Origin: Muribaculaceae bacterium
GTDB taxonomy: Bacteria; Bacteroidota; Bacteroidia; Bacteroidales; Muribaculaceae
DNA: 46,738 nucleotides
Assembly (NCBI GenBank): GCA_022510445.1
Contig: JAFLTN010000005.1
Location: 1 to 46,738 of the forward strand
Reading direction: 5' to 3'
Part shown: one piece after another, positions 1 through 46,738 of the stretch
How the letters are laid out: each line of letters begins with the position of its first letter
Numbering within the stretch: position 1 is the first letter of the stretch
Notes under the pieces: model-generated
Databases searched by the model: none
Seen by the model: the letters and a program-made list of their open reading frames with translations, nothing else
What the model was told of the DNA's origin: nothing
Program-made: the position numbers and the translations under genes

Positions 1-4
1 TGAT

Positions 5-45
5 TAGGGACGCTTTAACTTGCGTCCCTATTCTGTTGTTTTTTC
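5..45 (+). terminator. Rho-independent terminator of a gene left of the window
   Basis: A perfect 9-bp stem (TAGGGACGC at 5-13 with GCGTCCCTA at 22-30) encloses an 8-base loop and is followed by a T-rich tract. It must end a transcript entering from the left and isolates the downstream lipoprotein peptidase gene from it. Confidence 0.75.
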
Positions 46-94
46 ACAAATTTCTATTAAATTTGAATCCAAATAAACTATAATCTGATATCCA

Positions 95-2191
95 ATGAAA
101 AAATTAAGCTTTATCATGGGGGCAATGATTTTCCCTTTCCTCGCAGGTTGTGGTAACGAAACCAAAGAGGAAACCAAAGTGATCGAAAAGCCTGAGATAA
201 ATATTGTCGACGGTGTTTTAACTCCTGAAGTTCTTGAATCATTCGGGCGTATCAATGAGGCCGTTCCTTCCCCCGACGGAACCTCAATAATATTCACGCT
301 GACTTATGAAGATATTCAGGAAAACAAGGGCAATTCTGAAATTTATAAAATAAATGCAGACGGGAGTGATTCAAAACGACTCACAGTCTCAGCTTCATCT
401 GAATCGAACATCAGATGGATTGAAGATGGAAAGAAAATAGCCTTTTTAAGGAGTGATGACAAACTGAAGACTCCTCAGATTTTTATTATGAATGCTGACG
501 GCACCGACGTCAAGCAACTTTCAGAAGTAAAAAACGGAATTGAATGTTTTGAAATTTCTCCGGACGGCACCAAAATAATTTACGGTTCCCCTATAGATGA
601 TTTTAATAAGAAGGATGAAAAATTATTCAAAGACCTTCCTAAGACTACCGGCAGAGTCGTCAATGACCTAATGTATAAACACTGGGACGAATGGGTGACA
701 CAAATTCCACATCCTTTTGTTGCTGATTTTTCTCTTGAAGGAATTTCAAATGCAAAAGATATTATGGAAGGAGAACCATATGAATGTCCAATGAGACCTT
801 TCGGAGGCGCAGAAAGCTTTGCATGGTCGCCGGATAACAGATCGGTGATTTATGTGTCAAGAAAATTAAAAGGAAAAGATTATGCATTTTCAACCGACAG
901 CAAGCTATATCAATATGAACTTGAGTCAGGCAAAACAACCTGCCTGACGCCCGAAAATCCGGGATATGACACAGATCCCAAATTCTCACCTGACGGTTCA
1001 CAGCTGGCTTGGCTTTCGATGGCGACTGCAAAATTTGAAAGCGACAAAAAACGTTTGATGGTGATGGACATGAAGTCGGGAGAGACCAGAGATCTCACCG
1101 CTGACTGGGATTATTGGCCGGAAGAGATTTCATGGTCACCGGATGGAAAATCCATATGGTTCGCCGGATATTTCGAAGGTACCGAACCGATTTTCAAAAT
1201 AAATGTCGACAATTGTGTTATCGATACGATCGCTACAGGTATTTGCGATTATGTAGGAATCAAACCAATTTCCGATGATTCCGCTGTGGTGCTCAGACAT
1301 TCCATGAGATATCCGAATGAGATTTGCATGGTTTCGCAGAAAGAAAAAGAAGTGAAACAGCTTACAGAAGTAAACAAAGACTTGCTTTCTCAACTGAAAA
1401 TGGGAGATGTAAAGAAAGTTATGGTTCCCACAACCGATGGAAAAATGATGACATGCTGGGTGATTCTTCCTCCCGACTTTGATCCTAATAAGAAATATCC
1501 GGCAATTCTTTACTGCCAGGGGGGCCCGCAGCAGGCTGTCAGCCAATTCTGGAGCTACAGATGGAACTTTATGATTATGGCTGCTAACGGTTATGTGATA
1601 ATAGCTCCCAACAGAAGAGGGTTGCCCGGTTTTGGGACAGAATGGAACCGTCAGATTTCGGGCGACTACGGCGGTCAAAATATGAAAGACTATCTGGCTG
1701 CAACCGATTATATTGCTAATGAACCCTATGTAGACAAAAATAAGATTGCTGCCATCGGTGCAAGTTATGGAGGATTCTCTGTTTATTGGCTTGCAGGTCA
1801 TCATGACGGAAGATTTGCAGCATTAATCTCGCATGCCGGTATTTTTAATGTGGAAGCCCAGTATCTTGAAACAGAAGAGATGTGGTTCGCCGATTTCGAT
1901 CTTGGAGGACCTTACTGGGACAATTCCAACGCAACAGCACAAAAAACTTATGCAACATCTCCTCACAAATTTGTTAACAACTGGACAGCCCCGATTTTAG
2001 TAACCGTGGGAGAATTGGACTATAGAATTCTCGCATCACAAGGCATGATGGCTTTCAATGCTGCCAAAATGAAAGGACTGGAAGCGGAAATGCTGGTCTT
2101 CCCCGATGAAAACCACTGGGTTTTGAAACCTCAGAATGCCATCTTATGGCAAAGAGTATTCTTCAATTTCCTTGACAAATACTTAAAATAG
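95..2191 (+). CDS. dpp5: Dipeptidyl-peptidase 5-like S9 serine peptidase, predicted lipoprotein
   Basis: Prolyl-oligopeptidase family (S9) enzyme that removes dipeptides from peptide N-termini. It serves amino-acid acquisition in the envelope of peptide-using Bacteroidales. The 698-residue product has a lipoprotein signal ending in LAGC (Cys19). A PD40 beta-propeller follows (about 45-420, with repeats such as SPDGT and SWSPDGK), then an alpha/beta-hydrolase domain (about 480-698). The catalytic triad is visible: Ser557 in GASYGG, Asp642 in GELDYRI and His674 in DENHWV. Motifs such as MYKHWDEWV and YCQGGPQ match, from memory, Porphyromonas gingivalis DPP5, which I recall as having an ordinary signal peptide rather than a lipobox. 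The residues after Cys19 are acidic/polar (NETKEE), which could favour surface export. The gene is monocistronic, with terminators on both sides. Family assignment is firm; substrate preference is inferred. Confidence 0.93.
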   Translation: MKKLSFIMGAMIFPFLAGCGNETKEETKVIEKPEINIVDGVLTPEVLESFGRINEAVPSPDGTSIIFTLTYEDIQENKGNSEIYKINADGSDSKRLTVSASSESNIRWIEDGKKIAFLRSDDKLKTPQIFIMNADGTDVKQLSEVKNGIECFEISPDGTKIIYGSPIDDFNKKDEKLFKDLPKTTGRVVNDLMYKHWDEWVTQIPHPFVADFSLEGISNAKDIMEGEPYECPMRPFGGAESFAWSPDNRSVIYVSRKLKGKDYAFSTDSKLYQYELESGKTTCLTPENPGYDTDPKFSPDGSQLAWLSMATAKFESDKKRLMVMDMKSGETRDLTADWDYWPEEISWSPDGKSIWFAGYFEGTEPIFKINVDNCVIDTIATGICDYVGIKPISDDSAVVLRHSMRYPNEICMVSQKEKEVKQLTEVNKDLLSQLKMGDVKKVMVPTTDGKMMTCWVILPPDFDPNKKYPAILYCQGGPQQAVSQFWSYRWNFMIMAANGYVIIAPNRRGLPGFGTEWNRQISGDYGGQNMKDYLAATDYIANEPYVDKNKIAAIGASYGGFSVYWLAGHHDGRFAALISHAGIFNVEAQYLETEEMWFADFDLGGPYWDNSNATAQKTYATSPHKFVNNWTAPILVTVGELDYRILASQGMMAFNAAKMKGLEAEMLVFPDENHWVLKPQNAILWQRVFFNFLDKYLK

Positions 2192-2228
2192 TTCTTTTTT
2201 CTATAAAAGAACCAAAATTCAAAATTTA

Positions 2229-2260
2229 AGGAGCGTCACGAAAGACGCTCCTGTTTTATA
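2229..2260 (+). terminator. Terminator after dpp5
   Basis: AGGAGCGTC (2229-2237) pairs perfectly with GACGCTCCT (2244-2252) around a 6-base loop, followed by TGTTTT. It lies 38 bases after the dpp5 stop codon and separates it from feoAB. Confidence 0.85.
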
Positions 2261-2299
2261 CCTATTAATAGGTATTTTTGATGGATGAATGTAGTGTTA

Positions 2300-2332
2300 T
2301 TTCTTCAAGAGGTTGATAATTTATTACTTTTG
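2300..2332 (+). promoter_or_regulatory. Candidate Bacteroidetes-type promoter of feoAB
   Basis: TACTTTTG at 2325-2332 fits the -7 consensus TAnnTTTG. A weak -33 element, TTTC at 2300-2303, lies 21 bases upstream. The -7 box ends only 13 bases before the ATG at 2346, so the transcript leader would be under about 10 bases. No clear Fur-box palindrome was recognised. Confidence 0.5.
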
Positions 2333-2345
2333 CAGGTAATTTTTT

Positions 2346-4781
2346 ATGAGACTTTCAGAACTTAAACCCGGAGATACGGGAGTTATAGTAAAAATACTCG
2401 GCCACGGAGCCTTCCGGAAGAGAGTTATGGAAATGGGGTTTGTTAAAGGACGCCAGATAACCATGGTATTAAACGCGCCCTTAAAAGACCCGATTAAATT
2501 CCACCTGATGGATTATGAGGTTTCCCTGAGGAAATCTGAAGCACATCTCATAGAGATAGAACCTTTGGCGGAATGGGATAAAAAGGATGATTCAAAACTT
2601 CAAATCGAACCTACGGATGAGGCCCTGTTGCCGGTTACAAAAGATAAGGTAATAAATATCGCCCTGATAGGGAATCCCAATTGTGGCAAAACTTCTTTGT
2701 TTAATATAGTTTCCGGTGCCCATGAACATGTGGGGAATTATGCCGGAGTCACTGTAGGTGCCAAAGAGGGGAAAATGAAATATAAAGGCTACGAGTTTAA
2801 TATCGTTGACCTTCCGGGCACATATTCCCTTTCTGCTTATTCTCCCGAAGAATTGTATGTGATGAGATATCTGAAGGAACAGACCCCGGATATCATCGTC
2901 AACGTTGTGGTGGCTTCAAATCTTGAAAGAAATCTTTACCTCACCACCGAGCTTATCGACATGAACAGGAGTATGGTAATTGCCCTAAATATGTTTGATG
3001 AGCTTGAAAAGAAAGATATAAAACTGGATTATCAGCTTTTAGGGAAAATGATCGGTGTGCCGATTGTTCCGACAATTGCATCAACAGGGTGGGGAGTGGA
3101 GAATCTGCTGGATACCATCATACAAGTATACGAATTAAAAAATCCTGATATCCGCCATATTCATATAAAAATGCGTCAGGAAGTTGAAGACTCTATAAGA
3201 AAACTGGTGGATGCCTTGAAAGAAGACCATGAGCTTCCTCAAAGATTTTCACCAAGATTTTTAGCTATAAAACTTCTTGAAAAAGATCCGGAAGTGAAAA
3301 GGATGCTCGAACCTTATACCGGCTTCCCTGTCTGGGAAAAGATAAGAGACGATTCAAACCAAAGAATTGAAAGAGCCCTGGGAGAAGATGCCAATGCAAT
3401 AATTTCAGCTGAGAAGTTCGGATTTATAAAAGGCGCTCTGGCAGAAACCATGGAGGCTCCGGCTGACAAGCCTGATTATTCCACAAAAATAATAGATGCC
3501 TTAGTAACAAATAAACTTTTTGGATTTCCGATATTTCTTCTCGTGATGTGGCTTATGTTCTGGGCCACTTTCAAAATTGGAAATTATCCTATGGAGTGGA
3601 TTGAAAGTCTTGTCGGATGGCTTTCACATTTAATCGGCAGATATATGGCAGACGGCCCTTTTAAAGATCTTATCCTTGACGGTATTATCGGGGGTGTAGG
3701 TTCAGTAGTCGTTTTCTTGCCAAATATTCTTATTCTTTACACTTTCATTTCATTTATGGAAGACTCGGGCTATATGGCCAGAGTGGCTTTCATAATGGAT
3801 AAAATTATGCATAGAATGGGGCTGCATGGCAAATCGTTCATTCCTCTGGTGATGGGGTTCGGGTGTAACGTTCCCGCGATAATGTCTACCAGGATAATTG
3901 AAAGTCATTCGAGCCGCTTAATAACAATTCTTATAAATCCATTTATCAGCTGCTCTGCAAGAATACCCATTTACGTCTTATTGGCAGGAGCATTTTTCCC
4001 TCGTTACGGGGCCTGGATTTTCACAAGTCTTTATGTTCTGGGTATTATCGTGGCTGTAATAACCGCAAGGTTAATGAGAAGATTCTGGTTTAAAGCAGAC
4101 GAAACACCTTTTGTAATGGAACTGCCTCCCTATAGAATACCGACATTTAAAGCCACTATGAGAAACATGTGGTCGAAAGCTGATCAATATATTAAGAAAA
4201 TGGGGGGATTGATCCTGATTGCATCCATTATCATCTGGGCTCTCTCCTATTTCCCGAGATATAATATGGAAGATGTGCCGCAGGAGTTTATAGAGTTATC
4301 TATGGAGGAACTTTCACCTCAGCTTATAAACGAGTCGGATCCGGCTGAACTACGCAATATTGTATTGCATGAATATCAGGAAAGTCACTCTATTTTAAGT
4401 TATATCGGAAAATTTGTAGAACCCGTGATGCGGCCCCTTGATCTTGGCTGGAAAACTTGTTGCTCACTTCTCGCCGGATGTGCTGCGAAAGAAGTTGTGG
4501 TCTCAACGTTAGGAGTCTTATATGTGGGTGAGGATGATGTAGAATTGTTGTCGGAAAGATTACAGACTCCTTCAAAGATCACAGGCCTCCCCCCATTTAC
4601 TGTTGCTTCTGCAATAGGATTCCTGGTCTTCGTACTTCTTTATTTTCCGTGCGTTGCCACAATCACAGCTATAATAAGAGAAACAGGCACGTGGAAATGG
4701 GGATTGTTCTCTGTGCTCTATAACACGTCTATAGCCTGGATATTAGGTTTTATTGCTTATAGGATTGCACTGTTGTTTTAG
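2346..4781 (+). CDS. feoB: Ferrous iron transporter, FeoA-FeoB fusion
   Basis: Fe(II) uptake protein of the inner membrane, 811 residues. Residues 1-75 form a FeoA (SH3-like) domain fused to FeoB. The GTP-binding domain follows, with G1 GNPNCGKTS (109-117), G3 DLPG (155-158) and G4 NMFD (215-218), and then a helical spacer. The polytopic membrane part runs from about residue 385 to the end and contains the paired Gate segments, including NPFISCSARIPIY. Fusion of FeoA to FeoB is common in Bacteroidetes and removes the need for a separate feoA; no feoC is nearby. Transport of Fe(II) rather than Mn(II) is inferred from the family. The gene stands alone and converges on clpC across a shared terminator. 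Confidence 0.95.
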   Translation: MRLSELKPGDTGVIVKILGHGAFRKRVMEMGFVKGRQITMVLNAPLKDPIKFHLMDYEVSLRKSEAHLIEIEPLAEWDKKDDSKLQIEPTDEALLPVTKDKVINIALIGNPNCGKTSLFNIVSGAHEHVGNYAGVTVGAKEGKMKYKGYEFNIVDLPGTYSLSAYSPEELYVMRYLKEQTPDIIVNVVVASNLERNLYLTTELIDMNRSMVIALNMFDELEKKDIKLDYQLLGKMIGVPIVPTIASTGWGVENLLDTIIQVYELKNPDIRHIHIKMRQEVEDSIRKLVDALKEDHELPQRFSPRFLAIKLLEKDPEVKRMLEPYTGFPVWEKIRDDSNQRIERALGEDANAIISAEKFGFIKGALAETMEAPADKPDYSTKIIDALVTNKLFGFPIFLLVMWLMFWATFKIGNYPMEWIESLVGWLSHLIGRYMADGPFKDLILDGIIGGVGSVVVFLPNILILYTFISFMEDSGYMARVAFIMDKIMHRMGLHGKSFIPLVMGFGCNVPAIMSTRIIESHSSRLITILINPFISCSARIPIYVLLAGAFFPRYGAWIFTSLYVLGIIVAVITARLMRRFWFKADETPFVMELPPYRIPTFKATMRNMWSKADQYIKKMGGLILIASIIIWALSYFPRYNMEDVPQEFIELSMEELSPQLINESDPAELRNIVLHEYQESHSILSYIGKFVEPVMRPLDLGWKTCCSLLAGCAAKEVVVSTLGVLYVGEDDVELLSERLQTPSKITGLPPFTVASAIGFLVFVLLYFPCVATITAIIRETGTWKWGLFSVLYNTSIAWILGFIAYRIALLF

Positions 4782-4791
4782 GGTGAAAAAA

Positions 4792-4839
4792 TTACAGGGA
4801 TTATGCATCCTTACCGGCTTGCATAACCCCCGTTGTAAT
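4792..4839. terminator. Bidirectional terminator between feoAB and clpC
   Basis: TTATGCA (4801-4807) pairs with TGCATAA (4820-4826). The stem is extended by GGG/CCC and TTACA/TGTAA across small bulges. Both flanking genes end here. Confidence 0.6.
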
Positions 4840-4854
4840 AGGTAGAATTAATGT

Positions 4855-7404
4855 TTATTCTATCAACGACTGATATTCCACAGAAGGCTTCTCATCACCC
4901 TCTTTATAGGTCACATTGATAATACCTCCTATCTGTCCTTCTGCATTAAGTTTCAGCATAAGTTCAGCAAGTTCATCTTCAAGATATTTTTGGATCGATC
5001 TTTTCAACGGACGTGCCCCGAAGTTCTTGTCATAACCTTTTTCAGCCATGAAACTCTTAGCCTGGTCAGATATTTTAAGTTCAAATCCAAGTTTCTCTAT
5101 TCTTGAATAGTAATCTTTGAGTTCAATATCGATTATCTTGAGAATAGCATCTTTTTCGAGCTGGTCAAACATTATGATATCATCGACACGATTGAGGAAC
5201 TCGGGAGAAAAGGCACGGTTAAGAGCTTTAGAAATTACTCCATGAGCCTGTTGTTTAGAAATAGTCTCTGTATTGAACCCTACTCCGCCGCCAAATTCCT
5301 TAAGTTGTCGGGAACCGACATTACTTGTCATAATGAGGATGGTGTTCTTAAAATCTATTTTTCTACCAAGAGAGTCTGTGAGTCTACCTTCATCCATCAC
5401 TTGAAGAAGAATATTGAAAACATCGGGATGAGCTTTCTCTATTTCATCAAGAAGCACCACCGAATAAGGATGACGTCTGACTTTTTCAGTCAGTTGTCCT
5501 CCTTCTTCATAACCCACGTAACCGGGAGGCGCTCCGACCAGTCTTGAAACGGTAAATTTCTCCATGAACTCGCTCATATCCATTCGGATAAGAGCATCTT
5601 TGGAATCAAAAAGATATTCTGCGATTTTCTTTGCGAGGTGAGTTTTACCAACTCCCGTCGGACCTAAAAACATAAACACACCTATAGGCTTATCGGGATT
5701 TTTTAAGCCGATCCGATTCCTCTGGATAGCTTTAACCACCTTTTTAATCGCATCATCCTGCCCGATAACCGAACCTTCAAGAACATCTCCCATCTTAAGG
5801 AGTCTTGTGCCTTCCGCCTGAGCTATTCTTTGAGTCGGAACTCCTGTCATCATAGCCACAACTTCAGCAACTTTATCCTCATCAACCTCCTGACGCTCTT
5901 CATCTATTTTCTTTTCCCATTCTGCCTGAGCTTTTTCAAGCTCAGCCTTTTTATTGTTCTCTTTGTCTCTTAAAGAAGCCGCCATTTCAAAATTCTGAGA
6001 TTTTGCAGCTGCAAGTTTCTCTTCGGTTATCTGAGCCACTTCTTTTTCAAGATTCTCGATTTCTTCCGGCACCACTATATTTGAAATATGCACACGTGAT
6101 CCTGCCTCATCAAGCGCGTCCAAGGCTTTATCGGGGAAATTTCTGTCGCTAATGTATCTTTGGGTAAGATCGACACATGCCACTAAAGCCTCATCTGTAT
6201 AATTTACATTATGATGTGCCTCATATTTATCTTTTACTTTCCTCAAGATCTCAAGAGTTTCCTCAGGCGATGTCGGTTCTACCATCACTTTCTGGAAACG
6301 TCTTTCCAACGCACCGTCTTTTTCTATATTCTGACGATATTCATCGAGTGTGGTGGCACCAACACATTGAATCTCACCTCTTGCAAGAGCAGGTTTAAGC
6401 ATATTTGCGGCATCCATCGTACCGGGAGCCCCACCTGCACCCACTATTGTATGTATCTCGTCGATAAAAAGAATAATGTCAGGATTCTTTTGAAGTTCTT
6501 CAAGAACCGCCTTTATCCTTTCTTCAAACTGTCCGCGATATTTAGTGCCGGCAACCATACCGGCCATATCAAGACCTACAACTCTTTTGTTGAAGAGGAC
6601 TCTAGGCACCTGATGATTCACAATTCTGAGAGCAAGCCCTTCAACTATTGCAGACTTACCGACTCCCGGTTCTCCAATAAGCACCGGATTATTTTTCTTT
6701 CTTCTCGAAAGAATCTGAGCTAACCTTTCAATTTCGTTTTCTCTTCCGACAACCGGATCCAGCCGCCCTTCGGATGCGGCTTTAGTCATGTCATAACCAA
6801 ACTTGTCTAAGGCCGGAGTATCAGTTTTCTCTCCTTTACTCTTTCCCTTTCCGGGTTGTTCGCTTCGGGAAGTTCCTCTACTTTGTCCAAAAGGAGTCAT
6901 CTCCTCTTCCTCATCATCCTCATCTCCGAAATTTTTTCCGGCCTGTGGAATGTTGAAATCATTGATATGCTGAATCGAAATGTCGAAATTCAAATATCTG
7001 TCTTTAATTTTCTTTAAAATTTCACTGTCCATGGCTCTCTGATCATGTATTAGAGCTAAAAGAATATGTTCGCCGGCCACAGTATGGGCATTCATTTTTC
7101 TTGCCTCGGAAACCGCAAGATGCAAATGACGGATTGCTGATAATGATATCTTGAATTGCTGTTCAAAAAGAGTTGTCCCTTCTTGATTGGGATTTGCAGA
7201 CATAAGATAGGTTTCCAGCTCTTTTTCGATCTCAGGAATAGGGACATTGAGCTGATTCAGAATCCTAAAGGCATAACCGTCTTGATTGCGAAGAGCAGCC
7301 AGCACGAAGTGTTCGCTTAGAATAACGGCAGAATTCAATTTTCTGGCCTCATTATAAGCTACCTCCAATATGGGTCTGAATTGTTTCGAATAATCGTTTT
7401 TCAT
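4855..7404 (-). CDS. clpC: ClpC-type AAA+ unfoldase of the Clp protease
   Basis: ATP-dependent Hsp100 unfoldase that feeds substrates to ClpP, 849 residues. The order is a Clp_N double repeat (about 1-145), a charged linker and AAA-1 with Walker A GEPGVGKS (244-251) and DEIHT. A middle region with a UVR-like coiled coil comes next, then AAA-2 with Walker A GPTGVGKT (581-588) and DEIEKAHPD, and the C-terminal D2-small domain. The VGF tripeptide at 708-710 (in FGGGVGF) sits where ClpP-binding loops of ClpA/ClpC lie. This favours ClpC, a protease partner, over ClpB, a disaggregase. The UVR segment and the lack of a long ClpB-type middle domain agree. No clpP or mcsA/mcsB lies adjacent. The promoter upstream is not clear. 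Confidence 0.94.
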
Positions 7405-7563
7405 TCTAAAATTATGTTTTTAAAAATATAACGCAAATTGTGTGCCAACATTACCCGGGCTCTATAAAAGCAACATAAATTAACTGATAATCAGATCACG
7501 GAAATCTTTTAGAATTTAAAAAAAATTGTAACATTCCCAAGAAGCAGCTCTCTCCAATAATTA

Positions 7564-7595
7564 TTTGTCTATTAGCATAAAAATTTGTAACTTTG
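7564..7595 (+). promoter_or_regulatory. Promoter of gyrA
   Basis: TTTG at 7564-7567, a 20-base spacer and TAACTTTG at 7588-7595 fit the Bacteroidetes consensus. The start site would be near 7602, giving a leader of about 70 bases. The rest of the 268-base clpC-gyrA gap (7405-7672) holds the clpC upstream region and no ORF that I can support. Confidence 0.75.
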
Positions 7596-7672
7596 CCTAT
7601 GGCAAAATAGGGGACAAATTCCCGGAATCGCTTGAATCCCAGGACACTCCCCAACCATAAAACAAACAGCAG

Positions 7673-10165
7673 ATGCAAAGCGATGACAAGATAATTCCGA
7701 TTAATATAGAATCGGAAATGAAAAGTGCCTATATCGACTATTCAATGTCGGTAATTGTCAGCCGTGCTCTTCCGGATGTAAGAGACGGTTTCAAACCAGT
7801 ACACAGGAGAGTTCTTTACGGAATGAACGAGCTTGGGAACTTTTTCTCCGGCGACACTAAAAAATCAGCTCGTATAGTAGGAGAAGTCATGGGTAAATAC
7901 CACCCCCATGGCGACAGTTCCATTTATATGACCATGGTCAGAATGGCTCAAGAATGGTCGCTCAGATATCCCCTCGTATTCGGACAAGGAAATTTCGGTT
8001 CTATTGACGGCGACTCCCCCGCTGCCATGCGTTACACCGAGGTCAAACTCGACAGGATGGGAGAAGAAATGCTTCGCGATATTGATCGTGATACCGTCGA
8101 TTTTGTTGCCAATTTTGATAACACCCTTACTGAACCTGCAGTGCTTCCTACCCGTATTCCTAATCTTCTGGTTAACGGGGCTTCCGGCATAGCGGTGGGT
8201 ATGGCAACAAATATGCCTCCCCACAATCTTTCCGAGTCGCTTGACGCCTGCATTGCACTAATAGACAATCCGGAAATAGATATCGATGGATTAATGGAGT
8301 ATATCAAGGCTCCGGATTTCCCTACCGGAGGTGAGATCTTCGGTCTTCAGGGTGTAAGGGATGCATTTGAAACAGGCAAAGGCAGAATTGTTATCAGAGC
8401 CAAAGCTGAAATAGAAAACAATGGAACTCACGACCAGATTATTATTTCAGAAATCCCCTACGGCGTAATAAAGAACGACCTCGTAAAAAGTATTGCCGAT
8501 CTTGCAATTGAAAAGAAGGTGGAAGGCATCGCCGATATTAAAGACACCAGCGCAAGAGGCAAAATGCATATTGCAATTGATATCAAGCGTGACGCAAATG
8601 CCAATGTGGTGCTGAACAAGCTTTTCAAGCTGACACAGCTTCAGACATCGTTCAGCGTCAATAACGTGGCGTTGGTAAACGGAAGGCCCAAGACACTTAA
8701 TCTTAAAGAACTGCTTGAAGCATTCGTTTCCCATAGGCATGAAGTTGTTATCAGACGCTCAAGATATGAACTTAAAAAAGCCGAGGAAAGGGCCCATATC
8801 CTGCAGGGCTTAATGATAGCTTGCGACAATATTGATGAAGTTATTGCCATTATCCGTTCTTCTCAAACCACAGATGAAGCCCGTCAGAGGCTTGCCGAAG
8901 CTTTTGTTCTTGATGATGTCCAGACCAGAGCTATCGTAGAAATGAGACTTCGCCAGCTCACCGGCCTTGAGATGGATAAGTTAAGGGCAGAATATGACGA
9001 GCTTATGAAACTTATAGCTCACCTTAACGACATCCTCAACAATGACGAGGTTTGTAAGCAGGTAATGAAAGATGAGCTTATAGAAATCCGGAATAAATAT
9101 GGCGATGAAAGAAGGACACGCATCAATATGTTTGCCGGAGATCTGAACGCGGAAGATTTCTTCCCGGACGATGAAATGATAATAACCATTTCTCATCTCG
9201 GCTATATAAAAAGGACTCCCCTCTCCGAATTCAGATCACAACATCGTGGTGGTGTAGGTGCCAAAGGGAGTGATACAAGAGATTCTGATTTCATAGAGCA
9301 CATCTATCCTGCATCCAATCATAATTATATGCTTTTCTTTACTCAGAAAGGAAAATGCTATTGGTTAAAAGTCTATGAAATTCCGGAATGTGCAAAGAAT
9401 TCCAAGGGAAGAGCCATCCAGAATCTTCTAAATATAGATGCCGACGATGCCGTTAATGCCTTTATCAGGATTAAACATCTCGATGACAAGGAATATATCA
9501 ACTCGCACAACCTTATATTCTGTACAAAGAACGGAGTTATAAAGAAAACTTCACTTGAAGCATATTCACGGCCAAGATCTAACGGTGTTAATGCAATTAT
9601 TATCCGGGAAGACGATAAACTTATCCAGGTAAGGCTGACCGACGGCAATTCAGAAGTCATACTTGCGGATAAAGAGGGTCGGGCCATCCGTTTCCATGAA
9701 AGCAAAGTAAGAGAAATGGGCAGAATGTCGACAGGTGTCAGAGGTATGACTTTAGGAGAAGAGGGCGATGAAGTAATCGGCATGATCACCATGGAAGAAA
9801 ATTCTGAGGATACTATCATGGTTGTCTCGTCGAACGGCTACGGCAAACGTTCCGCTCTTGAAGACTATAGGGTTACTAACCGTGGTGGCAAAGGCGTAAA
9901 GACCATGAATATTACGGAAAAGACAGGTGACCTTGTCTCTATCAAAAATGTGAATGATTCCAACGACCTTATGATAATAAACGAAAGCGGAATCACTCTT
10001 CGTCTTCCGGTTGCATCCATCAGAGTAATGGGTCGTGCCACTCAGGGAGTCAAACTGATAGATCTTTCAAAACGAGGAGATACTATAGCTTCAGTTTGTA
10101 AAGTAGCATCTCAGCCCGAAGAGGAAATTAAAGAAGAAGAAGGTGAAGCAGGGGCTCAAGATTAA
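7673..10165 (+). CDS. gyrA: DNA gyrase subunit A
   Basis: Breakage-reunion subunit of DNA gyrase, 830 residues, acting as A2B2 with GyrB to introduce negative supercoils. The N-terminal winged-helix/tower region carries the quinolone-resistance region HPHGDSS (77-83), and Tyr121 in AMRYTE is the catalytic residue. The C-terminal beta-pinwheel (about 500-800) has a GyrA-box-like NRGGKG segment, supporting gyrase rather than topoisomerase IV. The tail is short and acidic. At the position of E. coli Asp87, counted from the HPHGDS motif, this protein has Met86 instead of the usual acidic residue; Ser82 (E. coli Ser83) is kept. A well-formed promoter lies 70 bases upstream. The downstream TPR gene begins after 60 bases with no terminator, so the two are probably co-transcribed. 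Confidence 0.95.
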
Positions 10166-10225
10166 TCCAAAATGGAGCTATGATGTCATAATTATTGAAT
10201 AATAAACACCAACAAAAATAGAGTC

Positions 10226-11443
10226 ATGAAAAAAATTCTAACAATTATGCTATGCTTGGGAGCCATGGGTTCTCTATATGCACAGAAGGCTCTGGTAGAT
10301 CAGGCCAAAAAACTTTCCGGGAAAGCAGATAAACTGACAGAAGCACGCGGTCTCATAAAACAGGCAATGGAGAATCCCGAAACTCAAAATAATGCCGAGA
10401 CATTTTATGTTGCGGGTAAAATCGAGTTTGATGCCTTCGACAACGCCTATAAGACAAAAATGATCAACCCTAATGACCCATCAGCTCAAGGAACAGTCAT
10501 GGCTGATGAACTTCTAAACGGCTACAATTATTTCATGCAGGCTCTTCCTCTTGACGGTCTTCCTAATGAAAAGGGACAGGTGAAACCTCGTTTCAGTAAA
10601 GATATCAGTGGAAAAATTAAAGGTCATGCCAACGATTTTTTCAGTGCCGGTGCCGATTATTTCAACGATAAAAAATATTATCCGGAGGCATATAATGCGT
10701 TCATGATTTATGGCAGTCTGCCGGAAAACGGCTTTATAGAATCAAACGCTATAGATCCTTCACAGATAGCGACAGCATTCTTCAATGCAGGTCTTGCAGC
10801 TTATTCAGGAGATGCTGTAGAAGAAAGTGCAGCTGCATTCAAGAAAGCCCGGCTGGCCGGATATGACCAACCGGAAGCTTACATATATGAGATTGCCTGC
10901 TGGCAGACAATAGCGCAGCGTGATGAGAACCGTTCAAAGGAAGCTCAGGATAAAATTATGGATGTAGCTAAAGACGGAAATGAAAAATTCGGTCTGGAAC
11001 AGCCGATCTTTATTAACAATATGATTAACTCAATGGTAAGCGATGGCGATATCGACGGTGCAATCGCAGAACTCAATGAGGTTATTGCCGCAAATCCTGA
11101 TAATGCCAATCTTTATGGTCTTCGCGGATATGTTTATGACCGGGCAGATAATAACGATATGTCGGAAGCTGACTATAGAAAGGCTGCCTCACTTCCGGAT
11201 GTAGATTTCGAGACTTTGAAGAATGCAAGTAAGAAACTTTTCAGAATAGGCACACAAAAGCTCAATGATCTTGAAGGGAATTCTCCTGAAACAGCAGCAG
11301 CGCGCCAGGATATTAAAAATAATTATTTCTTAGAGGCTCAGAAAATTGCAGAACAGGCCGGCACAATGAATCCTAATGATTCTGATCTTTTGAATGTGCT
11401 TGACAGTCTTGAATACGCAATTACTACCTATTTTAGCAATTAA
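10226..11443 (+). CDS. Secreted tetratricopeptide-repeat protein, function unknown
   Basis: A 405-residue protein with a clear signal peptide (cleavage probably after LYA, residue 19, before Gln20), so periplasmic or envelope-located. It is alpha-helical, and the C-terminal half contains TPR-like units, for example GAIAELNEVIAANPDNANLYGLRGYVYDRADN (shortened: repeat around residues 275-305). TPR proteins act as protein-binding scaffolds; no partner is apparent. It follows gyrA with no terminator and is itself followed by a strong terminator, so it closes that unit. From memory, a similar protein lies beside gyrA in other Bacteroidales, which would suggest conserved linkage. I cannot assign a function. 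Confidence 0.75.
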   Translation: MKKILTIMLCLGAMGSLYAQKALVDQAKKLSGKADKLTEARGLIKQAMENPETQNNAETFYVAGKIEFDAFDNAYKTKMINPNDPSAQGTVMADELLNGYNYFMQALPLDGLPNEKGQVKPRFSKDISGKIKGHANDFFSAGADYFNDKKYYPEAYNAFMIYGSLPENGFIESNAIDPSQIATAFFNAGLAAYSGDAVEESAAAFKKARLAGYDQPEAYIYEIACWQTIAQRDENRSKEAQDKIMDVAKDGNEKFGLEQPIFINNMINSMVSDGDIDGAIAELNEVIAANPDNANLYGLRGYVYDRADNNDMSEADYRKAASLPDVDFETLKNASKKLFRIGTQKLNDLEGNSPETAAARQDIKNNYFLEAQKIAEQAGTMNPNDSDLLNVLDSLEYAITTYFSN

Positions 11444-11480
11444 TTATTAAATAGAGAATTATTAACAATTAATATTTTAA

Positions 11481-11519
11481 AGACAGCGTCCTTATATCAG
11501 GATGCTGTCTTTATTTTTT
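11481..11519 (+). terminator. Terminator after the TPR gene
   Basis: A 12-bp stem, AGACAGCGTCCT (11481-11492) with AGGATGCTGTCT (11499-11510) including one G-T pair, has a 6-base loop and a TTATTTTTT tail. It ends the gyrA-TPR unit. Confidence 0.9.
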
Positions 11520-11540
11520 GAGGTTTTTTTTGTATTTTTG
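11510..11540 (+). promoter_or_regulatory. Promoter of the mreBCD-mrdA-rodA operon
   Basis: TATTTTTG at 11533-11540 matches the -7 consensus. TTTA at 11510-11513 lies exactly 19 bases upstream as a degenerate -33 element and begins on the last base of the preceding terminator stem. The leader to mreB would be about 50 bases. Confidence 0.55.
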
Positions 11541-11598
11541 CATAATAATTACTCCTCAAAAATAAACGGAAACAAATTGTTCCTCAAAACCAATCACA

Positions 11599-12618
11599 AT
11601 GGGACTATTTTCATTCACACAAGAGATTGCAATGGACTTGGGCACAGCCAATTCCATTATTATTCATAACGACAAAATAGTTGTTGACGAACCCTCAGTC
11701 GTAGCCATAGAAAATAAGACTGACAAGCTTCTTGCAGTAGGCACCCAGGCTCATCAGATGGAGGGCAAAGAACCTCCTGGCATTCGGACCATACGCCCCC
11801 TGAGAGATGGAGTAATAGCAGACTTTAATGCTGCGGAACAAATGATTAGAGGTCTGATTAAAATGGTAAGCTCCAAAAGACGCTGGTTTTCTCCTTCTCT
11901 TAGAATGGTGGTTTGTATACCATCAGGATCCACAGAAGTAGAGATCAGGGCGGTGAGAGATTCTTCGGAACACGCCGGTGGAAGAGACGTCTATATGATA
12001 TATGAACCAATGGCAGCTGCCCTTGGAATCGGCTTAGACGTGGAAGCACCTGAAGGAAATATGATTGTAGATATAGGCGGCGGCTCTACAGAAATCGCGG
12101 TAATTTCACTCGGAGGAATCGTAAGTAACAAAAGTATAAGGATTGCCGGTAATGATCTGACTGCAGATATCCAGGACCATATGGGAAGGGTTCATAACTT
12201 AAAAGTAGGAACTACCATGGCAGAACAAATAAAGATTAATGTCGGGTCAGCTTTGCCGGTTCTTGAAGACGGTCCGGAACCATTTATTGTTACGGGACCA
12301 AATAAAATGACATCCCTTCCGATGACAGTGCCGGTTACTTATGAAGAAATTTCACATTGCATTGATAAAACAATATCCCGGATGGAAGCGGCCATACTCG
12401 CCGCTCTTGAGGAAACTCCACCGGAGCTTTACGCCGACATCGTAAAGAACGGAATCTATCTTGCCGGCGGTGGGGCCTTATTAAAAGGGCTTGCTAAACG
12501 ACTCACCGATAAGATAAAAATAGAATTTAAGGTGGCTGATGACCCGTTACATGCGGTGGCAAAAGGTACCGGTGTAGCCTTAAAGAACATCAATAAATTC
12601 TCGTTCCTTATTCGATAG
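11599..12618 (+). CDS. mreB: Rod shape-determining actin homologue MreB
   Basis: Cytoplasmic actin-like ATPase (339 residues) that forms membrane-bound filaments guiding lateral wall synthesis. Phosphate 1 motif MDLGTANS is near the N-terminus, phosphate 2 is VDIGGGSTEIAV around residue 155-165, and the adenosine motif is YLAGGGALLKGL near 290-300. An N-terminal MGLFSF segment could be the membrane-anchoring amphipathic helix. Length is normal for the family. It is the first gene of the elongasome operon and is followed by an 80-base gap with a perfect hairpin. Confidence 0.97.
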   Translation: MGLFSFTQEIAMDLGTANSIIIHNDKIVVDEPSVVAIENKTDKLLAVGTQAHQMEGKEPPGIRTIRPLRDGVIADFNAAEQMIRGLIKMVSSKRRWFSPSLRMVVCIPSGSTEVEIRAVRDSSEHAGGRDVYMIYEPMAAALGIGLDVEAPEGNMIVDIGGGSTEIAVISLGGIVSNKSIRIAGNDLTADIQDHMGRVHNLKVGTTMAEQIKINVGSALPVLEDGPEPFIVTGPNKMTSLPMTVPVTYEEISHCIDKTISRMEAAILAALEETPPELYADIVKNGIYLAGGGALLKGLAKRLTDKIKIEFKVADDPLHAVAKGTGVALKNINKFSFLIR

Positions 12619-12624
12619 TTTCCT

Positions 12625-12649
12625 ACAATTGAGAGAGGGTCTCAATTGT
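12625..12649 (+). other. Perfect hairpin between mreB and mreC
   Basis: ACAATTGAGA (12625-12634), loop GAGGG, TCTCAATTGT (12640-12649) form a 10-bp perfect stem just after the mreB stop. The following bases (CACTATATTCC) are not a U-tract, so it is not a canonical terminator. It may be a partial attenuator or an mRNA-stabilising 3' end that raises MreB relative to downstream gene products. Confidence 0.6.
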
Positions 12650-12698
12650 CACTATATTCCGGATCACGTTTGCTTCATTTCATCTGAAATGGTGTTAA

Positions 12699-13541
12699 AT
12701 GAGAAATCTTATTAATTTTTTTATAAAGTATGGCAGATGGTTCATCTTTGCATTTTATGTAATCGTGAGCTTTGTCATCCTTTTTACTTATAACTCCTAT
12801 CATTCTTCAATTTATTTCAGTTCTGCCAATATTATAAGCCACTCAGTTTATTCCACGACCTCAGAGATAACTGATTATTTTAATCTCAGGGAAGTGAATA
12901 AGGAACTTTTGGCAAGTAATGCCAGATTGGAAAATGAAGTCCTGAATTTACGTTACCAATTAGCGGAGTTTCATACACTTCTTTCGGATTCTCTGAAATA
13001 TTCGGGAGCGTTGCCAAGATATGATTATGTTGCGGCAACTGTAGTGAACAACAATGTGAAACATCCTAAAAATTATTTTTCCATAAACCGAGGAAAACAG
13101 GATGGAGTTGAAACAGGAATGGGGGTTGTTGACCATAATGGTGTTGTGGGAATAGTGAATGTAGCGGGACCTCATACAGCCAGGGTTATTTCTCTATTAA
13201 ATGAAAATCAGAAATTTTCTGTAAAGCTCAAGGGAACGGAATTTATCGGATCTTTAGGATGGAAAGGAGCCGACCCCTCGATAGCCTATATGGAAGAAGT
13301 GCCTCGACACACAAAATTCAATATAGGAGATACGGTGGTGACAAGTGGATTTTCTCTTTCTTTTCCGGCTGATATTCCGGTGGGTGTCGTAATGAACAGA
13401 ATAAAAGGAGCCGATGATAATTTTTACATTTTAAAAGTTAAACTAAACTCAGATTTTAAAAATCTCGGTACTGTCAGGGTAATTAAAGATAATTTAAAAG
13501 CAGACCTTGACTCTTTAAATAATTTTGATCTCCCTTCATAG
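12699..13541 (+). CDS. mreC: Rod shape-determining protein MreC
   Basis: Periplasmic elongasome scaffold that activates PBP2-RodA, 280 residues. One N-terminal membrane helix (about 13-33) is followed by a coiled coil (about 60-90, with repeated Leu/Glu heptads) and two beta domains typical of MreC. Conserved signatures include GKQDGVETGMGVVDHNGVVG around 130-150 (quoted in part) and GDTVVTSGFS further on. The gene lies 80 bases after mreB, and mreD begins 35 bases after it. Confidence 0.95.
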   Translation: MRNLINFFIKYGRWFIFAFYVIVSFVILFTYNSYHSSIYFSSANIISHSVYSTTSEITDYFNLREVNKELLASNARLENEVLNLRYQLAEFHTLLSDSLKYSGALPRYDYVAATVVNNNVKHPKNYFSINRGKQDGVETGMGVVDHNGVVGIVNVAGPHTARVISLLNENQKFSVKLKGTEFIGSLGWKGADPSIAYMEEVPRHTKFNIGDTVVTSGFSLSFPADIPVGVVMNRIKGADDNFYILKVKLNSDFKNLGTVRVIKDNLKADLDSLNNFDLPS

Positions 13542-13576
13542 AATGAGAAAAGTTTTACCAGGTATTAATATCTGAT

Positions 13577-14086
13577 ATGAACAATGTCATATTGAAATAT
13601 TCCTTACTCTTTTTGATCTGCATACTTGCCCAGGTGCTGATCTTTAATCCTATAGAATTATTCAACGTAGCCTTTCCAATCTTTTTCATTTATTTTCTGG
13701 TGAGGTTACCAATGAATACCAAACTTTCCCTGCTTTTTACCCTGGCTTTCTTTTTAGGACTTATAATAGATATCTTTTCCGACACGCCCGGAGTCAACGC
13801 TCTTGCCTGCACTCTTATAGCATCAATCAGACAACCCATTTATTACGCATATGTAGATAAGGATGACCATACAAGAAGACTGATACCTTCTGTTTCCACC
13901 TTAGGAATCACTGATTATGCCAAATTCCTTCTTACTTTTGTCGGGATTTATTGTGTTCTGATGTTTATAATAGAATATTTCAGTTTTGCCGACGTTGAAT
14001 CATTAGTCATAATGGCTTCATCAAGCACACTCCTAACCTTTATTATATTATTGGCTGTTGATTGCCTGATCCCATCCAAGACATGA
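13577..14086 (+). CDS. mreD: Rod shape-determining membrane protein MreD
   Basis: A 169-residue polytopic inner-membrane protein (about five helices) of the elongasome. Sequence similarity in this family is weak. The call rests on hydrophobicity, size, a GLIIDIFSDTPGVNAL motif near residue 60-75 that resembles MreD, and the position between mreC and mrdA. Its TGA stop overlaps the start codon of the next gene (ATGA), indicating translational coupling. Confidence 0.92.
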   Translation: MNNVILKYSLLFLICILAQVLIFNPIELFNVAFPIFFIYFLVRLPMNTKLSLLFTLAFFLGLIIDIFSDTPGVNALACTLIASIRQPIYYAYVDKDDHTRRLIPSVSTLGITDYAKFLLTFVGIYCVLMFIIEYFSFADVESLVIMASSSTLLTFIILLAVDCLIPSKT

Positions 14087-15936
14087 GAAAAAACTATCAA
14101 TTGGCAAAAAGGAAATATGTGATCGGCGGTTTCATATCCCTGATTGTCATTATTTATATATTCCGTCTTTTCAATTTGCAAGTAAGTGACGATTCATATA
14201 AAGAGAATGCCGATAGCAATGCTTTCTTAAGAAAAACCGTTTACCCGGCGAGGGGTTTGATTTATGACCGCGAGGGACGTCTGCTTGTTTTTAATCAGCC
14301 GGCGTATGATGTGATGCTGATTCCAAAAGATGTCGGAGAATTCGATACCTTATCATTCTGTAATCTTTTGGGTATCACAGGGGAACAATTCAAAGAGAAA
14401 TGGGCTGACATGAAAAATCCCAAGAAAAATCCCGGCTATTCCTCTTATACTCCTCAGAAGCTTATCTCCCACCTGTCTTTCGAAGATTATGGTAAATTAC
14501 AGGAAAAGTTATATATGTTTCCCGGGTTTTACATACAGACCCGAACCATTCGCCAATACAATTATTCCACCGGTGCAAATATCTTAGGGAATATACGGGA
14601 AGTTTCGGCAGAAGATGTCAAAAGAGACAAATATTACCGTTCCGGCGATTATACAGGAGACCTGGGAGTCGAGAAAAGCTATGAAGAAGCTTTAAGAGGC
14701 AAAAAAGGAATGGAAATCCTGATGAGGGATGCTTTGGGAAGAATAAAGGGGAAATATGAGGATGGAAGTCATGACGTTCCCCCGGAATCAGGGAGCAATC
14801 TCACATTGGCAATAGACATGGAGCTGCAAAAATATGGTGAGGAACTCATGAAAGACAAATTAGGAGCCATCGTTGCCATAGAACCTTCTACCGGTGAGAT
14901 TCTTGCACTGGTGACAGCACCTAATTATGATCCTTCTCTGCTTGTGGGTAAAGAGAGAGGGAAAAATTATGGAGATCTTGTTAAAGATCCTCTGAAACCT
15001 TTATATGACCGATCTATTCAAGGAGCTTATCCACCGGGATCGACGTTCAAACCCACGCAAGGGCTCATTTTCCTTCAGGAAGGAATAATTACGGAAAATA
15101 CCATGTATCCTTGTTATCATGGTTATATTAACGGACTTCGAGTAGGATGCCATGGCCATGGTTCTCCCCTTCCACTTAAACCCGCACTCCAGACTTCCTG
15201 TAACGCCTATTTCTGCTGGGGTTTCAAAAATATGATAGATCGCAGAGGGACAACATCAAAGGAACAACTTGACAAATGGAAAGATTACCTCGTAGAAATG
15301 GGTTATGGATACCGGCTTGGCATAGATCTCCCTCATGAAAGCCGCGGCTTTATTCCCAATTCCGAATATTATTCCAAATCTTTCAGAGGCCCGAGATGGA
15401 GCGCCAATTCTGTCATATCTGTCTCTATCGGTCAAGGCGAAGTGCTTGCCACTCCGTTGCAAATCGCTAATTTGTGTGCAACTATTGCAAATCGTGGATT
15501 CTTTTACACCCCTCATGTTGTAAAAGAAATTGCTGATTCAGCCATTGACTCCCGATTCAAGGAAAAACACTCTCCTTCGATTGATTCCAAATATTATGAA
15601 TCAATAGCCGAGGGAATGAGAATGGCAGTAACAGGCGGCACATGTCGTCTTGCGGCATTATCCGGGATTGAAGTGTGCGGTAAAACAGGGACTGCCCAAA
15701 ATCCACACGGTAAAGACCATTCTGTCTTTATGGGTTTCGCTCCTTATAAAGATCCTAAGATAGCAATTGCGGTGTATGTGGAGAATGCAGGATTCGGGGC
15801 AACCTATGGAGTGCCTATAGGAAGTCTTATGATTGAAAAATACCTTAAGGGAGAAATTTCTCCTGAAAGATTATACCTGGAGGAACGCATGCTAAGTGCT
15901 AATACAATTATAACAAGTGGCGTCAAGAAACACTGA
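14083..15936 (+). CDS. mrdA: Penicillin-binding protein 2, elongasome transpeptidase
   Basis: Class B PBP (617 residues) that crosslinks peptidoglycan during elongation. A short cytoplasmic tail and one membrane helix (about 17-36) precede the dimerisation/pedestal domain (YPARGLIYDREGR). The transpeptidase domain follows with all three active-site motifs: S320-T-F-K323, S372-C-N374 and K534-T-G536. The start was chosen at ATG 14083 because it forms an ATGA overlap with the mreD stop. A TTG at 14062 would add seven residues and lie deeper inside mreD. The 3' end overlaps rodA by 20 bases. Beta-lactam binding at Ser320 follows from the family. Confidence 0.95.
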   Translation: MRKNYQLAKRKYVIGGFISLIVIIYIFRLFNLQVSDDSYKENADSNAFLRKTVYPARGLIYDREGRLLVFNQPAYDVMLIPKDVGEFDTLSFCNLLGITGEQFKEKWADMKNPKKNPGYSSYTPQKLISHLSFEDYGKLQEKLYMFPGFYIQTRTIRQYNYSTGANILGNIREVSAEDVKRDKYYRSGDYTGDLGVEKSYEEALRGKKGMEILMRDALGRIKGKYEDGSHDVPPESGSNLTLAIDMELQKYGEELMKDKLGAIVAIEPSTGEILALVTAPNYDPSLLVGKERGKNYGDLVKDPLKPLYDRSIQGAYPPGSTFKPTQGLIFLQEGIITENTMYPCYHGYINGLRVGCHGHGSPLPLKPALQTSCNAYFCWGFKNMIDRRGTTSKEQLDKWKDYLVEMGYGYRLGIDLPHESRGFIPNSEYYSKSFRGPRWSANSVISVSIGQGEVLATPLQIANLCATIANRGFFYTPHVVKEIADSAIDSRFKEKHSPSIDSKYYESIAEGMRMAVTGGTCRLAALSGIEVCGKTGTAQNPHGKDHSVFMGFAPYKDPKIAIAVYVENAGFGATYGVPIGSLMIEKYLKGEISPERLYLEERMLSANTIITSGVKKH

Positions 15937-17386
15937 TACAAACGTCTCCGTTTTTAAAACTGTAGACTGGTTCACGATCGGTCTGTATGTCTTATTGGTT
16001 ATAGCAGGTGCTGTCAGCATATATGCAGCAAGTTATGATTTTGACAAGGCAAGTATCTTTGACTTTACCGAATACTCGGGGAAGCAAATACGATGGATCG
16101 GACTATCTTTTGTAATAGGATTTATTATCTTGCTAACGGATTACAGGCTTTATGAAGCTTATGCCTACCCGGTTTATGGCGGTGTGATAATCCTATTAAT
16201 CGCTACCGTTTTTCTTTCTCCCAATATTCATGGATCTCATTCCTGGCTTGTGTTTGGCCCTGTCAGCCTCCAGCCTGCAGAATTTGGGAAATTCGCGACT
16301 GCTCTGGCACTTGCCAAACTGTTCGACTCTTATAATTTTTCACTAAACGCCCGTCCCAGTAATTATTTCAGGGCTCTTATAATTATTTTAGTACCTGTCT
16401 GCATCATTCTTTGCCAAAAAGAAACAGGAAGCGCACTTGTTTATCTTTCCCTCATATTCGTATTGTATAGAGAAGGAATGAGCGGCTTCGTTTTGGGAGC
16501 TATATTCCTCTCGGTGTTATTCTTCGTTTTGGCAGTGAAATTTATGTCGCCGACAATAATGAATCTTACGGCAGGCGAATTTACTGTATTAATTTTGATA
16601 TGCCTGATCTATTGTTTATTATTAATTTTTTATTGCAGAGATTTCATTATTGCACGCAATGTCACTTTAGGATTCATAGGATTGAGTCTTATTATAACAA
16701 TACTTTGGTTTATCGGAATAAAAGTGAATGGTCTTTTATTCTTTTTAGGAATGTTGGGAGCGGCAATAATCTATACAGTCTTGGCAATGTTCCGGCATAA
16801 AATCCGGCGATTTATAATAAGCATCGGTTTTGTGATTGTTTCCGTATCCTTTCTCTTCTCAGTAAACTATGTTTTTGATAAAGTGCTTCAACCTCATCAG
16901 CAAACCAGAATACTTGTATTATTGGGAATTGAAGATGATCCACGAGGTGTGGGTTATAACGTAAATCAATCAAAGATAGCAATTGGGTCAGGAGGTATTA
17001 CCGGGAAAGGATTTTTAAACGGAACCCAGACTAAATTAAAATATGTTCCCGAACAACACACCGATTTTATTTTCTGCACAATTGGTGAAGAGGAAGGTTT
17101 TGTTGGCTCCACTATTGTTTTGCTTACTTTCCTGACTCTTATTTTAAGACTTATTCATATTGCTGAACGCCAGAAAGACCCGTTTTCAAGAGTTTATTCC
17201 TATTGTGTTGTGTCTTTATTGATATTCCACTTATGCATAAATGTAGGAATGGTGATAGGACTTTGCCCGGTTATTGGAATTCCCTTACCTTTTTTCAGTT
17301 ATGGAGGTTCATCTTTATGGGGATTCACTATCCTTCTCTTCATAATGCTTAGGCTTGATGCGGCACGAAAAGACAGAAGAGATTAG
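15917..17386 (+). CDS. rodA: Peptidoglycan glycosyltransferase RodA (SEDS family)
   Basis: Polytopic SEDS glycosyltransferase that polymerises lipid II with PBP2, 489 residues. It begins with GTG inside the 3' end of mrdA; no nearby ATG offers an alternative. SEDS signatures are present: WLVFGPVSLQPAEFGKFA (about 112-129), VPEQHTDFIFCTIGEEEGF near residue 376, and FFSYGGSS near the C-terminus. The Asp in HTDF corresponds to the catalytically essential Asp of E. coli RodA. The protein is about 120 residues longer than E. coli RodA. The extra part is a hydrophobic stretch around residues 210-300 with added membrane helices, which I believe is usual in Bacteroidetes RodA. Confidence 0.95.
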   Translation: MASRNTDTNVSVFKTVDWFTIGLYVLLVIAGAVSIYAASYDFDKASIFDFTEYSGKQIRWIGLSFVIGFIILLTDYRLYEAYAYPVYGGVIILLIATVFLSPNIHGSHSWLVFGPVSLQPAEFGKFATALALAKLFDSYNFSLNARPSNYFRALIIILVPVCIILCQKETGSALVYLSLIFVLYREGMSGFVLGAIFLSVLFFVLAVKFMSPTIMNLTAGEFTVLILICLIYCLLLIFYCRDFIIARNVTLGFIGLSLIITILWFIGIKVNGLLFFLGMLGAAIIYTVLAMFRHKIRRFIISIGFVIVSVSFLFSVNYVFDKVLQPHQQTRILVLLGIEDDPRGVGYNVNQSKIAIGSGGITGKGFLNGTQTKLKYVPEQHTDFIFCTIGEEEGFVGSTIVLLTFLTLILRLIHIAERQKDPFSRVYSYCVVSLLIFHLCINVGMVIGLCPVIGIPLPFFSYGGSSLWGFTILLFIMLRLDAARKDRRD

Positions 17387-17416
17387 ATAATTTTGTTTTT
17401 TATTTAACAAATTATC
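17386..17416 (+). terminator. Possible weak terminator after rodA
   Basis: GATAATTT-GTT (17386-17397, one bulged T) can pair with AACAAATTATC (17406-17416). The stem is AT-rich and has no clean T-tract after it, so termination may be partial. Confidence 0.35.
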
Positions 17417-17436
17417 CTTATTATTGGTTATATTTG
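17403..17436 (+). promoter_or_regulatory. Candidate promoter of the 119-residue protein operon
   Basis: TATATTTG at 17429-17436 fits the -7 consensus. The best -33 candidate is TTTA at 17403-17406 with a 22-base spacer, which is longer than usual. A start site near 17443 would leave a leader of about 20 bases. Confidence 0.45.
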
Positions 17437-17464
17437 TAAAATCATTTTTAAATTTAAGAAAGCT

Positions 17465-17824
17465 ATGGCAAATAAAAGAGAATTCAAGAAATATGCTGAT
17501 GCACTCGGCTCCTCAGCATGTGAGCAAATGGTATATGTATATGACACCGTTGAGAACGTAGATAAAGACAAAGTGGCTCAAGCCATCGAGAAAGTGCTTT
17601 GTGCCGTAACTTCTGCAAAAGCCAATGCCGATGTAACATTTGATAAAGGAGTAAAGGCGTTCAGCAATCTCGGTGAATATTCAAAAGCTAAAAAAGACTT
17701 CTATCGTCAGCTTTTCACAAAAATCAATGAAGACTTCTATGCACAGATTGATGAGGCGCTAAAATTATTCAATGAAGCTGTGCCGGAAGATATTAAAAAG
17801 GAAAACATTGTTGCAACAAAATAA
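17465..17824 (+). CDS. Small alpha-helical protein of unknown function
   Basis: A 119-residue soluble, charged, mostly helical protein with no signal peptide or membrane helix. I do not recognise a named domain. A repeated-looking helical pattern (DKVAQAIEKVLCAV, then GEYSKAKKDFYRQLF) suggests a helical bundle. There are two cysteines (C19 and C47). It has its own promoter and is the first of three closely spaced genes, followed after 33 bases by the acyltransferase and then a nitrilase-family amidase. Codon use resembles its neighbours, so it looks native. Confidence 0.7.
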   Translation: MANKREFKKYADALGSSACEQMVYVYDTVENVDKDKVAQAIEKVLCAVTSAKANADVTFDKGVKAFSNLGEYSKAKKDFYRQLFTKINEDFYAQIDEALKLFNEAVPEDIKKENIVATK

Positions 17825-17857
17825 ATTTCTGTCAGAGCCCCATTGAGCTTCAGGGTT

Positions 17858-18400
17858 ATGGAATTTTGGAAATGCTTCATGAATATCATCGGATGGACTT
17901 CCGAAATAACTGTACCCTATAGAGAGAAAGCGGTGATCTGCGTAGCTCCTCACACTTCTAATTGGGATTTTATTATCGGACTTGCCGCTTACAGATCTAC
18001 GGGAAGAAAGGCAAATTTCCTGATGAAGGATTTTTGGTTTTTCTTCCCACTTAAATTTTTATTATCTTCTTTAGGAGGAATTCCGGTGAAAAGAGAAAAA
18101 TCTCAGTCATTGACTCAAACCCTTACGGAAGATTTTAGAAAAAAGGAAAGACTAAATCTGGCTGTGACTCCCGAAGGCACCCGGAAAGCAACTTCGGAAT
18201 GGAAAACAGGATTCCTGCGTATCGCTCTTAATGCCGGAGTACCCATACAACTTGGTATAATTGACTATTCATCAAAAAAAGTCATAATCAAGGATGAATA
18301 TATACCGGGACCCGATATTAGTTACGATCTAAAAGAAATTAAAAAATATTACTCTCATTATAAAAAAGCCGGTAAATATCCGGAGAAATTTATAATCTGA
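17858..18400 (+). CDS. 1-acyl-glycerol-3-phosphate acyltransferase-family protein (PlsC-like)
   Basis: A small (180 residues) membrane-associated acyltransferase of the PlsC/LPLAT superfamily. The catalytic HX4D motif is H32-TSNW-D37 and the substrate-phosphate motif EGTR is at 106-109. The GGIPVKRE segment between them matches the family, which transfers an acyl chain to an acyl-glycerophosphate or related acceptor. It is shorter than housekeeping PlsC (about 240 residues) and resembles the short Bacteroidetes paralogues, so the acceptor may differ. I chose ATG at 17858; a TTG at 17843 would add five residues and an ATG at 17879 would remove seven. It is followed after only five bases by the amidase gene. 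Confidence 0.85.
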   Translation: MEFWKCFMNIIGWTSEITVPYREKAVICVAPHTSNWDFIIGLAAYRSTGRKANFLMKDFWFFFPLKFLLSSLGGIPVKREKSQSLTQTLTEDFRKKERLNLAVTPEGTRKATSEWKTGFLRIALNAGVPIQLGIIDYSSKKVIIKDEYIPGPDISYDLKEIKKYYSHYKKAGKYPEKFII

Positions 18401-18405
18401 CAAAT

Positions 18406-19206
18406 ATGACTGATTCTGATCTCAAAATCTGTATGCTCCCTCTTGAAATTTCCTGGGGTGAAAAGAAAAAAAATTTAGAAAATCTTGAAAGGGTGGTTTC
18501 TCAAGTTCACCCGGAAACAGATTTACTGATTCTGCCGGAAACATTTTCCACAGGGTTCCCATCAGGCAACAATAAAGAGGACATACGTCTCCTGGCAGAA
18601 AGGAATACCGGGCCCACTATAGACTTTTTAAAAAGAATCAGCAAGGAAAGAAATTTTGCTATAGCCGGAAGCTTTATTGCAGATTCCGGCGGACTGTTCT
18701 ATAACAGATCTTTCATTGTGGAGCCGTCGGGCGACGAATACTTTGCCGATAAACGTCATCTCTTTTCAATGGGGGGTGAGGATAAAGTTTTCCGACCGGG
18801 TGTCACCAGATTGAAAGCAAGATTCAGGGGCTGGAATATAGCAATGATAGTGTGTTATGATCTCCGTTTCCCTGTTTGGTGCAGGAATATAGACAACGAA
18901 TATGATCTACTTATCGCAGTGTCGAACTGGCCAAAGGTGAGAATAGATGTCTGGAATACGTTGTTAAAAGCAAGAGCCATAGAAAACTCAGCTTATGTAT
19001 GCGGAGTGGATTGTAAGGGTATTGACTTGAACAACCATGAATATGATGGAAGTTCTCATGTTTTTGATTTCGTCGGTAGAAATATAACAATCAAAATTGA
19101 TGAAAGCGGACTGCTTTACGCAACCCTTTCAAAACAGAAATTGGTTGACTTCCGGAAAAAATTTCCTGTGTTGAAAGATTCAGATATCTTTGAAATTAAA
19201 ATATGA
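18406..19206 (+). CDS. Carbon-nitrogen hydrolase, omega-amidase (YafV/NIT2-like)
   Basis: Cytosolic nitrilase-superfamily amidase of 266 residues. The catalytic triad is visible as Glu45 (LPETF), Lys116 (DKRHLF) and Cys150 (CYDLRFPVW). The LPETFSTGF and CYDLRFPVW contexts are those of omega-amidases such as YafV/NIT2. These hydrolyse alpha-ketoglutaramate or alpha-ketosuccinamate to the 2-oxoacid plus ammonia and so repair dead-end transamination products. Substrate is inferred from these motifs only. It is the last gene of a three-gene unit, and its 3' end overlaps the opposing NlpC/P60 gene by 11 bases. Confidence 0.9.
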   Translation: MTDSDLKICMLPLEISWGEKKKNLENLERVVSQVHPETDLLILPETFSTGFPSGNNKEDIRLLAERNTGPTIDFLKRISKERNFAIAGSFIADSGGLFYNRSFIVEPSGDEYFADKRHLFSMGGEDKVFRPGVTRLKARFRGWNIAMIVCYDLRFPVWCRNIDNEYDLLIAVSNWPKVRIDVWNTLLKARAIENSAYVCGVDCKGIDLNNHEYDGSSHVFDFVGRNITIKIDESGLLYATLSKQKLVDFRKKFPVLKDSDIFEIKI

Positions 19207-19801
19207 TTCTTTTGGCACCTACAAAACGTTTGCCGTAATATCCCGAATTATTATCGATTTTTATTCCGCCTGAAGTGCTTGCATGGATAAATGAGAAAGT
19301 ACCCTTCTCATTGTCAGCTGAAACAACTATACCTACATGTCCAATCCTTCCGGTATTGCTGTTCCTTCCTGTAAAAAAGACAAGATCTCCAGGTTTCAAC
19401 ATATTTTTTTCTATCGTTTCTCCTTGTGTAAACTGATCCCGTGAGGAAGCTCCTAATTCATAACCGAACTGTTTATAGACATAGCCAGCAAATCCGGAGC
19501 AATCGAAAGAATTCGGGCCCTTACCACCGGATCTGTATCTCTTTCCCATGTGGCTTCTGGCTTCGTTCAGAAGGTCGATAATCATTTCTTCTGCCTCAGT
19601 TAATTTATCTGAAGATCCTTCTCTTCCCTCAAGTTCAAGACGGAAATATTCTTGGATTACAGTTTTATCGATTTGAGATTTGGAATTAGCCAAAAGTTCC
19701 TGATGTCTTTTCTCATGCCGATCTTTCAGGGACTGAGTCTGGGCAAAGGAAGGCGTTGCAATTAAAAGAGTTAACGATATTATGAGGGGCTTTACTGACA
19801 T
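19196..19801 (-). CDS. Secreted NlpC/P60 cell-wall hydrolase
   Basis: Cysteine peptidase (C40 family) that cuts peptidoglycan stem peptides, 201 residues. The signal peptide ends near SFA (residue 20). A charged linker leads to the NlpC/P60 domain (about 75-200). The catalytic residues are Cys101 in FDCSGF, His155 in GHVGIV and His173 in FIHAS. Only one domain is present and there is no SH3b repeat. Activity against D-Glu-diaminopimelate bonds is inferred from the family. Its 3' end overlaps the convergent amidase gene by 11 bases, and it is divergent from the giant AlbA_2 gene. Confidence 0.93.
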   Translation of the reverse strand: MSVKPLIISLTLLIATPSFAQTQSLKDRHEKRHQELLANSKSQIDKTVIQEYFRLELEGREGSSDKLTEAEEMIIDLLNEARSHMGKRYRSGGKGPNSFDCSGFAGYVYKQFGYELGASSRDQFTQGETIEKNMLKPGDLVFFTGRNSNTGRIGHVGIVVSADNEKGTFSFIHASTSGGIKIDNNSGYYGKRFVGAKRIIF

Positions 19802-19831
19802 TTTGGGTTAATCAATCACTCGTTATATTTG
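19802..19831 (+). promoter_or_regulatory. Candidate promoter of the AlbA_2 gene
   Basis: TTTG at 19802-19805, an 18-base spacer and TATATTTG at 19824-19831 fit the Bacteroidetes consensus. The start site near 19838 would leave a leader of about 200 bases before the ATG at 20039. Confidence 0.5.
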
Positions 19832-19863
19832 CAAATTTACTTAAACATCAACACGTAAACAAT
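19832..19863 (-). promoter_or_regulatory. Candidate promoter of the NlpC/P60 gene
   Basis: On the minus strand TAAATTTG (complement of 19832-19839) is a perfect -7 box, and ATTG (complement of 19860-19863) stands 20 bases upstream as a degenerate -33 element. This box directly abuts the plus-strand -7 box at 19824-19831, so the two divergent promoters overlap face to face. Confidence 0.5.
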
Positions 19864-19873
19864 TGAAAATAAT

Positions 19874-19905
19874 ATGTTAAAACTTCTTTTAGCATATTTT
19901 AACAT
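19874..19905 (+). repeat. Inverted repeat in the AlbA_2 gene leader
   Basis: ATGTTAAAA (19874-19882) and TTTTAACAT (19897-19905) form a perfect 9-bp inverted repeat separated by 14 bases. It could be an operator or an RNA hairpin. A second, looser repeat, AAATGAC (19957-19963) with GTCATTT (19995-20001), lies further down the same leader. Neither is followed by a T-tract. Confidence 0.5.
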
Positions 19906-20038
19906 TAAAATCATATAACAAAGTGATGGCTAAAAAGATTGAGTTAATTATTTTTAAAATGACGATAGTTTCCCTCTTTTTAGCGAATTTTGAAGTCATT
20001 TGAAAAATTTTATCTAACATTAAATAAAAATAAAGAAA

Positions 20039-23000
20039 ATGATTTCAACAGACCTGAAACAAGGCGGTTCATATGCCTTTGAAGTTTTAAAAGAACAGTC
20101 GGCCGGCAAGTATTATAAAGTTAAGACAGATGATAATTTAGAATTCTCTATTCATAAGTTTCGTTTTCAATATCATCAACCTTTACCTGATTATATACAG
20201 TGTTATGTAAAATCACTTTATCCGCTGGCTTTAGGACAAGATATATCGGTTCATATAGCTAATTTTTATACAGAAGGAGAAGAATACAGTTTTATAGTTA
20301 AAGACATTATCGGGGATTCCTCATCTCAATATGAACTGGAGGATGAACACGGCTTACGGTTTAAATTATCTAATTCACCGGTACCGTTAGCAAAAGGTAC
20401 ACGTATAAGATGCCGGGTCATTAAAATCAAAGATGCTTATGTGAATCTAAAATACGTAGTATCGTTAGGCACAAAATTTATTCTTGAATTTCATACTATA
20501 GAACAATGGATGAAGCTTCTTGGATTTAAAAAATATCATGCCAATTATTATAATAAGCTGCTAACAATAGTGCCTGAACTACAACCGGCTTTACTTAAAT
20601 ATCAGAACAGAGTGCCGGGGTGGACACTTGATCTGCTTCAAATATGTTCAAAGAACATTACTGAATGGATGACTGCTTCGCGTGATGACCTTCATTCTTT
20701 AAGAAACATTTGTGACCGATTGGAATTAGGACGAAAACTCGCTTTATATATGCTTGAAGAGTCTGATTTTCTGAGGTCTTGCAGTCTGGAACATAGATAT
20801 TTACTTCAAGGTCGGCTTTCAAACTATGTTGAACATTTCGAACAGTATAAACTTGCAGCCTCAATGATTATTGAAAGGAGGCATGAGAATTTTATCGATG
20901 AAATGTTCAGCCGGTTAAAAAATGCCGGTTATCTATATAAACCTTCACGTCAGATCAGGATCATGATGACTATTCTCCGATTGCGTCCGGAACTGATAAA
21001 CAGCAGAATGGGAGAACTTTTTGAGGCTCTGCATAACTGGGATATTTCAAACTGGCAGTCTGAACCCTTCAGATCAGCTCTTGTGCACCAACTTCAAATC
21101 TTTATTGAAGAGAATTACGGCAAGGTTAATCTTTTGCCGGCAAGTGATTCAAGCAATGACAACAAGGTTATCAGCAGAATGATTATTGCCATTGCCATAC
21201 AGAGGCTCCTGACTAATGAAAGCGACAATCTCGATTTCAATCTCAACAGGGCCATGCTTTACAGATATATTTCCTTCCTGAATCCATCTGATGTAAACAA
21301 CCTTCTTGAAAAGGCCATTGTTGCTCTTCTTGGTCTTGAAATTGCAAATGAGTATATCTGGACCGATACGGAACATCCAACTTTACTTTTTATAAAATGT
21401 TCTCATCCTTTACCTCAAGATGAAGAAAGAGACACTATTGTCAAATCTTATATCACCTCTAAGGTTGAACTTCAGTTAAGTTCTGACAAGATTCATATCA
21501 TAGGTGCAGGTGCTGATCCGGAAACGACAGTTGTACCTAACAATATGTTCGATTGGATGAATCCTACCATTTCTCTCGCTGATGAAGTCGGTTTCTCCAA
21601 TACTAAAAAAAGCAAGGATCTCAATACCCTCAAAGAAAGCTGGGACAATATCGCCTGGTCTTTGTTCGGAGGGGATGAATCAGCCGGGCTTCATATAGAA
21701 AAGCATTTTCCCGATGAAGGAGATGAAGTCAATGTGATAATAGATGATGTTAAAATCTTTGATTCAGTCCATGAAAAGAAACGCCTCCAGTTTCATTGTA
21801 CGATTCATGATGAGTCTTATTACGGGGAAGGCTGGATGCCATGTGATTCTTACCATATGATCAGCTGGCTTACCTACAAAGACATCCCCGGTAATTATGA
21901 CGGGAAATTAGACTTCGCATGTGATGAAAAGGGAGACCATCTTGAATTCCTTGCCAATGTCCATGTGAAAAATGACGGCACTCTCGAATTCAGCATGAAG
22001 ACCCAGATAGAGGATTATCTGTTAGAAAACAGCTATCCCGGCATGGAGTCAATAGCAGTTGTCACATATTTCGACCGAATTAACAATGCCTGGCTTTGTC
22101 TAAGTGAAACAGGAGCCACCTATAAAGTAGCATGCGATGAATCTACTGATGAATTAACCGAAGGGACTCTTGTAAGGGTTAGATATATTGAACCGGACCG
22201 ATCACTTTCAACTCCACAATTTTTTATTGGTGAGCTATCTCCGGATCAGAATGACATACCTCCGATCATAAAAAAATCGGAATGTCTGAACAATCTGATG
22301 CAAAATCTGGGAAACCCTGTTATTAATGAACAACCTTATCAGGTGATGGAATCAGGACAGGTTCTTTCAAAACAGGAATTGGTAGAGCTAATCTATATTC
22401 TGCAACGCAGAGCCTTCTCTGAGCCTGAGTATATTAAAGCTTACAACTATTTAGGATTCGCCACTTTATTGTGTAGACTTGCCGAGGAAAAAATAATGCT
22501 GAATAAAATTGAGGCCCATATGCGTCTCCTGGAATTCCTTCAGGATTTCAGCAGAAACCGAAGACTGGATTATAATCTTGTAGATGAATTCGAAGAAAGA
22601 GTGCAACACTCTCCAATGCTGGAACGCCTTTACACAAGAATAAAGATTGTTTCAGACATTGAATCTAACCAGAACACTCCATGGCTTTGGGAAATCAGAC
22701 AAAATCCGAGGAACGAGACCGAAGGTAAATTGGCCTCACTGGTATTGTCTTATAATATGCTTCCTAAAGAATTGGAAGAATCAAGAAAGCAGATTCTCAA
22801 CGAAATTTCATCTCTTCTAAACATAAATAACGCCATATCGACTACAAAATATTATGGAGATGAATCTCAAACTGTAGAATTTAAGAGCAGTATGGTCTAT
22901 ACGGCCAATTCCGGCACTCGTCCTGATCCAAAGGCCCAAATGACTGAATTAACTGAAATAATCTGCAGTTTTATGAATGCAAAAGGAGGGAAACTATATA

Positions 23001-24118
23001 TAGGAGTTAACGATTCAGGTTATGAAAACGGTCTTGATGATGATCTTACATATAGAAAAAACCGGGGCAAGAAAGCTACTATTGATTCAATGATTGTCGA
23101 TTTACAGAACTATCTTGACAGGACTCTCCCCTATCATGCTAAAGACCATTGGGAGATTTCTTCAGACCCGGAATCTAAGAAAGGTGTCATCATTGTAGAC
23201 GTCAAACCGGTCAGAATTCCGGTAGAATTAGATGGCATTATCTATGTGCGTTCAAGTTCCACAACAAAACCTCGTTTAGGTGAGGAGCGAGAAGAATTCA
23301 TTAAAAGCAGAGAACATAATTATAAGATACTTATGGCCTTATGGGGGATTACCGAGAATGGTAATCAATCCGAGAATGAGGAAGATATCAATAATGAAAA
23401 GAATTTATCAGGCGAATCCGGAAATGAGAATGAAAAGTCAAAGGAAATTATTGAGGATAATTCTGAAGTTGAAAACGATCTCACCGAGATAAATTGTATT
23501 TCAACAGGCAGCCATCGGCGTAATGTCCTCCACGATTATGAAGATAATTTTGTCACTCCGTTTCTTTATATATATTTCAATAAGGAGAATTCTTTTCATA
23601 CCTCATCAGAAGATCTATATATAGATCACCGGCACAATCCTGAAGATTGCAGACTGGCACTCTCTATCCTCGAAAACGAAAGGAATGACAATCTTATCAT
23701 CACCTACGAAGATTCAAGCGTAGCCATAATTCCCATGAAGGATATATCAAATTTATCTCAGAATCAGAATTTCAGATTAAATGAAAAGAAAATAAAATGT
23801 GTCAACGTGGGATCGGACTCCGATTATATACTAAGTGTGTTGAAGATCCCTTCCGGTTCATTATTTTATAGACTTGATAAAATTGGCAATTTCGTTCATG
23901 CAAAAAACCTTACAGACACATCAGCTGCACTTTGCACTCTGCCTCACAGTTTAATAATTCAAGAAATAATCCATCCGGAAAGGCTAAGCTTTTATGAGAA
24001 AGATGCTAAAGACAGAGAACCTTCATTTTATGGTATTCCTGTGCCAATTGGAGATGGGACACTTACTAAAAAGGAAAGGATCAATGAATTACTCCGTCCC
24101 TTGATTTCGGAAGAATAA
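20039..24118 (+). CDS. Giant orphan protein with C-terminal AlbA_2 (Schlafen-AlbA) domain
   Basis: A 1359-residue soluble protein without signal peptide or membrane helices, whose overall function I do not recognise. Residues 1-140 look like two tandem small beta-barrels (S1/cold-shock/OB-like, e.g. FEVLKEQSAGKYYKVKTDD). Residues about 145-480 are helical. Residues about 555-745 again look like two beta-rich, OB-like modules, and 760-940 are helical. An AlbA_2 domain (about 940-1080) follows with its two hallmarks, VEFKSS (E947) and NAKGGKLYIGVND (980-992). An acidic Asn/Glu-rich linker (about 1103-1155) and a further globular end complete it. AlbA_2 domains bind nucleic acid and in Schlafen relatives cut tRNA/RNA. 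A role in RNA or DNA metabolism is therefore inferred, not shown. No ATPase motif is visible. It has a long structured leader and lies just upstream of two tRNA-Gln genes. Confidence 0.8.
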   Translation: MISTDLKQGGSYAFEVLKEQSAGKYYKVKTDDNLEFSIHKFRFQYHQPLPDYIQCYVKSLYPLALGQDISVHIANFYTEGEEYSFIVKDIIGDSSSQYELEDEHGLRFKLSNSPVPLAKGTRIRCRVIKIKDAYVNLKYVVSLGTKFILEFHTIEQWMKLLGFKKYHANYYNKLLTIVPELQPALLKYQNRVPGWTLDLLQICSKNITEWMTASRDDLHSLRNICDRLELGRKLALYMLEESDFLRSCSLEHRYLLQGRLSNYVEHFEQYKLAASMIIERRHENFIDEMFSRLKNAGYLYKPSRQIRIMMTILRLRPELINSRMGELFEALHNWDISNWQSEPFRSALVHQLQIFIEENYGKVNLLPASDSSNDNKVISRMIIAIAIQRLLTNESDNLDFNLNRAMLYRYISFLNPSDVNNLLEKAIVALLGLEIANEYIWTDTEHPTLLFIKCSHPLPQDEERDTIVKSYITSKVELQLSSDKIHIIGAGADPETTVVPNNMFDWMNPTISLADEVGFSNTKKSKDLNTLKESWDNIAWSLFGGDESAGLHIEKHFPDEGDEVNVIIDDVKIFDSVHEKKRLQFHCTIHDESYYGEGWMPCDSYHMISWLTYKDIPGNYDGKLDFACDEKGDHLEFLANVHVKNDGTLEFSMKTQIEDYLLENSYPGMESIAVVTYFDRINNAWLCLSETGATYKVACDESTDELTEGTLVRVRYIEPDRSLSTPQFFIGELSPDQNDIPPIIKKSECLNNLMQNLGNPVINEQPYQVMESGQVLSKQELVELIYILQRRAFSEPEYIKAYNYLGFATLLCRLAEEKIMLNKIEAHMRLLEFLQDFSRNRRLDYNLVDEFEERVQHSPMLERLYTRIKIVSDIESNQNTPWLWEIRQNPRNETEGKLASLVLSYNMLPKELEESRKQILNEISSLLNINNAISTTKYYGDESQTVEFKSSMVYTANSGTRPDPKAQMTELTEIICSFMNAKGGKLYIGVNDSGYENGLDDDLTYRKNRGKKATIDSMIVDLQNYLDRTLPYHAKDHWEISSDPESKKGVIIVDVKPVRIPVELDGIIYVRSSSTTKPRLGEEREEFIKSREHNYKILMALWGITENGNQSENEEDINNEKNLSGESGNENEKSKEIIEDNSEVENDLTEINCISTGSHRRNVLHDYEDNFVTPFLYIYFNKENSFHTSSEDLYIDHRHNPEDCRLALSILENERNDNLIITYEDSSVAIIPMKDISNLSQNQNFRLNEKKIKCVNVGSDSDYILSVLKIPSGSLFYRLDKIGNFVHAKNLTDTSAALCTLPHSLIIQEIIHPERLSFYEKDAKDREPSFYGIPVPIGDGTLTKKERINELLRPLISEE

Positions 24119-24145
24119 GATGGTAATAATTTTAGCAATCTTAAT

Positions 24146-24176
24146 TTTGATATTTGAATAAAATGATATAAATTTG
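24146..24176 (+). promoter_or_regulatory. Promoter of the tRNA-Gln pair
   Basis: TTTG at 24146-24149, exactly 19 bases, then TAAATTTG at 24169-24176 give a perfect Bacteroidetes promoter, with the first tRNA beginning 34 bases after the -7 box. It lies 27 bases after the AlbA_2 stop codon, so the tRNAs need not depend on that gene. Confidence 0.8.
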
Positions 24177-24210
24177 CATCGAAATTGACAGGGGCTCCTG
24201 TCTGTAGATT

Positions 24211-24281
24211 TGCCTTGTGGTGTAATGGTAGCACACCGGATTCTGGTTCCGTTTGTGAGAGTTCGAGTCTTTCCAAGGCAA
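24211..24281 (+). tRNA. tRNA-Gln (anticodon CUG), copy 1
   Basis: A 71-base cloverleaf. The acceptor TGCCTTG pairs with CAAGGCA and the discriminator is A. The D arm is GTG/CAC with the GG pair in the loop. The anticodon loop TTCTGGT gives anticodon CTG (reads CAG), and the T arm is GAGAG/CTTTC with loop TTCGAGT. The 3' CCA is not encoded. The outermost anticodon-stem pair (C27 with T43) is mismatched in both copies. Identity as Gln follows from the anticodon. Confidence 0.93.
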
Positions 24282-24296
24282 CATAAAAGGGATTAT

Positions 24297-24367
24297 TGCC
24301 TTGTGGTGTAATGGTAGCACACCGGATTCTGGTTCCGTTTGTGAGAGTTCGAGTCTTTCCAAGGCAA
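24297..24367 (+). tRNA. tRNA-Gln (anticodon CUG), copy 2
   Basis: Identical in all 71 bases to the first copy and only 15 bases after it. Identity extends slightly beyond the gene (one base upstream and ACAT downstream), as expected of a tandem duplication of about 75 bases. The pair is followed by a terminator, so both are probably cut from one short precursor. Confidence 0.93.
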
Positions 24368-24373
24368 CATTTT

Positions 24374-24405
24374 GAGGTGCCAAATTTGGTGCCTCATCTC
24401 TTTTA
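24374..24405 (+). terminator. Terminator after the tRNA-Gln pair
   Basis: GAGGTGCC (24374-24381) pairs with GGTGCCTC (24388-24395), two of the eight pairs being G-T, around AAATTT, followed by ATCTCTTTT. It separates the tRNAs from uvrA, which begins 89 bases later. I see no fully convincing promoter in that gap. Confidence 0.65.
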
Positions 24406-24493
24406 TTCATATGACCTTGACTTTGGTGCAAAATTTGCTCTAATTTTTTTGGCGTGGCTCTCAATATATTTATTATAAGGTCCAATTTGTGAA

Positions 24494-27301
24494 ATGAAAG
24501 AAAAGAATATAGAAATAAAAGGAGTAAGAGTTAATAACCTGAAAAATATAAATTTAAGCTTACCTCTTAATGAATTTATAGTTATCACGGGTGTGAGCGG
24601 ATCCGGAAAGTCTTCTCTTGCATTCGACACTTTATATGCTGAAGGTCAAAGACGTTATGTGGAAAGTTTATCGGCCTATGCAAGACAGTTTCTAACCAGG
24701 ATGCCTAAACCCGAATGTGATTCTATCAACGGCTTACCACCTTCAATTGCTATTGAACAAAAAGTCAACACAAGAAATCCAAGAAGTACGGTAGGGACAT
24801 CCACTGAGATATATGACTATCTCCGAATGTTGTTTGCCCGCATTGGCCGCACTTTTTCTCCTGTTTCAGGCAATGAGGTATCTAAACATACGATTGAAGA
24901 TGTTATATCTAAAGTCAAAGAATATCCGGAAGGAACCAGGTTGGCTATTGTGGTGAATATTAATATTCCGGAGGGAAGATCTTTTAAGGAGCAATTAGAT
25001 ATTTATAAAAAAGAGGGATATTCCAGACTCGAGAAAGCAGGCGAATTCTTTGAAATAGATGAATTATTAGAGAAGGATGAGGTAGCCAATCCTACAGATT
25101 TCAGCCTTTTGATCGATCGAATGTCGGTTTCATACGAGAAAGATGAAATATCTCGTCTCACAGACTCAATTGAAACAGCTTATTACGAAGGGCATGATGA
25201 GTGTGTCTTGATTTTTTGGACAGAAGATGGAATCACCAGAGAAACTTTCTCCAAAAAATTTGAAGCAGATGGAATTGAATTCCGTGAACCCAACGATCTG
25301 ATGTTTAATTTTAATAATCCCTATGGAGCCTGTCCGGAATGTGAAGGATTTGGTAAAGTCATGGGCATCAGCGAAGACCTTGTTGTTCCGGATAAGACAT
25401 TATCGGTTTATCAAGATGCGGTTCAATGTTGGAAAGGTGAAAAGATGAGTGAATGGAAAAGATATTTTATCAATCTTGCAAAAAAAATCGACTTCCCCAT
25501 TCACACACCCTATTCTCATCTCACCCAACAACAAAAAGAGATTCTTTGGCATGGGAAAGAGAACTGGGAGGGAATCGATGGTTTTTTTGAATGGGTCGAC
25601 ACCCAGCAATATAAAATACAATATCGGGTTCTTAAGGCCCGATATCGGGGAAAGACTACCTGTCAGGTTTGCAACGGCACCCGACTGAGAAAAGATTCTT
25701 CTTATGTAAAAATTGATGGATATACCATACATGATCTTGTTGTTCTTCCTATTGAAAAACTGAAAGAAGTTTTTGGCAATCTTCATATATCAGACACTGA
25801 AAGAATAATAGCAAAGAGACTTTTATCAGAAATAACTTCAAGACTTGATTTCTTATACGAAGTAGGCTTGGGATACCTTACCCTCGACCGGCTTTCATCG
25901 ACACTTTCCGGGGGCGAAAGTCAAAGAATAAATCTTGCCACCAGTCTGGGTTCTTCTTTAGTAGGCTCTCTTTATATTCTTGATGAACCAAGTATCGGTC
26001 TTCATCCCCGTGACACCGGCAGGTTGATTTCAGTGCTGAGAAAACTCCAGGAAACCGGCAACACGGTTGTGGTGGTAGAACATGACGAGGAGATTATGCT
26101 GTCAGCTGATCATATTGTGGATATAGGGAAAGATGCGGGTAGTCTTGGAGGGAACATAGTGTTTGAAGGTAATTTAAAAAAAGCCCTTGAAAAAAATGAA
26201 TCTTCAGATTCCTATACCCTTCAATACCTTAAAGGTGAAAGGAAAATTAATTATTCTCCTATTAGAAGACCCTGGAAAAAATCTATCGATATTAAAGGAG
26301 CCAATGAGAATAATTTAAAAAATATCGATGTGAGATTTCCTTTAGGTGTCTTAACTGTGGTAACCGGTGTCAGTGGCTCCGGTAAGTCAAGCCTGGTAAA
26401 AGAGATTCTTTATAAAGCCATGGCAAGGAACCTCGGCGAGCCCGGCGTTTCTCCCGGGTCACACAGGAAAATTGAAGGTAATATCTCTGATATTAAGTCA
26501 GTGCAGTTTGTAGATCAGAATCCTATTGGAACCTCTACCCGTTCCAATCCGGCCACTTACCTTAAGGCTTTCGATGAAATCCGAAAACTTTTTGCTGAAC
26601 AACAACTCTCAAAACAGATGGGATTTACACCGGGATATTTTTCCTTTAATTCAGAGGGAGGAAGATGTGAGGAATGTAAGGGAGAAGGAAAAATTACTAT
26701 TCCAATGCAGTTCATGGCTGATATGCAACTCACATGTGAAGTCTGCCAAGGCAAAAGATATAAGAAAGAAGTTTTGGATATTCAATATAGAGGTAAAAAT
26801 ATCTACGACATTCTTGAAATGACCGTAGATGATGCTATTAGTTTCTTCAAAGAAGGAACGGGAGCTATTGAAAAAAGAATTGTGAAGCGATTAAAGCCTT
26901 TGAAGGATGTAGGTTTGGGATATATAAAGCTCGGACAAAATTCTTCTACTCTGTCAGGAGGAGAGAATCAAAGGGTTAAGCTCGCATATTTTTTAGCTGA
27001 AGAGAATCAGGGCCATACTTTGTTTATTTTTGACGAACCCACCACAGGACTTCATTTCCATGATATTAACACTCTCTTGAAATCAATAAACACCTTGGTC
27101 GATGAAGGCCACACAGTGGTTATAATCGAACATAACCTTGACATGATCAAAAGTGCCGACTGGATCATTGACATAGGACCGGAAGGAGGTGAAATGGGAG
27201 GCACCGTCATGGCAGAAGGGACTCCGGAGGAGGTGGCTGAAACTCCCGGGTCCTACACAGGTAAATTTCTTAGGGAAAAACTTTTTAAGCAATCTTTATG
27301 A
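24494..27301 (+). CDS. uvrA: UvrA excinuclease ABC subunit A
   Basis: Damage-recognition ATPase of nucleotide-excision repair, 935 residues, acting with UvrB/UvrC. It is a tandem ABC protein with Walker A GVSGSGKSS at 33-41 and 625-633 and signatures LSGGESQR and LSGGENQR. The second zinc module is complete (C725-x2-C728-x19-C748-x2-C751). The CxxC of the CNGTRL segment is present (C390, C393). In the first zinc module only C280-x2-C283 remains; the preceding CxxC is replaced by a Cys-free stretch (FSKKFEADGIEF). I recall this form in other Bacteroidetes UvrA proteins, so it may be a lineage variant or a paralogue. uvrB lies 12 kb away. The stop codon overlaps the next gene (ATGA). Confidence 0.93.
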   Translation: MKEKNIEIKGVRVNNLKNINLSLPLNEFIVITGVSGSGKSSLAFDTLYAEGQRRYVESLSAYARQFLTRMPKPECDSINGLPPSIAIEQKVNTRNPRSTVGTSTEIYDYLRMLFARIGRTFSPVSGNEVSKHTIEDVISKVKEYPEGTRLAIVVNINIPEGRSFKEQLDIYKKEGYSRLEKAGEFFEIDELLEKDEVANPTDFSLLIDRMSVSYEKDEISRLTDSIETAYYEGHDECVLIFWTEDGITRETFSKKFEADGIEFREPNDLMFNFNNPYGACPECEGFGKVMGISEDLVVPDKTLSVYQDAVQCWKGEKMSEWKRYFINLAKKIDFPIHTPYSHLTQQQKEILWHGKENWEGIDGFFEWVDTQQYKIQYRVLKARYRGKTTCQVCNGTRLRKDSSYVKIDGYTIHDLVVLPIEKLKEVFGNLHISDTERIIAKRLLSEITSRLDFLYEVGLGYLTLDRLSSTLSGGESQRINLATSLGSSLVGSLYILDEPSIGLHPRDTGRLISVLRKLQETGNTVVVVEHDEEIMLSADHIVDIGKDAGSLGGNIVFEGNLKKALEKNESSDSYTLQYLKGERKINYSPIRRPWKKSIDIKGANENNLKNIDVRFPLGVLTVVTGVSGSGKSSLVKEILYKAMARNLGEPGVSPGSHRKIEGNISDIKSVQFVDQNPIGTSTRSNPATYLKAFDEIRKLFAEQQLSKQMGFTPGYFSFNSEGGRCEECKGEGKITIPMQFMADMQLTCEVCQGKRYKKEVLDIQYRGKNIYDILEMTVDDAISFFKEGTGAIEKRIVKRLKPLKDVGLGYIKLGQNSSTLSGGENQRVKLAYFLAEENQGHTLFIFDEPTTGLHFHDINTLLKSINTLVDEGHTVVIIEHNLDMIKSADWIIDIGPEGGEMGGTVMAEGTPEEVAETPGSYTGKFLREKLFKQSL

Positions 27302-27666
27302 AGCGGCTTCTCCCCTATTTTTCTGGTTTTCTTCTCATTATGTCATCATTTTCTTGTAACGTAAGAAAAGAACATGACAATCGGGAAGAACCGGAAAAAT
27401 TGTTTACAAAAACAATCGAATTTTTATCAGAATCAATTTCTAAAATTGAGGAAATGAATGATTCCAATGATGTGAGTAACCTGATTGAAAACGTCGACAA
27501 AGGCCTCACTGCAATTAATTTTTCTGTTCCTCCGGCTACCGACTACAAACTATCTGAACAAGAAAATGATTCCATCATTAAATTGATGGAATCATTCAAA
27601 CTAAAAGTTAAACAACGCTATCAGCAACTTTCCCGAAAAGAAACTTCTGAGGCCGACAGCATTTGA
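27298..27666 (+). CDS. Small predicted lipoprotein, unknown function
   Basis: A 122-residue protein with a hydrophobic N-terminus ending in SFSC (Cys20), a relaxed lipobox, so probably an envelope lipoprotein. The remainder is charged and helical, with a likely coiled segment (IEFLSESISKIEEM) and no recognised domain. Its ATG overlaps the uvrA stop (ATGA), implying translation coupled to uvrA, though a functional link to repair is not evident. It ends five bases from the opposing DUF1015 gene. Confidence 0.7.
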   Translation: MKRLLPYFSGFLLIMSSFSCNVRKEHDNREEPEKLFTKTIEFLSESISKIEEMNDSNDVSNLIENVDKGLTAINFSVPPATDYKLSEQENDSIIKLMESFKLKVKQRYQQLSRKETSEADSI

Positions 27667-27671
27667 TTATC

Positions 27672-28916
27672 TCAATCAAGTTTATGTATTACAAGACCCG
27701 ATCTTAACTTAGGTTCAAACCAGGTTGTTTTCGGAGGCATTATATTTCCGCTGTCGGCTATTGCAATCAGTTGGTCCATTGTCACGGGGTATAAGGCCAA
27801 AGCCATTTTCATTTCTCCGCTGTCTACACGTTTCTTTAATTCTCCAAGACCTCTGATTCCTCCTACAAAATCAATTCTCTTGTCAGAGCGAAGATCAGTA
27901 ATACCAAGTATATCTCTTAGAATGAGGTCGGAGGAGACGGTCACATCAAGCACACCTATCGGGTCCTTATCATCATATGTTCCCGGTTTGGCAGTTAGAG
28001 AATACCATTTTCCATCAATATATAAAGAGAAATTATGGAGTCCGGAGGGACGGTAAATCTCTTCTCCTTTTTCCTCCACAATAAAATTGTCAGAAAGTTT
28101 TTTCAGGAATTCTTCGGTAGTGAGTCCGTTAAGATCCTTAACCACTCTATTATAATCAATGATGTTCAGATGAGATGAAGGGAAAGCCACCGCCATGAAA
28201 TAATTATATTCCTCATCTCCTTTGTGTTTTGGATTGTTTTTTGCCTTTTCAGCACCCACAAGAGCTGCGGCAGCTGACCTGTGATGACCGTCTGCTATAT
28301 ACAAATGAGGAATTTTCTCAAATTCTTCGGTTATTAAATCAATAGTTTCCTTATCGGCTATTTTCCATAAAGTATGACCGAAACCGTCAGGTGCAATGAA
28401 ATCATATTCAGGAGCTTCTGAAGTAACTTTTTTTATGATACCTTCCAGGATCTCATTATCGGGGAAAGCAAAAAAGACCGGTTCTACATTTGCATTATTG
28501 ACTCTGACATGCTTCATCCTGTCTTCTTCCTTGTCTCTCCGGGTAAGCTCATGTTTCTTGATTCTTCCCTCCATATAATCATTTACCCAGGCAGCAATGA
28601 CAAAACCATACTGGGTTCTTCCGTTCATGGTCTGAGCATATATATAATAATGATCCTCTTCATCCTGAACAAGCCAACCCTTTTCCTGGAACATTTTAAA
28701 ATTCTCAGCTGCCTTTTCATAAACCTTCGGGTCATGTTCGTCAGTGCCCGGTTCGAAATCAATTTCCGGTTTTATGATTCTGTATAGTGATTTTTCATTT
28801 CCTTCGGCCTCCTTACGAGCTTCTTCACTGTTTAAAACATCATAAGGACGTGACACGATATCTTCAACAAGATGTTTTGGAGGGCGCACTCCTTTAAAAG
28901 GTTTTACTTTTGCCAT
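27672..28916 (-). CDS. DUF1015-family protein
   Basis: A 414-residue cytosolic protein of the DUF1015 family. It opens with the family's KPFKGVRPP and ends of motifs such as VSRPYDV, with the highly conserved IADGHHRSAAA near residue 220. The molecular function is not established to my knowledge. In other genomes the family often sits with serine-biosynthesis genes, but serA/serC are not here. The frame is open upstream to 29006, but a well-formed promoter at 28968-28999 would make that start untranscribed, and homology begins at MAKVKPFKG, so ATG 28916 was chosen. It is divergent from rubredoxin. Confidence 0.85.
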   Translation of the reverse strand: MAKVKPFKGVRPPKHLVEDIVSRPYDVLNSEEARKEAEGNEKSLYRIIKPEIDFEPGTDEHDPKVYEKAAENFKMFQEKGWLVQDEEDHYYIYAQTMNGRTQYGFVIAAWVNDYMEGRIKKHELTRRDKEEDRMKHVRVNNANVEPVFFAFPDNEILEGIIKKVTSEAPEYDFIAPDGFGHTLWKIADKETIDLITEEFEKIPHLYIADGHHRSAAAALVGAEKAKNNPKHKGDEEYNYFMAVAFPSSHLNIIDYNRVVKDLNGLTTEEFLKKLSDNFIVEEKGEEIYRPSGLHNFSLYIDGKWYSLTAKPGTYDDKDPIGVLDVTVSSDLILRDILGITDLRSDKRIDFVGGIRGLGELKKRVDSGEMKMALALYPVTMDQLIAIADSGNIMPPKTTWFEPKLRSGLVIHKLD

Positions 28917-28967
28917 GGTATTATATTTTCTATTTTTATGATTATTTTTCCCTTTCGGGAATCTTTG

Positions 28968-28999
28968 CAAAGGTAAGGAGACGCATTGAAATAAACAAA
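28968..28999 (-). promoter_or_regulatory. Promoter of the DUF1015 gene
   Basis: On the minus strand TTTG (complement of 28996-28999), a 20-base spacer and TACCTTTG (complement of 28968-28975) fit the consensus. The start site near 28961 leaves a 45-base leader and decides the gene start at 28916. Confidence 0.7.
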
Positions 29000-29070
29000 A
29001 ATTCATAGGAACAAATAGAACAAAACAAAGGTTCTGCTCGTTTTAAAGGAAACTAATAATATAAAGAGAT

Positions 29071-29232
29071 ATGAAAAAATATGTTTGTGAAGTATGCGGA
29101 TGGGTTTATGACCCCGCATTAGGCGACCCCGATAACGGCATAGCACCAGGAACCTCTTTCGAATCTTTGCCTGAAGACTTTGTCTGTCCTATCTGTGAGG
29201 CTCCGAAAAGCGAATTTGCTCCCGAATCCTAA
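29071..29232 (+). CDS. Rubredoxin
   Basis: A 53-residue electron carrier with a single iron bound by four cysteines. The two knuckles are CEVCG (C6, C9) and CPIC (C39, C42), joined by the rubredoxin signature [19 protein letters not shown]. In anaerobes rubredoxin passes electrons to rubrerythrin, NADH:rubredoxin partners or superoxide reductase during oxidative stress; no such partner lies adjacent. The start is the only ATG that gives the standard length. The second knuckle continues EAPK where many rubredoxins have GAGK. It is monocistronic with its own terminator. Confidence 0.95.
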
Positions 29233-29293
29233 TATACAAAATATAAAGACATTGCATTAACAAAAATTGAGGAACGGGATTTTAAAATCTTTG

Positions 29294-29334
29294 GGATGTA
29301 TCATAATTTTATTTTGATACATCCTCATTTTTTT
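29294..29334 (+). terminator. Terminator after rubredoxin
   Basis: GGATGTATCA (29294-29303) pairs perfectly with TGATACATCC (29315-29324) and is followed by TCATTTTTTT. It lies 61 bases after the rubredoxin stop. Confidence 0.9.
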
Positions 29335-29422
29335 AGTTCAAAACATATACCTTTCCGATAAAGGGAATAGCTTTATCTTATTGAGGTCTCATGTATATGG
29401 TATTTGAAATAAGCCGTTATAT

Positions 29423-29453
29423 TTTGTAACGACATTTATTCTATTTAAATTTG
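29423..29453 (+). promoter_or_regulatory. Promoter of the EamA transporter gene
   Basis: TTTG at 29423-29426, exactly 19 bases, then TAAATTTG at 29446-29453 form a textbook Bacteroidetes promoter, with the ATG 26 bases beyond. The 246-base gap from 29233 holds this promoter and the rubredoxin terminator and nothing else that I can support. Confidence 0.8.
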
Positions 29454-29478
29454 CACTATATCTAATACCGGCAATGAG

Positions 29479-30402
29479 ATGGCTGAGTCATCAGTCTTAA
29501 AACACAAAAAATATCTTAAACCATTCGGGCATATCGGAGCTTTAATAGTGATGATTGCCTGGGGAACATCATTTCTTAGTTCAAAAGTTCTGATGGTCGA
29601 CGGAGGATTTACCCCCGTAGAGGTGTTTGTGTATCGTTTTATATTTGCCTATACTCTCCTTCTTTGCTTCACGTTCAAGAAATTAATGGCCAACAATCTT
29701 AGAGACGAACTGTCTTTACTGATTTGCGGCATGTGTGCCGGTTCAATCTATTTTGTTTCAGAAAACTACGCTCTGCAATATACCTCTACCGGTAATGTGT
29801 CGCTGCTCGTAAGCATGTCGCCAATTTTCACCACCGCACTTATGGCGGTAATTTATAGGTTTTTACCAAAATTAAATGTGATTCTGGGTTCGCTTATTGC
29901 ATTTGTAGGTGTAGGCTGCATAATTTTCAGTGCGGGAGAAGGTTTTGAAATAAAGCCAACAGGTGACATTATTGCCTTATGCGCAGCATTGTCTTGGTCG
30001 ATCTATACGATTGTAGTAAAAAGACTTAACCCAATATATAATTCCTTATTTATCACCAGAAAACTTTTCTTTTACGGAGTTTTGACGGCTTTGCCACTTC
30101 TAATTATCCAGGAACAGCCCTTGCATCTTCATTTGCTTTTTGATCTGAATAAGCCTACATTCCTTATGAATTTCCTCTTTTTAGGTTTATTATGTTCTGC
30201 CTTTGCCTATTTAATATGGAATGAAGTGATGAAGATTTTGGGGTCTATAACATCCAACAATTATCTTTATCTCCAGCCACTCGTAACTCTTATTGCCGGA
30301 TATTTTGTTCTTGATGAGAAAATAACTTTTTTAGGTTATGCAGGATGTATTCTTATAGTAGGCGGTATAGTAATCTCAGATAAACTGAAGCTTAAGAACT
30401 GA
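29479..30402 (+). CDS. EamA-family drug/metabolite transporter
   Basis: A 307-residue inner-membrane protein with about ten helices in two EamA repeats (about 15-150 and 160-300). The repeat signatures are AWGTSFLSSKVL near the start and LSWSIYTIVVKRL at the start of the second half. The family exports or imports small metabolites (amino acids, nucleosides, cofactors) driven by ion gradients, and the substrate cannot be read from sequence. It has its own strong promoter and ends two bases from the convergent AraC-type gene. Confidence 0.9.
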   Translation: MAESSVLKHKKYLKPFGHIGALIVMIAWGTSFLSSKVLMVDGGFTPVEVFVYRFIFAYTLLLCFTFKKLMANNLRDELSLLICGMCAGSIYFVSENYALQYTSTGNVSLLVSMSPIFTTALMAVIYRFLPKLNVILGSLIAFVGVGCIIFSAGEGFEIKPTGDIIALCAALSWSIYTIVVKRLNPIYNSLFITRKLFFYGVLTALPLLIIQEQPLHLHLLFDLNKPTFLMNFLFLGLLCSAFAYLIWNEVMKILGSITSNNYLYLQPLVTLIAGYFVLDEKITFLGYAGCILIVGGIVISDKLKLKN

Positions 30403-30404
30403 AA

Positions 30405-31268
30405 TTAAGAATTCCTGAAATCTTTGGGCGCCATCCCGGCATGTTTTTTGAAATATTTACCGAAAAATGATTGAGACGGGAAGTTCAATTCATCAGAAAT
30501 CTGCTGGACTGTCATATTGGTGGCTTTAAGAAGCACCTTGGCTTCGAGAATAACAAAACGGTCGATCCATTCAACAGCCGTGAAGCCGGTGACTGTCTTA
30601 ACCATCCGCGAAAGGTGTTTGGTGCTCACTTTTAATTTACCTGCATAGAAATCAAGAAATCTTTCCTTTTTAAAATTCTGTTGCACTAAAGAAATGAATT
30701 GTTCGGGCAATCTGTGATTTCCTTTAGGTATTTTTTCTATCATAGGGAGATAACAACTACTTCCACATTCATAAAAAAAGGAGGCAATTGCGAGTACCAT
30801 AGCCTGATAGGAGCCGGAAACATGACGTTCGGAATAAATTTCACTTATATGATGATAGAAACAATCAAATCTCTCCACTAAATTGAGTGGGACCGGAACA
30901 ACATGAAATCTTGAAACACTGCCATAGGCCACATTGTCTTTAATCAACACGAAGAGATTATCACAGAACCGTTTTGAAAGAACAATCAATGATGAATCAA
31001 ATTCATCATCCACTTTATCAAACTGTAGGATCTGTCCTTCTCTGATATTCACAATGCAAGGAGCTTTGACGGCATAGGAAAGCAAATCCAATTCAATATT
31101 ACATTCACCCTTTTTTACAAATATAGAAACGTTGGAAGTGAACTTGATAGGATCTTTTATTTTAGGAATAAGAGAAGATGTAAAATTACAAAAAACCCAA
31201 AAGTCTCGGGAAAGAATGTCAGACACATCCTCAACCAGATCAAGATTGTATTTTAATCCTATATCCAT
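30405..31268 (-). CDS. AraC-family transcriptional regulator
   Basis: A 287-residue regulator. An N-terminal cupin-like sensing domain (about 20-170) precedes a C-terminal double helix-turn-helix AraC domain (about 185-285). Signatures include LKVSTKHLSRMVKTVTG and the closing SFFGKYFKKHAGMAPKDFR. It lies 13 bases after the nitroreductase gene on the same strand, so both are probably one transcript and the regulator may control that reductase or the neighbouring transporter. No ligand can be inferred. Confidence 0.9.
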   Translation of the reverse strand: MDIGLKYNLDLVEDVSDILSRDFWVFCNFTSSLIPKIKDPIKFTSNVSIFVKKGECNIELDLLSYAVKAPCIVNIREGQILQFDKVDDEFDSSLIVLSKRFCDNLFVLIKDNVAYGSVSRFHVVPVPLNLVERFDCFYHHISEIYSERHVSGSYQAMVLAIASFFYECGSSCYLPMIEKIPKGNHRLPEQFISLVQQNFKKERFLDFYAGKLKVSTKHLSRMVKTVTGFTAVEWIDRFVILEAKVLLKATNMTVQQISDELNFPSQSFFGKYFKKHAGMAPKDFRNS

Positions 31269-31281
31269 AGCCTGTTAAATA

Positions 31282-32052
31282 TCAATTAAAGAATTTTTTC
31301 TCTTTCAATAATTTGAGGAAAGATTCCGACACCTTTTCATTCATGCTTCGCGGATACCTTATTTCAGAAATAACCTGCGCGATATTTTCTTTTCTATTTT
31401 CCTTGACAAAGGCTTTATTAGGTTCAAACTCATCTTTAATTTTATGAAGTTCTATAATTTTGTCATCTCCGTCTTTTCTGTATTTTTCAAAATGCAAAAC
31501 CGCTTCTGGCTCTAACCTCTCTACCTTTTCACCTTCATTTTGAGCGACACCGATAGATAGTGCAGCAACCGGAACCACAAGATCGGGAAGTTGAAGGAAT
31601 TCTGAAATCTCCTTTGCATTATAATTAACCGTACCGAGGTAACAACTACCATAACCTTCCATTTCTGCAACGGTAACAATCTGCTGGGCAAAAATAACGG
31701 CATCTGTTAATGCAGTAATAAAAGAATGGAAATTATCAAATCCGGCATCAGCATTATTAATCTCACACCATCTTGTGAAACGGTTGAAATCAGCACATAT
31801 TGTCAGAATCACAGGAGCAGTGGTTGAAGCAGGCTGGTTGAAATGAAAATTTGCCAATGCACTCAGGTTTTCTGAATCTTTAGTAACAATTACAGAATAA
31901 AGTTGCATATTTCCGCAGGTGGGAGCTCTCATAGCTTTCCTCACAATATCATATAAAGTTTCATCGCTGATTGATGTGTTTGTGAAATTTCTGCAACTCC
32001 TTCGGTTTTCAAAGTAATCCATTTTCATATGATGAAATTTTCTAATTTTCAT
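31282..32052 (-). CDS. Nitroreductase-family flavoprotein
   Basis: FMN-dependent NAD(P)H oxidoreductase of the nitroreductase superfamily, 256 residues as the longest frame. The family start is seen in DYFENRRSCRNFTN, and FMN-pocket segments include AMRAPTCGNMQ and EMEGYGSCYLGTVNYN. The C-terminus has an extra charged tail beyond the usual core. Physiological substrates (flavins, nitro compounds, quinones) cannot be told apart. Methionines at 32028 and 32022 are credible alternative starts, the latter matching the usual family N-terminus MDYFE. It is divergent from nrdJ and probably co-transcribed with the AraC-type gene. Confidence 0.9.
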   Translation of the reverse strand: MKIRKFHHMKMDYFENRRSCRNFTNTSISDETLYDIVRKAMRAPTCGNMQLYSVIVTKDSENLSALANFHFNQPASTTAPVILTICADFNRFTRWCEINNADAGFDNFHSFITALTDAVIFAQQIVTVAEMEGYGSCYLGTVNYNAKEISEFLQLPDLVVPVAALSIGVAQNEGEKVERLEPEAVLHFEKYRKDGDDKIIELHKIKDEFEPNKAFVKENRKENIAQVISEIRYPRSMNEKVSESFLKLLKEKKFFN

Positions 32053-32124
32053 TTGTTTTTATTGTAAATCAATAAATTAAAGAATATTTACACTAACCTG
32101 TCAATAACTTTATTTATTTTTCAG

Positions 32125-32157
32125 ATTGCAAAAATAGTATATTTTTTTTTAAATTTG
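32125..32157 (+). promoter_or_regulatory. Promoter of nrdJ-malQ
   Basis: TAAATTTG at 32150-32157 is a perfect -7 box and ATTG at 32125-32128 is a near -33 element with a 21-base spacer. The start site near 32164 would leave about 52 bases of leader. No cobalamin riboswitch features are visible in the 163-base intergenic region. Confidence 0.55.
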
Positions 32158-32160
32158 CAA
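32126..32160. repeat. Inverted repeat TTGCAAA-N21-TTTGCAA between nrdJ and nitroreductase
   Basis: TTGCAAA (32126-32132) and TTTGCAA (32154-32160) are perfect inverted copies separated by 21 bases, spanning both divergent promoter elements. Part of the symmetry arises because each arm includes the TTTG of a -7 box, so it may be promoter symmetry rather than an operator. Confidence 0.45.
32129..32136 (-). promoter_or_regulatory. Candidate -7 element for the nitroreductase-AraC unit
   Basis: The complement of 32129-32136 reads TATTTTTG, matching TAnnTTTG on the minus strand; a good -33 partner at the normal distance was not found. It lies inside the spacer of the opposing nrdJ promoter, so the two promoters cannot easily be occupied together. 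Confidence 0.35.
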
Positions 32161-32215
32161 TCAAATCTTTCCCGGAATTGATAATAGTTATAACTCATTA
32201 ATACAAAAAAATAAA

Positions 32216-34780
32216 ATGTCGCAGCAAGAAAGAACAATTTATTCTTACGACGAGGCATATGAATCTTCACTCCAATACTTCAAAGGAGATCAGCTGGCAG
32301 CCCGAGTTTGGGTCACAAAGTATGCATTGAAAGACTCGTTTGGTAACATTTATGAAAAGAATCCTGACGATATGCATCACAGGATTTCTCATTCTCTGGC
32401 AGAAATCGAACAAAGATATCCCGATCCAATGTCGGAAGAGGAAATTTATGAAGCCCTTAAAGATTTCCGTTATATAGTGCCACAAGGGAGTCCTATGGCA
32501 GGAATCGGGAATGACTTTCAGGTCGGATCCTTATCCAACTGTTTTGTAATCGGTCTCGACAATGAACCGGACTCATATGGAGGTATCATCAAGATTGATG
32601 AGGAACAGGTGCAATTGATGAAGCGCCGCGGAGGAGTAGGCCATGACCTTTCACATTTGCGTCCCAAAGGTTCACCGGTAAAGAATTCAGCCCTGACCTC
32701 CACCGGGCTTGTACCGTTTATGGAACGATACAGCAATTCTACAAGAGAAGTTGCTCAAGACGGAAGAAGAGGTGCTTTAATGCTTACAGTTTCAATTAAG
32801 CATCCCGATTCCGAAGCTTTCATAGATGCCAAGACAACACCGGGTAAAATCACAGGTGCGAATGTGTCTATAAGGATTGATGATGAATTTATGAGAGCTG
32901 CCATTGAAGGAAAGCCTTATAAACTTCAATTCCCTGTAAAATCTTCCGATCCTATCCTTACTAAAGAGATAGATGCTCGCACCTTATGGAAAAAAATAAT
33001 TCATGACGCCTGGCAGAGTGCGGAACCGGGAGTGCTTTTCTGGGATACAATTTCCAGAGAAAGTCTTGCTGACTCATATGCCGATCAAGGTTTCGAGACA
33101 ATATCCACCAATCCTTGCGGAGAGATTCCCCTATGTCCTTACGACAGCTGCCGTCTGCTGGCCATGAATCTATATAGTTATGTAAAGAATCCGTTTACTA
33201 AAGAAGCTGAATTTGATTTTGATCTTTTCAGGAAACATGTCGGCATCGCTCAAAGGATTATGGACGATATTATCGATCTTGAAATGATGAAGATTGATGA
33301 AATTATCCGTAAAATCGAAGAAGATCCTGAATCACAAGAGGTCAAAACCACAGAACTCAATCTCTGGAAAAAAATCAAAGATAAGACTTCAAAAGGAAGA
33401 AGGACCGGATGTGGTACTACGGGAGAGGGGGATATGCTCGCTGCCTTAGGTTACAGATACGGCACTCCCGAAGCTACCGATTTTTCAGTAAGAATTCACA
33501 GGGAACTTGCATTGGCTTATTTCCGGTCATCTGTAGATCTTGCTGAGAGCCGTGGAGCATTTCCCGTGTTCGATTATGAAAAGGAAAAGAATAATCCTTT
33601 CCTTAATCGTCTGAGAGCTGAAGATCCTGAACTTATCGAAAGGATGGCAAAAGTTGGAAGAAGGAATATCTCATGTCTCACAATCGCTCCAACCGGTACC
33701 ACATCCCTGATGACTCAGACAACTTCCGGCATAGAGCCCGTTTTCATGCCGGTTTATAAAAGAAGAAGGAAAGTTAATCCGAACGATGAGAATGTAAGGG
33801 TTGATTTCACTGATGAAGTGGGAGACGCATTTGAAGAATATATCGTTTATCATCATAAATTCCTTGTCTGGATGAAAGCAAACGGTATAGTTCCTAAAGA
33901 AAATATGAGCGCCGAAGAAATTGATGAACTTGTTAAACTCTCACCTTATTATAAGGCAACATCAAATGATGTAGACTGGATGGAAAAGGTGAGGATGCAG
34001 GGTGCAATACAGAAATGGGTTGACCATTCAATAAGTGTAACCATCAATTTGCCCTCTGATGTTTCAGAAGAACTCGTTGACAAACTTTATACGGAAGCAT
34101 GGAAATCCGGCTGCAAAGGATGTACTGTCTATAGAGACGGTTCAAGGAACAATGTGCTTGAGACGGTGAAGAAACCGGCAGTTAAAAAAGAGAACCCGGA
34201 TACACTCGAGGGCCTTATTCACAATATCGATCATGAGGTAAAACGACCCATAGAACTTGAAGCAGATGTTGTGAGGTTCCAAAATAACAAAGAGAAATGG
34301 ATAGCCTTCGTAGGACTTGCCGACGGAAAACCATATGAAATATTCACCGGACTTGCCGACGATGATGACGGTATCTTCTGTCCTAAAAGTGTAAATCGTG
34401 GTAAAATCATTAAGGCGGTAGATGAAAGTGGAAAGAAACGTTATGACTTCCAGTTTATCAATAAAAGAGGCTATAAAACAACCATAGAGGGTCTGAGCGA
34501 AAAATTCAATCCTGAGTTCTGGAATTATGCAAAGCTCATTTCAGGTGTATTAAGATACGGCATGCCCATAGATCAGGTTTTGAAACTTGTCGGAGGGCTT
34601 GAGCTGGATTCCAATAGCATAAATACCTGGAAAAATGGAGTTGAAAGAGCCTTGAAGAAATATATGCCCAACGGAGCTATAGCAAAAGGAGACAAATGTC
34701 CGAACTGTGGGGCCGAGACACTTGTTTATCAAGAAGGATGTCTTATTTGTACAACATGCGGCAATTCAAAATGCGGCTAA
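32216..34780 (+). CDS. nrdJ: Class II (adenosylcobalamin-dependent) ribonucleotide reductase
   Basis: Reduces ribonucleotides to deoxyribonucleotides using a B12-generated thiyl radical, without oxygen; 854 residues. The catalytic barrel shows SLSNCFV (Cys109, one of the redox pair), NPCGEIPL (Cys301 thiyl and Glu303) and APTGTTS. GCGTTGEGDML and GCKGCTVYRDGSR are typical of NrdJ. The C-terminus carries CPNCG...CLICTTCGNSKCG, a Cys-rich tail seen in bacterial NrdJ that resembles a zinc site. The absence of a neighbouring nrdB-type radical subunit supports class II. No riboswitch is seen upstream. malQ follows after 23 bases and is probably co-transcribed. Confidence 0.94.
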   Translation: MSQQERTIYSYDEAYESSLQYFKGDQLAARVWVTKYALKDSFGNIYEKNPDDMHHRISHSLAEIEQRYPDPMSEEEIYEALKDFRYIVPQGSPMAGIGNDFQVGSLSNCFVIGLDNEPDSYGGIIKIDEEQVQLMKRRGGVGHDLSHLRPKGSPVKNSALTSTGLVPFMERYSNSTREVAQDGRRGALMLTVSIKHPDSEAFIDAKTTPGKITGANVSIRIDDEFMRAAIEGKPYKLQFPVKSSDPILTKEIDARTLWKKIIHDAWQSAEPGVLFWDTISRESLADSYADQGFETISTNPCGEIPLCPYDSCRLLAMNLYSYVKNPFTKEAEFDFDLFRKHVGIAQRIMDDIIDLEMMKIDEIIRKIEEDPESQEVKTTELNLWKKIKDKTSKGRRTGCGTTGEGDMLAALGYRYGTPEATDFSVRIHRELALAYFRSSVDLAESRGAFPVFDYEKEKNNPFLNRLRAEDPELIERMAKVGRRNISCLTIAPTGTTSLMTQTTSGIEPVFMPVYKRRRKVNPNDENVRVDFTDEVGDAFEEYIVYHHKFLVWMKANGIVPKENMSAEEIDELVKLSPYYKATSNDVDWMEKVRMQGAIQKWVDHSISVTINLPSDVSEELVDKLYTEAWKSGCKGCTVYRDGSRNNVLETVKKPAVKKENPDTLEGLIHNIDHEVKRPIELEADVVRFQNNKEKWIAFVGLADGKPYEIFTGLADDDDGIFCPKSVNRGKIIKAVDESGKKRYDFQFINKRGYKTTIEGLSEKFNPEFWNYAKLISGVLRYGMPIDQVLKLVGGLELDSNSINTWKNGVERALKKYMPNGAIAKGDKCPNCGAETLVYQEGCLICTTCGNSKCG

Positions 34781-34803
34781 AAATAATTCAAAATTGATAA
34801 AAC

Positions 34804-37482
34804 ATGAAGATCTCTTTTAACCTTAATTATCACACCCAATGGGGCGAGGGCTTATATCTCTGCGGCAATTTGCTTCAATTAGGAGGAGGCGACCCCACTC
34901 ATGCCCTGGAGATGAATCTTGTGTCTCCTGATTTATGGAGGGTCGATGTTGAATTTGAAGAGAATCCGCGACAGTTCGAATTCTTCTTCGTTGTAAAATC
35001 AAAAGATAAGGAATGGCGTTTCGAATGGGGCAAACCACATCGTTATGAAGGATGTGATGGGGTTTCCACTGTAAAAATATTCAGTTCATGGCAAGATATG
35101 CCAAGCGACAAGCCGTATTATTCTTCAGCCTTTGTCGACGGCATACTGAAAAGACAAGATTGTGATAAGCCTTTAGTAACAGGACCTGATTCGGTGCAGT
35201 TGCATGTAAGTGCCCCGATGGTTTATCCGGATGAGGTTCTGGCAGTTTGTGGCGAAGGAAATTATCTTGGGAACTGGCTACCTTCAAAAGCTCTTATCAT
35301 GAACGACAGTAACTATCCTGAATGGACAGTTAACATACCCTTGTCAGCGTGCAAAACTCCTTTTGAATATAAATTTGTAGTACTTAAGAGGAAAACTAAG
35401 GAAGCTGTGGCCTGGGAAACCATCAACAACAGAATTTGCGGTTTTGTGAAAGAGGAACCTGAGACTCTCATTGTAGTTGACGGACTTCGTTTTGCCAATC
35501 CGCGCGATCATTGGAAGGGAGCCGGAACAGCCATTCCTGTTTTCTCCATCAGGAGTGTAGAGGATAATGGTGTTGGCGATTTCATTGATTTGAAAAAGAT
35601 GGTTGACTGGTGTGTTCTCACAGGCCAGAAAATCCTTCAGGTGCTTCCAATAAATGATACCACAAAAACCAATACATGGGTGGATTCTTATCCTTATAGC
35701 GCCAATTCCACATTTGCATTGCATCCTATGTTCATTCGATTAGAAGAAGTGGGAATTCTGAAAGATCCGTTAAGGATGGCGGAATTTAAGAAAAAATCTG
35801 AAGAACTTAATGCTTTGCCTACAGTAGACTATGAAGGAGTCAACAATCTGAAACTCGATTATCTTACAGAGATTTTCGAGCAGGAAGGAGAAAAGACTCT
35901 GAATTCAGAAAATTTCATAAGATTCATCAATAAAAATGAAGAATGGCTGATGCCGTATGCTGCCTGGAGGGTGTTAAGCAAAGAGTATGGTACTCCGGAC
36001 AATAACAGATGGGGAGATTTCTCTGTTTTCCAATATGATAAAATAGAAAGATTTTGCATTGAGCATAAAAAAGAGATTGAATTCCATTATTTTGTACAAT
36101 ATCATCTCGATAAACAACTGACTGAAGTAAGAGATTATGCCCACTCGAAAGGTGTTGTGCTGAAAGGAGATATCCCAATTGGAATCAACCGTTACAGTGT
36201 TGACGCATGGCAGAACCCGAGGCTCTTCAATATGGACTGTCAGGCCGGAGCACCTCCCGATGATTTTTCCGTATTAGGCCAGAATTGGGGCTTCCCTACC
36301 TACAACTGGAAAGAAATGTCAGCCGACGGTTTTCAATGGTGGAAATCACGTTTCAGAAAAATGTCTGAATATTTCGATGCTTATAGAATAGATCATATCT
36401 TAGGTTTCTTCCGAATCTGGCAAATACCCTTGGATGCCATCCATGGCTTGTTAGGATACTTCAATCCGGCACTCCCATTTGCTCCGGAAGAATTGCGCCA
36501 TAATTACGACTTCTGGATTCACCCGGATGTTCAGACAAAACCATTGATACTTGAATGGATGCTGACTGACTTCTTCGGAGAATATACCACCGAGGCGAAG
36601 ACATTATATCTGCAACCAATTAATGACGGCAGATATCGGTTGAAAGAATTTGTGAATACCCAGAAGAAGGTCTCTGACTACTTTGAAGGCCTTGAACACT
36701 CGGAAAAGAATAAAAGGATCTGTGATGCACTTCTCGGACTGATAGACGATGTTCTTTTTATTGAGGATCCTTATCAGAAGGGACATTACCATCCGAGGAT
36801 TGCAGCACAATTCACTTATCAGTTCAGGATTCTGTCCGATTATGAAAAATGGTGTTTCAATCGTCTTTATAATGATTTCTTCTATCACCGCCATAATGAT
36901 TTCTGGTATGGCAAGGCAATGTGGAAACTACCTCCTTTGATCGATTCAACCGGAATGTTATGTTGTGCCGAAGACCTGGGAATGATTCCTGCCTGTGTGC
37001 CGGAAGTAATGTCCCGGCTTGAGATATTGTCCCTCGAGATTCAAAGGATGCCTAAAGATCCGAAACTGGAATTTGGAGACACATGGAGATATCCTTATTT
37101 CTCGGTTTGCACCACTTCAACCCATGACATGGGAGGGATCAGGTCATGGTGGGAAACCGACAGAGCTGTCACCCAAAGATTCTATAACAATGCATTGCAT
37201 GAACACGGAGAAGCTCCCTATTATGCAGAACCCTGGATCTGCAAAAAAATTCTTGACTTACAGCTCAACAGCCCTTCGATGTTCTGCATAATACCACTTG
37301 CAGACTGGCTGTCGGCCGACGGCTCCTTAAGGAGGGAAAATCCTAACGATGAACAGATAAATGAACCGGCCAATTCCCGTCATTACTGGAAATATCGGAT
37401 GCATCTCACAATTGAAGATCTTTTGAATCAGAAGAATTTTAACACAGATATGCGAAATGCAATAATTTCATCTGCAAGATAA
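34804..37482 (+). CDS. malQ: 4-alpha-glucanotransferase with two CBM20 domains (DPE2-like MalQ)
   Basis: Cytosolic GH77 amylomaltase (892 residues) that disproportionates maltodextrins by transferring glucan chains. Two N-terminal CBM20 starch-binding modules (about 1-105 and 125-235, e.g. TQWGEGLYLCGN and EVLAVCGEGNYLGNW) precede the GH77 barrel. Catalytic residues are nucleophile Asp530 (YRIDHILGFFRIW), acid/base Glu723 (CAEDLG) and Asp775 (STHDMGG). The tandem CBM20-GH77 layout is that of plant DPE2 and many Bacteroidetes enzymes and is longer than E. coli MalQ. No other glycogen or maltose genes are adjacent. It ends at a shared bidirectional terminator. Confidence 0.95.
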   Translation: MKISFNLNYHTQWGEGLYLCGNLLQLGGGDPTHALEMNLVSPDLWRVDVEFEENPRQFEFFFVVKSKDKEWRFEWGKPHRYEGCDGVSTVKIFSSWQDMPSDKPYYSSAFVDGILKRQDCDKPLVTGPDSVQLHVSAPMVYPDEVLAVCGEGNYLGNWLPSKALIMNDSNYPEWTVNIPLSACKTPFEYKFVVLKRKTKEAVAWETINNRICGFVKEEPETLIVVDGLRFANPRDHWKGAGTAIPVFSIRSVEDNGVGDFIDLKKMVDWCVLTGQKILQVLPINDTTKTNTWVDSYPYSANSTFALHPMFIRLEEVGILKDPLRMAEFKKKSEELNALPTVDYEGVNNLKLDYLTEIFEQEGEKTLNSENFIRFINKNEEWLMPYAAWRVLSKEYGTPDNNRWGDFSVFQYDKIERFCIEHKKEIEFHYFVQYHLDKQLTEVRDYAHSKGVVLKGDIPIGINRYSVDAWQNPRLFNMDCQAGAPPDDFSVLGQNWGFPTYNWKEMSADGFQWWKSRFRKMSEYFDAYRIDHILGFFRIWQIPLDAIHGLLGYFNPALPFAPEELRHNYDFWIHPDVQTKPLILEWMLTDFFGEYTTEAKTLYLQPINDGRYRLKEFVNTQKKVSDYFEGLEHSEKNKRICDALLGLIDDVLFIEDPYQKGHYHPRIAAQFTYQFRILSDYEKWCFNRLYNDFFYHRHNDFWYGKAMWKLPPLIDSTGMLCCAEDLGMIPACVPEVMSRLEILSLEIQRMPKDPKLEFGDTWRYPYFSVCTTSTHDMGGIRSWWETDRAVTQRFYNNALHEHGEAPYYAEPWICKKILDLQLNSPSMFCIIPLADWLSADGSLRRENPNDEQINEPANSRHYWKYRMHLTIEDLLNQKNFNTDMRNAIISSAR

Positions 37483-37499
37483 TTCTCTGAATCCTCAAT

Positions 37500-37531
37500 A
37501 ATAAACCCCGGTTGAGCCGGGGTTTATTATT
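37500..37531. terminator. Bidirectional terminator between malQ and folE
   Basis: AATAAACCCCGG (37500-37511), loop TTGAG and CCGGGGTTTATT (37517-37528) form a 12-bp perfect stem with A/T-rich flanks on both strands. It serves the two convergent operons. Confidence 0.92.
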
Positions 37532-37557
37532 TAATTGCCAATAATTTAATCATCAGA

Positions 37558-38133
37558 TTAATCGGAAATAAGGTCCAAAAATTCTTTTCTCAAATCATTA
37601 TCATTTTCAAACTTTCCTGTAAAATCCATTGTCACTGTGCTTGAATCCTGTTTCTCAACTCCTCTCATTTTCATGCAGAGATGCTGGGCATTGCAAGCCA
37701 CAATTACACCATCGTTAGGCAGAAGTTCCGAAATTGTCTTGCAAACCTGGAAAGTTAGTCTTTCCTGCACCTGAAGTCTTTTTGCAAAAACGTTTACAAT
37801 CCTAGCAAGCTTTGAAAGACCAATAATTTTCCCTTTAGGTATATATCCAACAGATAATTTTCCGAAGAAAGGCAGTATATGGTGTTCACACATACTGTAA
37901 AACTCGATATCCCTCACAATTACCATACGTGATCCGGAATGTTCAAAGATAGCCTGTGAAGCAATTTGTTTGGCGTCAAGATCATATCCGGAGGTTATAT
38001 CAAAAAGTGCTTTGGCAGCCCTTTCAGGAGTTTTCAAAAGCCCTTCCCTTTTAGGATCCTCCCCTATTAGTTTAAGGATTTCTCTATAATGATCGGCAAT
38101 TTCTGCTACAATTTTCTCCCTGTCGGTTCTCAT
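37558..38133 (-). CDS. folE: GTP cyclohydrolase I
   Basis: Catalyses GTP to dihydroneopterin triphosphate, the first step of folate (and pterin/queuosine precursor) synthesis; 191 residues, homodecameric in the family. Zinc ligands and active site appear in MCEHHILPFFG and in HLCMKMRGVEKQDSSTVT, which marks a zinc-type GCYH-IA. Its ATG overlaps the stop of the SPOR gene (ATGA). It is the last gene of the tpiA-SPOR-folE unit and ends at the bidirectional terminator. Confidence 0.96.
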   Translation of the reverse strand: MRTDREKIVAEIADHYREILKLIGEDPKREGLLKTPERAAKALFDITSGYDLDAKQIASQAIFEHSGSRMVIVRDIEFYSMCEHHILPFFGKLSVGYIPKGKIIGLSKLARIVNVFAKRLQVQERLTFQVCKTISELLPNDGVIVACNAQHLCMKMRGVEKQDSSTVTMDFTGKFENDNDLRKEFLDLISD

Positions 38134-38633
38134 TGCTTAACAACTATAATCTGGCTTTTAACAACTCTCATTTCAGAGGCGAAGCCCGGGAACGCTTTTT
38201 TCAGTTCTGTAAGGGCACTGTTAGCCTCCGCCTGGGTTCTGAAATTTCCGATCCGGGTATACCAGTTAGGAGAGCTTGAAAAAGTATAGACTTGTCCTTT
38301 ATATTTCGGGAATCTGGATAATATTACGTTTCCTCTGGCTTTAGCTCTTGATTCGAGAGTATTCTGGTTCCTTCCGTCACTGAAAACCTGAATTCTGAAA
38401 CCGGAGATTTTATTAATACCCGATTTCAGTTCATTACCTTTTTTCCCGGTTTGCGATTGAAGTATCCCTTCGAGTATAGATTCAGGAATATCAATATTTA
38501 TCTTTCCGTCAGATTCCTGCATTATTTTTTCCACTGCGTTTATCTCTTTGTCGGCAAATGCTTGAAAAGAGAAAGTAATGCAGAAGAGGAAAACTGCTAA
38601 AATGCGGAGAATTCTATCGGGGATACAAAGCAT
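38130..38633 (-). CDS. Secreted SPOR-domain protein
   Basis: A 167-residue envelope protein with a signal peptide (cleavage near QAFA, residue 27) and a C-terminal SPOR domain (about 85-160). SPOR hallmarks are GFRIQVFSDGRNQN, the LSRFPKYKGQVYTF strand and the closing YTRIGNFRTQAEANSAL. SPOR domains bind denuded septal glycan, so a cell-division location is likely. I chose ATG at 38633; a TTG at 38645 would add four residues and overlap the tpiA stop. The gene lies between tpiA and folE, with its stop overlapping folE. Confidence 0.9.
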   Translation of the reverse strand: MLCIPDRILRILAVFLFCITFSFQAFADKEINAVEKIMQESDGKINIDIPESILEGILQSQTGKKGNELKSGINKISGFRIQVFSDGRNQNTLESRAKARGNVILSRFPKYKGQVYTFSSSPNWYTRIGNFRTQAEANSALTELKKAFPGFASEMRVVKSQIIVVKQ

Positions 38634-38641
38634 AAATATTA

Positions 38642-39394
38642 TCAATCAAAAGCCTCTACTATACCCATGAAAGAACCTGCTTCAAGGGAAGCACCTCCGA
38701 TTAAGCCGCCGTCAACATCTGGTTTGCTAAATATTTCTTTAGCATTTGAAGGCTTGCAGGAACCACCGTAAAGGATTGAAGTATTGTCAGCAATTTCTTT
38801 TCCGTATTTATCGGCAATTACTTTCCTGATATGAGCATGCATGTCCTGAGCCTGGTCGGCGGTTGCAGTCTTTCCGGTACCGATGGCCCAAACAGGTTCA
38901 TAAGCTATCACGAGCTTTGAAAAATCTTCCGGGCTAAGTTCAAACAAAGCCTCAACCTGACCTTTCACAACATCGTTAAATGTTCCGTTTTCTCTTTGTT
39001 CGAGCACTTCGCCTACACAGAAGATAGGGGTAAGGCCATTTGCAAGAGCGAGACGTGTTTTTTTAAGAAGTTGTTCATTATTTTCACCGAAATATTCTCT
39101 TCTTTCGCTATGTCCCAAGATAACATGAGAAGCACCTGTAGATTTTACCATAGCTGCGCTTACTTCACCTGTATAAGCACCCTTTTCATGTTCTGAACAA
39201 TTCTCGGCGCCTAATTTCAAAGGTTCATCGATCACACCTTTAACAGAAACGAGGTGAGTGAATGGAGTGCAAATAATAACTTCACAGTTAGCTTTTTTGT
39301 CTTTGAGCAGATCATTAATTTGGCTTGCCAGCTCTACTCCCTCTTCGAGCACTGTATTCATCTTCCAGTTGCCAGCAACTATATTCTTTCTCAT
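38642..39394 (-). CDS. tpiA: Triosephosphate isomerase
   Basis: Interconverts dihydroxyacetone phosphate and glyceraldehyde-3-phosphate in glycolysis; 250 residues, normal length. The N-terminal GNWKMN holds the catalytic Lys, His95 lies in LGHSERRE and Glu166 in [10 protein letters not shown]. The phosphate loop YGGSCKPSN and the closing GGLIGGASL are present. It leads the minus-strand unit tpiA-SPOR-folE. Confidence 0.97.
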
Positions 39395-39439
39395 AATCTT
39401 TGATTTTTATTAATCGGGAAAAATTTCCTAAATAGAATG

Positions 39440-39447
39440 CAAAGTTA
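39440..39447 (-). promoter_or_regulatory. Candidate -7 element of the tpiA operon
   Basis: The complement of 39440-39447 reads TAACTTTG, a perfect -7 box, 46 bases before the tpiA ATG. No good -33 TTTG stands at the usual distance. Confidence 0.5.
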
Positions 39448-39552
39448 GCTTTTTTTGTTTTAATTTGACTTCCCTCATTATTAAAAAAGCAAAAAAATCT
39501 GTTTTTAAGAAGAAAAGGTAGAACGAACATATGGGGAAAGGGAGGTGAAATT

Positions 39553-39583
39553 TTTGTGTAGTGATGGGTTATCATTATCTTTG
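39553..39583 (+). promoter_or_regulatory. Promoter of uvrB-ygiQ-tilS
   Basis: TTTG at 39553-39556, exactly 19 bases, then TATCTTTG at 39576-39583. The start site near 39590 gives a very short leader (about 13 bases) before the uvrB ATG at 39603. Confidence 0.8.
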
Positions 39584-39602
39584 CTGAATTGTTATTTTTT
39601 AT

Positions 39603-41756
39603 ATGGAATTCAAACTTACTTCCGATTATAGTCCAACCGGTGACCAGCCGGAAGCCATAGAAGAACTGGTTCAAGGGGTTGAATCAGGCATGCCACATCA
39701 GACGCTTCTCGGCGTTACGGGTTCCGGCAAAACCTTTACAATGGCAAATGTCATTCAAAAAGTGAAACGCCCTACCCTGATTTTATCTCACAACAAGACT
39801 CTTGCCGCACAGCTTTATTCAGAATTCAAATCTTTTTTTCCGGAGAATTCTGTTCAATATTTCGTTAGCTATTATGATTATTATCAACCGGAAGCTTATA
39901 TTCCGTCAAGCGACAAGTATATAGAAAAAGATCTGATGATCAACGACCAGATCGAACGCCTCAGGCTCTCCACCGTGGCGTCTCTGCTTTCCGGGAGGAG
40001 AGATATTGTAGTAGTGTCGAGCGTAAGCTGCATTTACGGTATGGGGAATCCGGAAGATTTCTCCCAAAGTGTGGTAAATATATCCGTCGGACAGAAGATC
40101 TCCAGGAATGCCTTTATGCGTCAGCTCGTCTCATCACTTTATTCACGCTCCGAAATAACCCTTGCTCCGGGGAATTTCAGGGTCAAAGGTGACACGATTG
40201 ATATAATGCTTTCATTCGAGGAGATCCAACTGAGGGTTATTTTCTGGGGAGACGAAATAGAAAAAATTCAGACCATTGATCCGCATACTGGAGTAACGCT
40301 ATCTAATCTTGAAGGTTTTAAAATATATCCTGCAAATATATTTGTGACAACAGCCGAACGTATGGGTTCTGCAATCGATCAGATTTCACTTGACCTCGGA
40401 GCACAATGTGATTTTTTCGTCAAAGAAGGACGAATGCTGGAAGCAGACCGACTCAGAGAACGGGTGAGCTATGACATTGAGATGATGAAAGAATTAGGGC
40501 ATTGTTCAGGCATAGAGAATTATTCAAGATATTTTGACGGCCGCGAGCCGGGTATGAGACCATTCTGTCTTCTTGATTATTTTCCAAAAGACTTTCTAAC
40601 CATAATAGATGAAAGTCATGTGACAATACCACAGCTAAGAGGTATGAACGGAGGAGACCTTTCAAGGAAAATGAACCTAGTGGAATACGGATTCCGCCTT
40701 CCGGCTGCGATAGACAACCGACCGCTAAAATTCGACGAATTTGAATCACTGACTCCACAAAAAATCTATGTTAGCGCAACCCCCGGCGACTATGAACTCG
40801 TAAGAAGCGAGGGAGTCTTTACCGAACAAGTAATTCGTCCGACCGGGCTCCTGGATCCGGAGATAGAGGTAAGGCCAACCATGAATCAGATTGACGATTT
40901 GATGGAAGAGATCCGGGAAAGAATAGAAAGAGACGAAAGGATACTGGTGACCACCCTTACAAAAAGAATGGCCGAAGAACTTGACGCTCATTTAAGAAAA
41001 TGGGGAGTAAGCAGCGCCTATATCCACAGCGATGTAGACACATTAGAAAGAATCAGGATATTGGAAGACCTTCGGGAGGGAGTCTATGAGGTATTAGTGG
41101 GAGTTAATCTATTAAGAGAGGGGCTTGATTTGCCGCAGGTGAGTCTTGTAGTTATTCTGGATGCTGACAAAGAGGGATTTTTAAGGAATCATAGGTCATT
41201 GACACAGACCGCAGGAAGAGCTGCGCGAAATGTAAACGGTAAAGTCCTTATGTATGCAGACAAAATAACCGATAGTATGCAGAGGACAATAGACGAAACT
41301 GAACGTCGACGAGCCAAACAAAAGCTTTATAACGAAAAGCATGGCATAACCCCGAGTCCGATTATCAAGAAATCGTCTGCAAGAGACCTTATAGAACTTT
41401 ATGGTGGCGAGAGTCCAGATGTAGAACCGTTGAAAGGTAAAATCAGCAAAACTTCTGGCCTTTCCGGCAATCGTAAAGCACCGGTTACTCCGGCTGAAAA
41501 AAGAGCGGCTTCAAAGGGTAAAAATGTGGCCGGCACACCTGTTCGGCCTTATTTCGAAGAGGAACATCAATTGGGAATGGCAGCTGATCCGGTAATTGAA
41601 TATATGAGCATAGATGAACTAAAGATTAGAATAGAGAAAGTGAACCGAGAAATGCTCGCAGCAGCCAAGAAGACAGATTTCATAGAAGCTACCAGATTGA
41701 GAAACGAGCTCCTTGAGTTGCAAGACATCCTTGAAATGAAGGATTCTGTGAAATAA
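39603..41756 (+). CDS. uvrB: UvrB excinuclease ABC subunit B
   Basis: DNA-opening helicase-like subunit of nucleotide-excision repair, 717 residues. Walker A is GVTGSGKT (37-44), and the damage-verifying beta-hairpin lies in [12 protein letters not shown] (about 93-104). Further motifs are DESH and [12 protein letters not shown] plus the QTAGRAARN motif VI. The C-terminal UVR motif (about 675-710) contacts UvrC. Between motif VI and the UVR motif there is an extra Lys/Pro/Ala-rich stretch of some 60 residues (about 600-660), making the protein longer than E. coli UvrB (673). uvrA is 12 kb upstream and no uvrC is in the window. Confidence 0.96.
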
Positions 41757-41768
41757 TAGCGACAGAAA

Positions 41769-43643
41769 ATGAACAGTCCGGAAATCAGAAAGGAATATTT
41801 TCTACCAACCTCAAAAGACGAGATGGAACGCCTGGGCTGGGATCAGGCAGATATCATTTTGTTTTCGGGAGATGCATATGTGGATCATCCTTCATTTGGA
41901 ACTGCGGTCATAGGAAGAGTATTGCAGAGAGCCGGATTTAAAGTGGCAATTGTGCCACAACCCAATTGGAGAGATGATCTCAGGGACTTTAAGAAGCTTG
42001 GGAAACCACGTCTTTTTTTCGGAGTCTCAGCTGGAGCCATGGATTCCATGGTTAACCACTACACAGCTAACAAAAGACTACGTCATGATGACGCATATAC
42101 ACCTGGAGGACGTCACGGAATGCGGCCGGATTATCCCGTTATAGTTTACTCAAAGATACTTAAAGAACTGTATCCCGACGTCCCGGTAATTGCCGGAGGA
42201 ATAGAAGCCTCGTTAAGGAGGGTTTCCCATTATGATTACTGGGAAGACAGACTCCGGCCATCTATCCTGGCCGATGCTCCGGCTGATATGATCAGTTATG
42301 GGATGGGTGAAAAAACAGTCCTTGAGATTGCGTCTCGACTTGATAAGAGAGAAAATATCAAAGATATGACCGATATTCCCCAGACGGCTTTCTTCACAGA
42401 AGAGAAACCGGTTTCAGGTGACATCATATTGTCTTCATTCGAAGAGTGCCTTAAAGACAAAAGACTGCAATCACTCAATTTCAAGAAAATAGAAGAAGAA
42501 TCGAACAGATACAATGGGAATGTAATATGGCAATCTACAAAAGGAAGAATGATAAAAATAAATCCCATGTATCCTCCACTTGTTGAAGAAGAGATAGATT
42601 CATTTTATAACCTTCCGTTCACAAGAGTTCCACATCCCCGCTATAAAGGGAAAACAATACCGGCCTACGAGATGATACGTCATTCCATAACTTTACACAG
42701 AGGTTGTTTTGGTGGCTGTGTATTCTGTACAATATCTGCTCATCAAGGTAAATTTATATCATCAAGATCGAAAGAATCGATATTAAAGGAAACAAAGAAA
42801 GTCACCGAAATGGCAGATTTCAAAGGATATATATCTGATCTTGGAGGCCCCTCTGCCAATATGTATGCCTTAAGGGGAAAAGATGAGTCGATTTGTAAAA
42901 AATGTCTCAGGCCATCATGCCTTCATCCAGGTGTCTGTAAAAACCTCAACGTTGATCATTCCAGACTGACCGATATATATCAATCAGTCGACCGACTTCC
43001 CGCAATCAAGAAGTCATTCGTAGGAAGTGGAGTAAGATATGACCTTGCAATGGCATCATCCACCGAAAAGGAAGCAAAAGCTAATGAAAGGTATATTGAG
43101 GAACTGATAAAGAACCATGTCAGCGGAAGGTTAAAAGTTGCCCCGGAACATACTTCCGACAAGGTGCTTGGTATAATGAGAAAACCCGCTTTCTCATTAT
43201 TTAGAAAATTCAAGAATAAATTTGAGCAGATAAACCGCAGGCATAATCTCAACCAGCAGATTATACCCTATTTTATCTCCTCACATCCCGGATGTGAAAC
43301 AGCCGATATGGCAGAGCTTGCAATTGAGACAAAGGAACTTGATTTTCATCTGGAACAGGTTCAGGACTTCACCCCTACTCCTATGACGCTGGCTTCTGAA
43401 ATTTATTATTCCGGAATCCATCCATACACTGGGGAGAAAATTTATACTGCAAGAGGGGAATTGGAAAAACAGAAACAACGGCAGTTCTTTTTCTGGTATA
43501 AACCTGAATTCAAGAAACGGATTGAGCAGGAACTTAAAAGGATGGGCAGATTTGACCTTCTGAAAAGGTTATTTCAGCCAAGACCAGTGAAAAGAACCGG
43601 AAATGTTTCTTTACTGCATAATAACACAAATCATAAAAATTGA
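41769..43643 (+). CDS. YgiQ-family radical SAM protein
   Basis: A 624-residue radical SAM enzyme of the YgiQ (UPF0313) family. An N-terminal cobalamin-binding-like region precedes the radical SAM barrel, whose iron-sulfur motif is C313-x3-C317-x2-C320 (HRGCFGGCVFC). A further cysteine group follows (CKKCLRPSCLHPGVC), typical of YgiQ. The C-terminus has FTPTPMTLASEIYYSG. The reaction is not established to my knowledge. It starts 12 bases after uvrB, and its TGA overlaps the TTG start of tilS, so all three are one unit. Confidence 0.92.
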   Translation: MNSPEIRKEYFLPTSKDEMERLGWDQADIILFSGDAYVDHPSFGTAVIGRVLQRAGFKVAIVPQPNWRDDLRDFKKLGKPRLFFGVSAGAMDSMVNHYTANKRLRHDDAYTPGGRHGMRPDYPVIVYSKILKELYPDVPVIAGGIEASLRRVSHYDYWEDRLRPSILADAPADMISYGMGEKTVLEIASRLDKRENIKDMTDIPQTAFFTEEKPVSGDIILSSFEECLKDKRLQSLNFKKIEEESNRYNGNVIWQSTKGRMIKINPMYPPLVEEEIDSFYNLPFTRVPHPRYKGKTIPAYEMIRHSITLHRGCFGGCVFCTISAHQGKFISSRSKESILKETKKVTEMADFKGYISDLGGPSANMYALRGKDESICKKCLRPSCLHPGVCKNLNVDHSRLTDIYQSVDRLPAIKKSFVGSGVRYDLAMASSTEKEAKANERYIEELIKNHVSGRLKVAPEHTSDKVLGIMRKPAFSLFRKFKNKFEQINRRHNLNQQIIPYFISSHPGCETADMAELAIETKELDFHLEQVQDFTPTPMTLASEIYYSGIHPYTGEKIYTARGELEKQKQRQFFFWYKPEFKKRIEQELKRMGRFDLLKRLFQPRPVKRTGNVSLLHNNTNHKN

Positions 43644-44584
43644 CGACTCAAACTGAAAGACTGATTATTGGCATTAACCAATATCTTATTAAAACAGGTA
43701 TAAAGAAGGTATTGGTTACCTTAAGCGGAGGTCCCGACAGCATTCTGCTTGCTTTCCTTCTGAGACACTCAGAATGTGAAATTCTTGCACTCCATTGCAA
43801 TTTCAAGCTGAGAGGAGAAGAGAGCGACCGAGATCAATATTTCGTGGAAGAATTTTGCCGGGCTAACAGACTCCCGCTTAGAATGAAACAATTTAATGTA
43901 AACCGGTTTATAGAAGAGAACCCGGGTAAATCGGTAGAAATGGCATGTAGGGAACTACGTTACAGCTGGTTTCATGAGATCAAGGAGATGGATAATTATG
44001 ACAGGATTGCTACCGGTCATAATGCTGATGACAACATAGAGACATTTTTTCTGAATATGCTAAGAGGGAGTGGCACACGGGGATTAAAAGGGATGGAGGC
44101 TGACACCGGGGAAATATGGAGACCTCTCCTGTCACTTCACAGAGATGACATACTCAGATTACTTTTATCTAATTCACTCGACTATATAACAGATTCCAGT
44201 AACCTTGAGAGTGATTTCAGAAGAAATTTCTTAAGAAATGAAGTATTTCCTTTGCTCAGGTCAAGATGGTCCGGCTTTAATTCAGCCATGGATACTACCC
44301 TGGCACATATTAAGAAAGAAAACAGGATAATAGAAGAAATATTATCTTTATCAATTCCTCCAGTAGGATCTCCACTTGTCGAGGAAACAATCATGAAATT
44401 CCCAGATCCTGAACTGTTAGTCCGGAGATATATAGACAATCTTATGCCCTTTAAGACCACTTCTGCCGAGATTCTTGCTGCAATAAAAGCGGCAAAACCT
44501 CATGAGAGAATATGGCGGTTAAGAAATGGATCTGTTGTGTTAAGGAATGGACGATTGTATCTGAAGCCAGACATTAACCGTTGA
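43640..44584 (+). CDS. tilS: tRNA(Ile)-lysidine synthase, short form
   Basis: Converts the wobble C34 of tRNA-Ile(CAU) to lysidine so that it reads AUA; essential in most bacteria. The 314-residue product has the PP-loop SGGPDS (29-34), HCNFKLRGEESDRD and the ATGHNADDNIETFFLNMLRG segment. Only the catalytic and middle part is present. The C-terminal TilS domain of longer forms (E. coli 432 residues) is missing, as in the compact Aquifex type. The start is TTG, overlapping the ygiQ stop; no in-frame ATG occurs before the PP-loop. The 3' end overlaps the opposing pth gene by 11 bases. Confidence 0.9.
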   Translation: MTTQTERLIIGINQYLIKTGIKKVLVTLSGGPDSILLAFLLRHSECEILALHCNFKLRGEESDRDQYFVEEFCRANRLPLRMKQFNVNRFIEENPGKSVEMACRELRYSWFHEIKEMDNYDRIATGHNADDNIETFFLNMLRGSGTRGLKGMEADTGEIWRPLLSLHRDDILRLLLSNSLDYITDSSNLESDFRRNFLRNEVFPLLRSRWSGFNSAMDTTLAHIKKENRIIEEILSLSIPPVGSPLVEETIMKFPDPELLVRRYIDNLMPFKTTSAEILAAIKAAKPHERIWRLRNGSVVLRNGRLYLKPDINR

Positions 44585-45209
44585 AATGATTCATAGCGAA
44601 AGCAGGTCCTGAAAGGCAGAAAGCATTCACAGCTTCCGCTGCCCTTTGTAATTTTTCCGGCAGGAGCTTTTTTTCTTCATCGCTAAAATGACCAAGAACA
44701 TAATCAATTTGACCTCCCCTCTGAAAATCATTTCCGACACCGAATTTCAATCTCGCATAATTTCTTGTGCCGAGGTGTTCTGAAATACTCTTCAATCCGT
44801 TATGTCCTGCTTCAGATCCGCTCTGTCGAATCCTTATTGCGCCGAAAGGTAAAGCGATATCATCCACTACTATTAGCAGACGGTCTAACGGTAATTTTTC
44901 CTTATTCAGCCAGTATCTTACAGCCACACCGCTTAAATTCATATATGTGGAAGGCTTCAAAATCATAAGTTCGCAGTTTTTCACTCTTACCCTGGCCATA
45001 TCTCCGTAACGGCAGGAACTGAAAAAAACTCCGGCATCGTCAGCCAGTCGATCTGCTACCATAAAGCCGGAATTATGGCGTGTTTCACTATATTCGTGCC
45101 CTATATTTCCAAGACAGACAATAAGAAACTTGTTCATATCTTCAACTTGCGCCGGTTTTTCATCTTTTCCCGGCAATCTGTTAAAAAGTTTTTTGATAAA
45201 ATCAAACAT
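44574..45209 (-). CDS. pth: Peptidyl-tRNA hydrolase
   Basis: Releases peptides from stalled peptidyl-tRNA, recycling the tRNA. The core starts at MNKFLIVCLGNIGHEYSETRHNSGFM (in part), with the catalytic His in TRHNSGF and conserved segments KPSTYMNLSG, VDDIALPFG and GHNGLKSI. I placed the start at ATG 45209, which overlaps the end of the upstream S4 gene by eight bases and gives a basic 24-residue extension (211 residues in all). The family core would start at ATG 45137 (187 residues), equally possible. It is co-transcribed with the S4-domain gene. Confidence 0.93.
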   Translation of the reverse strand: MFDFIKKLFNRLPGKDEKPAQVEDMNKFLIVCLGNIGHEYSETRHNSGFMVADRLADDAGVFFSSCRYGDMARVRVKNCELMILKPSTYMNLSGVAVRYWLNKEKLPLDRLLIVVDDIALPFGAIRIRQSGSEAGHNGLKSISEHLGTRNYARLKFGVGNDFQRGGQIDYVLGHFSDEEKKLLPEKLQRAAEAVNAFCLSGPAFAMNHFNG

Positions 45210-45648
45210 CATCGGTTTCCTCCTCGTCATCCTCATCGTCCCAATCCAGAAAAAAAGAATCGGCATAACTTTCTTCCCTGAACTTAGATAGTTCACGACC
45301 CTCTCTTTTTGTGGGTCTGCCCAATCCTTTGCTTCTGTTGACAAAGCCGGATATTCTTGTCATTTCAAGGAGATCATATTGGCTTTGCGGAGTCAGGTTT
45401 TCAAGGTATTCAGGAACCAGTTTTGCACCAAGTCTGCCGTTTGGAATTGCAATAACCTTAAATGTATAAGTAATAGGAGGCTTTTTGACATCAATAATTT
45501 CGCCAGGTTTGACGGGGCGGGATGGTTTTATAGGAACGCCATTAATAGTGACTCGACCTTTCTTACAAGCTTCAGTAGCAATGGTGCGGGTTTTAAAAAC
45601 ACGCATGCACCAGAGCCATTTATCAATTCTTTCTTCAGACTTGGGCAT
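45202..45648 (-). CDS. hslR: S4-domain RNA-binding protein, Hsp15-like
   Basis: A 148-residue S4-fold protein related to Hsp15, which binds 50S subunits carrying stalled nascent chain-tRNA. The S4 motif is at the N-terminus (ERIDKWLWCMRVFKTRTIA, GRVTINGVPIKPSRPVKPGEI in parts), followed by a basic region and a very acidic tail (DWDDEDDEEETDD). It sits directly before and overlaps pth, which releases peptidyl-tRNA, so a shared role in ribosome rescue is a reasonable inference. Confidence 0.9.
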   Translation of the reverse strand: MPKSEERIDKWLWCMRVFKTRTIATEACKKGRVTINGVPIKPSRPVKPGEIIDVKKPPITYTFKVIAIPNGRLGAKLVPEYLENLTPQSQYDLLEMTRISGFVNRSKGLGRPTKREGRELSKFREESYADSFFLDWDDEDDEEETDDV

Positions 45649-45734
45649 AAGTCAAAATTTTAGTTAGCCATAGAAAATTCTTGTGGAGTATAACTTAATA
45701 AAAAAGCATGACAGTTATTTATAACTTCGCAGAT

Positions 45735-46622
45735 TTATTTATCAGAGGTTCTCTCAAGAACCAAAACTGCCTTATTCTGAGAATCAAGAAGCTCCACTTT
45801 TCCCCCTTGCATCGGTTTTGCCTTCACCGCTTCTTCCAGGGCTACAAGTAGGCGGGTTTCATAATTCTCATTCGGGCAAAGCATCAGAGTCTTGGAAATG
45901 GCTTGAAAAGAAATAGAGTTTGCCGATTCCATATTGGTTTCAAGTGATCCGTTTATCACATTACAACCGGTATTCCCATGGAGTTTACCCTCTTCCACAT
46001 CGATTACGAGTTTCATGCCAGGAATATTTATTTCTTCCCCCGAAATTTCTTTCACAATCCAGGTGCCATTCAGAAATTGGAAGTTCTGATGCATGAGTTG
46101 CATCACAGGAGTATGATTTTCATCATAGAAAGTGAGGTTATAGTCCTCACCATTCAGATTCATGGAGTAGCTTCTTGCTGCATCAAGAGCAAGATTAATT
46201 TCCATATCTGTGATACCCTCCATATGACAAAGCCTCATAGTGGAACTTAAATAAGAGAATCTTATCGTTGAATCCTCCGGGTTATAATGATATTCTGCAT
46301 TTATAACATTACAACCATTGTTACCATAAACTTTGTTTTCAGCCGGTACAAATTTAAGGAATGGAGCTTTTTCTCCAACAGCTTTCTTACTGTTGACTGT
46401 TTCAATTGCCCAATCACCTTTAACAATTCCTTTTGCAAGATCAGCCGATGTATAAACAGCTGAAACGGGCTGAACAATGTTTTCGCGGTCTGTGGGTAAA
46501 ACTGCCTCTTTCTTCACTTCTTCATCAACAACGGGAGTATTTTTCTTAAATATGCTACAAGAACCTGTTCCAATCAAAACAGATATTGAAAAGCCCACTA
46601 TTAAACTATTACTTTTTTTCAT
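45735..46622 (-). CDS. Lipoprotein with two META (HslJ-like) domains
   Basis: A 295-residue predicted envelope lipoprotein with a signal ending in TGSC (Cys22). Two META (DUF306) domains follow (about 70-180 and 185-292). Each contains the GCNVIN turn (residues near 97 and 217), and the two share the pattern ...SSTMRLC / SKTLMLC before acidic ends, evidence of internal duplication. META domains occur in HslJ, a heat-inducible outer-membrane lipoprotein linked to novobiocin resistance in E. coli. No specific role can be assigned here. The upstream 116 bases at the window edge hold only AT-rich sequence. Confidence 0.9.
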   Translation of the reverse strand: MKKSNSLIVGFSISVLIGTGSCSIFKKNTPVVDEEVKKEAVLPTDRENIVQPVSAVYTSADLAKGIVKGDWAIETVNSKKAVGEKAPFLKFVPAENKVYGNNGCNVINAEYHYNPEDSTIRFSYLSSTMRLCHMEGITDMEINLALDAARSYSMNLNGEDYNLTFYDENHTPVMQLMHQNFQFLNGTWIVKEISGEEINIPGMKLVIDVEEGKLHGNTGCNVINGSLETNMESANSISFQAISKTLMLCPNENYETRLLVALEEAVKAKPMQGGKVELLDSQNKAVLVLERTSDK

Positions 46623-46738
46623 ACTAATTAAACAAATGTCTTAAAATTAATATCTAACTTATCTCTTCTGAGATCAAAAATTACATCAACAAGGCATTTT
46701 AAAAAAATTTTGTACGTTGGGTGCTACTAATTTGACAA

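Follow-up and report, generated by a model that had tools for sequence, protein, structure and literature searches.

The AlbA_2-type tRNases SAMD9/SAMD9L and the Schlafens are antiviral proteins whose triggers are poorly understood. SAMD9/SAMD9L is an animal tRNase for which bacterial members have been described, and SAMD9 itself has an unusual P-loop (PMC5445408). In human SAMD9 the reported acids are E184, E196, and D241, and K198 and K214 are among the tRNA contacts (PMC11221667, PMC12331169); the catalytic acids of rat SLFN13 are E205, E210, and D248 (PMC5862951), and SLFN11 is reported to couple DNA damage to tRNA cleavage (PMC11221667). WYL domains, some of which bind ssDNA or ssRNA, serve regulators of DNA damage and phage defence (PMC9122601). 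With the same catalytic residues, a C-terminal nucleic-acid-binding module that is visibly interchangeable, and no ATPase that could be found, the family of bacterial proteins considered here is a simple model for studying how such tRNases are switched on.

The window, a 46,738-nucleotide stretch of DNA from a Muribaculaceae bacterium, contains a gene for a 1359-residue protein with predicted S1-like OB barrels, an AlbA_2 domain, and a beta-pinwheel (20039..24118, + strand, as are all features of the gene given below; ATG start, 1359 codons). A TTTG-N18-TATATTTG sequence some 210 bases ahead of the start codon (19802..19831) is promoter-like by comparison with what we take to be the Bacteroidota consensus. 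A divergent NlpC/P60 gene lies upstream; downstream, and outside the protein, are two tRNA-Gln(CUG) genes (24211..24368, + strand), the first 93 bases past the stop codon, and uvrA. In a set of 101 genomes surrounding and including the window's own, 51 hold a match to the protein, and relatives over the full length (1353-1374 aa) have 51-70% identity. The dN/dS values are 0.030-0.077 in six of the 14 closest pairs, those with finite dS; together with the full-length relatives, these values identify 20039-24118 as a maintained gene, and the family gene is under purifying selection.

The sole Pfam match above the curated cut-off, the criterion for domain membership, is SLFN_AlbA_2 (PF04326) at residues 942-1078 (E 3.1e-11; score 44.3 bits, cut-off 25.3), in agreement with the AlbA_2 domain that a preliminary description, made from the sequence alone, had placed near the C-terminus. 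NCBIfam gives no match for the protein, and its PHROGs matches are confined to the surroundings of AlbA_2 (residues 940-1100). The whole domain spans residues 931-1105 (22829..23353), and its predicted fold is like those of solved tRNase domains. Conservation was assessed in 76 distinct proteins of the family, kept once frames cut by contig ends, one further relative (L108), matches weaker than 1e-60, and duplicate sequences had been removed; four rows containing X (L044, L052, L134, L152) were excluded from structure alignments. The first acid of the predicted catalytic triad, E942 (22862..22864), is glutamate in 76/76 proteins and is the counterpart of rat SLFN13 E205 and, if the starts of the VIA ranges are aligned without a gap, of SAMD9 E184 (PMC11221667, PMC5862951). 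E947 and K949 (22877..22885), both present in 76/76, correspond by spacing to SAMD9 E196 and K198, and the third acid, D992 (23012..23014), corresponds by spacing to SAMD9 D241 and is aspartate in 65 and asparagine in 11 of the 76. The Schlafen catalytic acids, for which the preliminary description had suggested a search, are thus present, which makes a tRNA-cleaving role well motivated. Identical in all 76 proteins, besides E942, E947, and K949, are S951, Q967, N980, G983, G984, G989, G994, G998, D1016, and R1071, and the predicted catalytic acids rank among the best-conserved residues of the entire chain.

With the positions in SAMD9 and SLFN13 taken as published, the distance from the second glutamate to the aspartate is 45 residues in the window protein, 45 in SAMD9, and 38 in SLFN13, and that between the two glutamates is 5 in the window protein and SLFN13 and 12 in SAMD9. 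Of the 76 family proteins, 36 have a distance of 45 residues from the second glutamate to the aspartate, and in the others it is 44-51. The remaining SAMD9 tRNA contacts are not conserved in the family, position 965 being lysine in 17 of the 76 proteins.

An AlbA_2 domain might also bind without cutting, in which case the protein would be a DNA-binding regulator; gyrase-type pinwheels and WYL domains, both present in the family (see below), are DNA-linked, and according to the title of entry 7ksp the SAMD9 AlbA_2 domain has been solved with DNA. Given that no Pfam helix-turn-helix matches the window protein, and that the catalytic acids are among the best-kept residues of the chain, such a regulator is very improbable.

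The likeness to SAMD9/SAMD9L extends from the fold, their AlbA_2 tRNase domains being among the best structural matches of the window protein, to the E-E-D acids with a lysine two residues past the second glutamate, and to the presence of a large helical region and OB barrels within one chain. The differences are as clear: the window protein has four S1-like barrels that precede AlbA_2, whereas the OB barrels of SAMD9 come after it; the C-terminus in the family is a beta-pinwheel or WYL domain; the glutamate spacing is that of SLFN13; and the window protein is without a recognised SIR2-like domain or NTPase. No Pfam SIR2-like domain matches it, although a variant SIR2 such as that of SAMD9 may go unnoticed by Pfam. 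Assignment to the SAMD9 family proper fails on the P-loop NTPase, with no Walker A motif, no Pfam NTPase match, and strandless helices at residues 146-460 and 741-930 in the models. The Schlafens (SLFN5, 11, 12, 13, and 14) give the best sequence-profile matches and share an AlbA_2 domain with the three acids of rat SLFN13, but the window protein has one AlbA_2 region, has neither the Schlafen linker nor the helicase, and matches the Schlafen fold more weakly than that of SAMD9. Of the two AlbA_2-like halves that make up the Schlafen N-domain, both Pfam and the VIA rows show a single AlbA_2 region, although a diverged second lobe could escape both. With one Schlafen-type lobe seen and no NTPase found, the window protein falls short of full SAMD9 family membership, but it would work like both groups.

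Among bacterial proteins, DIP2311 of Corynebacterium diphtheriae (3lmm), a 492-residue chain, matches only that part of the window protein which holds AlbA_2. Prokaryotic Schlafens with a minimal histidine-kinase ATPase and a wHTH likewise carry an AlbA_2-type RNase effector in one bacterial chain; the present family differs in that neither ATPase nor wHTH was found, in having S1 barrels and a pinwheel or WYL domain instead, and in lying outside BREX loci (PMC12839542). No report of the combination of S1 barrels, AlbA_2, and a gyrase pinwheel or WYL came up in paper searches confined to open-licence PubMed Central.

The two OB/S1 pairs that the preliminary description had picked out by eye are borne out by the AlphaFold model of residues 1-760 (pLDDT 84.2), which shows paired beta-barrels at about 1-145 and 561-740. 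The top Foldseek matches of this model (E 8.8e-5 to 1.4e-4) are a chlororibosome chain, the multidomain nucleic-acid-binding protein 3go5, and a 70S/bS1 chain, so by model and fold comparison the window protein has S1-like OB barrels. The first two barrels, at residues 1-145 (20039..20473; AlphaFold, Foldseek, and VIA), are absent from two of the four architecture types described below (C and D). The second pair, at residues 561-740 (21719..22258), is seen in the models, in VIA, and in conservation; G692 is glycine in all 75 of the 76 proteins that have a letter there, L142 being without most of this part. Two regions are modelled as helices without strands: residues 146-460 (20474..21418), for which there is no confident fold match, and residues 741-930 (22259..22828; model and conservation), in which N906 is kept in 76/76. 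An acidic linker, residues 1106-1158 (23354..23512), is predicted to be disordered (pLDDT below 50 at model residues 563-605) and is the least conserved part of the protein, with an identity of 0.30 within the clade.

For the roughly 200 residues that follow AlbA_2, the preliminary description had recognised nothing; residues 1159-1359 (23513..24115) are by predicted fold a beta-pinwheel of the GyrA/ParC C-terminal type, in a protein that has no topoisomerase part. Sequence similarity of the tail to GyrA/ParC is at the edge of detection (best E 0.13). A pattern that we take to represent the GyrA box occurs in none of the 37 type A tails, but it is also absent from the window's own gyrA, so that the control failed. 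The 76 proteins fall into four architecture types: type A (37 proteins) has the layout of the window protein; type B (8), of about 1100 aa, stops after AlbA_2; type C (18), of about 940-1020 aa, lacks the N-terminal barrels and has a different C-terminal domain; and type D (13), of about 800-860 aa, has neither. Position 992 is asparagine in seven of the eight type B proteins. In the maximum-likelihood tree of the core, a 100/100 branch parts A and B (45 rows) from C and D (31 rows), and the four type labels need four changes on the tree, against about 35 when shuffled.

The C-terminal domain of type C is, by profile, a WYL domain, as in the regulators PafC and BrxR, which differ in that the WYL of type C is fused to a tRNase-type core; the window protein has no WYL, and the relatives that bear one lay beyond the reach of the preliminary description. 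A profile of 17 type C tails matched PafC first (E 7.2e-5) and then a BrxR entry, 7qfz (0.0011), in the PDB. Single matches are weak: all six of the type C proteins scanned whole matched WYL with E values no worse than 0.12, two of the six over the cut-off (best 5.9e-9), whereas none of four proteins of types B and D did, and of 17 type C tails alone five matched at E 0.1 or better. WCX was matched in two of the 51 tails scanned (best E 0.02).

These features suggest a one-protein, normally silent tRNA endonuclease in which the C-terminal nucleic-acid-binding module gates a SAMD9/Schlafen-type core while S1-like arms hold the RNA, a reading that we consider about evenly poised between right and wrong. 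The AlbA_2 domain, with the metal-binding acids of the SAMD9/Schlafen tRNases, would do the cutting, and the two pairs of S1-like barrels would grip RNA, either tRNA or the mRNA or ribosome near which tRNAs occur. At rest the helical and OB arms would inhibit cutting; binding of the C-terminal module, a gyrase-type beta-pinwheel here and WYL in type C, to its nucleic acid would release this inhibition, whereupon tRNAs would be cut and translation would stop. The trigger may be a phage, DNA damage, or some other stress. A narrower version, in which the gyrase/topoisomerase IV-derived domain, or in sister lineages a WYL domain of the kind found in DNA-damage regulators, senses damaged, unusual, or foreign DNA and activates the SAMD9-type tRNA cutter of its own chain, is unlikely, though it would parallel the coupling of DNA state to translation reported for SLFN11 in human cells. 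If it were true, the exchange of pinwheel and WYL on a constant core, together with the near-exclusion of the subfamilies described below, would amount to one such switch per cell.

The family is common in the genus of the window's genome, where 83 of 111 genomes match the core profile at E 1e-20, each with one match except G013, which has two, and two Segatella plasmids also carry relatives. The preliminary description is correct in its domain guesses but not in calling the protein an orphan. The plasmid relatives (S. copri HDE06 and S. hominis HDD12; coverage 93-94%, identity 24-25%) are annotated as 'ATP-binding protein', and a third plasmid record has an AlbA_2-only match. In an even sample of the order (393 genomes), the match covers a large part of the core in seven (G000, G083, G199, G295, G409, G428, G271) and is confined to the surroundings of AlbA_2 in 20 more; in a phylum sample of 395 genomes, the window's own genome gives the only core match and two more match AlbA_2 only. 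Named records yielded 16 loci, one a Lachnospiraceae AlbA_2-only match and 15 relatives (L108 being cut by its contig), by record titles nine from Muribaculaceae, two from Bacteroides sp., and four from uncultured Porphyromonadaceae; by its record title, one source of a relative is an isolate, Muribaculaceae bacterium Isolate-037.

Such prevalence, single copy in a genome, and low dN/dS, with mostly metabolic neighbours and S1-like barrels, would suit an RNA enzyme with a constitutive housekeeping role, or a factor in RNA surveillance, active for instance in tRNA or mRNA turnover near the ribosome, rather than a triggered switch; its pinwheel or WYL would then do no more than tether it. Among good genomes of the genus (at least 90% complete, at most 5% contaminated), however, 36 of 46 match the core profile, whereas gyrA is matched in 46/46 at E 1e-50 and over the cut-off in 45/46 (G484 having only a weaker, ParC-like match); the gene is therefore probably dispensable, although incomplete assembly may account for some of the ten absences. 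Exchange of the C-terminal module also speaks against this role, as does the wide divergence between subfamilies: in 61 genomes the median tree distance is 11.7 times that of gyrA, part of which the deep subfamily split accounts for, and the family tree agrees only partially with that of gyrA (Mantel r 0.38, P 0.001; Spearman 0.17). The housekeeping role is accordingly quite unlikely.

The subfamilies seldom share a genome. An A/B copy is found in 43 genomes, a C/D copy in 41, and both in one, where 15.9 would be expected if they were independent (n=111); in the 46 good genomes the counts are 19, 17, and 0, with 7.0 expected (P 5e-6, a hypergeometric value that ignores relatedness). Thinning by gyrA, for which 42 of the 46 good genomes were used (G481, G488, G051, and G484 excluded), gave median P values of 0.0024 (27 clusters), 0.0016 (26), and 0.07 (12). 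Classes were typed from frame length and completeness (above 1040 aa, A/B), with G003 set by hand and G049 partial. In the loci read, A/B and C/D copies do not share a position, which makes replacement at one site hardly likely; either one copy may suffice or two may do harm.

This exclusion, the patchy presence, the exchangeable module, the SAMD9/Schlafen-like effector, and the plasmid relatives would also fit an abortive-infection protein dedicated to phage defence, namely a prokaryotic Schlafen system made up of one gene; prokaryotic Schlafen-type RNases have been reported in defence (PMC12839542, citing a 2025 preprint). The window protein, however, matches no PADLOC family up to E 1, and no relative was found in phage records, nor in viral contigs, for which the scan used just two peptide patterns. 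Among 123 neighbours scanned, any one PADLOC family has one or two matches at 1e-20, though a few single matches are strong (counts without a background control), and by Pfam these neighbours are mostly metabolic. As most species of the genus have just one copy, purifying selection acts on the gene, and a position beside uvrA is common to most of the window's clade, a dedicated defence role is rather unlikely.

The gene has no constant neighbour: of the 76 loci, 16 at most share any one neighbour cluster. The preliminary description saw no partner gene; it also saw no ATPase motif, and Walker A is indeed absent from the window protein, the pattern occurring in two of the 76 family proteins at unrelated positions. 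In part of the window's clade (L033, L034, L040, L104, L114) the family gene sits between two genes of the uvrA cluster, and in part of type C the gene sits, by eye, between acetyl-CoA hydrolase-like and GNAT-like genes.

A tRNA gene lies within 200 bases past the stop codon in 12 of 74 family loci with enough sequence, compared with 6 of 635 other genes. By reading, the placements are four independent ones, a point that also favours the anti-phage role: Gln in the window's clade (8 loci), Ser at L055/L058, Ser at L059, and Arg at L141. More broadly, several unrelated loci have a Gln, Ser, or Arg tRNA gene no more than about 360 bases from the 3' end of the family gene, those with a 3' tRNA gene being the window (24211-24368), L033, L034, L036, L037, L039, L040, L104, L110, L112, L114, L115, L055, L058, L059, and L141. 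These sites may be insertion hot spots and are not a basis for the mechanism.

Elsewhere in the window, an 849-aa protein (4855-7404, - strand) gives PADLOC candidate matches to PDC-M37B (5.2e-41) and DolB (4.4e-31); it may, at a guess, be just an ordinary AAA-type ATPase. On the S. hominis plasmid (L240, 2358-6536), the family gene has two DUF262 genes, presumably GmrSD-like, some 5-10 kb away. Besides the window protein, the window's genome encodes an AlbA_2 protein about 520 aa long (G000:C8:4975-5319, L031), and another giant AlbA_2 protein, of 1296 aa as cut by the stretch (L143, 2-3889, in G389), matches the family around AlbA_2 only.
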